Shown here in pieces: positions 1 through 64,000 of a DNA stretch of 64,000 nt. The stretch is from assembly GCA_028284345.1 (NCBI GenBank), contig JANQRY010000008.1:62001-126000 (forward strand), read 5' to 3'. Under the pieces are notes generated by a model. It saw only the letters and a list, made by a program, of their open reading frames with translations, made no database searches and was not told the origin of the DNA. Position numbers and translations under genes: made by a program. The number at the start of each line of letters is the position of its first letter. Positions within the stretch are counted from its first letter, which is position 1. This DNA comes from Hyphococcus sp. (GTDB lineage: Bacteria > Pseudomonadota > Alphaproteobacteria > Caulobacterales > Parvularculaceae).

Positions 1-1725
1 CAGCAGCCCGCCATTGGACCCGCCGAATATGGCGAGCTGGTCCGGCGTCGTCACGCCGTTGTCGATCAGATGCTCGCCGGCGGCGATGAAATCGTCGAAC
101 ACATTCTGCTTATTCTGAAGCCGGCCCGCATTGTGCCACGCCTTGCCGTATTCGCCGCCGCCGCGAAGATTGGCGACCGCGTAAACGCCACCCATATCGA
201 CCCATTGCAGACGCGTGATGGAAAAGCCCGGCGTCAGCGACACGTTGAAACCGCCATAGCCGTAAAGCAGCGTCGGATGCGGCTCAGACATGTCGAGATC
301 CTTGCGCCGGGTAATGAACATCGGGACCCGCGTTCCGTCTTTCGACTGATAGAAAACCTGTTCAACGAGGTAATCGTCGGGATTGAACGCCGTCTCAGGC
401 TGTTTGAACACGGACTGTTCGCCGGTCGTCATGTCGAGGCGGTAAATCGTGTCCGGCTGGTTGTAACTCTCGAAATTGTAGAAGGTGACGGCGTCTTCGG
501 GCTCGCCGCCGAAGCCCGCCACCGAACCGAGGCCCGGCAGGTCGACGGTTCCGGCGTCGGTTCCGTCGAGGTCGTAAAGCCGCACCACGGACTTCACGTC
601 CTCCATATATTCCGCGACGATCTTGCCGCCGACAATATTGACGCCGGTGAGCACGCCTTCGGCCTCCGGCGTAATTTCCGCCCACGGGCCGCGCTCGACG
701 GGAATGGCGACAATCCGGCCCTTTGGCGCATCATCGTCCGTACGGAAATAATGCTTGCCGTCCGCCGTGGCGATGTAGCTGTAGTCGGAATGAAATCCCT
801 CGACCAGCGTGAAGGGTTCGGCGTCCGCGCCCGAAAGGTCGATGGTCACGACTTCGTATTTTTCGTCGGTTCCTTTCCAGACAGTGATGACAAGCGTCTC
901 GCCGGTTGAGGAGACTTCCGCCGCGAAGCCGTGTTCCGGCTGGTCGGGGCGCGCATAGACCTGTTCGTCGGCCGCCTGGTCGTTTCCGATACGATGGAAA
1001 TTGACCGCGTGATTAACGTTGAGGCTTTGAAATTCCTCGCCCTCTTCCGGTTCCGGATAGCGCGCATAGTAAAACCCCGACCCGTCCCTGGCCCAGTCGA
1101 GGCCGGAGAACTTCACCCATTCAATGGAGTCGCCAAGGTCCGCGCCGCTGTCCACATCGATGATCTTGACCGTGCGCCAGTCCGAGCCTCCGTCCTGGAT
1201 CATATAAGCGAGCAGCCGTCCGTCCGGAGACGGATAATAAGCGGCAAGCGCCGTGGCGCCGTCCTCCGACCACTCATTGGGGTCAAGCAGAACACGCGGA
1301 GCCTCGTCGCCCTTTTGCACATACAGCACATACTGGTTCTGCAATCCGTCATTGCGGCGGAAAAACGTGTAGTCGCCCTTCTGAACGGGAAGCAGGAATT
1401 TCTCGTAATCCCACAATCGCGACAGTTGCGTCTTGATGGCGCCCCGATGATCAAGGCCGCGAAGATATTCGAAGGTGACGTCGTTCTGCGCAGCGACCCA
1501 TTGGGCCACCGCTTCGCTTTCGCGCACGTCGTCCTCAAGCCAGCGATAAGGGTCCGCGACATCGCGGCCGTGATAAGTGTCGATTTGTTCCACGGTGACG
1601 GTTTCCGGATATTGAAGGGTTGCGCCGGCGGCGGCGCCCGCGGCGTCGTTGTCCACATCGGCGTCGCCGCCGCAAGCCGCCGCGAGGAGAAAAGCGGCGC
1701 CAAAAAACATACGGGGGTTCATCAT
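1..1725 (-). CDS. Prolyl oligopeptidase family serine peptidase, lipoprotein, C-terminus outside window
   Basis: This is the N-terminal 575 codons of an S9 prolyl oligopeptidase, which cleaves short peptides after proline. The start at 1725 gives a lipoprotein signal with lipobox LAAAC near residue 18, and a GGAG ribosome site lies about 7 bases upstream. The conserved opening of the family follows (DPYRWLED), then the beta-propeller region. The window ends just after the nucleophile elbow GGSNGGLL, with the catalytic Ser at residue 570; the Asp and His of the triad lie beyond base 1. A lipid anchor suggests a periplasmic or outer-membrane-attached enzyme that trims imported peptides. Family assignment is firm; exact specificity is inferred. 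Confidence 0.93.
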   Translation of the reverse strand, partial: MMNPRMFFGAAFLLAAACGGDADVDNDAAGAAAGATLQYPETVTVEQIDTYHGRDVADPYRWLEDDVRESEAVAQWVAAQNDVTFEYLRGLDHRGAIKTQLSRLWDYEKFLLPVQKGDYTFFRRNDGLQNQYVLYVQKGDEAPRVLLDPNEWSEDGATALAAYYPSPDGRLLAYMIQDGGSDWRTVKIIDVDSGADLGDSIEWVKFSGLDWARDGSGFYYARYPEPEEGEEFQSLNVNHAVNFHRIGNDQAADEQVYARPDQPEHGFAAEVSSTGETLVITVWKGTDEKYEVVTIDLSGADAEPFTLVEGFHSDYSYIATADGKHYFRTDDDAPKGRIVAIPVERGPWAEITPEAEGVLTGVNIVGGKIVAEYMEDVKSVVRLYDLDGTDAGTVDLPGLGSVAGFGGEPEDAVTFYNFESYNQPDTIYRLDMTTGEQSVFKQPETAFNPDDYLVEQVFYQSKDGTRVPMFITRRKDLDMSEPHPTLLYGYGGFNVSLTPGFSITRLQWVDMGGVYAVANLRGGGEYGKAWHNAGRLQNKQNVFDDFIAAGEHLIDNGVTTPDQLAIFGGSNGGLL

Positions 1726-1844
1726 GGGTTCACTCCAGCGTTCGCAGCCTGCCCGGCAGGTTTTGACAGGCGGATTTTGGAAGGACCCTACGCGAACCCA
1801 GCGCGGTTGCAACAAACGCGCGCGGCGCCGCGCTGAAACGGCAA

Positions 1845-1866
1845 AGCCGGCCCCGACGGGCCGGCT
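1845..1866 (-). terminator. Probable Rho-independent terminator after the popZ-like gene
   Basis: A perfect 9-bp inverted repeat, AGCCGGCCC and GGGCCGGCT, encloses a four-base loop and lies about 35 bases past the popZ stop. In the direction of popZ transcription it is followed by a short T-rich stretch broken by GCCG, so termination may be only moderate. Confidence 0.55.
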
Positions 1867-1900
1867 CCGCAAAACTGGGGGGTAGGAAAAGGCCGGTTCG

Positions 1901-2368
1901 CTAGCGCCGGCGACGGGCGACGCGCTGAACCTCTTCCTCGACTTTCTCCTCGACAATCGCCGGCAGATTGGCGTCGAGCCATTCCTTGACCATCGGCTTC
2001 AACATGTCGACGACGATGTCCTCAAGGGTTTTGCCGGGGCCGTCGGAGACCCGCACCGAATCGGAAAGATTGGCGAATGCGCTTGATGCGGCGCTTGCCG
2101 CGCCTTCGTCCAACATGGCGTCCTCCGCTTCATTCTGCACGGCTTCAGCGACATTTTTCTTAATCATTTCAACATCTTCCGTTTCAAGATGGGGTTCGGC
2201 GCCGTCCTTTTCCGCGCTCGGCGCAGGGGCCGGGGCGGCATCCTGAACCGGGGTCGGCCCCGCGGACGCGTCCCGCTCGGCCGGCGCGCCCTCTTCGTCC
2301 TCGGAGATAATCCGGCGAATGGACGCCAGGATTTCCTCCATACTCGGTTCTGGTTGTGCGTTTTCCAT
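1901..2368 (-). CDS. popZ: PopZ/DUF2497 family polar organizing protein
   Basis: This 155-residue protein has the alphaproteobacterial PopZ layout. A conserved N-terminal helix (MEEILASIRRIISED, residues 10-24) is followed by an acidic, Pro/Ala-rich disordered middle (about 25-100) and a conserved helical C-terminus (residues 113-155, LEDIVVDMLKPMVKEWLD). In Caulobacter the C-terminal helices drive assembly of a polar matrix, and the N-terminal helix recruits clients such as ParB and cell-cycle kinases. Length is close to the 177 residues of the Caulobacter protein. The gene is downstream of the PIMT-family gene on the same strand. valS, often next to this family, is not seen here. Confidence 0.88.
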   Translation of the reverse strand: MENAQPEPSMEEILASIRRIISEDEEGAPAERDASAGPTPVQDAAPAPAPSAEKDGAEPHLETEDVEMIKKNVAEAVQNEAEDAMLDEGAASAASSAFANLSDSVRVSDGPGKTLEDIVVDMLKPMVKEWLDANLPAIVEEKVEEEVQRVARRRR

Positions 2369-2524
2369 TGACGCGAAGGTCCTTTGAAGGAAGCGGTGTC
2401 AGTGCGGCGCGACCGGCGTCTCCCGTTCGGCGTTAATGTTTTCAGGCGCTTCGGCGCGGGATTCAAGGCCCACGGGTATCAACGCCTTTCTTACCCCCGG
2501 GTTAACGCCCACGGAGGGCGCTGG

Positions 2525-3178
2525 TCAGAACACAAATTCCTTCGGGCGTTCAAACCCGGGCAGCACCGCGCTTGAGGCGGCGTCAAACCGGGGCAAAAAC
2601 GAGGACGCCGCGCCGGACTTCAGGAAAACGCCGCCGCGGGAAACGCCGTTCTCGCGCAAAATCGCGGCGAGCCGGCCGCCTTCTTTCAGTTGCCCCAACA
2701 GGGCGTCCGGCTTCGTCTCAATAACGCCGCCGAGAAAAATGACGTCGAAGGGCCCCTGGCCGGCGGCGCCAGTCGCCGGGTCGCCGGTAATCACCGCAGC
2801 ATTTGAAAAACCAAGGCTGTTGAGATTGTCCTGGGCGGACGCCGCAAGGGTTTCATTGCTTTCCACCGAGACGACCATCTCGGCCAGGCTGGCCAGAATG
2901 CCGGTGGAATAGCCGCTACCGCAAACCGCGTTCAGCACGACGTCGCCGGCGCGGATCTCGGCCGCGTCGACCAGCTTGGCGAAATCGCGGGCCCGCAACA
3001 GACGCCGGCCCGGCGCATATTCGATTTCTTGCTCCACATAGACCTGATCGCGCAGTTCCTGCGGCACGAACATCTCGCGCGGAATGGTCTCCATGGCGCG
3101 CTGAATGCGCAAATCCGTCACGTCATTAGGCCGGACCTGACTTTCAACCATATGGCGCCGGGCGGCTTCGTAATTCAT
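2525..3178 (-). CDS. PIMT-family (protein-L-isoaspartate O-methyltransferase-like) methyltransferase
   Basis: A 217-residue SAM-dependent methyltransferase of the PIMT family. The start MNYEAARRHMVESQ matches the family opening; an in-frame ATG 13 codons upstream has no ribosome site. The SAM-binding loop is AVCGSGYSTGILASL, less canonical than the usual GTGSGYQ. The segment PREMFVP near residue 37 is also typical. Members in alphaproteobacteria often sit beside tolC and DUF2497 genes, as here, and many lack proven isoaspartate repair activity, so the substrate is left open. It is transcribed away from the tRNA-Cys and efflux operon. Confidence 0.85.
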   Translation of the reverse strand: MNYEAARRHMVESQVRPNDVTDLRIQRAMETIPREMFVPQELRDQVYVEQEIEYAPGRRLLRARDFAKLVDAAEIRAGDVVLNAVCGSGYSTGILASLAEMVVSVESNETLAASAQDNLNSLGFSNAAVITGDPATGAAGQGPFDVIFLGGVIETKPDALLGQLKEGGRLAAILRENGVSRGGVFLKSGAASSFLPRFDAASSAVLPGFERPKEFVF

Positions 3179-3322
3179 GAGCGAAACTCGATCTGTAAAA
3201 TTTCCGTAATGCGGCATAGCGCCGGCGCCGCGCGCGCGCAACGCGGCGCCGCGCCCCGGGGCGGCAAATTCTTTTGACCGCCCCATCCGCCCACGCTAAG
3301 AGGGCCGCTCGCTCCCGACAAA

Positions 3323-3396
3323 GGCCACGTGGCGGAGTGGTGACGCAGCGGCCTGCAAAGCCGTGTACGCCGGTTCGATTCCGGCCGTGGCCTCCA
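3323..3396 (+). tRNA. tRNA-Cys (GCA)
   Basis: A full cloverleaf can be folded. The acceptor arms GGCCACG and CGTGGCC pair perfectly, the anticodon loop is CTGCAAA with anticodon GCA, the T-loop is GTTCGATTC and the CCA end is encoded. Confidence 0.97.
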
Positions 3397-3683
3397 ATCG
3401 GCGCGGGCGCCCTTCCGGCGAGAAATCCGCCGGGCCCCCGAGATGCGTAGGATTCAAGGCCAGAATGGCCAAAATGCAACGGTTTTGAACCGAAATGCCG
3501 TAGCTGACGACTTTTTATTAACTATGATGTCAATCCGGGGCGTTAGCGTCGCCGGGAAACCGACTGAATTGGCGTTGTTTGTCGCAGCCGCCGCTCCACT
3601 GGCCGATATTCGGTTGAAGGCCGGCGCCGTCGCGGACACATACGGGACTGCGCCGACGAAATTACGTTCATGACGAGGGGCAA

Positions 3684-5174
3684 ATGAGTTTGGGCACTGT
3701 ATTTCGGACTGGCGGCGTCTCTGCGGCGGCGATGATTTTCGCGGTTTCCTGCGCCAGCGTCGACCAGGATTTGCTGCAGGCGCAACTGCCCGCCGAACCG
3801 GCCGCGTGGACCGCCGACGCCACCGTCGCGGACGCGCCAACCGGCGACTGGGTCGCGGCCTTTGAAGACGCGGCGTTGACCGACCTCATCATCGAAGCTC
3901 TCGCCAACAACAACGACCTGCAGGCGGCGGCGGCGAACCTGACGCAGGCCCGCGCGCGCGCGCGCATTTCGCGCGCCGATCTCCTGCCGACCGTCGGCGC
4001 CAATTTCAGCGCGTCGCGGAACGCCATCGTGACCAACCCCACATCAGCGGCGCAAGCCGGAGCCGGCGGCGGAACCGGCGGCGGCGCGCCGGTCGACGCC
4101 GATAAACGTCTTTGGATCAACAACTATTCCCTTGGCGGACAATTAAGCTGGGAGATCGATGTCTGGGGCCGGCTGCTCGACGAAACACGCGCGTCCTATA
4201 AGGACGCCGCCGCGGCCTACGCCGACCTCGCCGGCGCCGAACTCTCGATCGCCGCGCGCACGGCGCAAGCATGGTTTGCGCTGATCGAAGCGCGCGAGCA
4301 ACGCGAACTCGCCGAGCGCGACGTGGCTGCGCGCGAAAGCAATCTGCGCGTGACGGAACGGCGTTACGAGCGCGGCGTTGCATCGAGCCTTGACGTTCGC
4401 CTGTCGCGATCGGCGCTAGGCTCAAGCCAGGCCAATCTGGCGCTGCGCCAGCGACTTGAGCTGGAAGCTTCGCGCGCGCTGGAAGTGCTGCTGGGCCGCT
4501 ATCCGTCCGCGGAACTGGAAGCAACCGAAGCCCTTCCCCTTCTGCCGCCGCTTGAAGGCGCCGGCGCCCCCGGCGACATTCTCGCCCGGCGCCCGGATCT
4601 CGTCGCTGCGGAAGCGCGCATGAACGCGGCGGGCTTGCGCGCGCGCGTCGCGCGCAAAGAACTGCTGCCGCAATTTTCACTAACGTCGCAGGTCGGCACA
4701 TCGGGTCCGGCGTTCGCCGATCTGATCGACGCCAGACGCCTCGCCGGCAATCTCATCGGCGGCGTCTTTCAACCGCTGTTCCAGGGCGGGCGTCTCCTTT
4801 ACAATTCCAAACGCGCGCGCGCCGCCGCCGAAGCAGCCGTTTTCAGCTACGTGCAGACGGTGCTCAGCGCCTATGAAGAGGCGGAGAACGCCATCGCCGC
4901 GGAAACCCTGCTTGCAGCGCGCGAAGACGCGCTGCGTCTGGCGTTCGAGGAAGCCGCCGCCGCCGAAGCACTAACGGAACGCCGTTATTCGTCCGGCGCC
5001 GCTACGATTTTTAACCTCCTAGATGCACAAACCCGTCGTATTTCGGCGGAAAGCCAATACATTCAGGCCAAGCAGCAACGCGTATCCAATCGGGTTCAGC
5101 TTTACCTCGCCATCGGCGGGGATTTTCTGACGGCGGACCGCATTGCGTTGCTGGCGCCTGACACCGGAGAGTAA
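3684..5174 (+). CDS. RND efflux outer-membrane factor (NodT/TolC family) lipoprotein
   Basis: This 496-residue protein is the outer-membrane channel of a tripartite efflux pump. A lipobox ends at Cys23 (FAVSC), so the trimer is acylated like OprM, unlike E. coli TolC. Two TolC-type repeats follow, each with long helices. The motifs SWEIDVWGRL near residue 155 and ILARRPDLVAAEARM near residue 296 are diagnostic for the NodT subfamily. A strong GAGGGG ribosome site precedes the ATG. It is the first gene of an operon whose next start is 5 bases after its stop. Confidence 0.95.
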   Translation: MSLGTVFRTGGVSAAAMIFAVSCASVDQDLLQAQLPAEPAAWTADATVADAPTGDWVAAFEDAALTDLIIEALANNNDLQAAAANLTQARARARISRADLLPTVGANFSASRNAIVTNPTSAAQAGAGGGTGGGAPVDADKRLWINNYSLGGQLSWEIDVWGRLLDETRASYKDAAAAYADLAGAELSIAARTAQAWFALIEAREQRELAERDVAARESNLRVTERRYERGVASSLDVRLSRSALGSSQANLALRQRLELEASRALEVLLGRYPSAELEATEALPLLPPLEGAGAPGDILARRPDLVAAEARMNAAGLRARVARKELLPQFSLTSQVGTSGPAFADLIDARRLAGNLIGGVFQPLFQGGRLLYNSKRARAAAEAAVFSYVQTVLSAYEEAENAIAAETLLAAREDALRLAFEEAAAAEALTERRYSSGAATIFNLLDAQTRRISAESQYIQAKQQRVSNRVQLYLAIGGDFLTADRIALLAPDTGE

Positions 5175-5179
5175 GCGTT

Positions 5180-6379
5180 ATGTTTCGCAAGGTTTTTACA
5201 ATCGTCGGCACGCTCGGCATTCTTGCCGCCGGTTTCGGCCTCATCGCCGTCATGAACGCCCTGAAACCGGATATTGAGCGCCAGGAGCCCGAGACGGCGC
5301 CCCCCGCCGTATTCTTCACCGTGGCAAAATCAGGCCCGGTGACGCTTGACGTCTTTGCGCAGGGCGAGGTTCGTCCGCGTACAGATATAAATCTCACGGC
5401 GCAGGTCGCTGGCCGCGTTGTTTCCGTTTCCGAAAACTTCGTCGACGGCGGCGCCTTCGAAAAGGGCAATGTGTTGATCAAGATCGAGGATGCGCCTTAT
5501 CGCGCGACGGCGGCGGCGGCGCAGGCGCGTCTGGCGCAGGAAGAAGCCGAAGCAACGCTCGCCCGCAAGGATTATGAAGAACTCGGCCGCGACGAGAACC
5601 CGACGGAACTGGCCTTGCGCTTGCCGCAGCTTGAACAGGCGCGGGCCGAATACAGAGCCGCGCAACTCGATGTGGACCGAACGACGATTGAAGCGCCGTT
5701 CCGGGGACGCGTGCGCGAACGCATTGTCGGCGTCGGGCAATATGTGGCGCCCGGCGCGCAGCTTGGCCGCATTTTTTCAACCGATGTCGCCGAGATTCGC
5801 CTGCCGCTCACGGACAACGACCTTGCCAAACTCGGCCTGCCGATCGCTTTTGTGGAATCCGACGATGAACCCGGTCCGCCGGTGAAACTGTCCGCCTTCG
5901 TCGCCGGCCAGCCCCACGATTGGACGGCGCGGATCGCCCGCACCAACGGCGCCATCGATCCGGCGACGCGTCAGATTGCGGCCATCGCCGTCGTCGACGA
6001 CCCGTATGGCGACGGAGCCTCCCGCGACGGGACGCCGCTCGCCATGGGCCTGTTTGTCGACGCCGTGATTCAAGGCAGCCAGTTTGACAACGCGATCGTC
6101 TTGCCCCGGTCCGCGTTGCACGGCCGGGACGGCGTTTACATCATCAAAGAGGACAATGATGTCCTTGAACGCCGCCAGGTGCAGGTCGTCTCGAGCGACA
6201 AGGATACGTTCACCGTGGCCTCCGGCATCAACCCCGGCGAGCGCATCGTCACCTCGCCCTTGCGCGGCGCGGATGACGGCGATGTGGTGACGCCGACCGA
6301 TCCGGAAACGGCCACGGCGCCGGCGCGCGACGTCACCGCCAGCGCCGAACCGGGTCCGGGCGCGGGAGAGAATCGGTGA
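5180..6379 (+). CDS. RND efflux periplasmic adaptor (HlyD/membrane fusion protein)
   Basis: A 399-residue membrane fusion protein linking the inner-membrane pump to the outer-membrane factor. It has one N-terminal membrane anchor (residues 6-26), a lipoyl half-domain (GEVRPRTDINLTAQVAGRV), an alpha-helical hairpin of roughly 60 residues, the second lipoyl half (TTIEAPFRGRVRERIVGVG), then beta-barrel and membrane-proximal domains, and a disordered acidic Pro/Ala tail. The stop TGA overlaps the GTG start of the pump gene by four bases, which implies translational coupling. Confidence 0.95.
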   Translation: MFRKVFTIVGTLGILAAGFGLIAVMNALKPDIERQEPETAPPAVFFTVAKSGPVTLDVFAQGEVRPRTDINLTAQVAGRVVSVSENFVDGGAFEKGNVLIKIEDAPYRATAAAAQARLAQEEAEATLARKDYEELGRDENPTELALRLPQLEQARAEYRAAQLDVDRTTIEAPFRGRVRERIVGVGQYVAPGAQLGRIFSTDVAEIRLPLTDNDLAKLGLPIAFVESDDEPGPPVKLSAFVAGQPHDWTARIARTNGAIDPATRQIAAIAVVDDPYGDGASRDGTPLAMGLFVDAVIQGSQFDNAIVLPRSALHGRDGVYIIKEDNDVLERRQVQVVSSDKDTFTVASGINPGERIVTSPLRGADDGDVVTPTDPETATAPARDVTASAEPGPGAGENR

Positions 6380-9300
6380 CCGGTCTGATCTCATGGTGGA
6401 CGCGCAACGCCGTTGCCGCGAACCTGTTGATGATTGCGTGCCTGATTTCAGGCTTTCTGGCGTTTAACAGCCTCGAGCGCGAACTCGATCCGTCCGCGGA
6501 TTTCACCGGGGCGACCATATCGGTCGTCTGGCAGGGCGCCAGTCCGCGCGAAGTCGAGGAACAGATTATTCTGCGCATCGAGGAATCAGTCGCCGGCATC
6601 GACGGCATTGAACACATCACTTCAACGGCGCGCGAAGGCCGCGCGACGATCAATGTCGAAGGCGACCAGGACATGGACGCCACAAAGTTTCTCAACGAGA
6701 TCAAAAACCGCGTTGACGGCATTTCGACCCTGCCGAACGACGCCTTCTCGCCCGTTGTGTCACAATGGTCGAATTTCTCGCCCGGCATGTTCATGGCGCT
6801 TTACGGCGATCTCAGCAAACGCGATCTCAATCGTCTCGCCCGCGACATCCGCGATGAACTTTCCCAACTACCAGGGGGCTCGCCGCTGGTGAATTTGTGG
6901 GGCGAAGAGCAGGAGGAGGTCTCAATCGAGGTTTCCGAGGCGTCCCTGCGCCGCTACGGCCTCACCTTTGACGACGTCGCGCGCGCCATTCGCGGCTCGT
7001 CGCTGAATCTTGCCGGCGGCCAGGTCCGCACGGAAACCGGCAACTTGCAGATCGCCGCGCGCGCCCTCGCCGACTCCGAAGAAGAATTCGAGCGCATTGT
7101 CATCAGACAAAACCCCGATGGTTCGATCATCCGCGTCAGCGACGTGGCCAATGTGGTCGACGGTTTTGAGGACCGCAAACAGATCCGCACCGTGAACGGC
7201 AAGCCGGCGATCTCCTTCGCCATTCAATTGCCGGAAGTCGGCAATGTGAGCGAATTGTCCGAGGCGTTGAACGAGTATATCGACGAAAAAAACAAGGAGA
7301 TGGACGGCAGGGCCGAACTCTATCCATGGTTCGACGCCGCCGATCCGTTCAACGCGCAACTCGGGCTCGTGGCGTCCAACGCCATCATCGGCCTTGTCCT
7401 GGTGCTGATCATCCTGATGCTGTTCCTGCGGCCCGCCGTCGCCTTGTGGGTCGCGGTCGGCATCGCCGTCGCCTTTGCCGGCGCCTTCATTTTCATGCCT
7501 GCGGCCGGCGTTTCGCTGAACTTCCTGTCGATTTTCGGCTTCCTGCTGGTAATCGGCGTCGTCGTCGACGACGCCATTATTGTGGGCGAAAGTATTCACA
7601 ACAGGGTGGAAGAAGATGGAAAAGGCGGGCCGGATTCCGCCATTGTCGGCACGCAGCTTGTCGTCAAACCGGTTTTCTTCGCCGTCCTGACAACCATCAT
7701 CGCATTTGCGCCGTGGATGTTCGTGGGCGGCGGCGCCGCGCAGTTTACCCGTCAAATCAGCCTGACGATTACCTTTGCGCTGATCTTTTCGTTGATCGAA
7801 GCGTTTTTCATTCTGCCGGCGCACCTTTCCCACATGAAGCCGCAGAACAAAAACGGCGTCTATTACAGAATGCAGCGCGTGTTTTCCGAAGGCATCGTCA
7901 ATGTCGCGCACACGGTTTACCAGCCCCTCGTCAAGACGGCCCTGCGCTTCCGGTATTTCACCGTCGCGTCTTTTGTCGTCGCATTCGCGTTTGCCGTGGC
8001 GCTGCTGTCTCAGGGGTGGATCGGGTTCAAGTTCATGCCGGAAATTCAGGGCACGTTCATTTCGTTGAACGTGCGCCTTCCGGAAGGATCGTCCTTTAAC
8101 CGCACCGAGGAAATATACGAGGATGTTTTCGTTGCGGCGAACAAACTGCGGGACAAGCTGGGCGACGCCAGGGACGGCGAACCTTATGTCGATTCCGTCT
8201 ATATCGCCGGCGACGAAGGCGAGGTCATCTCCTATGTCACCATTACCGAGGCCGTGAACCGGAAAGAATCCACCGAGGAGATTGCGGAGATGTTCCGTGA
8301 CCAGCTCGGTCCCATTCCGGATGCGGAAGAAATCAATATCGGCTTCACGCAGAATGAAGGCGGGCCGGATCTTTCCTTCGGCATTGAGGGCGATGATCTT
8401 GAGGATCTGCGCCTCGCCACAGTGGATCTTCAGAATTATCTGCGCACCCTGCCGGGCGTGTTCGACGTTCGCAACAATCTGCAGTCGGCGACGCCGGAGC
8501 TGCAAATCGAACTGAAGCCCGGCGCGGAACGGTTCGGCCTGACGCTGGCCGAAGTTTCCCGCCAGGTGCGCCAAGCGTTTTACGGCGAGGAGGTCCAGCG
8601 TTTGCCCCGCGACGGGCAGGACGTGCGCGTGATGGTGCGCTACCCGCGCGAGGCGCGCGAATCGTTGAGCACCATCGAATCGATGCGCATCCGCACGGCC
8701 GACGGGCGCGAGGTGCCGCTCACCGCCGTCGCCGACGCCAAATTCGCGCCGAGCTTCAAACGCATCGACCGGCGCGACCGGCAACGCTCGGCGCGCGTCA
8801 CCGCCGAGATCCGCGAGGGCGTCGATCGCGGTCAGATCATGGAAGATTACCGCACGGAATTCGTGCCCGAATGGCAGCGTCGCCACCCGGAAGCCTCTCT
8901 CGCGCAACGTGGCGACGCTGAGGAGCAGGCTGAGTTTCTGACGGACATCGTTCCGCTGTTCCTGACTGCGCTCTTTGTCATGTACATGCTGCTGGCGATC
9001 GCCTTCAGCTCTTATTGGCAGCCGGCGCTGATCATGACGGCGATCCCGTTCGGGTTTATGGGCGCCGCCTTTGGTCATGCGCTGTTCGGCATCGACTTCG
9101 CCCTGTTCTCGTTTTTCGGGGTCGGCGCGGCGGCGGGCGTCGTCGTCAACGACAACCTCGTGCTCATCGACTATGTGAACCGGCTGCGGGCGCAGGGCAT
9201 GGGCGCCTTCGGCGCCCTCGTCAAAGCCGGCGTCGGGCGGTTCCGGCCAATCATGCTGACGTCGTTCACCACCTTCATCGGCCTCCTGCCGATCATGTTC

Positions 9301-9573
9301 GAACGCTCGACCGACGCGCAGTTCCTGAAGCCCACCATCGTGTCGCTGGCCTTCGGCGTCGCCTTCGCCACGGCGGTCACGCTGATTTTCGTGCCGGCGA
9401 TGTACGCCGTCGGCGCCGATATCGCCCGGTTCTATCGCTGGGCCTGGACCGGGGTGAAACAGCCGCGCGTCGGACACGGCCATCCTCTGGAAACGGACGT
9501 GGACGGGTCGCCGGCCTTCGGGGAAGCCGCGCCCGAGGCGCGCGCCAACCCGCTTTACCGCCCGGCGGAGTAG
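6376..9573 (+). CDS. RND efflux transporter permease (AcrB/MexB-related)
   Basis: A 1065-residue proton-driven pump with the duplicated 12-TM RND fold. TM1 starts at residue 15. The proton-relay Asp pair is in TM4 (GVVVDDAIIVGES), and the second half repeats the motif pattern (GVGAAAGVVVNDNLVLIDYVNR). Two large periplasmic loops provide porter and docking domains. The start is GTG at 6376, preceded by GGGAGAG and overlapping the adaptor stop. The substrate class is not predictable from sequence; it belongs to the divergent AcrB-like branch common in marine Gammaproteobacteria and Alphaproteobacteria. Length fits the family. Confidence 0.95.
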   Translation: MTGLISWWTRNAVAANLLMIACLISGFLAFNSLERELDPSADFTGATISVVWQGASPREVEEQIILRIEESVAGIDGIEHITSTAREGRATINVEGDQDMDATKFLNEIKNRVDGISTLPNDAFSPVVSQWSNFSPGMFMALYGDLSKRDLNRLARDIRDELSQLPGGSPLVNLWGEEQEEVSIEVSEASLRRYGLTFDDVARAIRGSSLNLAGGQVRTETGNLQIAARALADSEEEFERIVIRQNPDGSIIRVSDVANVVDGFEDRKQIRTVNGKPAISFAIQLPEVGNVSELSEALNEYIDEKNKEMDGRAELYPWFDAADPFNAQLGLVASNAIIGLVLVLIILMLFLRPAVALWVAVGIAVAFAGAFIFMPAAGVSLNFLSIFGFLLVIGVVVDDAIIVGESIHNRVEEDGKGGPDSAIVGTQLVVKPVFFAVLTTIIAFAPWMFVGGGAAQFTRQISLTITFALIFSLIEAFFILPAHLSHMKPQNKNGVYYRMQRVFSEGIVNVAHTVYQPLVKTALRFRYFTVASFVVAFAFAVALLSQGWIGFKFMPEIQGTFISLNVRLPEGSSFNRTEEIYEDVFVAANKLRDKLGDARDGEPYVDSVYIAGDEGEVISYVTITEAVNRKESTEEIAEMFRDQLGPIPDAEEINIGFTQNEGGPDLSFGIEGDDLEDLRLATVDLQNYLRTLPGVFDVRNNLQSATPELQIELKPGAERFGLTLAEVSRQVRQAFYGEEVQRLPRDGQDVRVMVRYPREARESLSTIESMRIRTADGREVPLTAVADAKFAPSFKRIDRRDRQRSARVTAEIREGVDRGQIMEDYRTEFVPEWQRRHPEASLAQRGDAEEQAEFLTDIVPLFLTALFVMYMLLAIAFSSYWQPALIMTAIPFGFMGAAFGHALFGIDFALFSFFGVGAAAGVVVNDNLVLIDYVNRLRAQGMGAFGALVKAGVGRFRPIMLTSFTTFIGLLPIMFERSTDAQFLKPTIVSLAFGVAFATAVTLIFVPAMYAVGADIARFYRWAWTGVKQPRVGHGHPLETDVDGSPAFGEAAPEARANPLYRPAE

Positions 9574-9591
9574 CCCGCCAAACGGGCGGGC
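9573..9591 (+). terminator. Hairpin after the RND operon, possible weak terminator
   Basis: A 7-bp perfect stem (GCCCGCC with GGCGGGC) and AAACG loop start in the stop codon of the pump gene. There is no T-run immediately after it; the nearest T-stretch begins about 20 bases on, so this may only stabilise the mRNA 3' end. Confidence 0.35.
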
Positions 9592-9995
9592 GCCGCGCCA
9601 GGCATTAACCCTTTTTTAACAGTTTGGTGACATCTTGATAACGTCTTCTCCCGAGAAGATACCCCACCATACCCCACGACAGTGAGTACCGGCCGCGTTT
9701 TCCCCCAAGACGCGGCCGTCTCGCTATTTTGGGCGCCGGATCCGCCATTGCGAGCCCGCATCCCGGACCAAACGGACGAAATATGCGGCAAGGCCCCGCC
9801 GGCGCACGGCGCGGCGGACCGACGGATCGCGCGGGCGGCGACGTACAAAGAAAACGCCGCGCAAGCGCGCCAAAAGCGCCAGGCATGCCTCAAGATTATC
9901 CACCCAGGGCCAGCCCCTCCGGACGCCCGCGGCCCCACGAAAAAGGCGGTGGATTCACCCACGCCCGTTTGCTATATGCCCCGCTCCAACGGCGT
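9592..9995. other. Gene-free interval between RND operon and tRNA-Asn
   Basis: No convincing protein gene is visible in about 400 bases. It holds the CtrA-like box, a dyad TCTTCTC-CC-GAGAAGA at 9644-9659, and an 8-bp perfect stem with a 13-base loop (CGGCCGCG at 9690-9697, CGCGGCCG at 9711-9718). These could mark a small regulated transcript ending near 9730, but the T-tract is weak. Open frames crossing this interval have no family resemblance I can recognise. Confidence 0.5.
9605..9619. promoter_or_regulatory. CtrA-type box (TTAA-N7-TTAA)
   Basis: The sequence TTAACCCTTTTTTAA fits the full CtrA recognition pattern TTAA-N7-TTAA, followed by C. CtrA is the cell-cycle regulator of many alphaproteobacteria. 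It lies in a gene-free stretch upstream of a 16-base dyad (9644-9659) and tRNA-Asn. Binding is inferred from the match alone. Confidence 0.4.
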
Positions 9996-10071
9996 TCCCC
10001 GATAGCTCAGTTGGTAGAGCAGCTGACTGTTAATCAGCGGGTCACTGGTTCGAGTCCAGTTCGGGGAGCCA
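9996..10071 (+). tRNA. tRNA-Asn (GTT), integration target of the mobile element
   Basis: The cloverleaf is complete: acceptor TCCCCGA with TCGGGGA, anticodon loop CTGTTAA with anticodon GTT at 10029-10031, T-loop GTTCGAGTC, discriminator G and encoded CCA. The last 15 bases are duplicated at 20026-20040, so the element uses the 3' end of this tRNA as attachment site and restores an intact tRNA on insertion. Confidence 0.97.
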
Positions 10072-11272
10072 ATGCCCATACCGGACCCTTTCCTATCAAT
10101 AGGTTATCACCAGTTTTTGTCCCATCTTCGATCATACCGAAATCGGGTGGGACACCTTCGCCCGATTTCGACGCTTTAATCAAGCGCTCCATGCCCGCGT
10201 CGGCGAGGCGCTTGCGATCTCGTTCTCGGATATAGCCCTCAAACACCTGCAACGAATCGTGGCCCGTGATGGCCGTCGCCTCGGCCGAGGAGCATCCCGC
10301 CTCAACCAGCATAACGGCCGCGGCTTTTCGCAATCCATGGGCCGAACAATGCGGCAGCCCGGCGGCCTTGCACCAGGATTTAAACCGGTTCCCGAATGAG
10401 GCCGCGCGATGTTTCGTACGCTGACCTTCGGGCTTTCCGTGCGCACCCCAAGGCTTGCCATGTTTCGTAGTCAGCAATGTCATATCACCCGTTTTCGTCG
10501 CGGCGATCGAGGCCGACAGCGCCGGATGAACCGGGATCGAAAGGCGTTTCCCGGTCGATCCGCGCGTTTTTTCCGGCGCAAAAATTAGTCGCCCGCCCTT
10601 CAGGTGCTGCGGCCCGATCCGGATAGCGTCACCGCGGCGCATGCCGGTGAACAGCATCAAATCGAGCGCTAAGCGCTCCTGCGTGCCGACCGGCCAATAC
10701 TCGCAATACTGCGCGATCTCGTCAGGAGACCATGTATGATAGCCGCCGCGTTTTCCCTTAATTGTCGGCACTTCTCGCGCCGGGTTTCGTTCGACAAAGC
10801 CATATTCAACACCGAATTGGAACAATTGGCGCAGCACTTTTATGAGCTCATTCGCAACGTGCGGTTTGTCCGCGCGACGATCGCGCATCGCTCGAATGTG
10901 TTTGGGCTGCATTTTGCGAACGGGAAGCGCCGCGCATTTTTCCCGGATCGGTTCGATCGTCAGCCGTCGCCGATACCGTGTGTCCGGACTGAGTGCGCGA
11001 TAATCCGCTGACTGATAATACTCAACACACATGCGATCGAACGTGCCGGCGGCGGGCAATTCGCCTTTCGTCGATTTCTCGCGCGGTTTTAGTTTTCCGG
11101 TCGTTGCGGCGGCGTAGTCAGACCAAAATTCTTCCGAAAACAACGGACCGCGCAATCGCAGTTTTCTCACGCCTGGCACACGGTAATAAATGCGCGCCGT
11201 CCCATATCGATCGTAATCGACGATCACATATTTCGGTTTCTTAGGCCTTTTCACACGCTTGCGCGATCCCAT
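10034..11272 (-). CDS. int: Tyrosine site-specific integrase of the element
   Basis: A 412-residue tyrosine recombinase that inserts and excises the element at tRNA-Asn. The N-terminal arm-binding region (KPKYVIVDYDRYGTARIYYR) is typical of alphaproteobacterial phage integrases, followed by a SAM-like core-binding domain (about 75-165). Catalytic residues are visible: Arg212 (TGMRRGDA), Lys235, His312 and Arg315 (HGLR), His338 (TGHDSL) and Tyr347 (FEGYIRERD). The reading frame runs through the att core into the antisense of tRNA-Asn, so the last residues are encoded by the tRNA gene. Its start overlaps the end of the HTH gene by 22 bases, implying co-transcription. Confidence 0.95.
   Translation of the reverse strand: MGSRKRVKRPKKPKYVIVDYDRYGTARIYYRVPGVRKLRLRGPLFSEEFWSDYAAATTGKLKPREKSTKGELPAAGTFDRMCVEYYQSADYRALSPDTRYRRRLTIEPIREKCAALPVRKMQPKHIRAMRDRRADKPHVANELIKVLRQLFQFGVEYGFVERNPAREVPTIKGKRGGYHTWSPDEIAQYCEYWPVGTQERLALDLMLFTGMRRGDAIRIGPQHLKGGRLIFAPEKTRGSTGKRLSIPVHPALSASIAATKTGDMTLLTTKHGKPWGAHGKPEGQRTKHRAASFGNRFKSWCKAAGLPHCSAHGLRKAAAVMLVEAGCSSAEATAITGHDSLQVFEGYIRERDRKRLADAGMERLIKASKSGEGVPPDFGMIEDGTKTGDNLLIGKGPVWALAPRTGLEPVTR
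10057..10071 (+). repeat. attL core, 3' end of tRNA-Asn
   Basis: CAGTTCGGGGAGCCA forms the T-arm and acceptor end of tRNA-Asn and matches 20026-20040 exactly. Bases on either side differ between the two copies. Confidence 0.92.
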
Positions 11273-11493
11273 GGATTTTCGCTTTCGACGCTCTCCTCGT
11301 CATGGGGCAACGCTTCAAATGCTGCGTCAAGTTCTAGGCGGTCCCAAACCTTCCGCGCGTCTATTCTCCGCGGCCGCGGCATGCGCCGATCGGCAACCAT
11401 TTCGTCGAATTTTGTGACGCCAACCCCAACATAGGACGCAGCGTCAACGCGGTTGACGCCTCGCGGTTGGATGTCGGCGCCGCGCGCTCCCAT
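11251..11493 (-). CDS. AlpA/excisionase-like helix-turn-helix protein
   Basis: An 80-residue small DNA-binding protein. The HTH segment reads VDAASYVGVGVTKFDEMV, followed by DRRMPRPRRIDARKVWDR and a NPWD-type tail; this arrangement directly before a KYVIVDYDR-type integrase is a recurrent pair in alphaproteobacterial elements. The ATG at 11493 shares one base with the upstream gene's TGA (TGATG), which fixes the start. A role in excision or in controlling the integrase is inferred from family and position. Confidence 0.8.
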   Translation of the reverse strand: MGARGADIQPRGVNRVDAASYVGVGVTKFDEMVADRRMPRPRRIDARKVWDRLELDAAFEALPHDEESVESENPWDRASV

Positions 11494-11831
11494 CACTGCG
11501 TTCCACAGGTTAAATTTTGAGGCCTCGTCAACGCCGCCTCGATAAACTCGACGGCCGCGCGGAAGTCCGACAGAGCGACGCGGGCCTTGCGCCGAAATTT
11601 CCGCTTGGTCTGTAACGTTGCGCATTGAAGGCCGTCGACGATCTTGCGGGCCGGCGCAACGACGGTCTCAAGGGATTCTCGACTGGCCGCGGCGACGACG
11701 CCAAGCCTTGCGTCGTCGAGTTCATAAAGGCGCTCGGCGATCGCGAGGACTGCAGTCGCCACTTGCTTTAATTCCGGCAGCTCGACGATTAACGCCGCCT
11801 TTGCGCGCTCGAATTTCCGATGCTGGTCCAT
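11493..11831 (-). CDS. Hypothetical helical protein between tape-measure and HTH genes
   Basis: A 112-residue, mostly helical, Lys/Arg/Glu/Ala-rich protein that I do not recognise. Its ATG overlaps the tape-measure stop by one base (TAATG) and its TGA overlaps the next ATG by one base, so it is tightly coupled in a four-gene run. Position after a tape-measure gene would fit a chaperone or tail-assembly factor, but nothing in the sequence proves this. Confidence 0.65.
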   Translation of the reverse strand: MDQHRKFERAKAALIVELPELKQVATAVLAIAERLYELDDARLGVVAAASRESLETVVAPARKIVDGLQCATLQTKRKFRRKARVALSDFRAAVEFIEAALTRPQNLTCGTQ

Positions 11832-13651
11832 TATGCGAAACGCGGCCGGCGGCGCACCCGGTCGACTGCGTCCATGACGCTCACGGCGATCACCGGCGTC
11901 GTATCGGCGATGCGCTGATCGACGCTTTCGAGCCCGACATCGAACCTAAGTGTTTGATTGACGACTACGCCGCCGCCGAAGCCGTCATTAGGGACGATGG
12001 CACCGGAAGCGCCGGGCACGAAGAGTTCAGGCCCCTGCTCGCCAACCAGGAACGCTCGGCCCGCCTGGACCGGTCCGCCGCTAGCGCGTCCGCCGCCGAA
12101 AATCAGATTGAAGGCGCCGCCGTCGGCAGTTTGCAGACCAAGGGCGCCGCGGAAGATATCAAGCAGCCCTTCGAATGCGAGTTGCTGAGCCAACCGCTCA
12201 AGCGTCTTGCCCAGATCGTCGCCGAACGCGATCGCGCCGGCGAAGGCGACGGCGATCCCCTCGCCCGCCCGCTCGGAGGCGATGCGCCACCCTTCAGTCG
12301 CTTCACGAAGCTTCAGCATCTGGCCATTGACGCCTTCGAGCGCTTCGCTGATGTCGAAAAACTCGACCATGTTTTCAGCTTGCGGCAACAGCGCTTCGAG
12401 TTCACCGCGCAAATCCCGCAACGCCACCAGTGGCAGCTCGTTTAAGCGCTCTGCGTCTTGGAGGGCTTGCTGAATTGCATCCCCGGCGCGTTCGGCTTCT
12501 TCCGCAAAAACATTGGTCGATAATCGAGGTATGTTCGGAACGGTTATTCCGGTGAAATCGGGAACAACCGGATCGGATGGCGTCGCTGGAAGAGGTATAC
12601 CGGTTGCTCCTCGCGCTCGTGATAGTCTGGCCCTGACCTGCACCAGCTCCAAGGCCGCGCTTGCCGCGCGTTTTTCCAGAAATGCAATATCTTTTTCGAG
12701 AAGCTGTCTTATGCCCGGAACATTGCCTATTCCGGAATCGAGTTCTCCGCGTTTTCTGTTGAGAGCGTCGAACGCACCATCAAGGCGCTTTTGCAATATT
12801 TCTTCCCGCCTTCTGAGCGCTGATGAATCGGCGTCCGACCTGATCGTGGCGCCCGGAAAGGCGTCGAAAAATCGTTCGACTGATTCCGCAGCGTTCCCGA
12901 TCTTCGAGGCCACCGTCACCGCAGCAGACGCGATGTCGTTCATCAACGTCTTGAACCGGATAAACCCTTCAATGTTGTTAGCTACCGTAGTCTGAAGTTT
13001 CGTTGACAGTTGCTGGTTGAGTGTCGACAGAGTGCTTCGCGCCTGCTCCAACGCGGCAACGGCGTCGTCTCCAAGAACGACGCGAAGATCTCGCGCTGAG
13101 TGTGTCATACGGTCCAGGCCTTCAGCCCCGTCACGCACCAGCAGCGCCATGCGACGGGCGTCGTCGCCGAACACTTTCGTCGCCAGAGACGTCCTGATCG
13201 TCACGTCCTCTACGTCAGCGAGGGATTTGAACACCTTCCCGATCGCCTGTTCGTTCGTGTCGCTTACAGTGACGCCGAGTTCTGAAAATGTCTTCTCGTA
13301 TTCCTTGTTACCGCGCCGCGCCTCACCTAGACGGCGGGTGAAGCGGCCGACGGCGTCATCAAGTTCCTTTTGCGTAGATCCGGCAAGCACGGCGGCAAAG
13401 CGATATTGCTGTAACGCTTCCGCACCGATATTCGCGACTTTTGCGGCTTTACCGATCGAGTCGCCGGCGCGGATGGCGTTGGTCGCAAGCTGGTCGAGGC
13501 TGCGCACCGCCGCGGTTGCGCCGCCAGCGGCAAGAATGCCGGTGATCGACCGCTTGAACCCGTTAAGCGAATTCTGAGCCTGGCTGATCCCGCGTTTGAA
13601 CCCGCGTGGATTGGCGTCGATAAAGGCGGTAATCCGGTTGCTTGGAGGCAT
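11831..13651 (-). CDS. Phage tail tape-measure protein, short form
   Basis: A 606-residue tape-measure-like protein, which would set tail length and be packed in the tail tube. The N-terminus resembles lambda-family tape measures (SLDQLATNAIRAGDSIGKAAKVANIGAEALQ broken into the usual short helices); long helical and coiled-coil stretches fill the middle. The C-terminal motif SGGPVQAGRAFLVGEQGPEL (about residues 530-549) is a hallmark of these proteins. A GAGGATC ribosome site precedes the ATG. At roughly 1.5 angstrom per residue it would specify a tail near 90 nm (inference). No tail-tube or sheath gene accompanies it. Confidence 0.88.
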   Translation of the reverse strand: MPPSNRITAFIDANPRGFKRGISQAQNSLNGFKRSITGILAAGGATAAVRSLDQLATNAIRAGDSIGKAAKVANIGAEALQQYRFAAVLAGSTQKELDDAVGRFTRRLGEARRGNKEYEKTFSELGVTVSDTNEQAIGKVFKSLADVEDVTIRTSLATKVFGDDARRMALLVRDGAEGLDRMTHSARDLRVVLGDDAVAALEQARSTLSTLNQQLSTKLQTTVANNIEGFIRFKTLMNDIASAAVTVASKIGNAAESVERFFDAFPGATIRSDADSSALRRREEILQKRLDGAFDALNRKRGELDSGIGNVPGIRQLLEKDIAFLEKRAASAALELVQVRARLSRARGATGIPLPATPSDPVVPDFTGITVPNIPRLSTNVFAEEAERAGDAIQQALQDAERLNELPLVALRDLRGELEALLPQAENMVEFFDISEALEGVNGQMLKLREATEGWRIASERAGEGIAVAFAGAIAFGDDLGKTLERLAQQLAFEGLLDIFRGALGLQTADGGAFNLIFGGGRASGGPVQAGRAFLVGEQGPELFVPGASGAIVPNDGFGGGVVVNQTLRFDVGLESVDQRIADTTPVIAVSVMDAVDRVRRRPRFA

Positions 13652-13801
13652 AAGGGATAGATCCTCTACTCTGTAAACGAATTAAATGCCGCGGCCCCCA
13701 CCGGGTCAATTTGTCGGTCAGACAGACCATTCGGCCCATCCGGTAGGGGTTAAACGCCGCGCGGCCGGCGCTAGGAGAGGGCCGAATTCACTGCGGCGCG
13801 A
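13652..13801. other. Spacer between capsid and tape-measure genes
   Basis: This 150-base interval separates the only two recognisable structural genes. It carries the tape-measure ribosome site at its left edge. I see no clear terminator, promoter or small gene in it; portal, connector and tail-tube genes that normally lie between capsid and tape measure in phages are absent. Confidence 0.5.
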
Positions 13802-15736
13802 TTATGCGCCGGCGTTCTTCTGCCATCCGCGATAGTCGACAAAGCCCGCGCCAAAACTCAGCCGAACGCGAATTTCGATGCCGTCGTATTCCCAACCCAT
13901 CCGTTGGTCGACGACCGGGCCATTTTCTTCATCCAGGTAGCCCCAGCGAAGGCCTTCCACCTGCGACGGCTCCGCTGCGAGATACCACGCCGCTGGGTCG
14001 GTAAGCCGCGGCTCTACAACAACGCCGAGATTGCTGAATACGTTTGCATCGGCTGTCTTCGCTGCCTGGACCGTAGAGACCAGCTTCTCCGCATCGGTCT
14101 CAAGCTGCGTCGGAACAACGAGGTAACGCGGCGTCGGTGCGATGCGTTCGCCAGCGAGCCCGGTTTGCTGCCGCATGGCGCTGCGAAGAACCGAGAGCGC
14201 TGCTTCGCTCGGAACCCCGCCGGGATCGACTAAGTTCGAATGCGCTGCCGAGAAAACGGCCTCGTTGTCAGCCATATTCGGATTTTGTTCGAGTTTCGCG
14301 GCCAGCAACGTTGATTCCTGCGAAATCGCTGTTTCCGCGGCATTGGTCATGAGATCGTCAAACTGTCCGATTGCGTCATTCACCAACGCCTGGTGCGTCA
14401 GCCCAACGCGCCGGCCATAGCGGACGAGCGAGATGGTTTCGCCGCTGTCGCCGATTGTGCCGTGGGTGATCTCTCCGTGCTCGTTGACTTGTTTCAATTC
14501 CGGAAACGCCGAACCGCGGATCGACTTCTGTTCACGGTAATCGACAAGATTCCGCTGCGTCGAGACAGTTTTGAGCGCCGGCGGCGCTAGGCGATACCGT
14601 TCGAGGAGGATTTGCCGGGCGGCGTCGCCGATTGTGCCGACAAAGTCACCGGAACCAAGTGCGCCGTAACCGGGGGCGGTGCTGCGTTGAAAGGCGCCGG
14701 CGTCGCCGAGCGCCGTTTTAATGATCTTGCTGGGCCGCATGCCCCTGGTGCTGACACCGGCGCGCTCAAGGCACTCTGCCGCCATATCGACGAAAGACCA
14801 GCCGCGGAAGGCTTCCGCTTCCGGTTGGGCCTCGTAGGTCGGGATGCACCGCTGGACGATAGCCGCCGCCATCGCATTTTGACTATGGAACGCATCGGCG
14901 CGTGAGTCGCTCATGCCCGGCTCAGTTACCTGCGTGTGCCCGGTATTTGCGTCATCGCGTTTGGCAAGTTCTTCGAGGATCGCGTCCTTGGCTTCGCTGA
15001 TGTCGACCTTTCGTTTGACGAGATCTTCAACGAAATCGGCATCCAGTTTGTTGCGGGTTGCGATATTGCGGATTTCTGCGTCGATGTCCGCGCGCGTTTG
15101 CTTCGCCGGCGCGCCCGGCGTGTTGCCATCAGGCATGGTCTTCGCTCCATTATTGGCCGGCGGTGCGGCGGGCGTGCGTTCCCGATATTCCAACGCACAT
15201 TCAAATTCTCGCGCCTGGTCTTCTCGGACCTGCGCGCCGGGATCCGCGCCGATCGGCACGGCGGAAATTTCCATGGGTTCCCAATCGACGGCGCGCCGAA
15301 GCTCGGGCTCGCCGTCGCGTTTTTCGATTTCATATTTGTGGACGCGGTATCCGACGCTGATGTTGCGGATGACCCCGCTTTGAACATCTTCAAAGATCGG
15401 CGTTACGTCTTCTCGATTCGAAAACCGTATGGTCGCAACGCCGCGACCGTTTTCGATCCGAGCCGATCCATCGACCACAACGCCGATGACGCTGTTGAGA
15501 TCGAAGCTGTTATGCGTATCCAGGAACGGCGCGCCCGAATTCAAACGATTGAGGCGAACCGCTTTGGCGGAGACTTCAAGTTCTTCGTCGAATTCCTCGC
15601 CGAAAAATTGCCGCCGGCGAACCGGGGCGCCGGTGGTGAAAATCACCTGGGCCGTGCGTGCTTTCTCATCAACGCTGTCGGCGCGAATCATAGCCTCGCG
15701 CCCCATCACCGGCATCATGGTTTTGCGGGCCGTCAT
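13802..15736 (-). CDS. Prohead protease/major capsid protein fusion
   Basis: A 644-residue fusion. Residues about 1-185 form an HK97-type prohead protease with plausible triad His75 (FLDTHNSF), Ser127 (IRNISVGYRV) and Glu156 (MEISAVPIGADPGA). Residues about 185-275 are a polar, helical, scaffold-like delta region. Residues about 280-644 are the major capsid protein, with the block LKTVSTQRNLVDYREQK and the C-terminal GIEIRVRLSFGAGFVDYRGW. Such fusions are known in phages, where the protease domain must release itself during head maturation. The ATG overlaps the preceding stop by four bases. Protease residues look intact, so the protein may be functional. Confidence 0.92.
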   Translation of the reverse strand: MTARKTMMPVMGREAMIRADSVDEKARTAQVIFTTGAPVRRRQFFGEEFDEELEVSAKAVRLNRLNSGAPFLDTHNSFDLNSVIGVVVDGSARIENGRGVATIRFSNREDVTPIFEDVQSGVIRNISVGYRVHKYEIEKRDGEPELRRAVDWEPMEISAVPIGADPGAQVREDQAREFECALEYRERTPAAPPANNGAKTMPDGNTPGAPAKQTRADIDAEIRNIATRNKLDADFVEDLVKRKVDISEAKDAILEELAKRDDANTGHTQVTEPGMSDSRADAFHSQNAMAAAIVQRCIPTYEAQPEAEAFRGWSFVDMAAECLERAGVSTRGMRPSKIIKTALGDAGAFQRSTAPGYGALGSGDFVGTIGDAARQILLERYRLAPPALKTVSTQRNLVDYREQKSIRGSAFPELKQVNEHGEITHGTIGDSGETISLVRYGRRVGLTHQALVNDAIGQFDDLMTNAAETAISQESTLLAAKLEQNPNMADNEAVFSAAHSNLVDPGGVPSEAALSVLRSAMRQQTGLAGERIAPTPRYLVVPTQLETDAEKLVSTVQAAKTADANVFSNLGVVVEPRLTDPAAWYLAAEPSQVEGLRWGYLDEENGPVVDQRMGWEYDGIEIRVRLSFGAGFVDYRGWQKNAGA

Positions 15737-16122
15737 TGAATGCGGTCCACAGGCACGATCGCCAGAAGAGCTCCGTTGCCGTCGAATATGTGAAAGCCGT
15801 CTTTTTCTGGACTTATGAACCCGGCGTTTTCGCCTGGCTCACCTTCGAGCCGGACTGTCGACCGCGTCGATCGAGCGATGTGACAGCCGCGCCAAACGGC
15901 GTATCCAAGCCAGGGCAACCCAAGCGCGTCGGCCCGGTCGCCTTCGGTGATCTTTTCGCCAGCGTCCAGACGCGCTTCCAGCGCCTTCAAGCGCCCGCGG
16001 AACGCCGTGCTGCGAATATAAGCAAGAAGTGCCTCAGGACTTTTGAGACCCGCGAGCGGACTCTCGGATGCATGCGCAGCGAATTTGGTCGGAGAAATTT
16101 GCTGATCGGACATGCCGATCAT
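15733..16122 (-). CDS. Hypothetical phage-type protein upstream of the capsid fusion
   Basis: A 129-residue protein of unknown function, coupled to the capsid gene by an ATGA overlap. A second in-frame ATG at 16113 (MSDQQISPTKFA) is an alternative start; neither has a clear ribosome site. The C-terminal part is beta-rich (GFHIFDGNGALLAIVPVDRI). Position suggests a head-assembly or packaging role, but I find no known motif. Confidence 0.65.
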   Translation of the reverse strand: MIGMSDQQISPTKFAAHASESPLAGLKSPEALLAYIRSTAFRGRLKALEARLDAGEKITEGDRADALGLPWLGYAVWRGCHIARSTRSTVRLEGEPGENAGFISPEKDGFHIFDGNGALLAIVPVDRIQ

Positions 16123-16176
16123 AAAGCGGAACGTTGCCGGTCCGCGAAACAGGAAATTAACCGGCGCTAAAAGGCG

Positions 16177-16641
16177 CTATTTTTTTACGGGTCGCTTCCG
16201 AAGTTCAATTCGCTCTTTTGCCAGAGAAACGGCATAGTCGAGCTGATCCACGGTGACCGCCGGTCTTTCAACCAATTCGTAAGCCGCCCGGGCGCTATCT
16301 CTACCCGTCATCCCGGACATCATCCCGGCAACGATCTTTTCCAGAAATTCGGGATCCTGTACGCGCCCGCTTCCCTTACGCGCGCCGCGTCGATTCGGCG
16401 GTTTCGGTAGGTGTTTTTCTAGCCACCACCAGTGTCGTTCAATTTCACGCGGCGTCCATTCTTCGATCTGTAAGTCCGCAATTAACTGAGAAATCCTATG
16501 GCTCGGATTTTTACGAGCTGCTTTGATTAAATCGACCATTGAATCCATACGCTCGATCGCGCCGGATTTGCGCATCGCATCAATCAACTTCGACAACTTC
16601 CGCGCTGACGGTGTTTCAGTGTGCGAAATTGTATCCTTCAT
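16177..16641 (-). CDS. Hypothetical protein, element-encoded
   Basis: A 154-residue basic helical protein with a GGAGG ribosome site five bases before the ATG, so the start is secure. The middle holds a Trp-rich segment (REIERHWWWLEKHLP) and a Gly/Arg/Lys patch (RRGARKGSGR) suggesting nucleic-acid contact. I do not recognise the family. It precedes the capsid block by 55 bases. Confidence 0.7.
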   Translation of the reverse strand: MKDTISHTETPSARKLSKLIDAMRKSGAIERMDSMVDLIKAARKNPSHRISQLIADLQIEEWTPREIERHWWWLEKHLPKPPNRRGARKGSGRVQDPEFLEKIVAGMMSGMTGRDSARAAYELVERPAVTVDQLDYAVSLAKERIELRKRPVKK

Positions 16642-16816
16642 TCGCGCCTCCGCCGGCGCCGCAAAGAAATTCGGCGCGGCGGGTCCGCTGCGGTTGCGGA
16701 TTTTCGGGAGCTAACCTAGCCGCGCCGCTAAAGAACTTTCGTTGATTTGGCATCGAAGTCCACTGGCGAATCGCTGCAAACGCAACAAGCCTTCATGAAG
16801 AATTCAGTAATTGCCA

Positions 16817-17527
16817 ATGCCAGATCTGGTTGAAAACATCTCAACAGAATCGAAACGTGGAGCCAGCGTCGCATCGAGCGTTAGCACCGTCGTTATTTTT
16901 TACGTGTTTGGATTTGCTGAAATCCCTGGAGAAGTAATTCGACTACCGATTTTGAATATTCCTTTAAAGCAAGAAGTCGCTTTTCCGGTGATGCTCTCAA
17001 CAGTGATTTTTGTATATACGAGCTGGGCGACGCGGTTTTTTGTTGAGCGTCGACATTCCGATAAAATGATTCAAGACCGAACGGAAAAAGTTCTGCACAG
17101 CAAAACCCGCGCCAAAAACAACCTGAAGCAGGCAAGAGCTAATCTTGAAGCAGCGGACAAACAATTGGGAGCGGAATTAGACCGCAGACAGCAAAACGAT
17201 TTAAACAAATTGTTTATTGTCGACACCGATGCCGCGCCCGGATTCAAGTTTACGGCGCGGGAAAACCTCGATCAGCGCAGCCCGGTTTGGTCGCTTTGAA
17301 ATACGTTGCGGGAACGTCGATCAACATATCGTTCGATCGAGGCCGAGGAAAATAAATTACGAAGCAGTTATGAATTTCTATCGTCTGCAGACAGAGTATT
17401 CGATTGGCGCGAAGCAATCCTCTATATCCATTTCCCACGGCTCTCTTCACTATTCGCTGTTGTTGGATCGGCGCTAGCCATACTCCGAACGTTTTTCCCG
17501 GTTTTGCCTTGCTGTCCTATCAATTGA
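16817..17527 (+). pseudogene. Membrane protein with coiled coil, interrupted by an in-frame TGA
   Basis: The first part (16817-17299) encodes two membrane segments (about residues 23-45 and 56-78) and a charged coiled coil. The frame is stopped by TGA at 17297-17299, but stays open in the same frame to 17527 and encodes another charged helix plus a hydrophobic segment (LSSLFAVVGSALAIL). Together the parts look like one three-TM protein of about 236 residues. It is the only rightward gene in the element and its base composition is low in GC (26 of 60 in the line at 17041). It may be cargo damaged by a nonsense mutation, or a truncated but working 160-residue protein. Confidence 0.55.
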
Positions 17528-17588
17528 TGGGACATGTTTTACCTCGGGCGCCGCGGCGGAAGCCGCTTTTTTCCTCGATGGGTGATCC

Positions 17589-17855
17589 TCAGTCACTCTT
17601 GAAGACCGATTGTGTTTCCGGGATTCCGACGACACCGAGTTTCGTCAACGCCGCACGGCGTTTGTCCTCGTTCAGACTGCCTTCGAGCGAGTGCAAGCTC
17701 GCCTTTGCGGCGACCTTTCCTAGTATCGAAATTACGAGGCGACCATCGCGCGCATACTTAGAGACCATAGCGGCGGAAATACCGCATATCCTGGCAAATT
17801 CCGCTTTCGTTATGTATTTCTCCGACGAAGCCAAACCCTTAACCTGATTATTCAC
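17589..17855 (-). CDS. Helix-turn-helix protein, possible small terminase (Nu1-like)
   Basis: About 88 residues from a GTG at 17855; the frame is open further upstream to 17969, but that part looks non-coding. The HTH reads ITKAEFARICGISAAMVSKY, followed by ARDGRL and a helical tail (SLEGSLNEDKRRAAL). HTH proteins with this layout occur as Nu1-like small terminase subunits and as element regulators. In a capsid-encoding element a small terminase that redirects packaging is attractive, but a transcription regulator is equally possible. The start is uncertain. Confidence 0.6.
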   Translation of the reverse strand: MNNQVKGLASSEKYITKAEFARICGISAAMVSKYARDGRLVISILGKVAAKASLHSLEGSLNEDKRRAALTKLGVVGIPETQSVFKSD

Positions 17856-17971
17856 CCTTAACCGTTTTCGACACGCTGCAACTGCAAAACATTCGGGGAC
17901 AGAATTACCTGTCGTCGAGTATGCGCAGGAAGGACCCCGCTCCATGGATGAAACGAAATATGAACTCAAAA

Positions 17972-18646
17972 CTACTGTTGCGGCAGCTGAGGAGTTTCCT
18001 CAGACTGCGACAGGCGATTCTTTATTGGATTGAAAGCCTCAAGCACGCGGCTAACGCTATCCAGGGTTTCGGTTATTCTGTTTACAAATGGCTTCGATTT
18101 TTCGCCGGCATCACCAAGCGCAGCGCCCAATTCTCTTATCTTATCAAGGCTTCTTTCAAACGGCGTTTGTTCGTTGATGAATTCACGGATGAGTTGATGC
18201 ACCAAATCAAGCAATTGATCTCGTTTCTCTGTAGAAATGTCCGGCATATTCGTAATTTCGTTTTGAACGGCGTTTAGATAGTTCAGGATCTTTACTTTCT
18301 CCGTATTCGGAATAGCAACCAGATCACCAGACTTAACCCTCGTCTTATCAAAATGGTCTTTCGCATCGATCTCTTCGACGAATTCCTCAAACAATTCTAA
18401 GAATTCGCTCCCTTCAAGATCAACCGTCGGATCATAAACGTCCACGTGCTTTGAGAAGCTGATCATTGAATCCGGCGATAACTTGGAGCGCCCTATAGCT
18501 TCATACAGATATCTCAGCGCCCTTTTCCGCACCCTCGTGTACTCTTCATTGTTGATGGTGTTTGAGTTTTCGGCAAAGACTCGAAATATTGAACGTATCG
18601 CTTCATGCGGGTCCGTCGAGAGCCGGTCGACATCGAAAATTACCAT
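17972..18646 (-). CDS. Hypothetical helical protein, AT-rich cargo
   Basis: A 224-residue acidic, mostly alpha-helical protein without recognisable domain or signal peptide. The ATG has an AGGA ribosome site seven bases upstream. Its GC content is well below its neighbours (26 of 60 bases in the line at 18301), which points to a separate origin. It is next to the interrupted membrane gene, also AT-rich; both may be host-benefit or anti-phage cargo, which is inference from position and composition only. Confidence 0.65.
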   Translation of the reverse strand: MVIFDVDRLSTDPHEAIRSIFRVFAENSNTINNEEYTRVRKRALRYLYEAIGRSKLSPDSMISFSKHVDVYDPTVDLEGSEFLELFEEFVEEIDAKDHFDKTRVKSGDLVAIPNTEKVKILNYLNAVQNEITNMPDISTEKRDQLLDLVHQLIREFINEQTPFERSLDKIRELGAALGDAGEKSKPFVNRITETLDSVSRVLEAFNPIKNRLSQSEETPQLPQQ

Positions 18647-18786
18647 ATAAACGTCCTATGTTTCGTGATCGCAGATTCGTCGCTCGGGCAGGCTGCGATT
18701 GGTCCAGCCATTACAGACGCAAAAACTATATATGGTTGCTGACCATCGCTTTGCCAATCTCAGCAGCAACGCAACGGTTCCACGCA

Positions 18787-19560
18787 CTACTGGCGAACCG
18801 CCAGACGTTTCGATATCAGTGCTCCAGACGCATCCGGCGATACCAAGCTATCGTTCTTTGGGGAAACTTCTCCCAATCTCGTTCTCAAGCCAGCGGCGCT
18901 CTCCGCTAGCTTTTTCCGCAGCTGTGGAAGCGTCAGCTTTCCGCTTGCGAACCTCTTCGCCAGGAAGTCGGCGGCTTCCCAGCCGCCGGCCTTCTGTCGA
19001 AACTCAATCGAAGTGATTTGCAGCGCCTCGGCCGCTTGGCCGATTCGCATATTCTGATCGCGCTCGGCACGGCGTCGAGCTTCCGATCGATCACCTTCCT
19101 CTTCGTCTTTTCGCCTCTGAGGCGAAGCCGAAGAGGCGTTCTTAAGAGTGTCGCACTGGTGCGACTGATTTTGCGGCTTCAGTCGCGCTGGTGCGACTGA
19201 TTTTGACCTCTTAGTCGCACTAGTGCGACTGAACCGATCGGGGGTGTCGCACTGGTGCGACTTAACTGGCTCGCGTTTCGAAGCCGGTGTGTGAGTGATT
19301 CGGTACTTCGAAACGTTTCCCTTTCGCCCGTATCGACCGGCATGGGTGACCTTCAACAGACCCGCGCCAACCAGTTCCCGAAGCCCTCTAGCGGCCTGGT
19401 CCTTTGAAAGACCCGTACCCTCCGCGACTTCGCGACAGCCGACGGAGCGGTCTTCAGCGCCGCCGAACTTAACGAAAATCAATGCTTTCGCGGCGTTGCC
19501 TGATAGAGCCTTGAGTGCTGCGATCTCTGTCTCGAAGATCAGCGAGTATCGCTCCGCCAT
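18787..19560 (-). CDS. Winged-helix replication-initiator-like protein with origin iterons inside its gene
   Basis: A 257-residue protein. Residues about 8-90 form a winged helix (CREVAEGTGLSKDQAARGL as recognition region). Residues about 95-165 are a low-complexity charged linker encoded by DNA carrying four palindromic iterons. The C-terminal helical domain (about 170-257) includes ALQITSIEFRQKAGGWEAAD. This order, an N-terminal wHTH, an iteron-bearing linker and a C-terminal domain, is that of phage lambda O, which binds its own gene to start replication and recruits the helicase loader. The ATG at 19560 shares a base with the upstream TGA, fixing the start. No sequence relation to O is claimed. 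An autoregulator is the alternative. Confidence 0.72.
   Translation of the reverse strand: MAERYSLIFETEIAALKALSGNAAKALIFVKFGGAEDRSVGCREVAEGTGLSKDQAARGLRELVGAGLLKVTHAGRYGRKGNVSKYRITHTPASKREPVKSHQCDTPDRFSRTSATKRSKSVAPARLKPQNQSHQCDTLKNASSASPQRRKDEEEGDRSEARRRAERDQNMRIGQAAEALQITSIEFRQKAGGWEAADFLAKRFASGKLTLPQLRKKLAESAAGLRTRLGEVSPKNDSLVSPDASGALISKRLAVRQ
19110..19126. repeat. Inverted repeat beside the iterons
   Basis: TTCGCCTC and GAGGCGAA form a perfect 8-bp dyad around one base, 24 bp left of the iteron array and inside the same gene. A partial copy (GAGGCG) follows shortly after. The flank between them is pyrimidine-rich on the plus strand. It could be an accessory origin element; function is inferred only. 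Confidence 0.4.
19150..19261. repeat. Four palindromic iterons at 32-bp period, putative replication origin
   Basis: The 16-bp dyad GTCGCACTGGTGCGAC or a one-base variant occurs at 19150-19165, 19182-19197, 19214-19229 and 19246-19261. Starts are exactly 32 bp apart, about three helical turns, so all sites face the same side of the DNA. The third copy extends to a perfect 18-bp palindrome, AGTCGCACTAGTGCGACT. The first two 16-bp spacers share TGATTTTG. Because 32 is not a multiple of three, the copies are translated in different frames (for example SHQCD and TSATK), showing selection on DNA rather than protein. Confidence 0.85.
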
Positions 19561-19892
19561 CACGCACCGCTCGAGAAATGGTTCTTCAGGCTTTCCAGAT
19601 CGCTCCAGAATGCGTCGTAGCTGACGACGAACAGTTTTTCGAAGTCGCGTACAACGTCGCCGCGATAGCACTCACGCGCCATTTCTTCGGCTTCAGCGAC
19701 GATCTTGCCGGCATATGCGATTTCCCAGGCCTCGAGTTCTTTGAGCGGCTTCCTATCGCAATCCGCCCAGAGCTTTTTTACTTCCAGGATCAAATCCCGG
19801 CATTGCATCGTCTTCCGAAACGACCTAATGAAATCACCGTCGGCTTCGCAGAGTCGGCACTGCGCAGAATCATCAGTTAACCCGGCGTCCAC
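19560..19892 (-). CDS. Hypothetical protein at the right end of the element
   Basis: About 110 residues with an early CRLC motif and helical remainder (LEVKKLWADCDRKPLKELE); no recognised family. The frame is open up to 19985 (TTG), but that part crosses a strong hairpin and looks non-coding. The GTG at 19892 is a tentative start; an ATG at 19808 is another. Its TGA overlaps the initiator ATG by one base, so the two are coupled. Confidence 0.5.
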   Translation of the reverse strand: MDAGLTDDSAQCRLCEADGDFIRSFRKTMQCRDLILEVKKLWADCDRKPLKELEAWEIAYAGKIVAEAEEMARECYRGDVVRDFEKLFVVSYDAFWSDLESLKNHFSSGA

Positions 19893-19920
19893 CAGCGCCG
19901 GGTTTTCTTTTGTTCTTTTT
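19879..19920 (+). terminator. Strong Rho-independent terminator facing the right end of the element
   Basis: A perfect 9-bp stem (AACCCGGCG with CGCCGGGTT) and 8-base loop are followed by a T-rich run (TTCTTTTGTTCTTTTT) on the plus strand. It would stop rightward transcription about 100 bases before attR, insulating element and chromosome. Confidence 0.75.
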
Positions 19921-20025
19921 CGGCAGTTTGGTGGGACTTCGTTGTCAGAAAACGACGATTTGGGACGGTCCTTTTTGGCGTCCAACGCGCCCTCAACTAT
20001 ATGAATTATTTCTGCTTTTTGCCCG

Positions 20026-20040
20026 CAGTTCGGGGAGCCA
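20026..20040 (+). repeat. attR core
   Basis: Exact 15-bp copy of the tRNA-Asn 3' end. It marks the right boundary of the element; sequence from 20041 on is what followed tRNA-Asn before integration. Confidence 0.92.
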
Positions 20041-20165
20041 TTTCATTTAATAATCTCAATTGGTTGTTTCGCGCGTTGATTTTAGCTGCGCGCTCGACGT
20101 TTTTGGCGGCCGTAAAACGCGATCTAGGCGCTTGCCGCGTAGCGTGCTGACGGACGCGGGAGCGC

Positions 20166-20519
20166 CTAGCCGAACGACACGCCGGCTTCGTTCTCTTTCT
20201 GCCATGCGAGGCTCGCTGTTGTCGGGGCGCGGTAGCCGTCTATGACGAGGCGAAATTCCCGCGGCAGGGGGATCGACCCCTCTAGGACGATCCTGGCGCC
20301 ATGTTCGCTGATGTCGCGAACAACGCATCGCGCTTCCTCGCCGCCGCGCATGACGATGACGCCGAATTTGTAGACGGGCTTGCGGTCGTCTTCCCGGTCG
20401 GCCTGACGCGCTTCGGCAAGGGCTTCCTTCTGCAATTGCGAAAATTGCACCGGTCGCGCGTCCTTGATCGCTTTGAGGCGATGGACGACCTCGTCGTCGA
20501 TATCTTTCTTGCCGAACAT
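20166..20519 (-). CDS. PilZ-domain protein
   Basis: A 117-residue protein with a C-terminal PilZ domain. The second c-di-GMP motif is present as DISEHG, followed by the beta-barrel strands (ARIVLEGSIPLPREFRLVIDG broken at loops). The usual N-terminal RxxxR motif is not clear; DDRKPVYK occupies that place. Ligand binding is therefore uncertain, and it may be a non-binding PilZ adaptor. The ATG at 20519 has GGAG upstream and follows the family's common start (MFGKK). It stands alone between attR and parC. Confidence 0.8.
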   Translation of the reverse strand: MFGKKDIDDEVVHRLKAIKDARPVQFSQLQKEALAEARQADREDDRKPVYKFGVIVMRGGEEARCVVRDISEHGARIVLEGSIPLPREFRLVIDGYRAPTTASLAWQKENEAGVSFG

Positions 20520-20657
20520 GGGGCTCCGGCCGTTTTCCTCCCGGGCGTTCAATAACACGCCGACCATAAAGTTAAACGTCAGGTCCAACCGGAAAATAAG
20601 CGGCGCCGCGCAAATTCAAATCGAATTGCGCGTATTTCTGTCACCGTCGCGCATGAC

Positions 20658-22931
20658 TTACCCGTCGCGTCCGAATTTCTTCGACGTCGGAAATCCTTTC
20701 GGCGCGATGCGGCCGGCCTGGGCGCGTTTTCCGAGATAGGGCTTCCAGTCCTCGATCGTCTGCGTACGGCCGGACCGGTCCGTCCAGGTGAGACCGTCGC
20801 CGGCGTTGAACACCTTGGCGTCCGACAGGCCGCCTTTCTGATATTTCTGCAACACGACGCCTTTTCCGCGGGTCATTTCCGGCAACTCGGCGGCGGGAAA
20901 GACCAGAAACTTCTTGTTGTCGCCGACGACAGCCAGCATGTCGCGCTTGCCGAGGGCGGCGCCGACGGGCCGACAGACCGCCGCCTCCGCCCCCGCCGCG
21001 ATGTTGAGAACCTGCTTGCCTTTTCGCGTGTTCGAAACGCAGTCGTCTTCCGGCGCGATAAATCCGTGTCCAGATGATGAGGCGAGAAGCAGCTTGCGTT
21101 CGCCCTCGTACAGAAACGCCGCGACGACGGCGTCGTCATTGCCTATGTCGGCCATGAGACGGATCGGCTCGCCATGACCGCGCCCGCCCGGCAGCGACGC
21201 CACGTCAAGGGCGTAGAATTTTCCATTGGTGGCGAACAGCATCAGCCGGTCATTGGTCATCGCCGGGACAACGAACCCCTCGCGGTCGCCATCCTTGTAT
21301 TTAACGCTCGACGCATCCTCGATATGGCCTTTGAGGGCCCGCACCCACCCTTTTTCGGAAAGAACAACGGTAACCGGTTCTTTTTCGACCAGCACATCGA
21401 GGTCGACGTCGTCGACGTCCGGCGCATCCGCGATCTCCGTGCGGCGACGGCCAAGGTCCGATTTCGGGTCGAAGATCTTGCGCACTTCGCGCAATTCGTC
21501 GGCGATCTTTTTCCATTGCGCGTCGTCGGACTTCAACAACGCCTTCAAGGCTTTCTGTTCGGCCTTGAGGTTTTTGTGCTCGGTCTTGATCTCCATTTCC
21601 TCAAGCTTGCGCAAGGAACGCAGCCGCATGTTGAGGATCGCCTCGGCCTGATTGTCCGAGAGCTTGAAGGTTTTCATCAGTTCCGCTTTGGGCTCGTCCT
21701 CATAGCGGATGATGCGGATCACCTCGTCGAGATTGAGATAGGCGATCAAAAACCCGTCGAGAATTTCCAGGCGGCGAGCGATTTTGTCCAGCCGGAACTT
21801 CGTCCGCCGGACCAGCACCTCTTTACGGTGATCGAGATAGGCCTGCAGCACCTCGCGCAGGCCCATCACCCGAGGCGCGCCGTCGGCGCCGAGCACGTTG
21901 AGGTTCAGGGAAAACCGGGATTCGAGATCGGTCTGCTTAAAAACCGATTCCATCATCACCGCCGCATCGATGTTTCCGCTGCGCGGCTCAAGAATAAGCC
22001 GGATGTCTTCCGCGCTTTCATCGCGGATATCGGCGACCGCCGGCATTTTCTTCGATTGAATGAGTTCCGCGATTTTCTCGATCAGGCGCGACTTCTGCAC
22101 CTGATAGGGGATTTCCGTAACAACGACCTGATAGCGCCCTCGACCGAGATCCTCCATATGCCAACGGGCGCGCACGCGAAAGCCGCCGCGGCCCGTGGCG
22201 TAGGCTTCTTCCATGGACGCGGCGTCTTCAATGCAGACGCCGCCGGTCGGAAAGTCGGGGCCCTTGACGTATTTCAGAAGCGTTTCCGTGCGCGCCTTCG
22301 GCGTCTTGATCAGATGCAGGGAGGCGTCGATCAGTTCAGCCACATTGTGCGGCGGAATTGACGTCGCCATGCCGACGGCGATGCCGCTGGCGCCGTTCGC
22401 CAGCAGGTTCGGAAACGCCGCCGGCAGAACGACCGGCTCCCGGCCTTCTCCGTCATAGGTTTCGCGAAAGTCCACCGTATCGTCGTCAATGCCGTCGAGC
22501 AGCAATTGCGCCGCCGCCGTCAGGCGGCTTTCCGTATAACGCATGGCCGCCGCATTATCGCCGTCGATATTGCCGAAATTGCCCTGTCCGTCGACCAATG
22601 GGACACGTACGGAGAAATCCTGCACGAGGCGAACCATGGCGTCGTAAATCGCCGCGTCCCCATGGGGGTGAAAGTTGCCCATCACCTCGCCGACGACTTT
22701 CGCCGATTTCTTGAAGCCGCCCGCCGGGTTCAGCTTCATCTGGCGCATGGCGTAGAGGATGCGCCGGTGCACGGGCTTCAGACCGTCGCGCACGTCGGGG
22801 AGCGCGCGCGACGTAATCGTCGACAGCGCATAGGCGAGATAGCGCTGCGACAGGGCCTCGTCGAACGGTTCGAGGACGATCTCCTCGGGCTTGTCCGGCG
22901 GCGGCGTTTTCGGTTTTCGGGTGCGGGCCAT
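20658..22931 (-). CDS. parC: DNA topoisomerase IV subunit A
   Basis: A 757-residue ParC, the DNA-cutting subunit of topoisomerase IV, which unlinks daughter chromosomes. The breakage-reunion domain covers residues 25-480 with catalytic Tyr132 ([10 protein letters not shown]), and the GyrA box region and C-terminal beta-pinwheel follow. The quinolone-determining stretch reads [16 protein letters not shown], so positions equivalent to E. coli Ser80 and Glu84 are Ala93 and Asp97. The gene closes the usual era-recO-parC order, but is separated from recO here by a two-gene unit on the other strand. Confidence 0.97.
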
Positions 22932-23132
22932 GAGCGTTCAGTCGTTTCTTTGTTGAGCCGGTAGCGATTAACCCCTGCCGGGCGTGGGGCGCAACCGGTT
23001 CCGGGATTACGGATGACCGTCAGGGTTTTCATGGAGAGATTTCCCCAGGCCCGCCCGCATCAAGGAGAGACGCAACAGGTCCAACGGCGCGCCTATTGAG
23101 TTTGCCCGGCGGCGGGGTCATTGAGGGCGCGT

Positions 23133-23813
23133 ATGCTCGCCGTCCTCGCCGACATTGGTCAGTTTCTCGCTCTACTCGTCGGCCTCGCCGCCGGAGCGAT
23201 CGGATATTCGCCGTCGGCGTTCGTGCGCGCCGCCAGCTCGGCCGAAGCGCAGTCAGCCGCGCTGATCATCGCCTTCCTCGCCGGGGTGTCGGAGATGCTC
23301 GGCCAGAGCGTTGTCCTTGTCGTCAACCGGGTCCCGCTTTACCGGTTTTTCGCGAGCCTCGCCCTCACCGGCGCGACCTACGCCCTCACCGTTCTCACCT
23401 GGAGCGCCGCGGTGCTCGCCACCGCGCCCCTAACCCGCCTCGGCGCCATCGGCCTTGACGATTTCGCCGCGATCACCGGCGTGTTGGCGCTCGCCTTTGC
23501 GCCGCGGCTCTTCGGCGTTTTTTCCATCGCGCCCTATTTCGGCGCCGCCCTCGGCAATCTTCTGGAAGCGTGGTCGATGTCGCTCGCCATCTTCGGTCTT
23601 CATGTGGCGCTCGATCTGCCGATCGGCGCGGCGGTTTTTTGCGGCGGCGCCGGCTTTCTTGTCTCTTACCTCCTCAGGACTTTCATGGGCCATTTGCTCG
23701 CAAAACCGATCGGGCGGTTGCGCCGCGTGGTTGCGGGATCGGCCCTCGACAAATCGCCGCGCCAGATCATCGACGATATTCTCGCGCGCCTCGACGACGG
23801 AGCGCGATCATGA
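23133..23813 (+). CDS. Multi-pass membrane protein, Yip1-like
   Basis: A 226-residue integral membrane protein with about five or six hydrophobic segments and a short cytoplasmic tail (SPRQIIDDILARLDDGA). The layout resembles Yip1-domain proteins, but I cannot place it firmly. The ATG at 23133 has GAGGG upstream; a TTG at 23121 is weaker. Its stop overlaps the next ATG by four bases (ATGA), so it is made together with the membrane-anchored hydrolase that follows. Confidence 0.72.
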   Translation: MLAVLADIGQFLALLVGLAAGAIGYSPSAFVRAASSAEAQSAALIIAFLAGVSEMLGQSVVLVVNRVPLYRFFASLALTGATYALTVLTWSAAVLATAPLTRLGAIGLDDFAAITGVLALAFAPRLFGVFSIAPYFGAALGNLLEAWSMSLAIFGLHVALDLPIGAAVFCGGAGFLVSYLLRTFMGHLLAKPIGRLRRVVAGSALDKSPRQIIDDILARLDDGARS

Positions 23814-24754
23814 TTTCCGAAATCCTCGTCGTTTCCATCGGCCTCGCCCTTGTCGCGCTGTTGATCACCGCGGCGCTGTCGCCGCTTGAAACCTTAAGCT
23901 GGTGGGCGGGCTGGACGGAACAGGAAATGGAGGCGCCGGCGGCGGTCGGCAAGATCGGCGATACTTCCGAAAGCGCGCTTTACATTATCTATCTCTCCGG
24001 CGTCGCCTCAATTTCCGGGAAATATCTCCTGCGGCGCGAGGAGATGTTTATTCGCGCCTTGCGCGCGCGTTTTCCCGACGCCGTGATCATCGACAATGTC
24101 TTTCCCTATTCGCCGGCGGGCATGCCGCTGCTTGCAAGCCCGCGACTGTTCGACCGTTTGTGGCGATGGATTCAGAAACTCGACCTGCAGGGGCGACGCA
24201 CCTTGCTGCGCGGGCTGACCAATCTGCGAAACATCTATCAGGTGATGGTCTCCGCCGATCATCGCTATGGCCCGATTTTCAGCCAGGGCGCGGCGAGCGC
24301 CATGGAGGCGGCGCTCGGAAACGCCGGTTACCGCGCGGGAAGCGGCGCGCGCATCGTCGTCATCGGATACAGCGGCGGCGCGCAGGTCGCCGTCGGCGCT
24401 GCGCCTTTCCTCAAGGCGCGGCTTGGCGCGCCCATCGACGTCATCTCCATCGGCGGCGTGCTCGCCTCCGATCCCGGCGTCGCCGCCGTCGATACGCTCC
24501 ATCATTTTCACGGCGATGGGGACCGCATCGAAAAACTGGGCGCGGTGATGTTCGCCGAGCGCTGGAAGCTCTTGGCCAACTCCCACTGGAACAAAGCCAA
24601 ACGCGATGGACGAATTTATGTTCACCGCGTCGCCAATATGTTGCACGCGGGGCCAAAGGGATATTTCGGACTGCCGAAACGGGGTGCGCGCTCCAACAAC
24701 GAACGCATGCTCGACGCCGTCGCAGATGTCCTGTCAGGGCTCGGCGCGCAGTAA
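23810..24754 (+). CDS. Membrane-anchored alpha/beta-hydrolase-like protein
   Basis: A 314-residue protein with one N-terminal membrane helix (residues 5-25) and a soluble domain. The motif IVVIGYSGGAQVAVG has the GxSxG nucleophile elbow with Ser188; a His near the C-terminus (YVHRVANMLHAGPKGYFG) may complete the site. The fold prediction is alpha/beta hydrolase; the substrate is unknown. It is translationally coupled to the upstream membrane protein and converges with recO, overlapping its 3' end by 21 bases. Confidence 0.68.
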   Translation: MISEILVVSIGLALVALLITAALSPLETLSWWAGWTEQEMEAPAAVGKIGDTSESALYIIYLSGVASISGKYLLRREEMFIRALRARFPDAVIIDNVFPYSPAGMPLLASPRLFDRLWRWIQKLDLQGRRTLLRGLTNLRNIYQVMVSADHRYGPIFSQGAASAMEAALGNAGYRAGSGARIVVIGYSGGAQVAVGAAPFLKARLGAPIDVISIGGVLASDPGVAAVDTLHHFHGDGDRIEKLGAVMFAERWKLLANSHWNKAKRDGRIYVHRVANMLHAGPKGYFGLPKRGARSNNERMLDAVADVLSGLGAQ

Positions 24755-25456
24755 ATCCATAACGCGCTGTCGCGCTTCCGGCAGGGTTTTGTCGGAGAGA
24801 TGGAGGATGCGCGTCTCAATAAAGTATCCGGTGGTTTCCAACCCATCGAGCGCGTCCTGGCGCGTCGGCGTGCGTTCGGCGTCTTCAAAAAATGCCGGCA
24901 GCGGCAGTAATTTATCCTTATACGGCGCACCGGCCTCAGCCGAGACGGCGCAGGCCGAGCGCGGCGAGACATAGATCAGATTGTCGCGCGTGCCGGTCGC
25001 CGCGCATCGATCCAGCGTCAGCCCGAAACCAAGCTCCGCAAGCAGGCCCAATTCCCACCGCGCCATCAGGGCCGGCCAGAGATCGACATCGCCGATATTG
25101 TCGAGCAGCACCGCCATGCCGCGATAGCTGCGCATGTGTTCTTCGCGCTCCGGCAGGACCGCGCGCGCCGTGGCGCATGCCGCGGCGAGCCCGGCCAGGG
25201 AAAGCCGGCCCTGCATCGCCTCGGCGGCGCGGGCGCTGATCATCTCCAGCGAAAAATGGCCGAGACTGTCTTCGCGGCCCTTCCAGTCGGCTTTCACTTC
25301 GTTGCCGGGTTGCAAAAGGGCGCGCATCCGGCGGCCCTGCCCGCCATAGACGAGACCGGCGCGCACGCCGTGTCGTTCGGTAAAGACATGCACGACCGCA
25401 TGGGTCTCTCCATGGGGGCGCGAATCAAGCAGAATTCCAGCATCTACAAAGGACAT
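24734..25456 (-). CDS. recO: DNA repair protein RecO
   Basis: A 240-residue RecO, which with RecR loads RecA onto SSB-coated gaps. The N-terminal OB-fold starts MSFVDAGILLDSRPHGETHAVV, split here by description: residues 1-80 hold the OB domain with VYGGQGRR, and the remaining residues form the helical domain. The Cys positions around residues 147-167 fit the partial zinc site seen in the family. In related genomes it directly follows era; here 2.3 kb of opposite-strand genes separate the two. Confidence 0.92.
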   Translation of the reverse strand: MSFVDAGILLDSRPHGETHAVVHVFTERHGVRAGLVYGGQGRRMRALLQPGNEVKADWKGREDSLGHFSLEMISARAAEAMQGRLSLAGLAAACATARAVLPEREEHMRSYRGMAVLLDNIGDVDLWPALMARWELGLLAELGFGLTLDRCAATGTRDNLIYVSPRSACAVSAEAGAPYKDKLLPLPAFFEDAERTPTRQDALDGLETTGYFIETRILHLSDKTLPEARQRVMDLLRAEP

Positions 25457-25614
25457 AACGCGTTTTTAATGTGTCATATTTATTTTTTGATAGCGAGTTG
25501 TGATTAGAAGTAACTGCAAATTTATCCGCGGTTTTCGGTACCTGTGGTTATGATATGCGGTGACGTCGAGCGGCTGGAGCGGCCACGACAAGTTCAGTGA
25601 CGGGCGGTATTTTC

Positions 25615-27258
25615 ATGAGCATGGTACGCATCTTTTTCTGCACGCTGGCGTTTGCGCTTGTCGGCGCCTGCAGCAATGGCGGCGGCGGATCATCGACGCC
25701 GACGCCGCCTGCGCCGCCGACCCCGCCTCCTCCACCGTCCAATGTAACGATTTCCGGCGCGGTGACGTTCGACCTTGTGCCATTCAACGTCGGGACCAAC
25801 GGCCTCGACTACAACGCCATATCGCAACAGCCGGCGCGCGGCGTTGTCGTCCAGGCGCTCGACAGCGGCGGCGCCATACTCGATTCCGATGTGACAGACG
25901 GCGGCGGACAATATTCGGTTTCCGTTGCGTCGAATACCGATGTCCGCATCCGGGCCCGGGCGCGCATGATGGAATCGACCATTGCGACCTGGGACGTTTC
26001 CGTTCGCGACAACACCAACGGCGACGCCGAATATGTGCTTGACGGCGGGCTTACAAGTTCCGGCGCGGCGAATTCGAACCGCAACTTAAACGCCGGTTCG
26101 GGCTGGGGCGGATCAAGTTATACGGGCGCGCGCGCAGCCGCGCCGTTCGCCATTCTCGATGTCATCTACAGCGCCAAGATGCTGATCAACAACGCAGCGG
26201 CCGGCACCAACTTCCCGATGCTGCAGGTTTTCTGGAGCCCCAACAACCGCGCCGCGGACGGCAATATCGCCGACGGCGATATCGGGACCTCGTCCTATAC
26301 GCGCATCGGCGGCACGCCGACGATCCTCGTCCTCGGCAACGAAAACAACGACACGGACGAATATGACCGCCACGTGATGGCTCACGAATATGGTCACTAT
26401 GTTGAAGACCAGTTGTCCCGCTCGGATTCGATCGGCGGCCCGCACAGCCTGAGCGACCGGCTCGACCCGCGCGTTGCTCTGAGTGAAGGCTGGGGCAACG
26501 CCTTCTCCGCCATGGTGGAAGACGATCCGGTCTACCGGGACAGCGGCGGCGCCATGCAGGCGAGCGGCTTTTCGTTCAACGTGGAAACCGTAAGCGCCGG
26601 GACGCTCGGATGGTTCAATGAATCATCGACCCAGGCGATTATCTACGACCTGTTTGACGATGCGGACGACGGGGCGGACGTCGTCTCCGCCGGGTTTTCA
26701 CCCATTTACGCCAGCCTCACCGATCCCGCCTATATAAACGATCCTGCGCCAGCGACGATATTCTCCTTTCTGAATTCGTTCCGCTCAAATTCCACCGTAA
26801 GCGATGCGGACATAGACGCGCTGGCCACCGCGCAAAACATCAATGGAACCGGGTCGTTCGGCGCCGGCGAAACCAATGACGGCGGCATTCCGTCGGTGCT
26901 TCCCTTGCTGCAAACGCTCAGCGTCGGCGCAGCGCCGATTACGGTTTGCTCTGTTGACGACGCCGGGACAACGAACAAACTCGGCAATTATGACTTCATG
27001 CGCCTCTCCATCGGCACAACGGGGTCCTACACGCTGACCATGACCCGGACCTCCGGGCCAACCGGCGGCGATCCGGACTTTTTCATCTACCAGGCCGGCG
27101 ACCTCATCAATGTGGGGGGCAGCGCAGACGTTGATATGGAAACCCTGACGACGACCCTGCAGGCGAATGACTATTGGATATCGGCGCGCGACTTCTTCAA
27201 TGTGGATGACACCGCCGGAACGCCCGGCGACGTCTGTTACGATTTCTCCGCAAACTGA
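25615..27258 (+). CDS. Secreted lipoprotein metallopeptidase (HExxH)
   Basis: A 547-residue predicted zinc protease exported as a lipoprotein, with lipobox LVGAC and a Gly/Ser and Thr-Pro linker. The zinc motif is HEYGH (His257, Glu258, His261) and the third ligand is probably Glu291 in LSEGWGNAFSAM, a gluzincin arrangement. The N-terminal region (about 50-140) looks like a beta-sandwich, and the C-terminus (about 440-547) resembles a pre-peptidase C-terminal domain. The start is chosen at ATG 25615; GTG 25597 and ATG 25621 are possible. The upstream 120 bases are unusually AT-rich and may hold its promoter. Confidence 0.8.
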   Translation: MSMVRIFFCTLAFALVGACSNGGGGSSTPTPPAPPTPPPPPSNVTISGAVTFDLVPFNVGTNGLDYNAISQQPARGVVVQALDSGGAILDSDVTDGGGQYSVSVASNTDVRIRARARMMESTIATWDVSVRDNTNGDAEYVLDGGLTSSGAANSNRNLNAGSGWGGSSYTGARAAAPFAILDVIYSAKMLINNAAAGTNFPMLQVFWSPNNRAADGNIADGDIGTSSYTRIGGTPTILVLGNENNDTDEYDRHVMAHEYGHYVEDQLSRSDSIGGPHSLSDRLDPRVALSEGWGNAFSAMVEDDPVYRDSGGAMQASGFSFNVETVSAGTLGWFNESSTQAIIYDLFDDADDGADVVSAGFSPIYASLTDPAYINDPAPATIFSFLNSFRSNSTVSDADIDALATAQNINGTGSFGAGETNDGGIPSVLPLLQTLSVGAAPITVCSVDDAGTTNKLGNYDFMRLSIGTTGSYTLTMTRTSGPTGGDPDFFIYQAGDLINVGGSADVDMETLTTTLQANDYWISARDFFNVDDTAGTPGDVCYDFSAN

Positions 27259-27278
27259 TGCGGGGCTGGAAAGGAACC

Positions 27279-27797
27279 ATGATGGCGAACGTTCGAGGTC
27301 TTTGCGTTGTCGTCGCCGCGGCGGCCGCGTCCTGTGCCGCGCCGGAAACGACAACGACCGCCCACCCTGCGCCCAGCGGCAAACCGGGCGCGTCCGTTTC
27401 TTTCAGCCACGCGTTGCGAGCGCCGGTAGCCCCTGACGGAGACGGCGTCCTTGAGCTGACAATCACTGAGCAATATGACGCCGGCACCCTGCAGATTACG
27501 GCGGCGTCTGACGGCCTCGATCTCGCCGCAGCGTCGCGTTCAACAACCCTGTCCATGGACGGCGCTGCGCAGCATCGCTGGGACGTCTATTTCAACGCCC
27601 CCGCCGGCGGCGTTTATTACATTGACTTTGTCGTGACAGTCGAAGATGCGAACGGCGCGGGCGCAACGCGCAGCTATTCCGCCGCCATTCAGGTCGGCGA
27701 CAACGCCGCGCGGGCAAAGCCGGACGCCCCCATGGCGCTCGATGCGGAAGGCGATCCGGTCGTCGTCATGGAAGCGGAAGAAACGATCGACGAGTAG
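27279..27797 (+). CDS. Small lipoprotein linked to the metallopeptidase
   Basis: A 172-residue predicted lipoprotein with lipobox AAASC near residue 18. The mature part is beta-rich, like an Ig-type sandwich (GVLELTITEQYDAGTLQI, GGVYYIDFVVTVED), with an acidic tail. The ATG at 27279 has a strong GGAAAGGAA site; an upstream ATG at 27258 overlaps the protease stop. Likely a partner, inhibitor or scaffold for the metallopeptidase, inferred from linkage. It ends four bases from the converging era. Confidence 0.65.
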   Translation: MMANVRGLCVVVAAAAASCAAPETTTTAHPAPSGKPGASVSFSHALRAPVAPDGDGVLELTITEQYDAGTLQITAASDGLDLAAASRSTTLSMDGAAQHRWDVYFNAPAGGVYYIDFVVTVEDANGAGATRSYSAAIQVGDNAARAKPDAPMALDAEGDPVVVMEAEETIDE

Positions 27798-27801
27798 TCG
27801 C

Positions 27802-28734
27802 CTAGCGGATGTCGTCGAGGCCGATCTGGCGCAGGCGCGCGGCCTCTTCGGCCCAGCCTTCGCGCACCTTCACGTGAATAAAAAGATGAACCGGCGCGCC
27901 GAGCAAGGCGCCGAGTTCCTCGCGCGCGGCTTTGCCGATGGCTTTCAGGGTCTGCCCGTTCTTGCCCAGCACAATCCCCTTCTGTCCGTCCCGGGCAACG
28001 TAAATCGTCTGTTCGATGCGAATGCCGGCCTTCGTTTCCTTCCAGCTCTCGGTTTCGACCGTCGCGTCATAGGGCAGTTCCTGATGCAGCCGCAGGAACA
28101 GTTTTTCGCGCGTCACTTCCGCCGCCATCAACCGGTCGGAAATGTCCGATAGCTGATCTTCCGGATAGAGCCACGGGCCCGGCGGCGCGACCTTCACAAG
28201 ATGCGCCCTCAAATCGGCAATCCCGTCGCCATTCTTCGCCGAGACGAGAAACACGTCGGTAAAAATACCGATCTTGTCGAGCTCCTGCACCAGCTTCAGC
28301 AATTGATCGCGCGGCAGCGCGTCGATCTTGTTGACGACGAGAATAGCTTTGCGGTCCGCTTTTTGGAGCCCTTCGATAATGCGCGATGCGTCGGCGCGCG
28401 ATTTTCCCGCAGCGCCCTTTTCGCTTTCCCCGTCGATCCAGCCCGGCGCGTCGATCAGCAACAAGGTCGCATCCGCGCCGTCAACGCCCTCCCAGGCGGC
28501 GGCGACCATGGCGCGGTCGAGTTTCCGTTTGGGCGAAAATATTCCCGGCGTGTCGATAAAGACGAGTTGCGCGTCGCCTTCCGCGACGATGCCGCGAATG
28601 CGGGCGCGGGTGGTCTGCACTTTCTGGGTGACGATCGACACTTTGGCGCCGACCATGGCGTTGACGAGCGTCGACTTGCCGGCGTTCGGCGCGCCGATGA
28701 CGGCGACGACGCTGCAACGCCGGCGGTCACTCAT
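27802..28734 (-). CDS. era: GTPase Era
   Basis: A 310-residue ribosome-assembly GTPase that binds the 3' end of 16S rRNA. G1 is GAPNAGKS at 14-21, the switch region follows (QKVQTTRARIRG), G3 is DTPG, G4 is NKID and the C-terminal KH domain contains the GXXG loop in VLGKNGQTLK. It overlaps the end of rnc by eight bases in the operon acpS/lepB/rnc/era. Confidence 0.97.
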   Translation of the reverse strand: MSDRRRCSVVAVIGAPNAGKSTLVNAMVGAKVSIVTQKVQTTRARIRGIVAEGDAQLVFIDTPGIFSPKRKLDRAMVAAAWEGVDGADATLLLIDAPGWIDGESEKGAAGKSRADASRIIEGLQKADRKAILVVNKIDALPRDQLLKLVQELDKIGIFTDVFLVSAKNGDGIADLRAHLVKVAPPGPWLYPEDQLSDISDRLMAAEVTREKLFLRLHQELPYDATVETESWKETKAGIRIEQTIYVARDGQKGIVLGKNGQTLKAIGKAAREELGALLGAPVHLFIHVKVREGWAEEAARLRQIGLDDIR

Positions 28735-29425
28735 TTTCAGTCCAGACCCCTTCGCGGATCAGGAACGCCTGCGCCGCGGCCATTTGCGCCGCGCGTTTCG
28801 ACTTTCCCTCGCCGCGGGCGGGTTTAAACCCTTTCACTTTCACGCCAACCTTGAAGGCCGGCGCGTGGGCCGGACCGTCCGCCTCAAGAACATCATAGTC
28901 GGGCGTCCCCAGTTTTTTGCGCTGGGTCCATTCCTGCAGCGCCGTTTTTGAATCCCGATGAAACTTCGAAAGCGCTTCAAGGTTCGGCGTCCAGTATTGC
29001 TCGTAAACGCCCTGCGCCGCTTCAAGGCCGCCGTCGACATAGAGCGCGCCGAGCAGCGCCTCCATGACGTCGCCGAGGATCGCTTTTTTCTTGCGCCCGC
29101 CGGCGCCCTCTTCCCAGCTCGACATGCGGATATGATCGTCGAGGCCGAAGAACGTCGCCGCCTTGGCGCAGGTTTCCTTACGCACCAGGGCGTTGAGACG
29201 CGGCGCCAAAAGCCCCTCTTCATAGTCGGGATAGCGCCGCCACAGCGCCTCCGCCGTCAACAGGCCGAGCACGCGGTCGCCAAGAAATTCGAGCCGTTCA
29301 AGATCGCGCACATCATCGCCGCCGCCGGAAAGCGAGGAATGGGTGAGCGCCCGCTTCAGGAGGGATTTGTCGGAAAAGCGATAATTCAGCCGCTCTTCCA
29401 GAACGTGATCGTCGCGACGCGTCAT
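28727..29425 (-). CDS. rnc: Ribonuclease III
   Basis: A 232-residue RNase III that processes rRNA precursors and double-stranded RNA. The signature ERLEFLGDRVLG carries metal ligands, with the second acidic pair in GDVMEALLGALYVDGG. The C-terminal double-stranded-RNA binding domain occupies about residues 160-228 (GEGKSKRAAQMAAAQAFL). The ATG at 29425 overlaps the lepB stop as ATGA, which decides the start over an upstream ATG. Confidence 0.96.
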   Translation of the reverse strand: MTRRDDHVLEERLNYRFSDKSLLKRALTHSSLSGGGDDVRDLERLEFLGDRVLGLLTAEALWRRYPDYEEGLLAPRLNALVRKETCAKAATFFGLDDHIRMSSWEEGAGGRKKKAILGDVMEALLGALYVDGGLEAAQGVYEQYWTPNLEALSKFHRDSKTALQEWTQRKKLGTPDYDVLEADGPAHAPAFKVGVKVKGFKPARGEGKSKRAAQMAAAQAFLIREGVWTENE

Positions 29426-30243
29426 TCGACCTTGTCGAAGACGCGCCCGTACCGGATGGCGAAGGGCCAATTCCAGACCTGCCAGAACTGCGCCTTTTGT
29501 CCGTCAACGGAGAAAAACAGCCGCTCCGCCCGGCCGACAATATCGTCCTTGTGCACATAGCCCACAGAGGAAATGACGCGGCTGTCCTGAGACTCGTCGC
29601 GATTGTCGCCGATCATCAGGAAGTGGTCTTTCGGCACCTGATAGGGACCGACATTGTCGAGCCCGCCCTGATCGCCGGCGCATTCCTGCACGACATAGGA
29701 AACGCCGTTGTCCAGCGTCTCGCGATAGACCGGCGCCGGCCCGTCAAGGAAACGGCAATCGGGCGTGCCGACATTGCCGACGAATTCCTTCTTCACCGGC
29801 GCGCCGTTGATATGCAGATGGCCGCCGATGAACCGGACTTCGTCCCCGGGCATGCCGATAACGCGCTTGATATAATCCTTGTTGCCGTCCCTGCGGTTTT
29901 TGAAAACGACGATGTCGCCGCGATCGGGAATGCCGGAAAAGATGCGCCCCTCCATGGGCAGCCGCGTCAGCGGGTAAACCAGCGACGCGCGCGAATAGCC
30001 GAAGGTCGGTTTCGAAACGACGAGGAAATCGCCTACGAGGAGGTTCGGTTTCATCGAGCCGGAGGGAATATTGAACGGCTGAAAAATGACGATGCGCAGG
30101 ACGAGGGCGATGCCGACGGCGAAGAACACGGTCTTGGCGAGGTCCCACGCCTCCTCGGCGGGGGTCATTTTCGGCGCCGGGGACTTCACCCGCTCGCCCT
30201 CGACCCCCTTGTTCCCGAAGATGTTTTTCAGGGAAAACGCCAT
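29422..30243 (-). CDS. lepB: Signal peptidase I
   Basis: A 273-residue membrane protease that removes signal peptides at the periplasmic face. One N-terminal membrane helix (about 36-56) precedes catalytic Ser63 (PSGSM) and Lys126 (DYIKRVIGMPGD). The late box GDNRDESQDSR is complete. It is coupled to rnc by a four-base overlap and lies 57 bases after acpS. Confidence 0.97.
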   Translation of the reverse strand: MAFSLKNIFGNKGVEGERVKSPAPKMTPAEEAWDLAKTVFFAVGIALVLRIVIFQPFNIPSGSMKPNLLVGDFLVVSKPTFGYSRASLVYPLTRLPMEGRIFSGIPDRGDIVVFKNRRDGNKDYIKRVIGMPGDEVRFIGGHLHINGAPVKKEFVGNVGTPDCRFLDGPAPVYRETLDNGVSYVVQECAGDQGGLDNVGPYQVPKDHFLMIGDNRDESQDSRVISSVGYVHKDDIVGRAERLFFSVDGQKAQFWQVWNWPFAIRYGRVFDKVE

Positions 30244-30300
30244 AAACTCTGCCTTTTTCGCCGCCCCAATTGGCCGATCAGCCGCCCGCCGGCCAGCCCT

Positions 30301-30699
30301 CTATTTAGCCCGCGCCTCGATAATGACAATGGCCTGGGCCATCGGGTCGTCGTCAGTGATGGTCAGATGGACGTGCGCCTCAAAGCCCTCCGGCGTCAGC
30401 TCGGCCAGACGCGCCGCCGCCCCGCCGGTGAGCGCCATGGTCGGCTTGCCCCCGGGCAGGTTCACAACCCCCATATCGCGCCAGAAGACGCCGCGATTGA
30501 GCCCCGTGCCGAGGGCCTTGGCGCAAGCCTCCTTGGCGGCGAATCGCTTGGCGTAGGACGCCGCCCGCTTGCGGCGTTTGTCGGACTTCGCCCGCTCGAT
30601 ATCAGTGAAGCAGCGCATGGTGAAGCGCTCGCCATGGCGCTCAAGCGTTCGCTCAACACGACGGATGTCAATCATGTCGTTGCCGATGCCAATGATCAT
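30301..30699 (-). CDS. acpS: Holo-[acyl-carrier-protein] synthase
   Basis: A 132-residue AcpS that transfers phosphopantetheine from CoA to acyl carrier protein. The motifs [16 protein letters not shown] and [16 protein letters not shown] contain the magnesium and CoA-binding residues. The ATG at 30699 shares one base with the pdxJ stop (TGATG); a TTG one codon upstream is less likely. Confidence 0.95.
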
Positions 30700-31457
30700 C
30701 AATAATGCCCGCCTGTGCGCGCATCCTGCATCAGGCGTTTCATTTCCTTCACCGTCTCGGCAAGGCCCATGAACAGCGCTTCGCCGACAAGGAAGTGGCC
30801 GATATTGAGTTCGGCGAGTTCAGGGATAGCGGCGACGGGCTGAACATTCTTGAACGTCAGCCCGTGTCCGGCGTGGACTTCGAGGCCCAGCGCATGGGCG
30901 CGCGCCGCGCCCTTTCGGATTTTTTCAAACTCCGCCTCGATCCGTTTCGGCTCGGTCGCAACGGCCGCTTCGTAATAGGCGCCGGTATGGATCTCGATCA
31001 CCGGCGCGCCGGCGGATTTCGCCGCCTCGATCTGGCGCGGCTCCGGATCGACGAACAGGGAGACGCGAATGCCCGCATCGTTCAGCTCACGAACAAACGG
31101 CGCAATGAAATTGTGCTGGCCGGCGACGTCGAGGCCGCCCTCGGTCGTGCGCTCATTGCGGTTTTCCGGCACGATGCAGCAGGCGTGAGGCGCCACCTCG
31201 GTGCAGAGCTTCAGCATTTCCGCTGTCGCCGCCATTTCGAAATTGAGCGGCAGATCGATCTCTTCCTTCAGGCGGCGCATGTCGTCGTCACGAATGTGCC
31301 GGCGATCCTCGCGCAGATGCGCGGTAATGCCGTCGGCGCCGGCGGTGGCAACCAGTTGCGCCGCGCGCACGGGGTCCGGATGCTCGCCGCCGCGCGCGTT
31401 TCGCAGCGTCGCCACATGGTCGATATTGACCCCAAGGCGAAGCGGTTTCGCGCTCAC
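30699..31457 (-). CDS. pdxJ: Pyridoxine 5'-phosphate synthase
   Basis: A 252-residue PdxJ, the last step of the DXP-dependent vitamin B6 pathway. [17 protein letters not shown] and [16 protein letters not shown] are family blocks. The start is GTG at 31457, overlapping the pyrE stop by four bases (GTGA); the longer upstream frame is pyrE antisense-frame sequence. It is in the order pyrE-pdxJ-acpS-lepB. Confidence 0.96.
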
Positions 31458-32041
31458 TGGCTGACCCCGCGGCTGCCCGGTTTTACGGGCGGCGTGTTTT
31501 TCAAATGATCCGGCAACTGATCGGCCGGCCACGCATCGACTTTCAGTTCCGCAAGGGGAATGATCGGCGCGCCGATATCCACGGCGCCGGCGGACCGGTC
31601 CACGAGACAGGCGAGCGCGAGCACGTCGCCGCCGGCCTTACGCACCGCGTCAATCGCCTCGCGCGCCGACAGGCCCGTGGACACAATGTCTTCAACGACG
31701 AGGACGCGCGCGCCTTTGTTCAAACCAAAACCGCGGCGCAACTCAAATTCGCCGTCGACGCGCTCCAGAAACATGAACGGAATGCTCAAATGCCGCGCCG
31801 TCTCATAGCCGTAGATAATGGCGCCCATGGCCGGCGAAACGACAAAGTCAATCGGTCCGCCCACGGCGCTTTTCGCCTTGTCGGCGAGGGCCCGGCACAG
31901 CCGTTCAGTTCGCTCCGGATACATGGAGACGATAGACTTGTTGAGATAGGTGTCCGAATGGAGGCCCGACGACAGGACGAAGTGCCCTTTCTGCAGGGCG
32001 CCGGCTTCTTCGAATTCCCGCAAGGCTTCAGAGCTCTTCAT
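31454..32041 (-). CDS. pyrE: Orotate phosphoribosyltransferase
   Basis: A 195-residue PyrE that joins orotate to PRPP to give OMP. The PRPP-binding loop is [13 protein letters not shown], and the early block [17 protein letters not shown] binds orotate. It starts 14 bases inside the end of rsh, so it depends on the same transcript, and is coupled to pdxJ downstream. Confidence 0.96.
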
Positions 32042-34439
32042 CGTCTTTCGATCCTGACCGTTCCGCGGCGATTACGCTGGGCGCCGCACGCACGCCCGCC
32101 AGCATCTGGCTGAGCTGTTTGGCGTCTTTTACCTCGACATCCATCAGCATATCGAGGAATTCCCGCGATCGGTTAACGAGACGCATGGACGCAATGGAGA
32201 CGCCGTAGCGGGCGATAATGCCGGCGACCTCCGACAGCACGCCAACGCCGTTCTGAACGGTAATCGTGACGCGGGCGAAGGCGGAGACACCTTCTTCCTC
32301 GTTGTCGCGCCATTTGAGGTCAAGCCAGCGCGATTGCGGCGGGTCCTCTTCCGCCAGCGTGTCGCAATAGATGGTGTGGACGCGCACGGCGCCGTCATCG
32401 CCGCGAATGCCAACAATGCGTTCGCCGGGGAGCGGCGTGCAGCAGCGCGCCATGGCGACGGAGACCCCGGGCGTCAGGCCGGCGATGGCGACGCGGGGTT
32501 TAAAATCCTGCAGGCTGCCGGGACGGATTTCCCCTTCCGCCGCGCCGGACGCGCCGGGATAAACGGCCTCAATCAGTTCCGAGACCGGCAGGTCGCCGCG
32601 GCCCACCGAGACGAGAACGTCCTCAACGGATTTCTTGCCGAGCTTCCGGAGCCCCGCACGCACGCCCTTGAGCGAGAACTGCAAATGGGCGCCGGTGAAG
32701 ACGCTCTCCGCAATCGAGCGTCCGAGCGCCAGATGTTCGTCGCGCTGCATTTTTTTGATGCGGCGGCGGATGGCGCTGCGCGCCCGGCCGGTGACGGCAA
32801 TCGATTCCCATTCCGCCGGCACCGGCGCATTGTCCGAGCGCAGGACGAGAACCACGTCGCCGGTTTCAAGCGGCGTTCGCAAGGGCCGCTGCACATTGTT
32901 GATCTTCACGCCAATGCAGGAGTCGCCGACATCCGTGTGCACCGCATAGGCGAAATCAAGGGCCGTCGATCCTTTCGGCAAGGCGATGACGCGGCTTTTC
33001 GGCGTGAAGCAGAAAATCTGGTCCTGAAACAGCTCCAGCTTGGCGTAGCGAAGCGCTTCGTCCGGGTCCTCGCCGGCCTGATACATTTCAACGAGGCGGC
33101 GCGGCGTTTCGTAAGGATCGAATTGTCCGGGGGCGATGATTTCGATGCCCTGCGCATTCTCGCCGGGGTCTTTATATTGCCAGTGCGCCGCGACGCCGCG
33201 CTCCGCCGTTTCATGCATATCGTGGGTGCGGATCTGGATTTCGATTTTCTGCCGGCGCCCGTCGGCCCAGGGCGGACCGATCACGGCCGTATGGATCGAC
33301 CGGTAATGATTGGGCTTGGGCGCGGAAATATAATCGTCGAATTCCGACGGGATCATGCGCCAGGCGCGATGGATAACGCCCAGCGCCCGATAGCAGTCGG
33401 TTTCATCATCGACCAGCACGCGGAACGCATAAATATCCGCAAGCTCGTCGAACGACACATTCTTGTGGGTCATCTTGCGCCAAATTGAATAGGGGCGCTT
33501 TTCGCGGCTGGTGACCTGCGCGTGAATGTCTTCCGCGGCGAGGCGCGCGCGCAAGGAGTTGGCGACTTCGACAACGCTGGAGACCGAGTGCGTATGCAGG
33601 TCGGCGAGACGCCGGCTGATCGTTTCGTGGGCGTCCGGGCTCAGTTCGCGAAAGGCGATGTCCTCAAGCTCTTCGCGAAAACGCTGCACGCCGATGCGGC
33701 CCGCCAGCGGCGCGTATATCTCCATCGTTTCAAGCGCGATGCGCTGACGTTTCTCCGCCTTTTCGATGTGGTGGAGCGTGCGCATATTGTGCAGGCGGTC
33801 TGCGAGCTTGACGAGTAGGACGCGCACGTCGTCGGCCATGGCGACGACGAATTTACGAAAATTCTCCGCCTGCTTGCTCGCCCCTTCCGGCAATTCGAAC
33901 TGGGAAAGCTTGGTGACCCCGTCCACAAGGCGCGCAATTTCGCTCCCGAACGTTTTCTCAATATCACCGACTGTGTAATCGGTGTCTTCGACAACATCGT
34001 GCAGCAACGCCGTGACGACGGTCGCGGGGTCGGCGCGCAATTCGGTCAATATCGCCGCCACCGCCAGGGGGTGGGAAAAATAGGGATCGCCCGATTTTCG
34101 GACCTGTCCGCCATGAGCGCGCATGGCGAACACATAAGCGCGGTTCAGCGTATCTTCGTCCGCATCAGGATCATAGGCGCGAACCCGCTCGACTAGTTCC
34201 GTCTGGCGAATAAAACCGACCGGATGCGGCGCGTGCGTCGGCGCACCGTTCGAAGAAGCCGCTGCCGGCTTCTTTGGCGCCGCCGATCCCACATCGCCAA
34301 CAGGCGCCGCTGCATCGCCGTTTTCTGCAACTGGCGGCGACGACGCGCCGCTCTTGTCTTGCGCATGGTCGATATCGCTTTCCCGTCCGGCGCGCGGGGC
34401 GCCGGGCGCTGTGCGGCCGATGATTTTCTGATCAGCCAT
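32028..34439 (-). CDS. rsh: Bifunctional (p)ppGpp synthetase/hydrolase, Rsh
   Basis: An 803-residue RelA/SpoT homologue. The HD hydrolase domain (about 90-250) retains the HD pair (TALLHDVVEDTDYT) and the synthetase domain retains YRSIHT (about residue 390), so both activities are expected. TGS and C-terminal ACT domains follow (GVGVLSEVAGIIARYGVSI). It is about 65 residues longer at the N-terminus than most, with a disordered Ala/Pro/Asp segment, and no later start codon lies before the conserved start. Alphaproteobacteria usually have a single Rsh beside rpoZ, as here. Confidence 0.95.
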   Translation of the reverse strand: MADQKIIGRTAPGAPRAGRESDIDHAQDKSGASSPPVAENGDAAAPVGDVGSAAPKKPAAASSNGAPTHAPHPVGFIRQTELVERVRAYDPDADEDTLNRAYVFAMRAHGGQVRKSGDPYFSHPLAVAAILTELRADPATVVTALLHDVVEDTDYTVGDIEKTFGSEIARLVDGVTKLSQFELPEGASKQAENFRKFVVAMADDVRVLLVKLADRLHNMRTLHHIEKAEKRQRIALETMEIYAPLAGRIGVQRFREELEDIAFRELSPDAHETISRRLADLHTHSVSSVVEVANSLRARLAAEDIHAQVTSREKRPYSIWRKMTHKNVSFDELADIYAFRVLVDDETDCYRALGVIHRAWRMIPSEFDDYISAPKPNHYRSIHTAVIGPPWADGRRQKIEIQIRTHDMHETAERGVAAHWQYKDPGENAQGIEIIAPGQFDPYETPRRLVEMYQAGEDPDEALRYAKLELFQDQIFCFTPKSRVIALPKGSTALDFAYAVHTDVGDSCIGVKINNVQRPLRTPLETGDVVLVLRSDNAPVPAEWESIAVTGRARSAIRRRIKKMQRDEHLALGRSIAESVFTGAHLQFSLKGVRAGLRKLGKKSVEDVLVSVGRGDLPVSELIEAVYPGASGAAEGEIRPGSLQDFKPRVAIAGLTPGVSVAMARCCTPLPGERIVGIRGDDGAVRVHTIYCDTLAEEDPPQSRWLDLKWRDNEEEGVSAFARVTITVQNGVGVLSEVAGIIARYGVSIASMRLVNRSREFLDMLMDVEVKDAKQLSQMLAGVRAAPSVIAAERSGSKDDEEL

Positions 34440-34538
34440 GGGGTATCCGGCCAGCGCGCTGCATGGGTCTATTGAACCACGGGCGCGGCCGCGTGAACAG
34501 GCGTCGCGCCGCCGCCGGCGGACAAGCCCCCGGGGGCG

Positions 34539-34904
34539 TTAACCTTTCGGCAGGGTCTGCGGCGTCGTCATGCCGGCGGCCTGAATGGCCTTGAGGTAAT
34601 CGTCCTCCGACATCTTGTCGAATTCCGGCGCGTCGGCTTTTTCCGGCGCCGCTTCGGCGTCTTCAGCCTCGTCCGTCTCCACATGTTTCTGGAGCGACTG
34701 CACGAGGTCTTCATCAAGCTCGTCCGGCTTCAGCGCGTCGTCGGCGATCTCGCGCAGGGCGACGACCGGGTTCTTGTCATTGTCGCGGTCAACCTCAAGC
34801 GGCGCGCCGGAGGACAGCACCCGCGCGCGATGGGCGGCGAGGAGAACCAGATCAAACCGGTTCGACACTTTTTCAACGCAGTCTTCGACGGTCACGCGGG
34901 CCAT
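34539..34904 (-). CDS. rpoZ: RNA polymerase omega subunit
   Basis: A 121-residue omega subunit that stabilises the beta' subunit and forms part of the ppGpp site. The start [20 protein letters not shown] is the family standard and has a GGAGA ribosome site. The acidic Ala/Glu C-terminal extension makes it longer than the 91 residues in E. coli, as is usual in alphaproteobacteria. It precedes rsh on the same strand. Confidence 0.96.
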
Positions 34905-35011
34905 CAGGCGGTCTCCTGAAAATCTCTGTGGGCGAGCCGGAGGAGATATCCCCTCAAGAGGCGATAGACAAGCGCTGCGGCGCAAAAAAGCACCGATTCC
35001 GCGGCAAGCCG

Positions 35012-35488
35012 CTATCCGATGGGCCGGGCCGTGCGATCGGGCAGTCCTTTCAGGATTTCCGCCGCCGTCCGCGCCTCCCCGGGCGGGCGCCAGTCCGGCG
35101 CGATATCGCATAAGGGGGCCATGACGAAATCCCTCGAGAATGCCCGGGGGTGCGGCAGCGCCGGACGGTCCGAGCGGACGTCGCCATAGGCGATGAGATC
35201 GAGATCGAGGGTGCGCGGGGCGTTCTTGCGCCCGCGGCGGCGTCCGAACGCAGTCTCCACCGCATGGAGGGCGGCAAGGAGGGCGGCCGGCTCCATCGCC
35301 GTGCGGATCTCGGCGACGGCGTTGACAAAGGGCGGATCGGCGGGGTCCGGCCAGGCAGGTGAGGAATAGAGTGGCGATTTCGCGACAAGCTCTGTAATCT
35401 GACCGACGGCGAAAATCGAATGCAAAACAACCTGTTGCGAATCAACGCCGCAAAAAGGCAGATTGGAGCCTGCTGCAATCAAAATCAT
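35012..35488 (-). CDS. folK: 6-hydroxymethyl-7,8-dihydropterin pyrophosphokinase
   Basis: A 158-residue HPPK of folate synthesis. Family blocks are [32 protein letters not shown] with metal-binding Asp residues, and [14 protein letters not shown]. The start at 35488 matches the family; the longer upstream frame overlaps the divergent NYN gene. The 67-base gap to that gene must hold both promoters. Confidence 0.94.
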
Positions 35489-35555
35489 GTTTTCAGCAAA
35501 TGATGAATTTGAGACGCGCCCCCATATTTGGCGCGCATAACGCTTCGAGGCAATG

Positions 35556-36188
35556 ATGGCAAAATTTCTGGGACTGAGAGAGTCTGAAAAAACGGCGTTT
35601 TTTATTGACGGCGCCAATCTTTACAAAGCGGCGCGCAATCTGGGGTTTGATATCGACTATAAAAGCCTCCTGGCCAAGGCGCAGGAGGGCTGCGCCCTCG
35701 TTCGGGCGTCCTATTACACCGCCATGCAGGAAGACCGCGACCAGGACTATTCTCCGTTGCGACCACTGGTCGATTGGCTCGACTACAATGGCTACACCAT
35801 GGTGACGAAGCAGACCCGCGAATTCACCGACAGCCAGGGCCGCAAGCGCTTTAAAGGTTCGACTGATATCGAACTGGCGACGGACCTGTTGCTGCTCGCG
35901 CCGCGCCTCGACCATATTGTCCTCTTCACCGGCAATGGCGATTTCCGGCGCGCTATTGAAGCCGTTCAGGGGACGGGCGTGCGCGTCAGCGTGGTATCCA
36001 CGGTGAAGTCGTCCCCGCCGATGGCGTCCGATGAACTGCGCCGCCAGGCTGATGCGTTTTTCGATCTCGCCGATCTTGAAAAAACCATCGGGCGTTCGGG
36101 CGGACCGACGCGCCGGACGCAGCCTGACGACGATCTCGAGGACGACTATGAAGACGATCTCGAGGACGAATTCGAGGACGTCGATTAA
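35556..36188 (+). CDS. NYN/LabA-like PIN-fold protein with acidic tail
   Basis: A 210-residue NYN domain protein, a PIN-like putative RNase. Conserved acidic residues are in FFIDGANLYKAARNLG, KGSTDIELATDLLLLA and LFTGNGDFRRAIEA. The last 20 residues are a repetitive Asp/Glu run (DDDLEDDYEDDLEDEFEDVD). The second of two adjacent ATG codons fits the GAGG site better. LabA-like proteins are often described as NYN proteins with housekeeping RNA roles; the function here is inferred. The next gene follows after 10 bases. Confidence 0.88.
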   Translation: MAKFLGLRESEKTAFFIDGANLYKAARNLGFDIDYKSLLAKAQEGCALVRASYYTAMQEDRDQDYSPLRPLVDWLDYNGYTMVTKQTREFTDSQGRKRFKGSTDIELATDLLLLAPRLDHIVLFTGNGDFRRAIEAVQGTGVRVSVVSTVKSSPPMASDELRRQADAFFDLADLEKTIGRSGGPTRRTQPDDDLEDDYEDDLEDEFEDVD

Positions 36189-36198
36189 GGGCCCGGCC

Positions 36199-36867
36199 GT
36201 GGCGCCGCCCTCCGTTGACCTGTCTGCGGCCGAGCCGTCCGCCGATTGCGCGCTATGCCCGCGCCTTGTCGAATTCCGACAGGAAAACATCAGGACGTAT
36301 CCGGATTATTTTAACGCCCCGGCGCCGACCTTCGGCGACGCAAGAGCGAAACTGCTGATTGTCGGGCTGGCGCCCGGCCTTCACGGCGCCAACAAAACCG
36401 GGCGGCCGTTTACCGGCGACTACGCGGGCGATCTTCTTTACGGGACGATTGCGAAATTCGGCTTCTCCAACGACCGCTATGATGCGCGGCCCGATGACGG
36501 GCTCGTCCTGAAAGCCGCCGCCATCACCAACGCCGTGCGCTGCGTGCCGCCGCAGAACAAACCCAACGGCGCCGAAATCAAAACCTGCCGGCCGTTTCTG
36601 TCCGCGCAGATTGATGGAATGCGCCAAATGCGCGCGATTTTATGCCTTGGGCGAATCGCCCATCAATCGACGCTCGCCGCACTGGGGATCAAACAGAAAG
36701 ACGCTCCCTTCGCACATGGCGCAAACTATACTGTTCCGGGCCGGAATTTTTCCCTGTTCGACAGCTATCACTGCTCGCGCTACAACACGAATACCGGGCG
36801 CTTGACGGAAGCCATGTTCGAATCGGTGTTTGCCGCCATCCGCGCCCATATCGACGCCGGCGGGTGA
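36199..36867 (+). CDS. Uracil-DNA glycosylase, family 5 (UdgB)
   Basis: A 222-residue iron-sulfur uracil-DNA glycosylase that starts base-excision repair. Cluster cysteines lie in DCALCPRL and NAVRCVPP plus a Cys in KTCRPFL. GLAPGLHGANKTGRPFTGD is the family 5 active-site block, lacking the polar Asp/Asn of other families, and SYHCSRYNTNTGRLT is the DNA-binding loop. The GTG at 36199 is the first usable start in this frame after the NYN stop. Confidence 0.93.
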   Translation: MAPPSVDLSAAEPSADCALCPRLVEFRQENIRTYPDYFNAPAPTFGDARAKLLIVGLAPGLHGANKTGRPFTGDYAGDLLYGTIAKFGFSNDRYDARPDDGLVLKAAAITNAVRCVPPQNKPNGAEIKTCRPFLSAQIDGMRQMRAILCLGRIAHQSTLAALGIKQKDAPFAHGANYTVPGRNFSLFDSYHCSRYNTNTGRLTEAMFESVFAAIRAHIDAGG

Positions 36868-36969
36868 CGCGGAACAATGGCTGAAGGATAGCGGCCAAAG
36901 AACAACCGTCCTTGAGCGGCGGGAGGATGAGCGATTGAGCACTAAGACTCGTTTTCAGACGAGGAAGAT

Positions 36970-37437
36970 GTGACGCGGAACTGGGGCTTGCCCGCACGTG
37001 ACGCGCAGCGCGCCGTGCACGACGCCAAAACCGCCAAACCGTTAATGACCCTGTTCGTCTCCGCCGTTTTCGGCGTGATCGGCGCCGCCGTCGCCGCCAT
37101 GAGTTTCGCCGAGGCGAGAGACGTGATCGCCAATCTGTTTCACGGCGGTAGTCTTGTCGCCGCGGTTGTCGCCGCAGGGTTTGGATGCTGGAGTTATGTC
37201 TGGCTGGCGCGGCCGCGTTTTGCCGCGCAGTTTTCCGGCGTCAGCGACGGCTTTTCCAGCCTGCTGCGGTTTTACGCCCGGGCCGCGCTCGCCCTCGCCG
37301 TTCTTCTGTCGGTCGGCGTCGCGTCCATCGGGTTTGCGCCCGCAGTCGTCACGGTACTGATCTTATGCGCTTCCGGCGGCGCCGGCGCGGCCGCCGCCTT
37401 CCAGACGGTGCTGGCGTTTGTGCCGCATTACGAATGA
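36970..37437 (+). CDS. Small integral membrane protein
   Basis: A 155-residue protein with four hydrophobic segments (about residues 24-45, 58-80, 95-116, 120-145) and no recognised domain. The GTG at 36970 has a good GAGGAAG ribosome site. It stands alone, 102 bases after the glycosylase gene. Confidence 0.7.
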   Translation: MTRNWGLPARDAQRAVHDAKTAKPLMTLFVSAVFGVIGAAVAAMSFAEARDVIANLFHGGSLVAAVVAAGFGCWSYVWLARPRFAAQFSGVSDGFSSLLRFYARAALALAVLLSVGVASIGFAPAVVTVLILCASGGAGAAAAFQTVLAFVPHYE

Positions 37438-37539
37438 ACAGCGCCCCATCCGCTGACCCGAAATCTACGCCGCCCGTCAAGCCTTTATCTGGTTAACGCA
37501 ATCGCCTAGACTCGCCGCGACACCGTCGTGGAGGGGCAT

Positions 37540-37854
37540 ATGTTCGGGGTGCGTATCCTTTTGTTTCTGGTCGCCTTTTTGATGGTGATCGTGGAGTTCT
37601 TCGTGGGCGCGGTGCTGACCGAACCGGCGCAGATTTTCTTGTCGATCTTTTTTGGCGGCGTCGTTATTACGCTGCTGCTCGGCATTTCGATCTTTCTTCT
37701 CGCCCCGATCGAAGACCAGAACGCCACGGGCGGCGGCTCGGTCGGACGATGGGGCGTCCTGATCATCGCCAGCATGTCCATTTCGGCAATTTCGTTTTTC
37801 GTGCCGACCTATTTCCTGCCGATGTTCACCGGCATGGAGCTTTATCGGCCGTAA
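37540..37854 (+). CDS. Small membrane protein
   Basis: A 104-residue protein with three hydrophobic helices (about residues 3-25, 32-55, 70-92). The ATG at 37540 follows GGAGGGG; a GTG at 37528 lies within that site and is unlikely. The family is not recognised. It converges with the methyltransferase-like gene. Confidence 0.68.
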   Translation: MFGVRILLFLVAFLMVIVEFFVGAVLTEPAQIFLSIFFGGVVITLLLGISIFLLAPIEDQNATGGGSVGRWGVLIIASMSISAISFFVPTYFLPMFTGMELYRP

Positions 37855-37900
37855 TACGCTGGATAATCCGTATAAAGACGGGTGGTCTCACACCTACCCC

Positions 37901-38374
37901 TTACACCCACCGCCGCACGCGCTCTTTGAACTCGCGATAGTCGACGCCGAATTTCCTTTCGAGATAGGCTTCTTCCGAGGGGATCACAAAAAAGTTGATA
38001 ATCGCCCCGGCCGCAAGGCTCGTGAGAACGACCCACAGGTTTTCCGTCGCCACGCCGAAGCCGACGCCGACCAGCACCATCCCCAGATAAATCGGATTGC
38101 GTGAAAACCGATAGGCGCCGCCGGTGAGGAGCGCGTTCGACGGCGTCGCCGGCGGCAATGTTTCGCCGGCCTCGGCAAAGGCGGACACCGAGGACACAAG
38201 CAACACCAGCGCGCCCACAAGAATGACCCCGCCAAGCCCTTCCGCGACAAGGTCCGGCAGGGGCAGGCCGCCGCCGGCAAAGGCGCGGATGACAAAGCCA
38301 ATGATCAGGGCGGCGAAGAAAATTGTCGGCGGGTGAATGCTGACATCCGGTTTATCTTCAACATCCGTGCTCAT
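37901..38374 (-). CDS. Isoprenylcysteine carboxyl methyltransferase-like membrane protein
   Basis: A 157-residue protein with four to five TM helices and the ICMT/PEMT block: YRFSRNPIYLGM and EEAYLERKFGVDYREFKERV, which bind SAM. Bacterial members methylate lipids or other small molecules; the real substrate is unknown. It lies four bases after smpB, so it is the last gene of the dapA-smpB unit. Confidence 0.86.
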   Translation of the reverse strand: MSTDVEDKPDVSIHPPTIFFAALIIGFVIRAFAGGGLPLPDLVAEGLGGVILVGALVLLVSSVSAFAEAGETLPPATPSNALLTGGAYRFSRNPIYLGMVLVGVGFGVATENLWVVLTSLAAGAIINFFVIPSEEAYLERKFGVDYREFKERVRRWV

Positions 38375-38378
38375 GGGC

Positions 38379-38852
38379 TCATCCTCGATTGCGCAGCAAT
38401 CGTTGCTGCTGACGTTTCCAGTCGCGATCCTTGACGGTATCGCGTTTGTCCGGCGCTTTCTTGCCCTCGCCGATGCCGAGTTCGAGTTTTGCGATACCGC
38501 GATCGTTAAAATAGAGCCGCAACGGCACGAGGGTGAAGCCCTTGCGCTCCACCGCCTGGGCGAGACGCGCGATTTCGCGCTTGTGCAGCAGCATTTTGCG
38601 TTTACGTTTGGGCTCGTGATTTTGCCGGTTGCCGGCGGAATATTCCGGAATGTTGGCGTTGATCAGCCAGAGGCCGCCGTCTTCGGGCGCGGCGTAACTT
38701 TCCGCGATATTGATCTTGCCTTCGCGGAGCGCCTTCACTTCCGTGCCGGTCAGCATGAGCCCGGCCTCGATCGTTTCGGTAATCTTGTAATCGAAACGGG
38801 CGCGTCGGTTTTCCGCCACGACTTTTCGATTGTCGTCTTTTTTCGGGGCCAT
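38379..38852 (-). CDS. smpB: SsrA-binding protein
   Basis: A 157-residue SmpB, which delivers tmRNA to stalled ribosomes. [20 protein letters not shown] and [21 protein letters not shown] are conserved; the C-terminal tail rich in Arg/Lys/Gln mimics the missing codon. The ATG overlaps the dapA stop by one base (TGATG). Confidence 0.97.
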
Positions 38853-39733
38853 CAGCCGATAAGGTCCAGGCCCTTTAACGCCGCGCGAACATTGGCCTGA
38901 GCCGCTTCCGAAGGCGGAACCATGGGCAGGCGCACGTCCCCCGCGCAGAGGCCGAGGAGCGACAATGCGTATTTCGTCGGACCGGGCGAGGCGTCGGAGA
39001 ACAGCGCATGGTGCAGCGGCGCCAGCCTGTCCTGCATCTCAAGCGCCGTCTTGTAGTCGCCCTTCAACGTCGCCTCCTGCATGGCCGCGCATAGGGACGG
39101 CGCAACGTTGGACGTGACGGAGATACAGCCGACGCCGCCCATGGCGTTGTACCCGACCGCCGTCATGTCCTCGCCGGAAAGCTGGACAAACCCGTCCTCG
39201 CAATGGCGCCGCTGCAGCGCGACCCGGGCGAGATCGCCGGTGGCGTCCTTGACGCCCACGATCCGCGGCAGTTTTGAAAGCGCCGCCATGGTTTCAACGG
39301 TGATGTTCACCGCCGTTCGCGCGGGGATATTGTAGATAATGATCGGAACGTCGGTAGCGTCGTGAAGGGCGGTGTAATGCGCGATGACGCCCGTCTGATT
39401 CGGCCGGTTGTAATAGCCGGTGACGGCCAGCAGCGCGTCGGCGCCGAAGCTCTGCGCGCGCCGGGCGATGGAAATGGCGTAAGCCGTATCGTTGGCCCCG
39501 GCGCCGGCGATGACGGGAACCCGGCCGGCCGCCGTTTCGATGCAGAGCCGGATCACCTGCTCATGTTCGTCGTCCGTCAGCGTCGCCGATTCGCCCGTGG
39601 TCCCCACGGGCACCAGGCCGTGCGTCCCGGCCTCGATCTGGCGCTCGACCAGCGCGCGATAGGCGGCTTCGTCGACTTTTCCGTCGCGAAACGGCGTCAC
39701 CAGCGCAGTTATTGACCCTTTAAGTTCTTTCAT
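38852..39733 (-). CDS. dapA: 4-hydroxy-tetrahydrodipicolinate synthase
   Basis: A 293-residue DapA, the first committed step to lysine and diaminopimelate, condensing pyruvate with aspartate semialdehyde. The Schiff-base Lys is Lys162 ([10 protein letters not shown]) and Tyr134 is in [13 protein letters not shown] binds substrate carboxylate. It heads an operon with smpB and is divergent from the lytic transglycosylase gene. Confidence 0.97.
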
Positions 39734-39907
39734 GGCCTCGATTTTCTTAAATGTAACCGTTCGATAGACGCCTCGCGCGGCTTCATCAAGCGTCCGCCTG
39801 TTCTGCTAGGCCCCGCTTTGGGCTAAACTATGGTGAACCGGCGCATGAAAATTACGTCTAAATGCGTCGCCAGGATGGGCTGCAAGGGGGCCGACGGAGT
39901 CGCGCAT

Positions 39908-42748
39908 ATGGTTGGGTTTTGGGGGAAAAGAGCGAGCGTCGGCGTTTTTGCTGCGATTCTCGCCCTGCAAGGGGCCGCCACGGCGGCGGTTTCAACGCCG
40001 CGCATAAAGCCGCCGGCGCCGGGACCGGAATATCTGACCCGGCTCGATCACGCCCGCCTGCTGACCGTCCACGCGGCCCTTGAAAAAAAGCAGTTTTCCC
40101 TCGCCCGGGCTGAAATGAAGTTCATTGAAGACCCGACCGCCAGGAGCCTCGGACAATGGCTCTATCTGATGGCGAAGGACAGAGACGTCGATCTCGCCGA
40201 AGCCGGCGCCTTTCTCGACGCCCATCCCGACTGGCCCGCGACGGCGCGCATTCAGGCCTTCGTCGAAAGCCGCATTTCCAACGAGGCGCCGGCGGATGCG
40301 ATCCTTGACTTCTTCCGGGCGCGAGCGCCGCGCACGGGCGACGGAAAAATCCAGCTTGCGCGCGCGCTTTTGTCCAAAGGACAAAACGACGAGGCGACCG
40401 CCCTCATCCGCGATGCATGGATCAACCATAATTTCACGGTGTCGCAAGAGCGCCGCCTTCTCGCCGCCTATAAATCGCGGCTGGCAAAGGCCGACCACGC
40501 CGCGCGCGTCGACCGCCTCCTGTGGGCGATACAGGTGACCAATGCGCGACGCACCTTCCCCTATCTTTCCAGCGGCGACCGCCGCAAGGCCGAAGCGCGC
40601 GCGGCGCTTCTCGTGCGCGCCTCGACCGCGCCGCGCCTCTATCGCAATCTGACGAAAGCCGAACAGCTTGACTCCGGCGTTCTCCACGCCGCCGTGCGGT
40701 ATCATCGGCGTACGGATCAACAGGACTACGCCATATCCCTCGCCAACAAGGCGCCCGACACGATCGAGGCCCTGCGCAACACCGATCGCTGGTGGACAGA
40801 GCGGCGTATATTGATGCAATGGGCCGTTAGAGAGGGGCGCTTTACCGACGCCTACCGGCTCGCGGCCGAACATGGCGGCGCGGAAGGGACGGATTTTTCC
40901 GATGCGGAGTTCGTCGCCGGCTGGATCGCCTTGCGCTTTCTGAAGGAGCCGGAGCGCGCGACGACCCATTTCGAAGCCATGACCGGCGCGGTCGCAACGC
41001 CGATATCGCTGTCGCGCGGCTATTACTGGCTCGGACGCGCCGCATCGGCGGCGGGGAATGAAACGGCGGCGCGCGAGAATTACGCCGCCGCCGCGGAGCA
41101 TCATTACGCCTATTACGGACAGCTTGCCGCCGAAGCGCTCGGCGGCGCGGCCATTCAAAAAACCTTCGCCGCGCCGATGGTTGCAGGCCCCGAGGACAAG
41201 GCCCGCTTCAACTCACGCCCGGCGGTGGCGGCGTTGCGCATGCTGTCCGACCTCAACCTCGATTACGAGCTGATGGTTTTCGCCTATCATGTCGACGACG
41301 AGCTGGAGCGGCCCGGCGAATATCTTGAACTCGCCAACATCACCAATGGCGAAGGCGCGCCGCATCTCACCGTGCGCGCCGGCAAGGTGGCGACCCAGCG
41401 CGGCGCCTTTACGCCCCATGTCGCTTACCCGACCGTATTCGTTCCCGACGAGGCCCGGGCCTTTGTCTCGCCCGAAATCATTCTCGGTCTGTCGCGTCAG
41501 GAAAGCGAATTCAATCCGCGCGCTTTTTCGAGCGCCGGCGCCCGCGGCGTCATGCAGCTGATCCCGTCCACCGCCCAGATCACGGCGCGCAAGGAGGGCC
41601 TGCCCTATCGCCGCTCGGCGCTGCTCGATGATCCCGTCTACAACATGACCCTCGGCTCCGCGCATCTGTCGCATCTGCTCGACCGGTTCGACGGTTCGCT
41701 GGTCATGACCCTCGCCGCCTATAACGCCGGCGCCCATCGCGCCAGTCAGTGGGCGGAGGATTATGGCGATCCGCGCACGGGCGACGTCGACCCGGTCGAC
41801 TGGGTCGAACTCATTCCCTTCTCGGAGACCCGCAACTATGTACAGCGCGTTCTTGAAAACGTGCAGGTCTATCGCGGCCGCCTGAACGACGCGGCGATCC
41901 CCGGCCGGCTGGCCGCCGATATCGAACGGGGCGGCCCCAAAGGCCGCATCGCGGCGACGCCCGCGCCGTCGGCAAGGCTCACCGCGCTTGCCCAGTCGCG
42001 CGGCGGCGCCAACGGACTGACCGATCTTCCTGCGCAAACAGCGCTCCATGCGGCGAAGTTCCGTGAAAAAAGACTCGCGGGCCTGGCGCCGGAAACAGCG
42101 CCGCAACAACCCGCCGGCGACATCCTGGCGCCGCCGCCCGCGCGCCCATCCCCGGGCCCGGGCGGAACCGGCCGGACGCCGGCGCCCCGGATCTCCACGG
42201 AAACCGCGCCTACGCATGTTGAACCGGAAGACGAAGCGGTCGAGCCGGCGCCGATCGCCTTGTCGGCCGACGCCGCGCCTACGCCGAAGACGGAAAACAT
42301 CGTAACGCCGCCGCCGGCGCCGGCGATATCGACAGACCCAATAACGGCATTGCCCGATGCGCCCGCCGACCCGACCGCGCCGGAAACAGACGCGATTGCG
42401 CGCCTCGTGGAAACCGTCGTCGCGGAGGACGTCGCGGCGCAATCACCCGCGACTGACGCACCGCCGGCCAATAGCCTCGCCGCCGCGGATCAATCCAAAA
42501 GCGCCTTCGCCGAGAAGATCATCGAAAAGGCGGCAACGCGCCTGCAGATCGACGATGAGGGCGACGCGCTCGCCGCCGCCATCGTCCGCGGCCTTGAGCA
42601 AATGGAAGAGGAAAGCGCCGCCGCGACACCTGAGCCGGCCTGCCTCGGCGCCGCGCCGACGGAAGCGGGAGACGACGGCGACGCCGCGTCCTTAAACGCG
42701 CTGATGGCGGCCCAGCTGCGCGGCGAAGACGACCCTTGCGCTGAATAA
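39908..42748 (+). CDS. Soluble lytic murein transglycosylase (Slt70-like) with long disordered tail
   Basis: A 946-residue periplasmic enzyme that cleaves peptidoglycan to anhydro-muropeptides. The signal peptide is MVGFWGKRASVGVFAAILAL and the following Ala-rich stretch; the ATG at 39908 has GGAG upstream, though the frame opens at 39830. An alpha-superhelical U domain spans about 40-490. The catalytic domain has Glu532 in SRQESEFNPRAFS, followed by GARGVMQLIPSTA and LAAYNAGAHRASQW. The last 250 residues or so are Pro/Ala/Glu-rich and disordered, ending in a short predicted helix, far longer than Slt70; they may tether the enzyme to a partner. Confidence 0.92.
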   Translation: MVGFWGKRASVGVFAAILALQGAATAAVSTPRIKPPAPGPEYLTRLDHARLLTVHAALEKKQFSLARAEMKFIEDPTARSLGQWLYLMAKDRDVDLAEAGAFLDAHPDWPATARIQAFVESRISNEAPADAILDFFRARAPRTGDGKIQLARALLSKGQNDEATALIRDAWINHNFTVSQERRLLAAYKSRLAKADHAARVDRLLWAIQVTNARRTFPYLSSGDRRKAEARAALLVRASTAPRLYRNLTKAEQLDSGVLHAAVRYHRRTDQQDYAISLANKAPDTIEALRNTDRWWTERRILMQWAVREGRFTDAYRLAAEHGGAEGTDFSDAEFVAGWIALRFLKEPERATTHFEAMTGAVATPISLSRGYYWLGRAASAAGNETAARENYAAAAEHHYAYYGQLAAEALGGAAIQKTFAAPMVAGPEDKARFNSRPAVAALRMLSDLNLDYELMVFAYHVDDELERPGEYLELANITNGEGAPHLTVRAGKVATQRGAFTPHVAYPTVFVPDEARAFVSPEIILGLSRQESEFNPRAFSSAGARGVMQLIPSTAQITARKEGLPYRRSALLDDPVYNMTLGSAHLSHLLDRFDGSLVMTLAAYNAGAHRASQWAEDYGDPRTGDVDPVDWVELIPFSETRNYVQRVLENVQVYRGRLNDAAIPGRLAADIERGGPKGRIAATPAPSARLTALAQSRGGANGLTDLPAQTALHAAKFREKRLAGLAPETAPQQPAGDILAPPPARPSPGPGGTGRTPAPRISTETAPTHVEPEDEAVEPAPIALSADAAPTPKTENIVTPPPAPAISTDPITALPDAPADPTAPETDAIARLVETVVAEDVAAQSPATDAPPANSLAAADQSKSAFAEKIIEKAATRLQIDDEGDALAAAIVRGLEQMEEESAAATPEPACLGAAPTEAGDDGDAASLNALMAAQLRGEDDPCAE

Positions 42749-42829
42749 ACCGGCCCTGTCGCTGGCCATCAACCTGTCGGGATATCCCTGTCGAGGCGAA
42801 CGCGAAGCGTTCTGACGCGAGCGAGGAAA

Positions 42830-42920
42830 TGGCGGAGACGAAGGGATTCGAACCCTCGATATCCTTTTGAGATATACTCCCTTAGCAGGGGAGCGCCTTC
42901 GACCACTCGGCCACGTCTCC
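42830..42920 (-). tRNA. tRNA-Ser (GCT)
   Basis: A 91-base class II tRNA. Acceptor GGAGACG pairs with CGTCTCC, the anticodon loop is CTGCTAA with anticodon GCT, a long variable arm (TATATCTCAAAAGGATAT) is present and CCA is encoded. Confidence 0.96.
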
Positions 42921-43112
42921 GCCGCCGGTCATGCCCAAAAACAGGATTAATGGCAAGGATTTCGACGGCGTCCGCCGGCGCGCGGGCCGGCGCCGCGTCA
43001 GAACGCTCGCCATCGGGCGTTAGTAAATTATTACATAATTCCTGCAATCCATGGTTGCTCCCGGCGCACATTGCTCGCGAAGCGTTAAGCCGCCGAAACC
43101 AGGGGACTACCC

Positions 43113-44012
43113 ATGACGCGCACCCAGAACGTTCTGTTGGTCGAAAACGATGATTTTGACGCCGCCATAACGCGCGAACTGCTCGAAAAATGTTGCCGGC
43201 AACCCTTCAGCGTTCAGCGATGCAAACTTCTTTCGGAAGCCTGCAAAGAACTTTCGCGCGGCGAATTTGTTGCGGTCCTCACGGATATGAACCTGCCGGA
43301 CAGTTCCGGCCTGGATACGGTGCGCGAGATTCATCAGGCCAATCCCGAAACGCCGGTCATCGTCCTTACAGGGACGGACGATACAAACATCGCGGTTGCG
43401 GCGCTTGGCATCGGCGCCCAGGATTACCTGCCGAAAACCGCGCTCGACAGCCGCGCCCTTGAGCGGGTTATTCAATACGCCGTCAGCCGCAAGAAAAAAG
43501 AGAACGACCTGACGACCAAGGCCTATTACGACAGCCTCACCGGTCTCGGCAATCGCGCATTGCTCTATGAGCGCTGGCGGCGCGGTCTGTCGCGATCACT
43601 GCGCGCCGCACGGCAGGTGGGCGTTCTGGTCGTCGACGTCGATAACTTCAAGTCGGTGAACGACACCCACGGCCACGAAGCCGGCGACCTGTTGTTGATG
43701 CACCTTTCCGCGCGGCTAAAGGCGTGCGTCAGAGATACGGATATCGTCGCACGCCTCGGCGGCGACGAGTTCGTGATCGTCCTTGAAAATGTCCGGTCAA
43801 AGAAAGAGGTCGACGGCGTCCGGGACAAGTTGATGCACAATGTCAGCTATGCGCTCGCGGCCAACGGCAAAAAAATCTCTTATACGGTAAGCATCGGCAG
43901 CGCCGTTGTCGATCCGCAGGCTGAGGAAGACTTGCTGCTCGCCATGCGCGCCGCCGATGCGGAAATGTATGAATATAAGGCCCACGGAAAGGCAAAGACC
44001 GCCGCGGAGTAA
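43113..44012 (+). CDS. Response regulator diguanylate cyclase (REC-GGDEF)
   Basis: A 299-residue protein with an N-terminal receiver (residues 5-122; phospho-acceptor Asp58, Lys108) and a GGDEF domain (about 135-295). The active-site motif is exactly GGDEF at 216-220, and the inhibitory I-site RDTD lies at 207-210, so feedback control by c-di-GMP is expected. The same architecture as PleD minus one receiver. No partner histidine kinase is adjacent. Confidence 0.94.
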   Translation: MTRTQNVLLVENDDFDAAITRELLEKCCRQPFSVQRCKLLSEACKELSRGEFVAVLTDMNLPDSSGLDTVREIHQANPETPVIVLTGTDDTNIAVAALGIGAQDYLPKTALDSRALERVIQYAVSRKKKENDLTTKAYYDSLTGLGNRALLYERWRRGLSRSLRAARQVGVLVVDVDNFKSVNDTHGHEAGDLLLMHLSARLKACVRDTDIVARLGGDEFVIVLENVRSKKEVDGVRDKLMHNVSYALAANGKKISYTVSIGSAVVDPQAEEDLLLAMRAADAEMYEYKAHGKAKTAAE

Positions 44013-44054
44013 CCCTCAAGACGACCCGTCGGGTCGAGGCCCGCCCGTTCGATT

Positions 44055-45014
44055 TTATGGCCGCTCTTCAAGCGCCGCCGCCGCGCCATAAAGCGCTGCG
44101 CCGCCTTTCACAATCATCGTTACCGGAACGGCGCGCACATAGGCCGTCATCCGGCCTTTTTCGACAAAGCGCTCAGCAAAAGCGCTGGCCATCAAAATGT
44201 TCCGCATCTTCGGCAGAACGCCGCCGCCGAGCACGACCCCGCCGCGCGCGCCAGTCGCGAGCACGCCGTCGCCGGCGACGCGACCAAGAATGTCGCAGAA
44301 CAGGGCGACGGTCTTCACCGCGAGCGGGTCCGCGCCCGAAGCGGCGGCGGCCGTGATGGCGCCCGCGTCAAGGTCGGTGCCCGGGGCGTCGGCGATGGCG
44401 GAGAGCGCCCGATAGATATTGACCAGCCCGGGGCCCGACAGCACCCGCTCCACGGTGACGCGCGGATGCTCCCAGGCGATGAAGTTCCTGACGGCGATTT
44501 CCTCGTCCGTTTGCGCGGCGAACGCCACATGGCCGCCCTCGGTCGCAATGACTTTGCGGCCGGTCTTCGTGGGCGCGATCAACGCCTGACCGAAGCCGGT
44601 CCCCGGTCCGATGACGAGCTGCGGCGCGCCGGCGACAGCGCGTCCCTCCTTGACCGTAACAAACGCATCGTCGCCGAGATGCGCGAGGCCGGCGGCGAGA
44701 GCGTAAAAATCGTTGACGATCAAAAATTCGGAAAGACCCAGCGGGTCCGCAATATCGTCGGCCCGAAGCGTCCAGGGTGAATTGGTAAAATCGACGGCGC
44801 CGTCAATAAGCGGGCCCGCCGCGGCGAAACACCCGCGCGCCGGGCGGTCGCTGACAGAAGCAAGATACGCCGCCGCCGCGTCGCGAACCGTTTTGAAATC
44901 TTCCGCCCGGAATGCGCGGGCGTCGCGCACGGCGATCCCGCCCTGTCCGGTTTCGGCAATCGCAAAACGCGCATTCGTGCCGCCAATATCGGCGACCAGA
45001 ACCGGACCAGCCAT
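44055..45014 (-). CDS. glk: Glucokinase
   Basis: A 319-residue bacterial glucokinase (Glk family, not ROK) that phosphorylates glucose with ATP. VLVADIGGTNARFA is the phosphate loop, ATEGGHVAFAAQTDEE and LVIGPGTGFGQALI are conserved sugar and nucleotide blocks. It lies back to back with the glucosidase gene, so the two form a glucoside-use pair with a shared 229-base promoter region. Confidence 0.95.
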   Translation of the reverse strand: MAGPVLVADIGGTNARFAIAETGQGGIAVRDARAFRAEDFKTVRDAAAAYLASVSDRPARGCFAAAGPLIDGAVDFTNSPWTLRADDIADPLGLSEFLIVNDFYALAAGLAHLGDDAFVTVKEGRAVAGAPQLVIGPGTGFGQALIAPTKTGRKVIATEGGHVAFAAQTDEEIAVRNFIAWEHPRVTVERVLSGPGLVNIYRALSAIADAPGTDLDAGAITAAAASGADPLAVKTVALFCDILGRVAGDGVLATGARGGVVLGGGVLPKMRNILMASAFAERFVEKGRMTAYVRAVPVTMIVKGGAALYGAAAALEERP

Positions 45015-45243
45015 TGCGTTCCTCCAGCCCCCAGCCCAAGGGTGGTTGCAAACACACGCTCGCCGCCGGCAGACGCGCTCACGAGCGAGGCTTTCTTTGC
45101 ACTATTGCGACGCAAGATAATCGCCGACGAATCAATGCGCAACGTTAGACCGATCCGACGACGACGAGAACGCCGTCGATACGTGAGGCGCGCGACGCCG
45201 CAGGTTATAGTGCGCCGGACGAATCACGGAGGAGCGCAGCGGC
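45015..45243. promoter_or_regulatory. Divergent intergenic region, glucokinase and glucosidase
   Basis: This interval separates two divergent sugar genes and should hold both promoters. A GGAGG ribosome site lies just before 45014 on the minus strand, and GGAGGAGCGCAGCGGC before 45244. I could not assign a repressor operator with confidence. Confidence 0.4.
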
Positions 45244-46893
45244 ATGGACACCGGCGAGCCGGACAAAAACAGGACCGCGGCAGCGACCGAAACCGAATGG
45301 TGGCGAGGCGCCGTCATTTATCAGATTTATCCGCGCAGCTTTCTCGATTCGAACGGCGACGGCGTCGGCGACCTGAAAGGCGTCCTCGCCGGCCTCGACC
45401 ACGTCGCAAGTCTCGGCGTTGACGCCATCTGGCTTTCGCCTTTCTTCACTTCGCCCATGGATGATTTCGGATATGACGTCGCCGATTATCGCAGCGTCGA
45501 TCCGGTCTTCGGCGACCTCGCCGATTTCGACGCTGTCATTGAAAAGGCCCATGGCCTCGGCGTCAAAGTCATCATTGATCAGGTTTATTCGCATACGTCG
45601 GATCGGCATGCATGGTTCGCAGAAAGCCGTCAGAATCGCGCAAACCCGAAAGCCGACTGGTATGTCTGGGCCGATCCGAAGCCGGACGGCGCGCCGCCCA
45701 ATAACTGGCAGTCGGTTTTCGGCGGCGGCGCATGGGAATGGGATGCGCGCCGGCGGCAATATTACCTGCATAACTTTCTGACGAGTCAACCTGACCTCAA
45801 CCTGCACAACAGAGAGGTGCAGGACGCCCTGCTTGACGTCGCGCGGTTCTGGCTTGACCGCGGCGTTGACGGGTTTCGCCTCGATGCGTTGAATTTCGCC
45901 ATGCACGATCCGCGCTTGCGGGACAACCCGCCGGCGCCGCAGGGGACGCGTGCGCCGACTCGGCCCTTCGACTATCAGCAGCACATTTACAACCGATCGC
46001 ATCCGGACATTCCGGCGTTTCTCGAACGCATTCGCGACGTCGCCAATCAGTACAAAGATATCTTTACCGTGGCCGAGGTGGTCGGCGATGCGCCGCTTGC
46101 GGAAATGAAAGCCTTTACGGCGAACGGGCGCCGGCTGAGTTCCGCATATGATTTTACGTTTCTCTATGCAGATCGACTGTCCCATGATCTCGTCAGGCGC
46201 GCCGTCGAAGCCTGGCGCGGCGACGCCGGGGAAGGCTGGCCCTCATGGGCGTTTTCCAATCACGACGCGCCGCGCGCGGTCAGCCGCTGGGCCGACGAAA
46301 CGAAAAGAGACGAGGCCGCGAAACTTCATGCGATGCTGCTGATGGCCTTGCGCGGCAACGCTTTTCTCTATCAGGGCGAAGAACTCGGCCTGCCCCAAGG
46401 GGACGTGCCTTTCGAGCGCCTTCAGGATCCGGAGGCCATCGCCAACTGGCCGGCGACGCTCGGGCGCGACGGCGCGCGCACGCCAATGCCCTGGAAGCGC
46501 GCAGCGCCGAACGCCGGCTTTTCAACGGGCGATCCGTGGCTGCCCGTCGATCCGCGCCACGCAGCGCTGTCGGTAGACGCGCAGGAAAAGGACGCTGGCT
46601 CAATGCTGCACTTTGTTCGCGCGCTGATCCGTCTTCGCGGATCGAGTGCGGCACTAAAAACCGGCGAGATTAACTTCATTGACGACGCGGGCGGCGCGCT
46701 CGCCTTTTACCGGCGCGCCGGCGACGACGTTGCGCTATGCGTTTTCAATCTCGGCGACGTGCCTGTTTCCTGGGAACCGTCCGACGCAAAAAAACTATCG
46801 CGCGCCATAAGCGCCGGGATCGAAGCGGGCGACAGATCACTGCCGAAAATGCTGCCTCCATACGCCGGCTACATCGCGCTTCCCGGGCCGTAA
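45244..46893 (+). CDS. GH13 alpha-glucosidase
   Basis: A 549-residue cytoplasmic family GH13 enzyme that releases glucose from maltose-type oligosaccharides. The start region has WWRGAVIYQIYPRSFLDSNG, the usual (beta/alpha)8 opening. The nucleophile Asp is in VDGFRLDALNF, the acid/base Glu in TVAEVVGD and the transition-state Asp in SNHDAPR. The C-terminal beta domain is complete. Product glucose would feed the divergent glucokinase. Confidence 0.95.
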   Translation: MDTGEPDKNRTAAATETEWWRGAVIYQIYPRSFLDSNGDGVGDLKGVLAGLDHVASLGVDAIWLSPFFTSPMDDFGYDVADYRSVDPVFGDLADFDAVIEKAHGLGVKVIIDQVYSHTSDRHAWFAESRQNRANPKADWYVWADPKPDGAPPNNWQSVFGGGAWEWDARRRQYYLHNFLTSQPDLNLHNREVQDALLDVARFWLDRGVDGFRLDALNFAMHDPRLRDNPPAPQGTRAPTRPFDYQQHIYNRSHPDIPAFLERIRDVANQYKDIFTVAEVVGDAPLAEMKAFTANGRRLSSAYDFTFLYADRLSHDLVRRAVEAWRGDAGEGWPSWAFSNHDAPRAVSRWADETKRDEAAKLHAMLLMALRGNAFLYQGEELGLPQGDVPFERLQDPEAIANWPATLGRDGARTPMPWKRAAPNAGFSTGDPWLPVDPRHAALSVDAQEKDAGSMLHFVRALIRLRGSSAALKTGEINFIDDAGGALAFYRRAGDDVALCVFNLGDVPVSWEPSDAKKLSRAISAGIEAGDRSLPKMLPPYAGYIALPGP

Positions 46894-46913
46894 TGAAATG
46901 GCGTGAAAGAGAA

Positions 46914-46987
46914 TGGAGCGGGTAGCGGGAATCGAACCCGCATATTCAGCTTGGAAGGCTGCTGCACTACCATTGTGCTATACCCGC
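46914..46987 (-). tRNA. tRNA-Gly (TCC)
   Basis: Acceptor GCGGGTA pairs with TACCCGC, the anticodon loop is CTTCCAA with anticodon TCC, the T-loop is GTTCGATTC and CCA is encoded. It is 20 bases past the glucosidase stop on the opposite strand. Confidence 0.95.
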
Positions 46988-47046
46988 CCGGCGCCGAGCG
47001 CCTTGGCCCGTTCTAATGATCGAAAAAACCGCCTCGCGCAAGGGCG

Positions 47047-47682
47047 TCAGTCGAGTTCCGCCTTTCGGGAGCGGGCGTATTTCGGCGAGGGGATATTGAA
47101 CCGGATCGCGGCGGCGCGGATCAGGAACGTCGCCATGGCGGCGATGGGCGCGCCGATGCCGGCGTCCACGCCGATGGAAGAGAGCGCCACATAAACCCCT
47201 GCGCCGACGAGCGCCGCGGTCGCATAAATATCCTGTTTCAAAATGAGCGGCGGTTCGTTGAGCAAGACATCGCGAACAACGCCGCCGAATGTCGCCGTCA
47301 CCGCGCCCATGAAGATGGCGATCACGGCGGGCGCGTCCGCGGCGAGGGCGGCCGGCGCGCCGAGGATGGCGAAAACGGAAAGCCCGACGGCGTCGGCCCA
47401 AATCAACGCCTGAAGCCGCGACGCCAGCACAGGCTGCGCCAGCGTCGCCGTCGCCGCGCCCGCAAGACAGACGAGGACCGCGGACGGAGCGGCGATCCAC
47501 CACACCGGGAAGGCGCCGAGCAGCACGTCGCGAATGGTGCCGCCGCCGACGCCGGTGACGAAGGCAATCATCGCAACGCCGAAAAGATCCATGTCGTTGC
47601 GCAGCGCCGTCAGCGCGCCGGACACAGCGAAAACAAAGAGGCCGAGGATATTCAGGGCGGCGAGGACAGCGGCGGTTTCCAT
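47047..47682 (-). CDS. TRIC/UPF0126 family cation channel-like membrane protein
   Basis: A 211-residue protein with seven hydrophobic helices in two repeats. Each repeat bears a GGG-x-x-RD signature (VTGVGGGTIRDVLLG; ATFGGVVRDVLLNEPP), the hallmark of prokaryotic TRIC channels. Physiological ion is unknown, probably potassium. The ATG at 47682 begins the first helix; a TTG at 47706 is a longer alternative. Confidence 0.88.
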   Translation of the reverse strand: METAAVLAALNILGLFVFAVSGALTALRNDMDLFGVAMIAFVTGVGGGTIRDVLLGAFPVWWIAAPSAVLVCLAGAATATLAQPVLASRLQALIWADAVGLSVFAILGAPAALAADAPAVIAIFMGAVTATFGGVVRDVLLNEPPLILKQDIYATAALVGAGVYVALSSIGVDAGIGAPIAAMATFLIRAAAIRFNIPSPKYARSRKAELD

Positions 47683-47724
47683 AAGCGCCGCTTTGAAGCG
47701 ATTCAACGCGCCGGGAAACCGCCC

Positions 47725-48882
47725 TCAGAGCGCCCGCGCAATTAAAACCTTCATGATCTCGTTGGTGCCGCCGTAAATGCGTTGAACCCGCGCGTCGGCG
47801 TACATGCGGCTGATCGGATACTCGTCCATATAGCCATAGCCGCCATGGAGTTGCAGGCATTCGTCGACGATCTCGTTTTCAAGATCGGTGAGCAGCATTT
47901 TGGACATGGACGCGGTCGCCGCATCGAGCTTGCCGGCGATCAATTGCTCCGTGCAATAGTCGACAAAGACCCGCGCCATGGTCGCCCGCGCCTTGCATTC
48001 GGCGAGCTTGAACTGCGTATTCTGAAACTTCAGGATCGGCCGGCCGAAAGCTTCGCGCTCTTTAACGTAGTCGATGGTCAACTCCAGCGCGCGTTCGATC
48101 ATGGCGATCGCCTGCACGGCGATCTCCTGGCGCTCCTGGGGCAGTTGCTCCATCAACTGAAAAAAGCCCTGCCCTTCTTCCGTACCGAGAAGGTTTTCCG
48201 TCGGCACTTTCACGTCGTTGAAAAACAGCTCCGACGTATCCTGCGCCTTGTTCCCCAGTTTCTTGAGGTTTCGTCCGCGCTCAAAACCGTCCGCCTCATC
48301 GGTTTCGACAACCATCAGCGAGACGCCCTTGGCCCCTTCCGACGGATCGGTCTTGGCGACCACGATGACGATATTGGCGTTCTGGCCGTTGGTGATGAAG
48401 GTTTTCTGACCGTTGATGACATACTGGTTGCCGTCTTTCAGCGCCGTTGTTTTGACGCCCTGCAGATCGGACCCGGCGCCGGGTTCGGACATGGCGATGG
48501 CGCCGATCAGTTCGCCCGTCGCCATGCGCGGCAGCCAGCGCTTTTTCTGTTCTTCCGTGCCGTAATGGAGAATGTAGGGGGCGACGATGGTGTTGTGGAG
48601 CGGCGCCCCGAACCCTTCGACGCCGCATTTGATCTGTTGCTCAATTGCGACTTGTTCATGAGCAAAGGTGCCGCCGAGGCCGCCATACTCTTCCGGCATT
48701 GACATGCAAAGGAGCCCCTGCTCGCCAGACTTCTCCCAGGCCCAGCGATCGACGCGCCCCTGATCGCGCCATGTCTCCACATGGGGAAGCAGTTCGCGGG
48801 TGTAGAATTTCGCGACCTCCTCTTCGAACATGACGAGTTCGTCGGTTTTCCAGGACGGGCGGGCGGTTTGAACGGCGGTCAT
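47725..48882 (-). CDS. Acyl-CoA dehydrogenase, LCAD/IVD-like
   Basis: A 385-residue flavoenzyme that makes trans-2-enoyl-CoA. AIAMSEPGAGSDLQG and the C-terminal RIYGGTNEIMKVLIAR are ACAD signatures. The C-terminal block has YGGT where medium-chain enzymes carry the catalytic Glu, so the base is probably the Glu in the helix before YVKEREAFG, as in long-chain and isovaleryl enzymes. Neighbouring hydroxyisobutyrate-type dehydrogenase suggests branched-chain amino acid or fatty acid breakdown. Confidence 0.93.
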   Translation of the reverse strand: MTAVQTARPSWKTDELVMFEEEVAKFYTRELLPHVETWRDQGRVDRWAWEKSGEQGLLCMSMPEEYGGLGGTFAHEQVAIEQQIKCGVEGFGAPLHNTIVAPYILHYGTEEQKKRWLPRMATGELIGAIAMSEPGAGSDLQGVKTTALKDGNQYVINGQKTFITNGQNANIVIVVAKTDPSEGAKGVSLMVVETDEADGFERGRNLKKLGNKAQDTSELFFNDVKVPTENLLGTEEGQGFFQLMEQLPQERQEIAVQAIAMIERALELTIDYVKEREAFGRPILKFQNTQFKLAECKARATMARVFVDYCTEQLIAGKLDAATASMSKMLLTDLENEIVDECLQLHGGYGYMDEYPISRMYADARVQRIYGGTNEIMKVLIARAL

Positions 48883-48999
48883 CGACGACTCTCCAGACGC
48901 GAAAACGGATTTCTATGGGGGCGGATTTTGAAACGCGCCTTAGGGTCGAACAAGGACATTGCGCAGTTTCGGCTGCGGAAACTGCTTTCGACGCCCGCG

Positions 49000-49863
49000 T
49001 TAATCGGCGTCGGAAAGCCGCCTGATCAAACTCGACGTATCCCAGCGTCCGCCGTCCATCGCCTGAATGTCGGCGTAAAATTGATCGACCAGCGCCGTCA
49101 CCGGCAGGCGCGCGCCATTGTCGCGCGCTTCGGCGAGGGCGATGCGCAGATCCTTGCGCATCCAGTCAACGGCGAAGCCGAAATCGAACTCATCGGCGGC
49201 CATGGTCTTGGCGCGGTTTTCCATTTGCCAGCTTTGCGCGGCGCCGCCGGAGATCGCTTCCAGCACCTTGTCGATGTCGAGACCGGCCCGCGCGGCGAAA
49301 TGAACGCCTTCGGAAAGCCCTTGCAACAATCCGGCGATGCAAATCTGGTTGACGGCTTTTGTTAATTGTCCGGCCCCGGACGGTCCCACATGAACAATGC
49401 GCGCGCCGTAGGACGCCATGGCCGGCCGGGCAAGCTCCACATGAGCGCCGTCGCCGCCGCACATGATGGCGAGCTTGCCGTTCTGCGCGCCCGCTTCCCC
49501 GCCGGAGACAGGGGCGTCGACAAAGCCGACGCCCAGTTCGGCGAACTCGCCATGCAGGCTTTTGGCGAGCGCCGGCGACGCGGTCGTATGATCAATCACG
49601 ATGGCGCCGCGCGCCAGCGCGCCCGCCGCATTGGTCAGCACCGCCTTAACATCCGGGTCGTCGCCAAGACAGGTGAACACGAAATCCGCGCCGTCGACCG
49701 CCGCGTCGGGCGTATCCGCGGCGCCGCCGGCGTAATGTTCGGTCCACTGGCGGGCCTTCTCGGCCGTGCGGTTGTACACCGTCACCGCATAGCCGTTTTC
49801 CGCAAGATGTCCGGCCATGGGATAGCCCATGACGCCCAAGCCCAGAAATGCAGCCCGTTTCAT
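49000..49863 (-). CDS. NAD(P)-dependent beta-hydroxyacid dehydrogenase (3-hydroxyisobutyrate type)
   Basis: A 287-residue protein. The N-terminal Rossmann fold has GLGVMGYPMAGHL, followed by DAPVSGGEAGAQNG and catalytic Lys169 in GQLTKAVNQ. The second domain is all-helical. Substrate may be 3-hydroxyisobutyrate, tartronate semialdehyde or glyoxylate; the acyl-CoA dehydrogenase nearby favours the first. It is three bases after the flavin reductase gene, in one operon. Confidence 0.92.
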   Translation of the reverse strand: MKRAAFLGLGVMGYPMAGHLAENGYAVTVYNRTAEKARQWTEHYAGGAADTPDAAVDGADFVFTCLGDDPDVKAVLTNAAGALARGAIVIDHTTASPALAKSLHGEFAELGVGFVDAPVSGGEAGAQNGKLAIMCGGDGAHVELARPAMASYGARIVHVGPSGAGQLTKAVNQICIAGLLQGLSEGVHFAARAGLDIDKVLEAISGGAAQSWQMENRAKTMAADEFDFGFAVDWMRKDLRIALAEARDNGARLPVTALVDQFYADIQAMDGGRWDTSSLIRRLSDAD

Positions 49864-49866
49864 GTC

Positions 49867-50343
49867 TTACGTCAGCCCCGAATAGTAGCGACTTGCATAA
49901 TAGACCAGCGGGCCGTCGTCGTTGGAATCAAAACGCACCACCTCGCCAATCAGAATGGCGTGATCGCCCGCCTTGTGGCGGCGATGGATGCGGCAATCAA
50001 ATCCGGCGATGCGCGATTTCAGAAGCGGCGCCCCGGTTTCCCAGATTTCATATTCGTCGGGCGCCGGCGGTTCGGGCGCGCGGCCGGCGAACCGATTGGA
50101 CAGCGCCGTCTGGCCCGCGCCGAGGATCGACAAAGCGTAAGCGTCCGCCTCCATGAAGTGCGGATAGGCGGCGGTCTTGTTTTCCAGGCACCAAAGCAAC
50201 AACGCCGGATCGAGCGAAACGGACGTAAAGGAATTGATGGTGAGCGCGCGAAAGTCGCCATTGGCGTCCACACAGGTCGCGATCGCAATCCCGGTGGCGA
50301 ACTTGCCGAACGCGTTTTTCAGCGGCCTGAATTCGTCCGCCAT
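49867..50343 (-). CDS. Flavin reductase domain protein
   Basis: A 158-residue FMN-binding split-barrel protein, which supplies reduced flavin to two-component monooxygenases. ALTINSFTSVSLDPALLLWCL is the flavin pocket, and FDCRIHRRHKAGDHAILIGEV the family's C-terminal block. The start MADEFRPLKNAFGKFATGI fits the usual family length. No partner monooxygenase is adjacent. Confidence 0.9.
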   Translation of the reverse strand: MADEFRPLKNAFGKFATGIAIATCVDANGDFRALTINSFTSVSLDPALLLWCLENKTAAYPHFMEADAYALSILGAGQTALSNRFAGRAPEPPAPDEYEIWETGAPLLKSRIAGFDCRIHRRHKAGDHAILIGEVVRFDSNDDGPLVYYASRYYSGLT

Positions 50344-50501
50344 GGCGACTGCCTTCCCTCGCGCGCGCCGCCGTTTCGGCAACGTATTGAAAATGCTTCC
50401 ATCTTGTGCCGTTAGCATCTATTCGGGAAAATAAAAAGCGGCCAGCCCGGCCGCATCGACGCCGCGCATCGGCGCGATTGAGAGAGAACCCTGGGCGGGC
50501 G

Positions 50502-52358
50502 ATGGACTTTTTGATCGACGCACACTGGCAGATGTGGGCGACGCTGGCGATCATCTTCGTCACCGTCGTCGCCTATACGCTTGACCGGTTTTCCCTTGAA
50601 CTCATCTCGGCCGGCGCCCTTGTCGCGTTGCTGGCGCTGTTTCTCATCGCGCCGCTGCAGGACGGCGCGGTCAACCTGCTCACGACAGAAGACTTGCTGT
50701 CGGGCTTCGCCAGCCCGGCGCTCTTCGCCATTCTCGGCCTGCTCATCATCGGCCAGGGCATGTTTCAGTCCGGGGCGCTGGAACACCCGACCGACTATCT
50801 TCTGCGCATCTACGACACGCGGCCCGTCACGATAACCGCGGCGATCTTTATTTTCGTGATGGTCGTCAGCGCGTTCCTCAACAACACGCCCGTGGTCGTG
50901 ATGTTTATTCCGATCATGGCGGCCCTCGCCCAGCAGGGAAAAATTCCCGTGGCGCGCTACATGATGCCGCTCTCGTTTTTGTCGATCTTCGGCGGCATGA
51001 CCACCATCATCGGCTCCTCGACAAACCTCTTGGCGGCGCAGTCCTATCGCGCAACCACTGGTGGCGAAATCGGGTTTTTCGAACTGACCCCCATGGGGCT
51101 GTTTCTCGCCAGCATCGGCATCGTCTACATGCTGACGGCCGGACGCTGGCTGATGCCCATCCGCGCCAATCCAAATGAGACCGCCGTCAATGAGCGCGAG
51201 GGCAAGCACTTCATCGCGCAGATTGAAATCACCCGCGGCCACCCGCTGGTCGGCAAGGGGCCCGTCTCCGGGCTGTTCGTCGATCTGCCGGACATCACCG
51301 TCAGAATGGTCCAGCGTCGGGAAAAAGCGATCCTGCCGCCATTTGACGACTTCAGGTTCAAAACCGGCGACGTGGTGATCGTCGCTGCAACGCGGGCCGC
51401 ATTGACCGCGCTCTTGAAATCGAACCCGCCCATGCTTGAAGGGCTGATGGCCGAGACGTCCATCGCCGACGAAGAAGACGGCTCCGTCCAGCGCTCGACG
51501 CAACTGACCCTGGTCGAGGCCATCGTCGCCCCGGGCTCGCGCCTGATCGGGCGTTCCATCGCGCAAATCGGATTTCACGCGCAAACCGACTGCGTCATTA
51601 TCGGGATCGAACGGCGCAGCCGGATGATCCGAACACAGATGAATACGATCCGGCTTGAGGCCGGCGACGTCCTGCTCATTCTGGGCGACCTCAACGATAT
51701 CCGGAACCTCCGGTCCGATCGCGATATTCTCCTGCTTGAATATTCGATGCAGAACCTGCCCGATCCGCGCAATGCGCGCATGGCCGCCTTTGTCTTCGCC
51801 GCCGTCGTCGGTTTTACCGCCACCGGCATCGTGCCCATTGCGGTGTCGGCGATCTGCGGCGCAACCGCCATGGTCGCCCTCGGCTGTCTCAATGTGCGCC
51901 AGGCGGCGCGCGCCATCGACCGCCGGATTTACTTCCTGATCGGCGCCTCGCTCGCCATGGGCGCGGCGCTCGAACGGACCGGCGGCGCGGCGTTTATCGG
52001 CGAGGGCCTCGCCGCCCTCGCCGGCCCGTTCGGACCCGTCATCGTGGTTTCCGCTTTCTTTATATTATGCGCAGCATTGACGAATGTTCTGTCTAATAAC
52101 GCCACAGCGGTCCTGTTCACGCCCATCGCCGTCTCGGCGGCGCGCCAGCTCGGCATCGACGAGCATATTCTGGTGCTGACCGTGATTTTCGGCTCCAACT
52201 GCTCCTTTGCAACGCCCGTCGCCTATCAGACGAACCTCCTCGTCATGACGCCCGGCCACTATAAATTCCGGGATTTCATGACGGTGGGCGGCCCGCTCAT
52301 CATCGTTTTGTGGATCGTTTATACGATCGCGGCGCCATTCTATTTCGACCTCAATTGA
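50502..52358 (+). CDS. SLC13/ArsB-NhaD type anion permease with two RCK-C domains
   Basis: A 618-residue transporter with about ten TM helices. GSSTNLLAAQ in the first half and SNNATAVLFTPIAVS and TNLLVM in the second are the pseudo-repeated signature of the divalent anion:sodium symporter superfamily. Two RCK-C domains sit in the cytoplasmic loop (residues about 215-450). Members carry sulfate or related anions; a precise substrate cannot be read here. The start at 50502 is the first Met before TM1. Confidence 0.92.
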   Translation: MDFLIDAHWQMWATLAIIFVTVVAYTLDRFSLELISAGALVALLALFLIAPLQDGAVNLLTTEDLLSGFASPALFAILGLLIIGQGMFQSGALEHPTDYLLRIYDTRPVTITAAIFIFVMVVSAFLNNTPVVVMFIPIMAALAQQGKIPVARYMMPLSFLSIFGGMTTIIGSSTNLLAAQSYRATTGGEIGFFELTPMGLFLASIGIVYMLTAGRWLMPIRANPNETAVNEREGKHFIAQIEITRGHPLVGKGPVSGLFVDLPDITVRMVQRREKAILPPFDDFRFKTGDVVIVAATRAALTALLKSNPPMLEGLMAETSIADEEDGSVQRSTQLTLVEAIVAPGSRLIGRSIAQIGFHAQTDCVIIGIERRSRMIRTQMNTIRLEAGDVLLILGDLNDIRNLRSDRDILLLEYSMQNLPDPRNARMAAFVFAAVVGFTATGIVPIAVSAICGATAMVALGCLNVRQAARAIDRRIYFLIGASLAMGAALERTGGAAFIGEGLAALAGPFGPVIVVSAFFILCAALTNVLSNNATAVLFTPIAVSAARQLGIDEHILVLTVIFGSNCSFATPVAYQTNLLVMTPGHYKFRDFMTVGGPLIIVLWIVYTIAAPFYFDLN

Positions 52359-52428
52359 CCGTAAAAAAGAATAGCATCATTGATGACGCGCTAATCGCCC
52401 GCTAAGGTTTTTTCGTTAGGCAAGGTGC

Positions 52429-53193
52429 ATGAGCAACGAAGAATTCGCACGGCGGTTCGGTCTTGAAAGCGGCGACTTTTACGTCACCGCCTCCGCGCCC
52501 TGTCCTTATCTCTCGGGCAAACGCGAGCGGAAGATATTTTCCTATCTGGACGGGCCGAACGCGTCGTCGACCAATGCGCTGCTGACGCGCCGCGGCTTCC
52601 GGCGCTCGCAGAATATCATTTACCTGCCCGCCTGCGAGGGGTGCGCGGCCTGTATCCCCGTGCGGATTGTCGTCGATGATTTTCAACTGACCCGTTCGCG
52701 CAGGCGCAACATCGTCAAGAACGCCGACCTTGCGCGACGCCTCGCGACCCCCCGCGCCACGGGCGAACAGTTTTCCGTCCTGCGCGGCTATCTCGACTCC
52801 CGTCACAGCGACGGCGGCATGTCGGAAATGACAGTGCTCGATTACGCCGCCATGATTGAGGAAACCGCCGTCGACACGATGATCGTCGAATATCGCGCGC
52901 CGACGGTCGAGGCGGGCGAGGACGACACGCGCCTGGTCGGCGCGGCGCTGACCGACCGCCTCACCGACGGGCTCTCCATGGTCTACAGTTTCTTCGAGCC
53001 GGACGATGCGGAGCGCTCGCTCGGACGCTTCATGATCCAGGACCATGTCTCCCTGGCGCGGGAACTCGGCCTTCCTTACGTCTATCTCGGCTATTGGGTC
53101 GAAGGCTCTCCGAAAATGCAGTACAAGGCGGACTTCCAGCCGCTGGAGAAGCTCACCGCCGCCGGATGGGTGCGCATGGACCGCGCCGGCTAG
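52429..53193 (+). CDS. bpt: Aspartate/glutamate leucyltransferase (N-end rule)
   Basis: A 254-residue Bpt, which adds leucine from Leu-tRNA to N-terminal Asp or Glu and marks proteins for ClpAP. CPYLSGKRERKIF, LPACEGCAACIPVRI and LGLPYVYLGYWVEGSPKMQYK are conserved blocks. The stop codon lies in the first arm of an intergenic repeat. Confidence 0.95.
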   Translation: MSNEEFARRFGLESGDFYVTASAPCPYLSGKRERKIFSYLDGPNASSTNALLTRRGFRRSQNIIYLPACEGCAACIPVRIVVDDFQLTRSRRRNIVKNADLARRLATPRATGEQFSVLRGYLDSRHSDGGMSEMTVLDYAAMIEETAVDTMIVEYRAPTVEAGEDDTRLVGAALTDRLTDGLSMVYSFFEPDDAERSLGRFMIQDHVSLARELGLPYVYLGYWVEGSPKMQYKADFQPLEKLTAAGWVRMDRAG

Positions 53194-53290
53194 GGCATTC
53201 TGTTTTCATATTAATTCAATCGCATGCCCTAGATTCTTAAGTGCGCGTTTTGAGACGGAAAACCGGCGATCCACTTTTCCTTCAAAACGC
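53190..53290. repeat. Dispersed intergenic palindromic repeat (REP/MITE-like)
   Basis: Two adjacent dyads make a composite unit. The first is CTAGGGCAT (53190) with ATGCCCTAG (53224). The second is GCGTTTTGA (53245) with TCAAAACGC (53282), containing an inner GGAAAA and TTTTCC pair. Units with this type of sequence are scattered between genes in many alphaproteobacteria. It may also act as terminator of bpt. Confidence 0.72.
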
Positions 53291-53367
53291 TCTGGCGCAG
53301 CAATTTGGCCTGACGCCAAAACGGCGATAAGACTCCCCGCCTGACAACCAGGGGCGGTATCTCTTTC

Positions 53368-54483
53368 ATGATGAAACGGCGCCAATTGCTGACCGGCGGC
53401 GCGCTTGGGGCGGCGGGCCTCGCGGCGGGCTGCGAATGCGGCGCGCCGGCGGGCCTTGAGACCATCCGCGGCGCGGCGCGCCAGCGCGAATTGAAGATGG
53501 TGACGACCTGGCCCAAGGATTTTCCGGGCCTCGGGACCATGGCCGAGCGCACAGCGCAGTTCATTTCCGATTTGTCCGGCGGCGCCATGACCGTGAAGGT
53601 GTTCGCCGCCGGCGAACTTGTCTCCGCCTTTGAAAGCTTCGACGCCGTATCCGACGGCGCTGCGGATCTTTATCACGGCGCAGAATATTATTGGGTCGGC
53701 AAGTCGCCGGGCTTTGCTTTTTTCACCGCCGTGCCGTTCGGCATGACCGCCGTTGAGACCATGGCGTGGACGGAGTTCGGCGGCGGCCAGGAATTGTGGG
53801 ACGAGTTGTCTGCGCAGTTCAACATCAAGCCCTTCGCCGGCGGCAATTCCGGCCACCAACTCGCCGGCTGGTACAAAAGGGAAATCAACAGCCTTGAAGA
53901 TCTGCGCGGGCTCAAAATCCGCATGCCGGGCCTCGGGGGCGAGGTGTTGCGGCGCATCGGCGCGTCAGCGGTCGCGCTTGCGGGCGGAGAAATCTATCAG
54001 GCCCTGCAATCAGGCGCCATCGACGCCACCGAATGGGTCGGCCCCTGGAACGATCTCGCCTTCGGCTTCTATCAGGAGGCGAAATATTATTACTGGCCGG
54101 GCTTTCACGAACCGGGCGCGCAGCTTGGCGTCGGCGTCAATCTCGATGTCTGGAACAGTTTCAACGATACCGAGCAGGCGATTATCCGCGGCTCCTGTCA
54201 GTGGGCGAACAACCTTTCCCTCGCCGAATACACCGCCAACAATGCGACCTACCTTGATCAGTTGATCGAGGAGCACGGCGTTCAATTGCGCCAGATGCCC
54301 GACGACGTCATGGCTGCGGCGGCGAGCGCGGCGAAAACCGTTCTCGACGAAACCGCCGCCCATGACGAACTGACGGGGCGCATTTATGAAAGCTTCCGGG
54401 CGTCGCTGGCGGCGTCCGTGGCGTGGGGCCGTATTTCCGACGAAGCCTATATGGCGGCGCGGCGCAAGACCTTTTCGCTCTAG
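53368..54483 (+). CDS. TRAP transporter solute-binding protein (DctP/TakP type), Tat lipoprotein
   Basis: A 371-residue periplasmic binding protein. The N-terminus MMKRRQLLTGGALGAAGL has a twin-Arg motif and ends in LAAGC, so it is exported folded and then lipidated. Core blocks are TTWPKDFPGLG, GGELVS-like ligand contacts and DATEWVGPWNDLAFG, which fits the 2-oxo acid/TakP branch. The next gene follows after three bases. Confidence 0.92.
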   Translation: MMKRRQLLTGGALGAAGLAAGCECGAPAGLETIRGAARQRELKMVTTWPKDFPGLGTMAERTAQFISDLSGGAMTVKVFAAGELVSAFESFDAVSDGAADLYHGAEYYWVGKSPGFAFFTAVPFGMTAVETMAWTEFGGGQELWDELSAQFNIKPFAGGNSGHQLAGWYKREINSLEDLRGLKIRMPGLGGEVLRRIGASAVALAGGEIYQALQSGAIDATEWVGPWNDLAFGFYQEAKYYYWPGFHEPGAQLGVGVNLDVWNSFNDTEQAIIRGSCQWANNLSLAEYTANNATYLDQLIEEHGVQLRQMPDDVMAAAASAAKTVLDETAAHDELTGRIYESFRASLAASVAWGRISDEAYMAARRKTFSL

Positions 54484-54486
54484 GCG

Positions 54487-55269
54487 ATGATTGAACTCTC
54501 CGGCGATATTCTCAACTGGCTTGCCGCGGGCGCGCTCTTTCCGCTGATGACGCTGCCCTTGGCCGCCGCGGCGAGCGACAATCGCGCGGCGTCATCCGTC
54601 CTATGGCTGACGATCGTCGCTGTTTTTGTCGGACTGGGATTTCTGTTCGTCGCCCTCGTTCCGTCTTTGAGATTAGCCTCTTCGTTCGACGGGCTCGTGA
54701 TGTTCGCCGGCGTCGCCATCGCGCTTTGCGCCGCCATCATCATCGCCGGCGGCGCAAATCCCTTTGCACGCCGCGCAGCGCCGCTGTTTGAGCAATTGAC
54801 GACAATCGTCGGGCGCGCCGTGATGTGGCTGCTGCTTGCCATGGCGCTTGTGCAGTTTGCCGTCGTCCTCCTGCGTTACGTGTTCGGCGTCAACGAGATC
54901 TTCATGCAGGAATCCATCACCTACATGCACGGCGCCGTTTTTCTGCTCGCGGCCGGATACGCGCTGCTGACCAACGATCATGTGCGGGTCGATATCTTCT
55001 ATCGCGACGCATCGCCGAGGCGGAAAGCGGTTGTCGATCTTCTCGGGACCTATCTGTTCCTCTTCCCGATCTGTCTCGTCATTTTGTGGACCGGCTCGCC
55101 CTATGTCGCCCGCTCCTGGGCGTTCCTTGAAGGGTCCGCCGATACGTCCGGCATCCAGGGCGTGTTCCTCCTGAAAAGCCTGATCCCCGCCTTCGCCGTG
55201 CTGCTGGCGATGGCCGGCTTTGTTGTTGCGCATAAGGCGGTAGCGACGCTGAAGGGGCGATCTGAATGA
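54487..55269 (+). CDS. TRAP transporter small permease (DctQ), N-terminally extended
   Basis: A 260-residue DctQ. The C-terminal 170 residues are a normal four-TM DctQ (RYVFGVNEIFMQESITYMHG and DHVRVDIFY). About 90 extra residues at the N-terminus add three more hydrophobic helices, unlike the standard 160-180 residue subunit. The start is three bases after the binding protein stop. Confidence 0.9.
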   Translation: MIELSGDILNWLAAGALFPLMTLPLAAAASDNRAASSVLWLTIVAVFVGLGFLFVALVPSLRLASSFDGLVMFAGVAIALCAAIIIAGGANPFARRAAPLFEQLTTIVGRAVMWLLLAMALVQFAVVLLRYVFGVNEIFMQESITYMHGAVFLLAAGYALLTNDHVRVDIFYRDASPRRKAVVDLLGTYLFLFPICLVILWTGSPYVARSWAFLEGSADTSGIQGVFLLKSLIPAFAVLLAMAGFVVAHKAVATLKGRSE

Positions 55270-55300
55270 AAATCCTCATTGGCAAACTCCATACCCCGTC

Positions 55301-55376
55301 CTCCCCGGCGAAAGCCGGGGTCCAGAAAAGCCAGACGCGCGCTAATGGACTGACTGGGTCCCGGCTTTCGCCGGGA
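55301..55376. repeat. Large inverted repeat between dctQ and dctM
   Basis: The arm CCCCGGCGAAAGCCGGGG with TCCAG (55301-55325) is mirrored by CTGGGTCCCGGCTTTCGCCGGGA (given as 55354-55376). Each arm is itself a hairpin. This matches a class of mobile palindromes common between alphaproteobacterial genes. Here it sits within a transporter operon and may act as a partial terminator. Confidence 0.75.
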
Positions 55377-55459
55377 AAAACGGATCTCTTTTCATTTTGT
55401 TCAAGCCAATTTCAACAATGCGCGCTTAAAGAGATTCATTTATTGCGTGGCGGCGGCTG

Positions 55460-57082
55460 ATGGATTTCTCCGCCGTCGAAACCGGGTTCTGTCTCTGCCA
55501 CCTTGCCGGCTGGCTCGACGTGATGATGGTCGTTGCGCTGTGCGCCATGTTGATGGCGGGATATCCGGTTGCGTTTTCCCTCGGCGGCACAGCGCTGATC
55601 TTCGCCGTCATCGGCCTTGCCGCCGGCGTTTTTGATCTTTCCTACATCAAGCCGTTTCCGTCGCGGATCTTCGGCGCCGTTTCCAACACAACGTTGATCG
55701 CCGTGCCGATGTTCGTGTTGATGGGCGTGATCTTAGAAAAATCAAAGATCGCCGAAGACCTGCTCGATGAAATGGCGAAGCTTTTCGGCTCCTTGCGCGG
55801 CGGGCTCGGCCTGTCGGTGACGTTTGTCGGCGCGCTTCTCGCCGCATCGACGGGCATTGTCGGCGCCACGGTCGTCACCATGGGCTTGCTCAGCCTGCCG
55901 ACCATGTTGCGGCGCGGTTACGACCCGGCTTTCGCATCAGGCTCCATCGCCGCGGCGGGAACCCTCGGCCAGATCATCCCGCCGTCCATCGTGCTTATTC
56001 TCCTGGGCGACGTGATTTCCAATTCCTTCCAGCGGGCGCAGCTGGAACTGGGCGTCACGTCGCCGGAAACGGTGTCGGTCGGACACCTCTTCGCCGGCGC
56101 GTTGATCCCGGGGCTGATGCTCGTCGGTTTTTATATGGCGTGGCAGATTGTCGTCGCCGTCACGCAGCCGAAAAAGGCGCCGGCGATCCCGGCCGAGGAG
56201 TTTGGCAGCCTCAAGGAAACCTGGATCGCGGCGGCGAAAACCCTGCCGGCGCCGCTGTTGCTGATCTTCGCCGTCCTGGGGTCGATCCTCGCCGGCGCGG
56301 CGACGCCCACCGAGGCCGCATCGGTCGGCGCCGTCGGCGCCATGCTGATCGCCGGCGGGCGCATGGCGCCGAAGGGCTCCTTCGCCTTTGGCCGACCGGC
56401 GGTTTACGTCTCCGCGGCGTCCATCGTCGGGCTGATCCTCTTGACCGCGCTTCTCGACCTTCGCCTCGGCCGCGAAACCGTCGCGACCATGGAGGCGACC
56501 GGCATCGCCGTCGCATTTCTCCTCTGCGCCCTCACCCCATGGGGGCTGATCGCAAGCCTCGTCCAGATGCGCCGTGAACGCACCATCGCGCCGATCCTCG
56601 ACCAGACGGCGCGGGTCACCACCATGGTCTTCACCATTCTCATTGGCGCGGCGCTGTTCTCCCTCGTCTTTCGCGGCCTCGGCGGCGATGAAACGGTGCA
56701 ACAGGCTCTTGCGGCCACCCCCGGCGGCGTCGCCGGCGCCGTCATCCTCGTCATGGTCATCATGTTCCTGCTCGGATTTTTCCTCGACTTTATCGAAATC
56801 ACCTTTGTGGTCGTACCGCTGGTCGCCCCGCCTCTGTTGATGATGGGCCTCGATCCCGTCTGGCTCGGCGTGATGATGGCGATCAACCTGCAGACGTCGT
56901 TCCTGACGCCGCCCTTCGGGTTCGCGCTGTTTTATCTGCGCGGCGTCGCGCCGCCGGAGGTGAAGACGCCGCAGATCTACGCCGGCGCCGTTCCCTTCAT
57001 CTTTATACAGATTTTCGCGCTGGCGCTGCTGGCGTTTTTCCCGGTGATTGCGACATGGCTGCCGGACGCGCTTTATGGCTAA
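55460..57082 (+). CDS. TRAP transporter large permease (DctM), long form
   Basis: A 540-residue DctM, the sodium-coupled membrane subunit. Blocks include PMFVLMGVILEKSKIAEDL, GTLGQIIPPSIVLILLGDV, GAATPTEAASVGAVGAM and FLTPPFGFALFYLRG. It is about 100 residues longer than the standard form; the extra part (about residues 310-385) has further hydrophobic segments. It follows dctQ after a 190-base gap holding an inverted repeat. Confidence 0.93.
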   Translation: MDFSAVETGFCLCHLAGWLDVMMVVALCAMLMAGYPVAFSLGGTALIFAVIGLAAGVFDLSYIKPFPSRIFGAVSNTTLIAVPMFVLMGVILEKSKIAEDLLDEMAKLFGSLRGGLGLSVTFVGALLAASTGIVGATVVTMGLLSLPTMLRRGYDPAFASGSIAAAGTLGQIIPPSIVLILLGDVISNSFQRAQLELGVTSPETVSVGHLFAGALIPGLMLVGFYMAWQIVVAVTQPKKAPAIPAEEFGSLKETWIAAAKTLPAPLLLIFAVLGSILAGAATPTEAASVGAVGAMLIAGGRMAPKGSFAFGRPAVYVSAASIVGLILLTALLDLRLGRETVATMEATGIAVAFLLCALTPWGLIASLVQMRRERTIAPILDQTARVTTMVFTILIGAALFSLVFRGLGGDETVQQALAATPGGVAGAVILVMVIMFLLGFFLDFIEITFVVVPLVAPPLLMMGLDPVWLGVMMAINLQTSFLTPPFGFALFYLRGVAPPEVKTPQIYAGAVPFIFIQIFALALLAFFPVIATWLPDALYG

Positions 57083-57205
57083 CCGTCTCGTCGGAGACCG
57101 ACGGAACGCAAAGAAATCCATATGAATCAACGGCAATTGAAGAGTCCGGCGCATCATAGTATCTGGCCTGTCACCGCACAGCTTTGTCTCAGGGGAGTAA
57201 GATTT

Positions 57206-57862
57206 ATGATGAAAATCGCCACAGGCTTCGCCGCAGCGGCGACATTGCTTTTGACCGCGCACGCACATGCAAACGATGCAACGCCAAGGCTTCATCCGAC
57301 GGAAGCGGCCTGCATCACCTACGAGACAAACGGCCCGATGATGTCAGGCGACACGACGCGTTGCCATCGCGATTACGCCTATGAGCAATATGAAATTGTG
57401 AACACCAACATTTCCTTCGCCGGCGTTTCACAAAGCCAGAATCAGCACACGATTACCATCGGCGATTGGATCTACGCGATTAACCTGCAAACCAACACGG
57501 GCACGAAAACGCAAAACCCGATGTATGACGGGCTTGTTTCAGCGCTGGAGGACTCATCGCCGGAAGAGATGACGCCGGTGTTTCTGGACGCCATGGGGAT
57601 GACCGCCAACGGCCAGTCAAAGACCGTCGTCGGCGTTCAGTGCAATGTCTACACGTCCGCCATGATGGGCACGGTTTGCCTTACCGATGGCGGCCTGATG
57701 CTGGAACAGGAATTCATGGGCACGACGCAGGTCGCCACCAATGTCGCAATTGGCGACAGCGGCGGCGATGAAAACTATACGCTCTATCAGACTGTGCCGA
57801 TTACAGACGGGCCGGACCTGTCGAACGGCCTGCAAGGGCTGATTGACCAGATGGGGCAGTAA
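57206..57862 (+). CDS. Secreted hypothetical protein
   Basis: A 218-residue protein with a clear signal peptide (MMKIATGFAAAATLLLTAHA) and GGGAG-like ribosome site; the frame opens earlier at 57122. The mature part is rich in Gln, Asn, Thr and Met and has four Cys that could pair. No family recognised. It is 123 bases after dctM and may be independent. Confidence 0.72.
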   Translation: MMKIATGFAAAATLLLTAHAHANDATPRLHPTEAACITYETNGPMMSGDTTRCHRDYAYEQYEIVNTNISFAGVSQSQNQHTITIGDWIYAINLQTNTGTKTQNPMYDGLVSALEDSSPEEMTPVFLDAMGMTANGQSKTVVGVQCNVYTSAMMGTVCLTDGGLMLEQEFMGTTQVATNVAIGDSGGDENYTLYQTVPITDGPDLSNGLQGLIDQMGQ

Positions 57863-57938
57863 TAGCCGCGCATCGCGGCGGCGACTACGCCGCGCCGCTG
57901 CTCGCGACTGGCCGCCGGACGTGCTAAATGAATGCCGA

Positions 57939-58469
57939 ATGACGAAAGCGCCTATAGAAACGTTGCTGGAGCAAACTTACGCGCATCGGCGAAACGAAAA
58001 TTTCGTCGCCGCCCGATCCTGCGTTCAAGACGCGCTTGCCCAGGCGCGCCGGGGCGATGATCCGGAACTGCTCGCAAGAACCCTCATGGCGGCGGGGCAG
58101 ATTGAGCGGGACGAAGGCTGGCCCAACGCCGCCGCGCAACCCTATGACGAAGCCGTTTCGATTTTTCGTCAAACAGGCGACAACGCCGGCCTCGCCCACG
58201 CAATTCGCCATTTGGGCGATCTGGAAACGGAAAGAAAGCGCTACCCGGCGGCGGAGGCGGCCTATCGCGAAGCGCTGTCGCTCTATGAAACGCTTGACGC
58301 GGTTGCGCCGTTGACCCTCGCCAACGCCTTGCGCGCCTTCGCTGTCTTGAATGATCGGACGAGCAAGCCTGACGAAGCGAACAAACTCTGGTCGCGAGCG
58401 AAAACCCTTTACGAAAAATCCGGCGTACAGGAAGGCGTTGATGAATGCGCCGCGCGATTAGCGCTGTAG
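57939..58469 (+). CDS. Tetratricopeptide repeat protein
   Basis: A 176-residue all-helical protein with about three TPR units (around residues 45-80, 84-117, 124-160; for example AAEAAYREALSLYE). No signal peptide, so probably a cytoplasmic protein-interaction module. The ATG at 57939 is preferred; the frame's earlier part overlaps the upstream gene. Confidence 0.75.
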   Translation: MTKAPIETLLEQTYAHRRNENFVAARSCVQDALAQARRGDDPELLARTLMAAGQIERDEGWPNAAAQPYDEAVSIFRQTGDNAGLAHAIRHLGDLETERKRYPAAEAAYREALSLYETLDAVAPLTLANALRAFAVLNDRTSKPDEANKLWSRAKTLYEKSGVQEGVDECAARLAL

Positions 58470-58475
58470 CGCCGC

Positions 58476-59453
58476 CTATGGGCGATTATCTCCAATCCCG
58501 CCGGCAAATGACTTCAGCGCCTCGATCCGCTTTTCAATAGGCGGATGGGTCGCAAAAACGCCGGCGAAGCGCGCGCGGTTTTCGACCATCATCTGCTGTA
58601 CGTCGTTCGGCGCACCAATATGCGCGTTGCCGGAAATTTTTTGCAGCGCGCGGATCATGGCGTCCGGGTTGCGCGTCAGTTCCGCGGCGCCGGCGTCGGC
58701 GAGATATTCGCGTTTCTGCGACAGGGAAAAACGGATCACCAGCGCCAGCAGATAGGCGATGACGATCAGCGCAACGGCGATCAGGATGAGCGCGCCGCCG
58801 CCGCGGCTATCGCCATTGCGCGAACGGGTGTGCCCGCCCATGCGCACGCCGCGGCGAAACAGTCCGTCGAATAAAATCTCGCCGAAGAACGAAAAGATCC
58901 CGACAAAGATGACCGCGATGACCAGCAACCGGACGTCCTTATTCTCAATATGGGTGAGTTCGTGGGCGAGTACGGCTTCGAGTTCGTCTTTTTCGAGGAC
59001 GTCCATCAGCCCGCGCGTCACGGTAATCTTGTAGCTTTTCTCGCTGAGCCCGCTGGCGAAGGCGTTGAGCGCCGGCGTTTCAATAATATTGAGCCGCGGC
59101 ATGGTAATCCCGCGCGCGATGCAGAGGTTCTCAAGAAGGTTATAAATCTCCGGCGCTTCTTTGCGCGACAGGCTTTTCGCGCCCACCGACGCCTCGATAA
59201 TGCTCTGGTGAAAACCCCAGGCAATGAGAAACCACACGCCCGCGCCGAGAAACGCAAACGGCCACGCGCTGGCCATATAATCAAAGGCGAGAACCATCCC
59301 CTCCTCGACGGAAGACACATAGGCCGTCAGACCGACAAACCCGACGATGAGGCCGTACATCAAAATCAGCAGCAGCAGCGGAAAGCCCGCGAGCAGCAGC
59401 ACGGATTTCAGATTGTTGTTCCAGATATGGGTCTGCAGGCCATAAGCGCCCAT
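58476..59453 (-). CDS. M48 family membrane metalloprotease (HtpX-like)
   Basis: A 325-residue membrane protease for quality control. Two N-terminal and two central TM helices surround the zinc motif HELTH (His164, Glu165, His168); the third ligand Glu is in EYLADAGAAELTRN. Its ATG shares one base with the racemase stop (TGATG). lemA is two genes upstream, the usual partner of this M48 group. Confidence 0.92.
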   Translation of the reverse strand: MGAYGLQTHIWNNNLKSVLLLAGFPLLLLILMYGLIVGFVGLTAYVSSVEEGMVLAFDYMASAWPFAFLGAGVWFLIAWGFHQSIIEASVGAKSLSRKEAPEIYNLLENLCIARGITMPRLNIIETPALNAFASGLSEKSYKITVTRGLMDVLEKDELEAVLAHELTHIENKDVRLLVIAVIFVGIFSFFGEILFDGLFRRGVRMGGHTRSRNGDSRGGGALILIAVALIVIAYLLALVIRFSLSQKREYLADAGAAELTRNPDAMIRALQKISGNAHIGAPNDVQQMMVENRARFAGVFATHPPIEKRIEALKSFAGGIGDNRP

Positions 59454-60151
59454 CAGGCGTCACCGAACGCGTAGCGCGCCGCGGCGGCGGCATGAAGCGC
59501 CGTCGTGTCGAGCACGGGCAGATCCGTGTGCGACTGATTGAGGATCATGCACAGTTCCGTGCAGCCGAGAATGACGCCGTCGGCGCCCTCGCCCCGCCAG
59601 CGGTTGATAATGTCGAGATAGGTTTTACGGCTTTCGTCCCTGACGACGCCGTCGACGAGTTCGTCGAGAATGATGCGCCCAATTGCCGCCTGCTCATCCG
59701 CATCCGGAACGAAGACGTCACCGTCGAAGCGTTTGCCAAGCTCGGAACGGTAGTGCTCTTCGCCCATGACGACGGGCGTGCCGGTGAGCAGCGGCCGCGA
59801 CACGCCGCGCGCGCGCATTTCATCGGCCAGCACATCCAGCATGTGTATGAGCGGCAGGCCGGTCGCGTCTTTCACCGCATCGGCCGCCACATGGGTCGTG
59901 TTCGACGTAATCACCAAAGCGTCGACGCCAGCGGCGGCAAGATGCTTTGCGCCCTTGACCACCTCGGCGATAAAGGCCGGCCAGTCGCGATTGTCGTAAT
60001 GGCGGATCATCACCCCGTAATCGAGGGCGTAGAGCAAAAGGTTCGCCGAATGCTGGCCGCCCCGGCGCGCCCGCGCCGCGTCGTTCAGGAGCCGGTAGTA
60101 AATCGCCGTCGCTTCGGGGCTGACGCCGCCAATGAGGCCGAGGAGTTTCAT
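59453..60151 (-). CDS. Aspartate/glutamate racemase family protein with Ser/Cys pair
   Basis: A 232-residue cofactor-free racemase. The first active-site motif reads SNTTH with Ser83 in place of the usual Cys; the second keeps Cys197 in GCTEL. E. coli enzymes with Thr/Cys in these places act as L-Asp/Glu-specific racemases, so one-direction specificity is plausible. It is placed between lemA and htpX and coupled to htpX. Confidence 0.9.
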   Translation of the reverse strand: MKLLGLIGGVSPEATAIYYRLLNDAARARRGGQHSANLLLYALDYGVMIRHYDNRDWPAFIAEVVKGAKHLAAAGVDALVITSNTTHVAADAVKDATGLPLIHMLDVLADEMRARGVSRPLLTGTPVVMGEEHYRSELGKRFDGDVFVPDADEQAAIGRIILDELVDGVVRDESRKTYLDIINRWRGEGADGVILGCTELCMILNQSHTDLPVLDTTALHAAAAARYAFGDA

Positions 60152-60179
60152 GGATCGCAGCGACGGCCTCCCGCTGGAG

Positions 60180-60746
60180 TTATGAGAACGACACCTCCGG
60201 CGCCGCTTCGATCTGGTCGCGGCTGCCTTCGGGGACTTCGAAATATTCCTTCAGGGTGAAATTGCCAAGCGGGGCGATCAAATTGCCGGGGATCTGCTGG
60301 ATTGCCGTGTTGAATTCCTGAACGGCGTTGTTGAAGAAGCGCCGCGCCGCCGCGATCTTGTTCTCAACGTCGGAAAGCTCTCGTTGAAGCTCCATGAAGT
60401 TCTCATTCGCCTTGAGGTCGGGATAAGCCTCAGCCAGCGCAAACAGCTTACCGAGGGCGGCGCCGAGAACGCCTTCGGCCGCCCCTTGCGCGGCCGGCCC
60501 GTGGGCGGCCTGCGCTGCGCTGCGCGCCATGATCACCGCGTCAAGCGTGTCCTGTTCGTGCGACGCGTATCCTTTCACCGTTTCGACAAGGTTCGGGATG
60601 AGGTCGTGGCGCTGCTTCAGTTGCACATCCACATCGGCGAAGGCCTGTTCTGTCCGCTGCGACAGGGCGACGATGCGGTTGTAGATGACGATGACAAAGA
60701 CGACGACGGCGACAACGAGGCCGATAAAGACGAGAAAACCGGACAT
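60180..60746 (-). CDS. lemA: LemA family protein
   Basis: A 188-residue protein with one N-terminal TM helix (about 3-25) and a long helical domain. YNRIVALSQRTEQAFADVDVQ and RHDLIPNLVETVKGY are signatures, FFNNAVQEFNT the C-terminal one. The ATG at 60746 has AGGAGA. LemA and M48 proteases commonly occur together in envelope stress units. Confidence 0.93.
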   Translation of the reverse strand: MSGFLVFIGLVVAVVVFVIVIYNRIVALSQRTEQAFADVDVQLKQRHDLIPNLVETVKGYASHEQDTLDAVIMARSAAQAAHGPAAQGAAEGVLGAALGKLFALAEAYPDLKANENFMELQRELSDVENKIAAARRFFNNAVQEFNTAIQQIPGNLIAPLGNFTLKEYFEVPEGSRDQIEAAPEVSFS

Positions 60747-60910
60747 AGTCTCTCCTTTGCGCCGGGCGCTTGGCGCGCCCTTTTGCTGATAAGGGAGCAA
60801 ACCCCTCCCGATGCTCTATATGATGTTTTTTCCGTTTTGAACAACGCTGGCGACGGCAGCGGTTCCAAAGCGGGACGCGGCGCGCCGTCTTGCGCCGATA
60901 CCGCCCCCTG

Positions 60911-61666
60911 CTAGGCCGTAATGCCGCCGTCGATCTTGAATTCGGACGCCGTCACGAAGCGCGATTCATCCGAGGCCAGATAAAGCGCGCAATAGCCGAT
61001 ATCTTCCGGCTCGCCGAGACGCTTGAGCGGTATCTGACGCACGAGCTTGTGGTCGCTGCCGTCTTTCAGCATGGGCTCGATGATTGGCGTTCGGGTGAAC
61101 ACGGGGTGAATGGAATTGCACCGGATATCGTACCCGGACCGCGCGCAGTGGAGCGCGATTGATTTCGTCATCATCCAGACCGCAGCCTTGGCCGCGTTGT
61201 AAGCGATGAAGTTGCCGTCGGCGACAAGGCCGGCCACGGACGAAATATTGATAATGGAGGCGGGCTGATTTTCTTTCAGGTAAGGCATGGCGAGCTGCGT
61301 GCCGATGAAAATGGAATCCACATCGACGTCGTTGACGCGTCGCCAGTTTTCAAAACTTTCCGTCTCAATATTGCCGAAGGAGCCGATGCCGGCATTGTTG
61401 ATCAGAACACTGATCCCGCCCATGACGTCGTTCGCTTCGGCGAGCGCGCGCTCCCAATCGTCTTTTTCCGTAACGTCGTGCGCAATCGCAATCGCTGCGC
61501 CCGCATGCTTTTCATTGACCGCAGCGGCGGTTTCGCGCGCGCCGTCAATATTGACGTCACTGACCGCAACTTTCGCGCCTTCATCGGCAAGCATGCGCGC
61601 GAAACAGGCGCCGAGCCCCTGCGCGCCGCCAGTAATGAAGGCTTTTTTTCCTGCAACCCGCGCCAT
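60911..61666 (-). CDS. Short-chain dehydrogenase/reductase
   Basis: A 251-residue NAD(P)-dependent SDR. The cofactor loop is TGGAQGLG, catalytic residues Ser, Tyr and Lys are in NISSVAG and YNAAKAAV, and the C-terminus ASEFKIDGGITA is typical. The ATG at 61666 has a GGAGA site; the frame is open far upstream through lysE sequence, which is incidental. It resembles glucose or steroid-type dehydrogenases, substrate unknown. Confidence 0.93.
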   Translation of the reverse strand: MARVAGKKAFITGGAQGLGACFARMLADEGAKVAVSDVNIDGARETAAAVNEKHAGAAIAIAHDVTEKDDWERALAEANDVMGGISVLINNAGIGSFGNIETESFENWRRVNDVDVDSIFIGTQLAMPYLKENQPASIINISSVAGLVADGNFIAYNAAKAAVWMMTKSIALHCARSGYDIRCNSIHPVFTRTPIIEPMLKDGSDHKLVRQIPLKRLGEPEDIGYCALYLASDESRFVTASEFKIDGGITA

Positions 61667-61734
61667 ATGCGTCTCCTTGCCAGCGCTTCGCCATGCCATA
61701 AGCGTTCCCGGCGATAAAGCGGAGAAAGCAGCGC

Positions 61735-62361
61735 TTACGGGTTGCGCGCGAAGATCAGGTGAAGGCCCAACCCGCCAAAAACGAGCGCCGACGCGGTGCG
61801 GATACGCGCCCGCAACGACGCCGACGAGACGATGCGGTCGCGCAAACGGCCCGCCGCGGCGGCGACCCCGATCAACACGCATGCGCCGCCGACGCTGAAC
61901 ACGGCGCCGAGAAATAAAACCTGCAACCAGATCGGCCCCGCCGTCGCATTCGTAAAGGCCGGCAGGAAAGCCATGTAAAACAACCCGACTTTCGGATTGA
62001 GCAGGTTGGTGACAAGCCCGGCGCGAAACGCAGCGACGGCCCCGTCGGCCCCGGCCGCATCCACGCGGTCGCGTCGATGGCGAAAGGTCTGCACCGCCAG
62101 AAACACGAGATAACACCCGCCGGCGATGCGCAGTATCGTCAACCCGTCGCGCGACGCCGACAGCAAGGCCGCAAGACCGACAGCAGTCGCGCCGGCCCAG
62201 ATCAGCGAGCCGCACCCTATGCCGATTGCCGCGGCAACGCCGGACCGCGCGCCGCCTTTGACGGAACTCGCCAGCGCAAAGGCCATGTCCGGGCCCGGCG
62301 TGATGTTGAGGACGAGGGCGCCGGCGAGAAAAACGAAAAACGTCTCCGCCGGAATGACCAT
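61735..62361 (-). CDS. LysE/RhtB family exporter
   Basis: A 208-residue six-TM exporter of amino acids or homoserine-like compounds. NITPGPDMAFALASSVKGGARSG is the family signature near the N-terminus, split over TM1 and its loop. It starts nine bases after the zeta-subunit stop on the same strand and so may be transcribed with it. Confidence 0.92.
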   Translation of the reverse strand: MVIPAETFFVFLAGALVLNITPGPDMAFALASSVKGGARSGVAAAIGIGCGSLIWAGATAVGLAALLSASRDGLTILRIAGGCYLVFLAVQTFRHRRDRVDAAGADGAVAAFRAGLVTNLLNPKVGLFYMAFLPAFTNATAGPIWLQVLFLGAVFSVGGACVLIGVAAAAGRLRDRIVSSASLRARIRTASALVFGGLGLHLIFARNP

Positions 62362-62370
62362 CGCCCGCGG

Positions 62371-62694
62371 CTAGCCTTCGGTCTGGATCTGCTTGACCGC
62401 TTCTTCGAGGCACTCATCCATATGCCGGCGGATCTGATGGTCGGACTGGTCGACGCCGGCCGCGTCGAAATCCGCGCGGATTTTGCGGAAAACATCGTCG
62501 TCGCCGGCTTCTTCAAGATCAGCCTTGATGACTTCCTTCACATAGGCGTCCGCAGCGTCGCCTTCCTTGCCGAGCAGCCCGGCGGCCCAGTGGCCGACCA
62601 GCTTGTTGCGGCGCGCCTCGGCCTTGAATTTCAGGGCGGCGTCATGGGCGAATTTCTTCTCGAACTTGTCTTCGCGGTCGTCGAAGGTCGACAT
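62371..62694 (-). CDS. F1-ATPase zeta subunit-type inhibitor (DUF1476)
   Basis: A 107-residue helical protein. MSTFDDREDKFEKKFAHDAA is the conserved N-terminal segment of the alphaproteobacterial zeta subunit, which in Paracoccus blocks reverse rotation of the ATPase. It is divergent from purC over 272 bases, an arrangement often seen in this class. Confidence 0.93.
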   Translation of the reverse strand: MSTFDDREDKFEKKFAHDAALKFKAEARRNKLVGHWAAGLLGKEGDAADAYVKEVIKADLEEAGDDDVFRKIRADFDAAGVDQSDHQIRRHMDECLEEAVKQIQTEG

Positions 62695-62966
62695 CGGGGC
62701 TCCTTGATCATTCCGGGGCGGTCACGCACGCCCCTCGCCAAACCTACATAATGAGGGCCCGGGGCCGGCGCAATCGCCTTTCGGCGTGCCATGGCGCGGG
62801 GCTTTCCAAACCGGAAATTTACGATTAAACCGCGCCGCTTCCCGAAATCGCCGGGCCCGTGCTAGCCAAGACGGACCCGTGCGCTTATCTCACGGGCCGA
62901 AACCGGTCGCCGCGGCCATCCGCCCGGGGCCGAAACGGTCCGTAACCGCCTGAAAGGACGACGGAA

Positions 62967-63743
62967 ATGGCCCGCCGCAAGCAGATTTACGAAGGCAAGG
63001 CGAAGATTCTGTTCGAGGGGCCGGAGCCGGGCACGATCATCCAGTATTTCAAGGATGACGCGACCGCCTTCAACAACCAGAAGCACGCGATCCTCGAAGG
63101 CAAGGGCGTCCTCAACAACCGCATCTCCGAGTTCATCATGACGGGGCTGGAGCGGATCGGCGTGCCGACCCACTTCATCAAGCGCCTCAATATGCGCGAG
63201 CAGCTGGTCCGCCATGTGGAAATCGTGCCACTCGAAGTGGTGGTGCGCAATGTGGCGGCCGGGTCGCTGTGCAAGCGCCTCGGACTTGAAGACGGCGCGG
63301 CCCTCCCCCGCTCGGTGATCGAGTTCTATTATAAGGACGATAAGCTGGGTGATCCGCTGGTGGCCGAGGAACACATCACGGCGTTCAACTGGGCCAACCC
63401 CCAGGAGATCGACGACATGATGGCGCTGGCCCTGCGCATCAACGATTTTCTCGCCGGGTTGTTCGCCGGCGTCGGCATCAAGCTTGTCGATTTCAAGGTC
63501 GAGTTCGGCCGGCAATATGAAGGCGATCTGATGCGCCTCATTGTCGCCGATGAAATCAGCCCGGACTCCTGCCGGCTCTGGGACATGGAAACCGGCGACA
63601 TCATGGACAAGGACCGCTTCCGCAAAGACCTCGGCAACGTCACCGACGCCTATCGCGAAGTCGCCAAACGACTCGGCGTATTGCGCGAGAACGAAAACGC
63701 CGGTCAAAGAGGCCCCGTCCTCGTCAGCGACAACGAGAAATAA
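62967..63743 (+). CDS. purC: Phosphoribosylaminoimidazole-succinocarboxamide synthase
   Basis: A 258-residue SAICAR synthetase, which joins CAIR and aspartate. [43 protein letters not shown] and [12 protein letters not shown] are family blocks. It starts the purC-purS(-purQ-purL) cluster. Confidence 0.97.
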
Positions 63744-63747
63744 GCCC

Positions 63748-63990
63748 ATGAAAGCGAAAATCACCATCACGCTGAAAAACGGCGTTCTCGACCCGCAGGG
63801 CAAGGCGATCGAAGGGGCGCTTAAAGGGCTCGGTTTCGACGGCGTGTCGGATGTGCGCCAGGGCAAGGAAATTGAGCTGAAACTCGACGAAACCGACGAA
63901 GCGGCCGCCCGCGCCAAGGCCGAGGACATGTGTCAGAAACTGCTCGCCAATCCCGTGATGGAAAATTACGCGATTGAGATCACGCCGTAA
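63748..63990 (+). CDS. purS: Phosphoribosylformylglycinamidine synthase subunit PurS
   Basis: An 80-residue PurS, the small linker of the three-part FGAM synthase. MKAKITITLKNGVLDPQGKA and the C-terminal VMENYAIEI match the family. It lies four bases after purC; purQ and purL are expected just beyond the window. Confidence 0.96.
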   Translation: MKAKITITLKNGVLDPQGKAIEGALKGLGFDGVSDVRQGKEIELKLDETDEAAARAKAEDMCQKLLANPVMENYAIEITP

Positions 63991-64000
63991 CGGCCGGGAT

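What the first reader, a model, noticed from the sequence alone, without database searches (positions are those of the whole stretch)
19150..19261. Lambda-O-like origin: four 32-bp-phased palindromic iterons inside an initiator-like gene
Four near-identical 16-bp dyads (GTCGCACTGGTGCGAC) start at 19150, 19182, 19214 and 19246, exactly 32 bp apart. They sit in the linker-coding part of a winged-helix protein gene. The period is not a multiple of three, so each copy encodes different amino acids; selection acts on the DNA. The wHTH plus internal iterons plus C-terminal domain layout is that of lambda O and its origin, in a sequence with no evident O homology. It implies the element replicates autonomously after excision.
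Basis: partly seen in the sequence, partly recalled or inferred. Interest (0 to 1): 0.9.

Follow-up and report, generated by a model that had tools for sequence, protein, structure and literature searches.

The report
In-gene replication origin of mobile element
A ten-kilobase mobile element in a bacterial chromosome carries a gene that seems to make its own DNA-replication starter protein, with that protein's likely four evenly spaced binding sites inside the gene, as in phage lambda; relatives tend to keep the arrangement but change the site letters together with the protein's DNA-reading helix.

Summary
Four 16-bp dyads start at 19150/19182/19214/19246, exactly 32 bp apart, in gene 18787-19560(-). 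The predicted protein is a winged helix, a disordered linker holding the dyad-coded residues, and a helical tail. It matches O-like initiator profiles. It lies in a ~10.0-kb integrated element at tRNA-Asn.

All 4 full-length homologues found have in-gene repeats in the same linker, with different letters; two arrays are weak. In one homologue they sit at identical gene offsets (299/331/363/395). Over 54 loci (window included), spacings of the clear arrays fall mostly on whole helical turns, and repeat sequence co-varies with the recognition helix beyond the rest of the domain.

Best reading: a lambda-O-like initiator with its origin inside its own gene. In-gene, differing iterons are known from lambda, P22 and L (PMC8022706, passage). 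It differs from lambda: 3-turn spacing, no adjacent AT-rich tract, a hairpin there, no P-like gene recognised. Binding and replication are untested. New variant of a known kind.

The parts
19246..19261 (-). dyad 1 in gene order, GTCGCACCAGTGCGAC, gene offset 299
19214..19229 (-). dyad 2, GTCGCACTAGTGCGAC (perfect palindrome), gene offset 331
19182..19197 (-). dyad 3, GTCGCACCAGCGCGAC, gene offset 363
19150..19165 (-). dyad 4, GTCGCACCAGTGCGAC, gene offset 395
18787..19560 (-). initiator gene, 257 aa from ATG 19560 (ORF open from GTG 19671)
   Evidence: O-like PHROG profiles
19291..19545 (-). codes for the predicted N-terminal winged-helix domain (residues 6-90)
   Evidence: (ten-residue pLDDT means 66-90 from residue 11 on)
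19381..19413 (-). codes for GLSKDQAARGL (residues 50-60), taken as the recognition-helix stretch from its place in the winged helix (inference)
19096..19290 (-). codes for the predicted disordered linker (residues 91-155) that holds all four dyads
   Evidence: pLDDT under 50
19098..19136 (-). hairpin directly after the last dyad
   Evidence: z -3.8, stretch chosen by eye; automated scan weaker (z -1.5, 4 of 60 shuffles as good)
18871..19095 (-). codes for the predicted C-terminal helical domain, shared with other initiator-like proteins
19560..19985 (-). ORF 141 aa overlapping the initiator start; no family match at E<=1
10034..11272 (-). tyrosine integrase
9996..10071 (+). tRNA-Asn, attachment target
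10057..10071 (.). att core CAGTTCGGGGAGCCA, left (3' end of tRNA-Asn)
20026..20040 (.). att core, right, exact copy
   Evidence: the same core bounds another element at this site in G004

Best explanation
Gene 18787-19560(-) encodes the replication initiator of a ~10-kb integrative phage-like element, and the four dyads in it are the element's origin iterons. A winged-helix dimer reads each dyad with its recognition helix (inferred). Dyads three helical turns apart put four dimers on one face of the DNA, giving a bent or wrapped complex as described for lambda O (inferred). At this point the gene codes only for a flexible linker, so it is free to carry DNA signals (supported by the disorder prediction and the different frames). 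Strand opening would follow beside the array, at the hairpin block after the last dyad, and the C-terminal helical domain or a host loader would bring in DnaB (both speculative). The site letters and the recognition helix change together between elements, so each element would recognise mainly its own origin (supported by co-variation, not by binding data).
For: Profiles: phrog_270 1e-6, O-like phrog_345 1.8e-5 and phrog_678 2.4e-5; BFVD rank 4 is named 'Bacteriophage lambda, GpO, N-terminal' (E 1.3e-4, but TM only 0.24-0.26). Layout winged helix / disordered linker / helical tail. 4 of 4 full-length homologues carry in-gene repeats in the linker; L008 has four at identical offsets with 8 of 16 letters different. 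Of 54 loci, window included, 27 have a repeat cluster that 0 of 60 shuffles matched. Spacings: 26 of 38 (16 loci, near-duplicates removed) lie within 1.5 bp of a multiple of 10.5 against 32% expected; 0 of 20000 uniform or per-locus-offset draws were as phased. Partial Mantel, repeat similarity against helix identity given the rest of the domain: r 0.43, 0 of 5000 (19 loci); r 0.27, 0 of 5000 (30 loci); without the three loci found by the dyad r 0.21, 67 of 5000 (16 loci) and r 0.22, 0 of 5000 (27 loci). GTCGC-N6-GCGAC occurs in exactly the 4 of 54 loci with helix SKD[QR]. Three relatives in named records were found by protein only: one, in Pseudomonas phage record PP003913.1, annotated 'replication protein O' and followed by an annotated primase, has four exact GGTACAGAAACTGTAC repeats at 22, 54, 35 bp; the second (Sinorhizobium, L166) has two exact copies 33 bp apart; the third (Tritonibacter, L167) is weak, 2 of 60 shuffles as good.
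Against: No binding or replication data. Pfam Phage_rep_O does not match the window protein at E<=1. No AT-rich 40-mer lies beside the array (best 0.50 AT within 100-350 bp; lambda 0.80). No P- or DnaC-like gene was recognised in the 11 element ORFs scanned; smaller ORFs were not scanned. 13 of 54 loci have no detectable repeat cluster and in 14 more 1 to 25 of 60 shuffles did as well, among them the full-length homologues L009 (1) and L011 (2). Repeats also keep a correlation with the rest of the domain given the helix (r 0.24, 52 of 5000; r 0.23, 0 of 5000), so descent is not fully removed. The three loci found by the dyad are close to one another (64-71% in the rest of the domain for the two pairs shown) and may count as one lineage. 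The element lacks recognisable large terminase and portal genes, so it may be decayed.
Confidence: 0.86

Rival explanations
1. The dyads are operators through which a winged-helix repressor or activator controls its own or nearby genes; no replication role.
For: The fold neighbours of the winged helix are mostly transcription regulators and dyads are typical operators.
Against: The four dyads lie about 300-410 bp inside the coding region; the rest of the genome has only two isolated near-matches. Initiator profiles lead in PHROGs. Four phased copies kept in the same place are unusual for an operator (own knowledge).
Confidence: 0.06
2. The protein is a small-terminase-like packaging protein and the dyads are a pac/cos-type recognition array (as the R sites of lambda cosB, recalled).
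For: Such sites are also repeats bound by a winged-helix protein (recalled); the element carries head genes.
Against: A separate TerS (phrog_83) with TerL stands beside the homologous gene in G009; a TerS-like ORF exists in the window, 17589-17969. The protein matches initiator profiles.
Confidence: 0.04
3. A partition (centromere) or copy-control site bound by the protein, helping maintenance of the excised form rather than starting replication.
For: Dyad arrays can also be centromeres; a centromere-binding protein appears among weak fold matches (AspA, rank 41).
Against: No ParA-type ATPase recognised among the 11 ORFs scanned; initiator profiles; O-annotated relative followed by an annotated primase.
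Confidence: 0.03
4. Peptide repeats or chance: the array is a by-product of coding.
For: Some hits of the same pattern in other genomes do look like in-frame coding repeats (L075, L077, L080; spacings 30, 30 and 27 bp).
Against: 32 bp is not a multiple of three and the four copies code in three frames; shuffles do not give it.
Confidence: 0.01

Closest known systems
Phage lambda O protein and ori-lambda (J02459)
   Same: N-terminal DNA-binding part, iterons in the middle of the initiator gene, four dyad iterons, palindrome after the array (sequence; z -3.1); similar block coding D-T..K-D-T just after the last iteron. The A3 profile aligns to O residues 27-118, but at only 4.3 bits (E 0.0028 for one sequence, filters off).
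   Different: Lambda iterons are 20, 24, 23 bp apart against 32, 32, 32; letters differ; lambda has an 80% AT 40-mer beside the array, the window does not; no P gene recognised here.
P22 gene 18 and phage L gene 18 (PMC8022706, passage read)
   Same: Distantly related O-like proteins, each with its own different repeats inside its coding region; the L repeat TGTCCAACGGA resembles the GTCC..GGAC dyads of several relatives here.
   Different: By the passage, P22 gp12, and L gp12 by homology, is a DnaB-type helicase; spacing phase and helix co-variation were not described in the passage read.
Iteron plasmid origins (PMC5043065, passages read)
   Same: Initiator-binding repeats in helical phase.
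   Different: There the repeats are mostly direct, bound by monomers and tied to an AT-rich region; here dyads inside the gene.
Capsid-forming PICI satellites (recalled; search listings only)
   Same: Short integrative elements with an initiator and head genes; the G009 element (9.99 kb, att repeat of at least 40 bp) has TerS, TerL, adaptor, capsid, protease and integrase by profile and a portal-like ORF by eye; no tail gene among the 9 of its ORFs scanned.
   Different: The window element lacks recognised TerL and portal and carries a tape-measure gene; helper dependence unknown.

Membership tests
Lambda O / O-like phage initiator | N-terminal winged-helix DNA-binding domain | tested here: met
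   (predicted)
Lambda O / O-like phage initiator | dyad iterons inside the initiator's own coding region, in the linker part | tested here: met
Lambda O / O-like phage initiator | profile match to O-like families | tested here: inconclusive
   PHROG O-like profiles 1.8e-5 and 2.4e-5; Pfam Phage_rep_O absent for the window protein at E<=1, matched by 3 of 21 domain relatives at E<=0.1 (best 2.2e-4); 10 of 21 also match a DnaD-like helicase loader profile, phrog_186
Lambda O / O-like phage initiator | initiator reads the in-gene repeats (only indirect: co-variation of helix and repeats) | tested here: inconclusive
   co-variation found; no binding data
Lambda ori proper | AT-rich unwinding tract next to the iterons | tested here: not met
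   best 40-mer 0.50-0.675 AT within 100-350 bp of the first repeat in the window and 4 homologues (window 0.50); the 0.675 (L009) lies 350 bp away; lambda 0.75-0.80
Lambda ori proper | P-type helicase loader gene with the initiator | tested here: not met
   no loader profile for the other 10 of 11 element ORFs scanned; a diverged or small one could be missed
Lambda O / O-like phage initiator | origin activity and binding in vivo/in vitro | not testable with these tools
   bench work needed
Iteron plasmid Rep (Rep_3 type) | two winged-helix domains of the Rep_3 profile | tested here: not met
   one winged helix in the model; no Rep_3 match for the window protein; 1 of 21 domain relatives touches Rep3_N at 0.0068
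Capsid-forming PICI | own head and packaging gene set with TerS, TerL and portal | tested here: not met
   window element: of head, packaging and tail genes only a capsid-protease fusion, a TerS-like ORF and a tape measure were recognised
Capsid-forming PICI | induction and tails from a helper phage | not testable with these tools
   bench work needed

The most novel reading that the evidence does not exclude
A broad family of integrative-element initiators, seen here in Alphaproteobacteria and one Pseudomonas element, uses origins inside or at the end of the initiator gene in which dyads stand at whole helical turns (2 to 6). In the window's subfamily no AT-rich tract adjoins the array; instead a conserved block and a long hairpin follow it, so strands may open by cruciform extrusion. 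Origin specificity evolves by paired change of recognition helix and dyads, such as SKD[QR] with GTCGC..GCGAC and NKD[ST] with GTCC..GGAC (4 of 5 loci, one by a single copy), keeping co-resident elements apart.
Probability: 0.3. Interest if true: 0.72.

Novelty: new variant of a known kind. Interest (0 to 1): 0.52.

Why it matters
In-gene origins are described for lambda, its Stx relatives, P22 and L in the passages I read. Here relatives supply a natural series of initiator-origin pairs in which place and helical phase tend to stay while letters change. That makes two questions directly testable: how an initiator and its origin change specificity together, and how strands open where no AT-rich tract adjoins the iterons. 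It also gives a practical way to find origins of small integrative elements and satellites: look for helically phased dyads in or just behind the winged-helix gene.

Tried and rejected
Relatives of the window protein in phage and plasmid records: none at E<=0.01; in viral contigs: none. The dyad pair in viral contigs gave one contig, L015, with two dyads in a gene that by eye is a winged helix but that the A3 profile did not match. A hairpin pattern gave 8 stretches in viral contigs that by eye hold no such gene and, in 199 related genomes, only G027 itself. Of 7 genome stretches found by the dyad pair, 3 are initiator-like (L076, L079, L081); L075, L077, L080 look like in-frame coding repeats and L078 was left undecided. 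Viral contigs searched with two relatives, L079 and L046: none confirmed. L079 in phage records: none. An empty attachment site was looked for in loci of 28 genus genomes and not shown: the right flank matched only the own genome, but G004 has another element at the same tRNA-Asn/parC site. The C-terminal domain alone (model mean pLDDT 91) had no convincing fold match and no Pfam family shared by two members; no helicase-loader fold is claimed. PDB sequence search: nothing relevant.

Weak points of my own statistics: the hairpin stretches were picked by eye; in the automated scan 7 of 30 loci fall under z -2.5 downstream against 1 of 30 in control stretches, and the window itself only reaches -1.5. 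Domain alignment A3 already contained L076 and L079. Loci are not independent by descent; the per-locus offset control and removal of three near-duplicates only lessen this. Spacings off the helical grid in the clear arrays: 25, 26, 35, 57 and two of 78 bp. The shuffles were cruder (two-base blocks). Rows dropped: of 67 loci, 6 lacked the domain; 6 duplicates and 1 frameshifted locus were dropped, leaving 54. Literature searched; I found no paper on this family in those listings, which does not show that none exists.

Full report
What was checked. In 100 dinucleotide shuffles of the window none had as many matches. The whole genome has only two other near-matches, both isolated. They lie in an ORF on the minus strand. 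The homologues point to the ATG at 19560 as its start, which overlaps the stop of the preceding ORF 19560-19985. Counted from that ATG the dyads begin at offsets 299, 331, 363 and 395, in frames 2, 1, 0, 2, and code for KSHQCD, SRTSAT, VAPARL and QSHQCD. Coding does not explain the array.

The protein. PHROG profiles name it a replication initiator: phrog_270 1e-6, O-like phrog_345 1.8e-5, O-like phrog_678 2.4e-5 (with the longer ORF). Pfam gives only weak winged-helix matches and no Phage_rep_O. The AlphaFold model from five homologues has a winged helix at residues 6-90, disorder at 91-155 and a helical domain at 153-230 (mean pLDDT 65); all four dyads fall in the disordered part. Fold matches are general winged helices; an entry titled GLPD-DNAD comes first in Foldseek but at an rmsd of 27. 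Among viral models, rank 4 is named lambda GpO N-terminal, at low TM-score. Of the 21 related domains, 11 match phrog_270 and 10 a DnaD-like helicase loader profile. The C-terminal domain occurs also behind a different winged helix in L044, which matches O-like phrog_391 at 4.6e-11, and in L033 and L036. Its own model is confident (91) but has no clear structural relative. That it recruits DnaB is a guess from position.

The element. The 3' end of tRNA-Asn (9996-10071) holds a 15-bp core repeated exactly at 20026-20040, 9,969 bp further on. Next to the tRNA lies an integrase. Inside are a tape-measure gene, a capsid-protease fusion and a TerS-like ORF; no large terminase or portal was recognised in the ORFs scanned. 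In G004 the same site, between the tRNA-Asn beside the same transporter gene (by eye) and parC, holds another element whose ends carry the same core, 13.4 kb apart, with an ORF that by eye is another integrase and another relative of this winged helix (L113). Integration is thus well supported; excision and replication are not shown. In G009 the homologue lies in an element of 9.99 kb at tRNA-Val (att repeat at least 40 bp) with HNH, TerS, TerL, adaptor, capsid, protease and integrase genes by profile and a portal-like ORF by eye; 9 of its ORFs were scanned and none was a tail gene. That looks like a capsid-forming satellite; the window element may be a satellite or a decayed prophage.

Homologues: same place, other letters. 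A search of 199 related genomes found the protein in 7, its own included. Four relatives are full-length (24-37% identity) and all four have repeats in the same linker: L008 four copies at 32, 32, 32; L009 copies at 64 and 32; L010 54, 22, 32; L011 33 and 22. Those of L009 and L011 are diverged: 1 and 2 of 60 shuffles did as well. The three partial matches L012-L014 had none. L008 has its four dyads at the very same offsets as the window, with 8 of 16 letters different (GTCCGCCAGGGCGGAC) and other residues coded. So what is kept is place and phase, and between these two also number.

The wider family. A profile of 21 winged-helix domains (A3) found relatives in 19 of 385 genomes of the class sample and 42 of 398 of the order sample at E<=1e-8, own genome included in each. 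Of 67 loci examined, 61 gave the domain, and 54, the window among them, remained after removing 6 duplicates and 1 frameshifted gene. In the 700 bp from the end of the domain, 41 of 54 had a repeat cluster and 27 had one that 0 of 60 shuffles matched. Of 30 loci with the better clusters, 14 arrays lay wholly inside the gene, 7 straddled its end and 9 lay behind it. The spacings pile up at 21-23, 32-33, 43-45, 52-54 and 63-64 bp, with exceptions (25, 26, 35, 57, 78, 78): after removing near-duplicates, 26 of 38 spacings from 16 loci lie within 1.5 bp of a multiple of 10.5 (32% expected), and 0 of 20000 random draws were as phased, also when each locus got a random offset. Lambda's own iterons are 20, 24 and 23 bp apart. 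Helical phasing is known for plasmid iterons (PMC5043065, passages read).

Protein and DNA change together. Repeat similarity follows recognition-helix identity after the rest of the domain is taken out: r 0.43 with 19 loci and 0.27 with 30, each 0 of 5000 permutations; without the three loci that the dyad itself had brought in, r 0.21 (67 of 5000, 16 loci) and 0.22 (0 of 5000, 27 loci). The rest of the domain also keeps a correlation with the repeats (r 0.24, 52 of 5000; r 0.23, 0 of 5000), so descent is not fully removed. The clearest case: a DNA-only scan of the genome collection (84,980 species by its description) for two window-type dyads gave 7 stretches. Three of them (a Rhodospirillales MAG, an Alphaproteobacteria MAG, Azospirillum agricola) have four or five dyads in or behind a winged-helix gene, and all three proteins have the helix GLSKD[QR] of the window, although the rest of the domain is only 26-30% identical to it; none of the other 50 loci has it. 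These three are close to one another (64-71% for the two pairs shown), so they may be one case rather than three. The domain most like the window's in its remainder, L008 (44%), has another helix and another dyad. Dyads of type GTCC-N7..9-GGAC occur in 12 of 54 loci, four of them with a single copy. Three relatives in named records were found by protein alone: one in Pseudomonas phage record PP003913.1, annotated replication protein O and followed by an annotated primase, has four exact GGTACAGAAACTGTAC repeats 22, 54 and 35 bp apart; one in Sinorhizobium has two exact copies 33 bp apart; one in Tritonibacter has only weak repeats.

Comparison with lambda. Lambda has four iterons in O with an AT-rich tract (PMC7466680, passages), here measured as an 80% AT 40-mer, then a palindrome. 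The window and its four homologues have, right behind the last repeat, a short block coding D-T/N-x-K/R (lambda D-T-K-D-T) and then a hairpin; no AT-rich 40-mer is near (0.50 in the window). Folded as single DNA strands, the five hairpins score z -3.6 to -7.2, but the stretches were chosen by eye. In the automated scan the homologues L008, L009 and L010 stay strong (-3.3, -5.0, -5.4), L011 is -2.2 and the window -1.5. So the hairpin is well supported for the subfamily and only weakly for this copy. Different iterons within the coding regions of O-like genes of lambda, P22 and L were already described (PMC8022706, passage), so the principle is known.

Verdict. The finding is a lambda-O-like initiator with its origin in its own gene, on a ~10-kb integrative element: very probable by comparison (0.86), unproven at the bench. 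It works like lambda O; I do not file it as lambda ori proper, because the AT-rich tract and a P partner were looked for and not found. New, as far as my searches go, are the three-turn phasing, the phasing rule and helix-dyad co-variation across the family, and the hairpin in place of the AT-rich tract.

Noticed in passing
L068/L069 (G009:C36 11967-21956): A 9.99-kb element at tRNA-Val with initiator, HNH, TerS, TerL, adaptor, HK97-type capsid, protease and integrase by profile, a portal-like ORF by eye, and no tail gene among the 9 ORFs scanned; resembles a capsid-forming satellite. G005 (L073) looks alike by eye, beside similar sugar-nucleotide genes.
   Followed up: partly
window 11831-13651 and 13802-15736: The window element carries a tape-measure gene and a capsid-protease fusion (phrog_4523, 7e-189) but no recognised portal or large terminase; satellite or decayed prophage.
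   Followed up: partly
L163 5209-18707: tRNA-Asn/parC is reused as an integration site: in G004 a different 13.4-kb element with a winged-helix relative fills it.
   Followed up: partly
L015 1173-1242: A viral contig has two GTCGCACCGGTGCGAC dyads 54 bp apart inside a gene that by eye is a winged helix outside the A3 family, perhaps convergent.
   Followed up: no
L038, L036: Winged-helix genes of another type that share the C-terminal domain also show close in-gene repeats (65, 43 and 22, 36 bp, no shuffle control).
   Followed up: no
window 16641-17589: A stretch of about 950 bp in the element without an assigned gene, except an unscanned plus-strand ORF 16811-17299.
   Followed up: no
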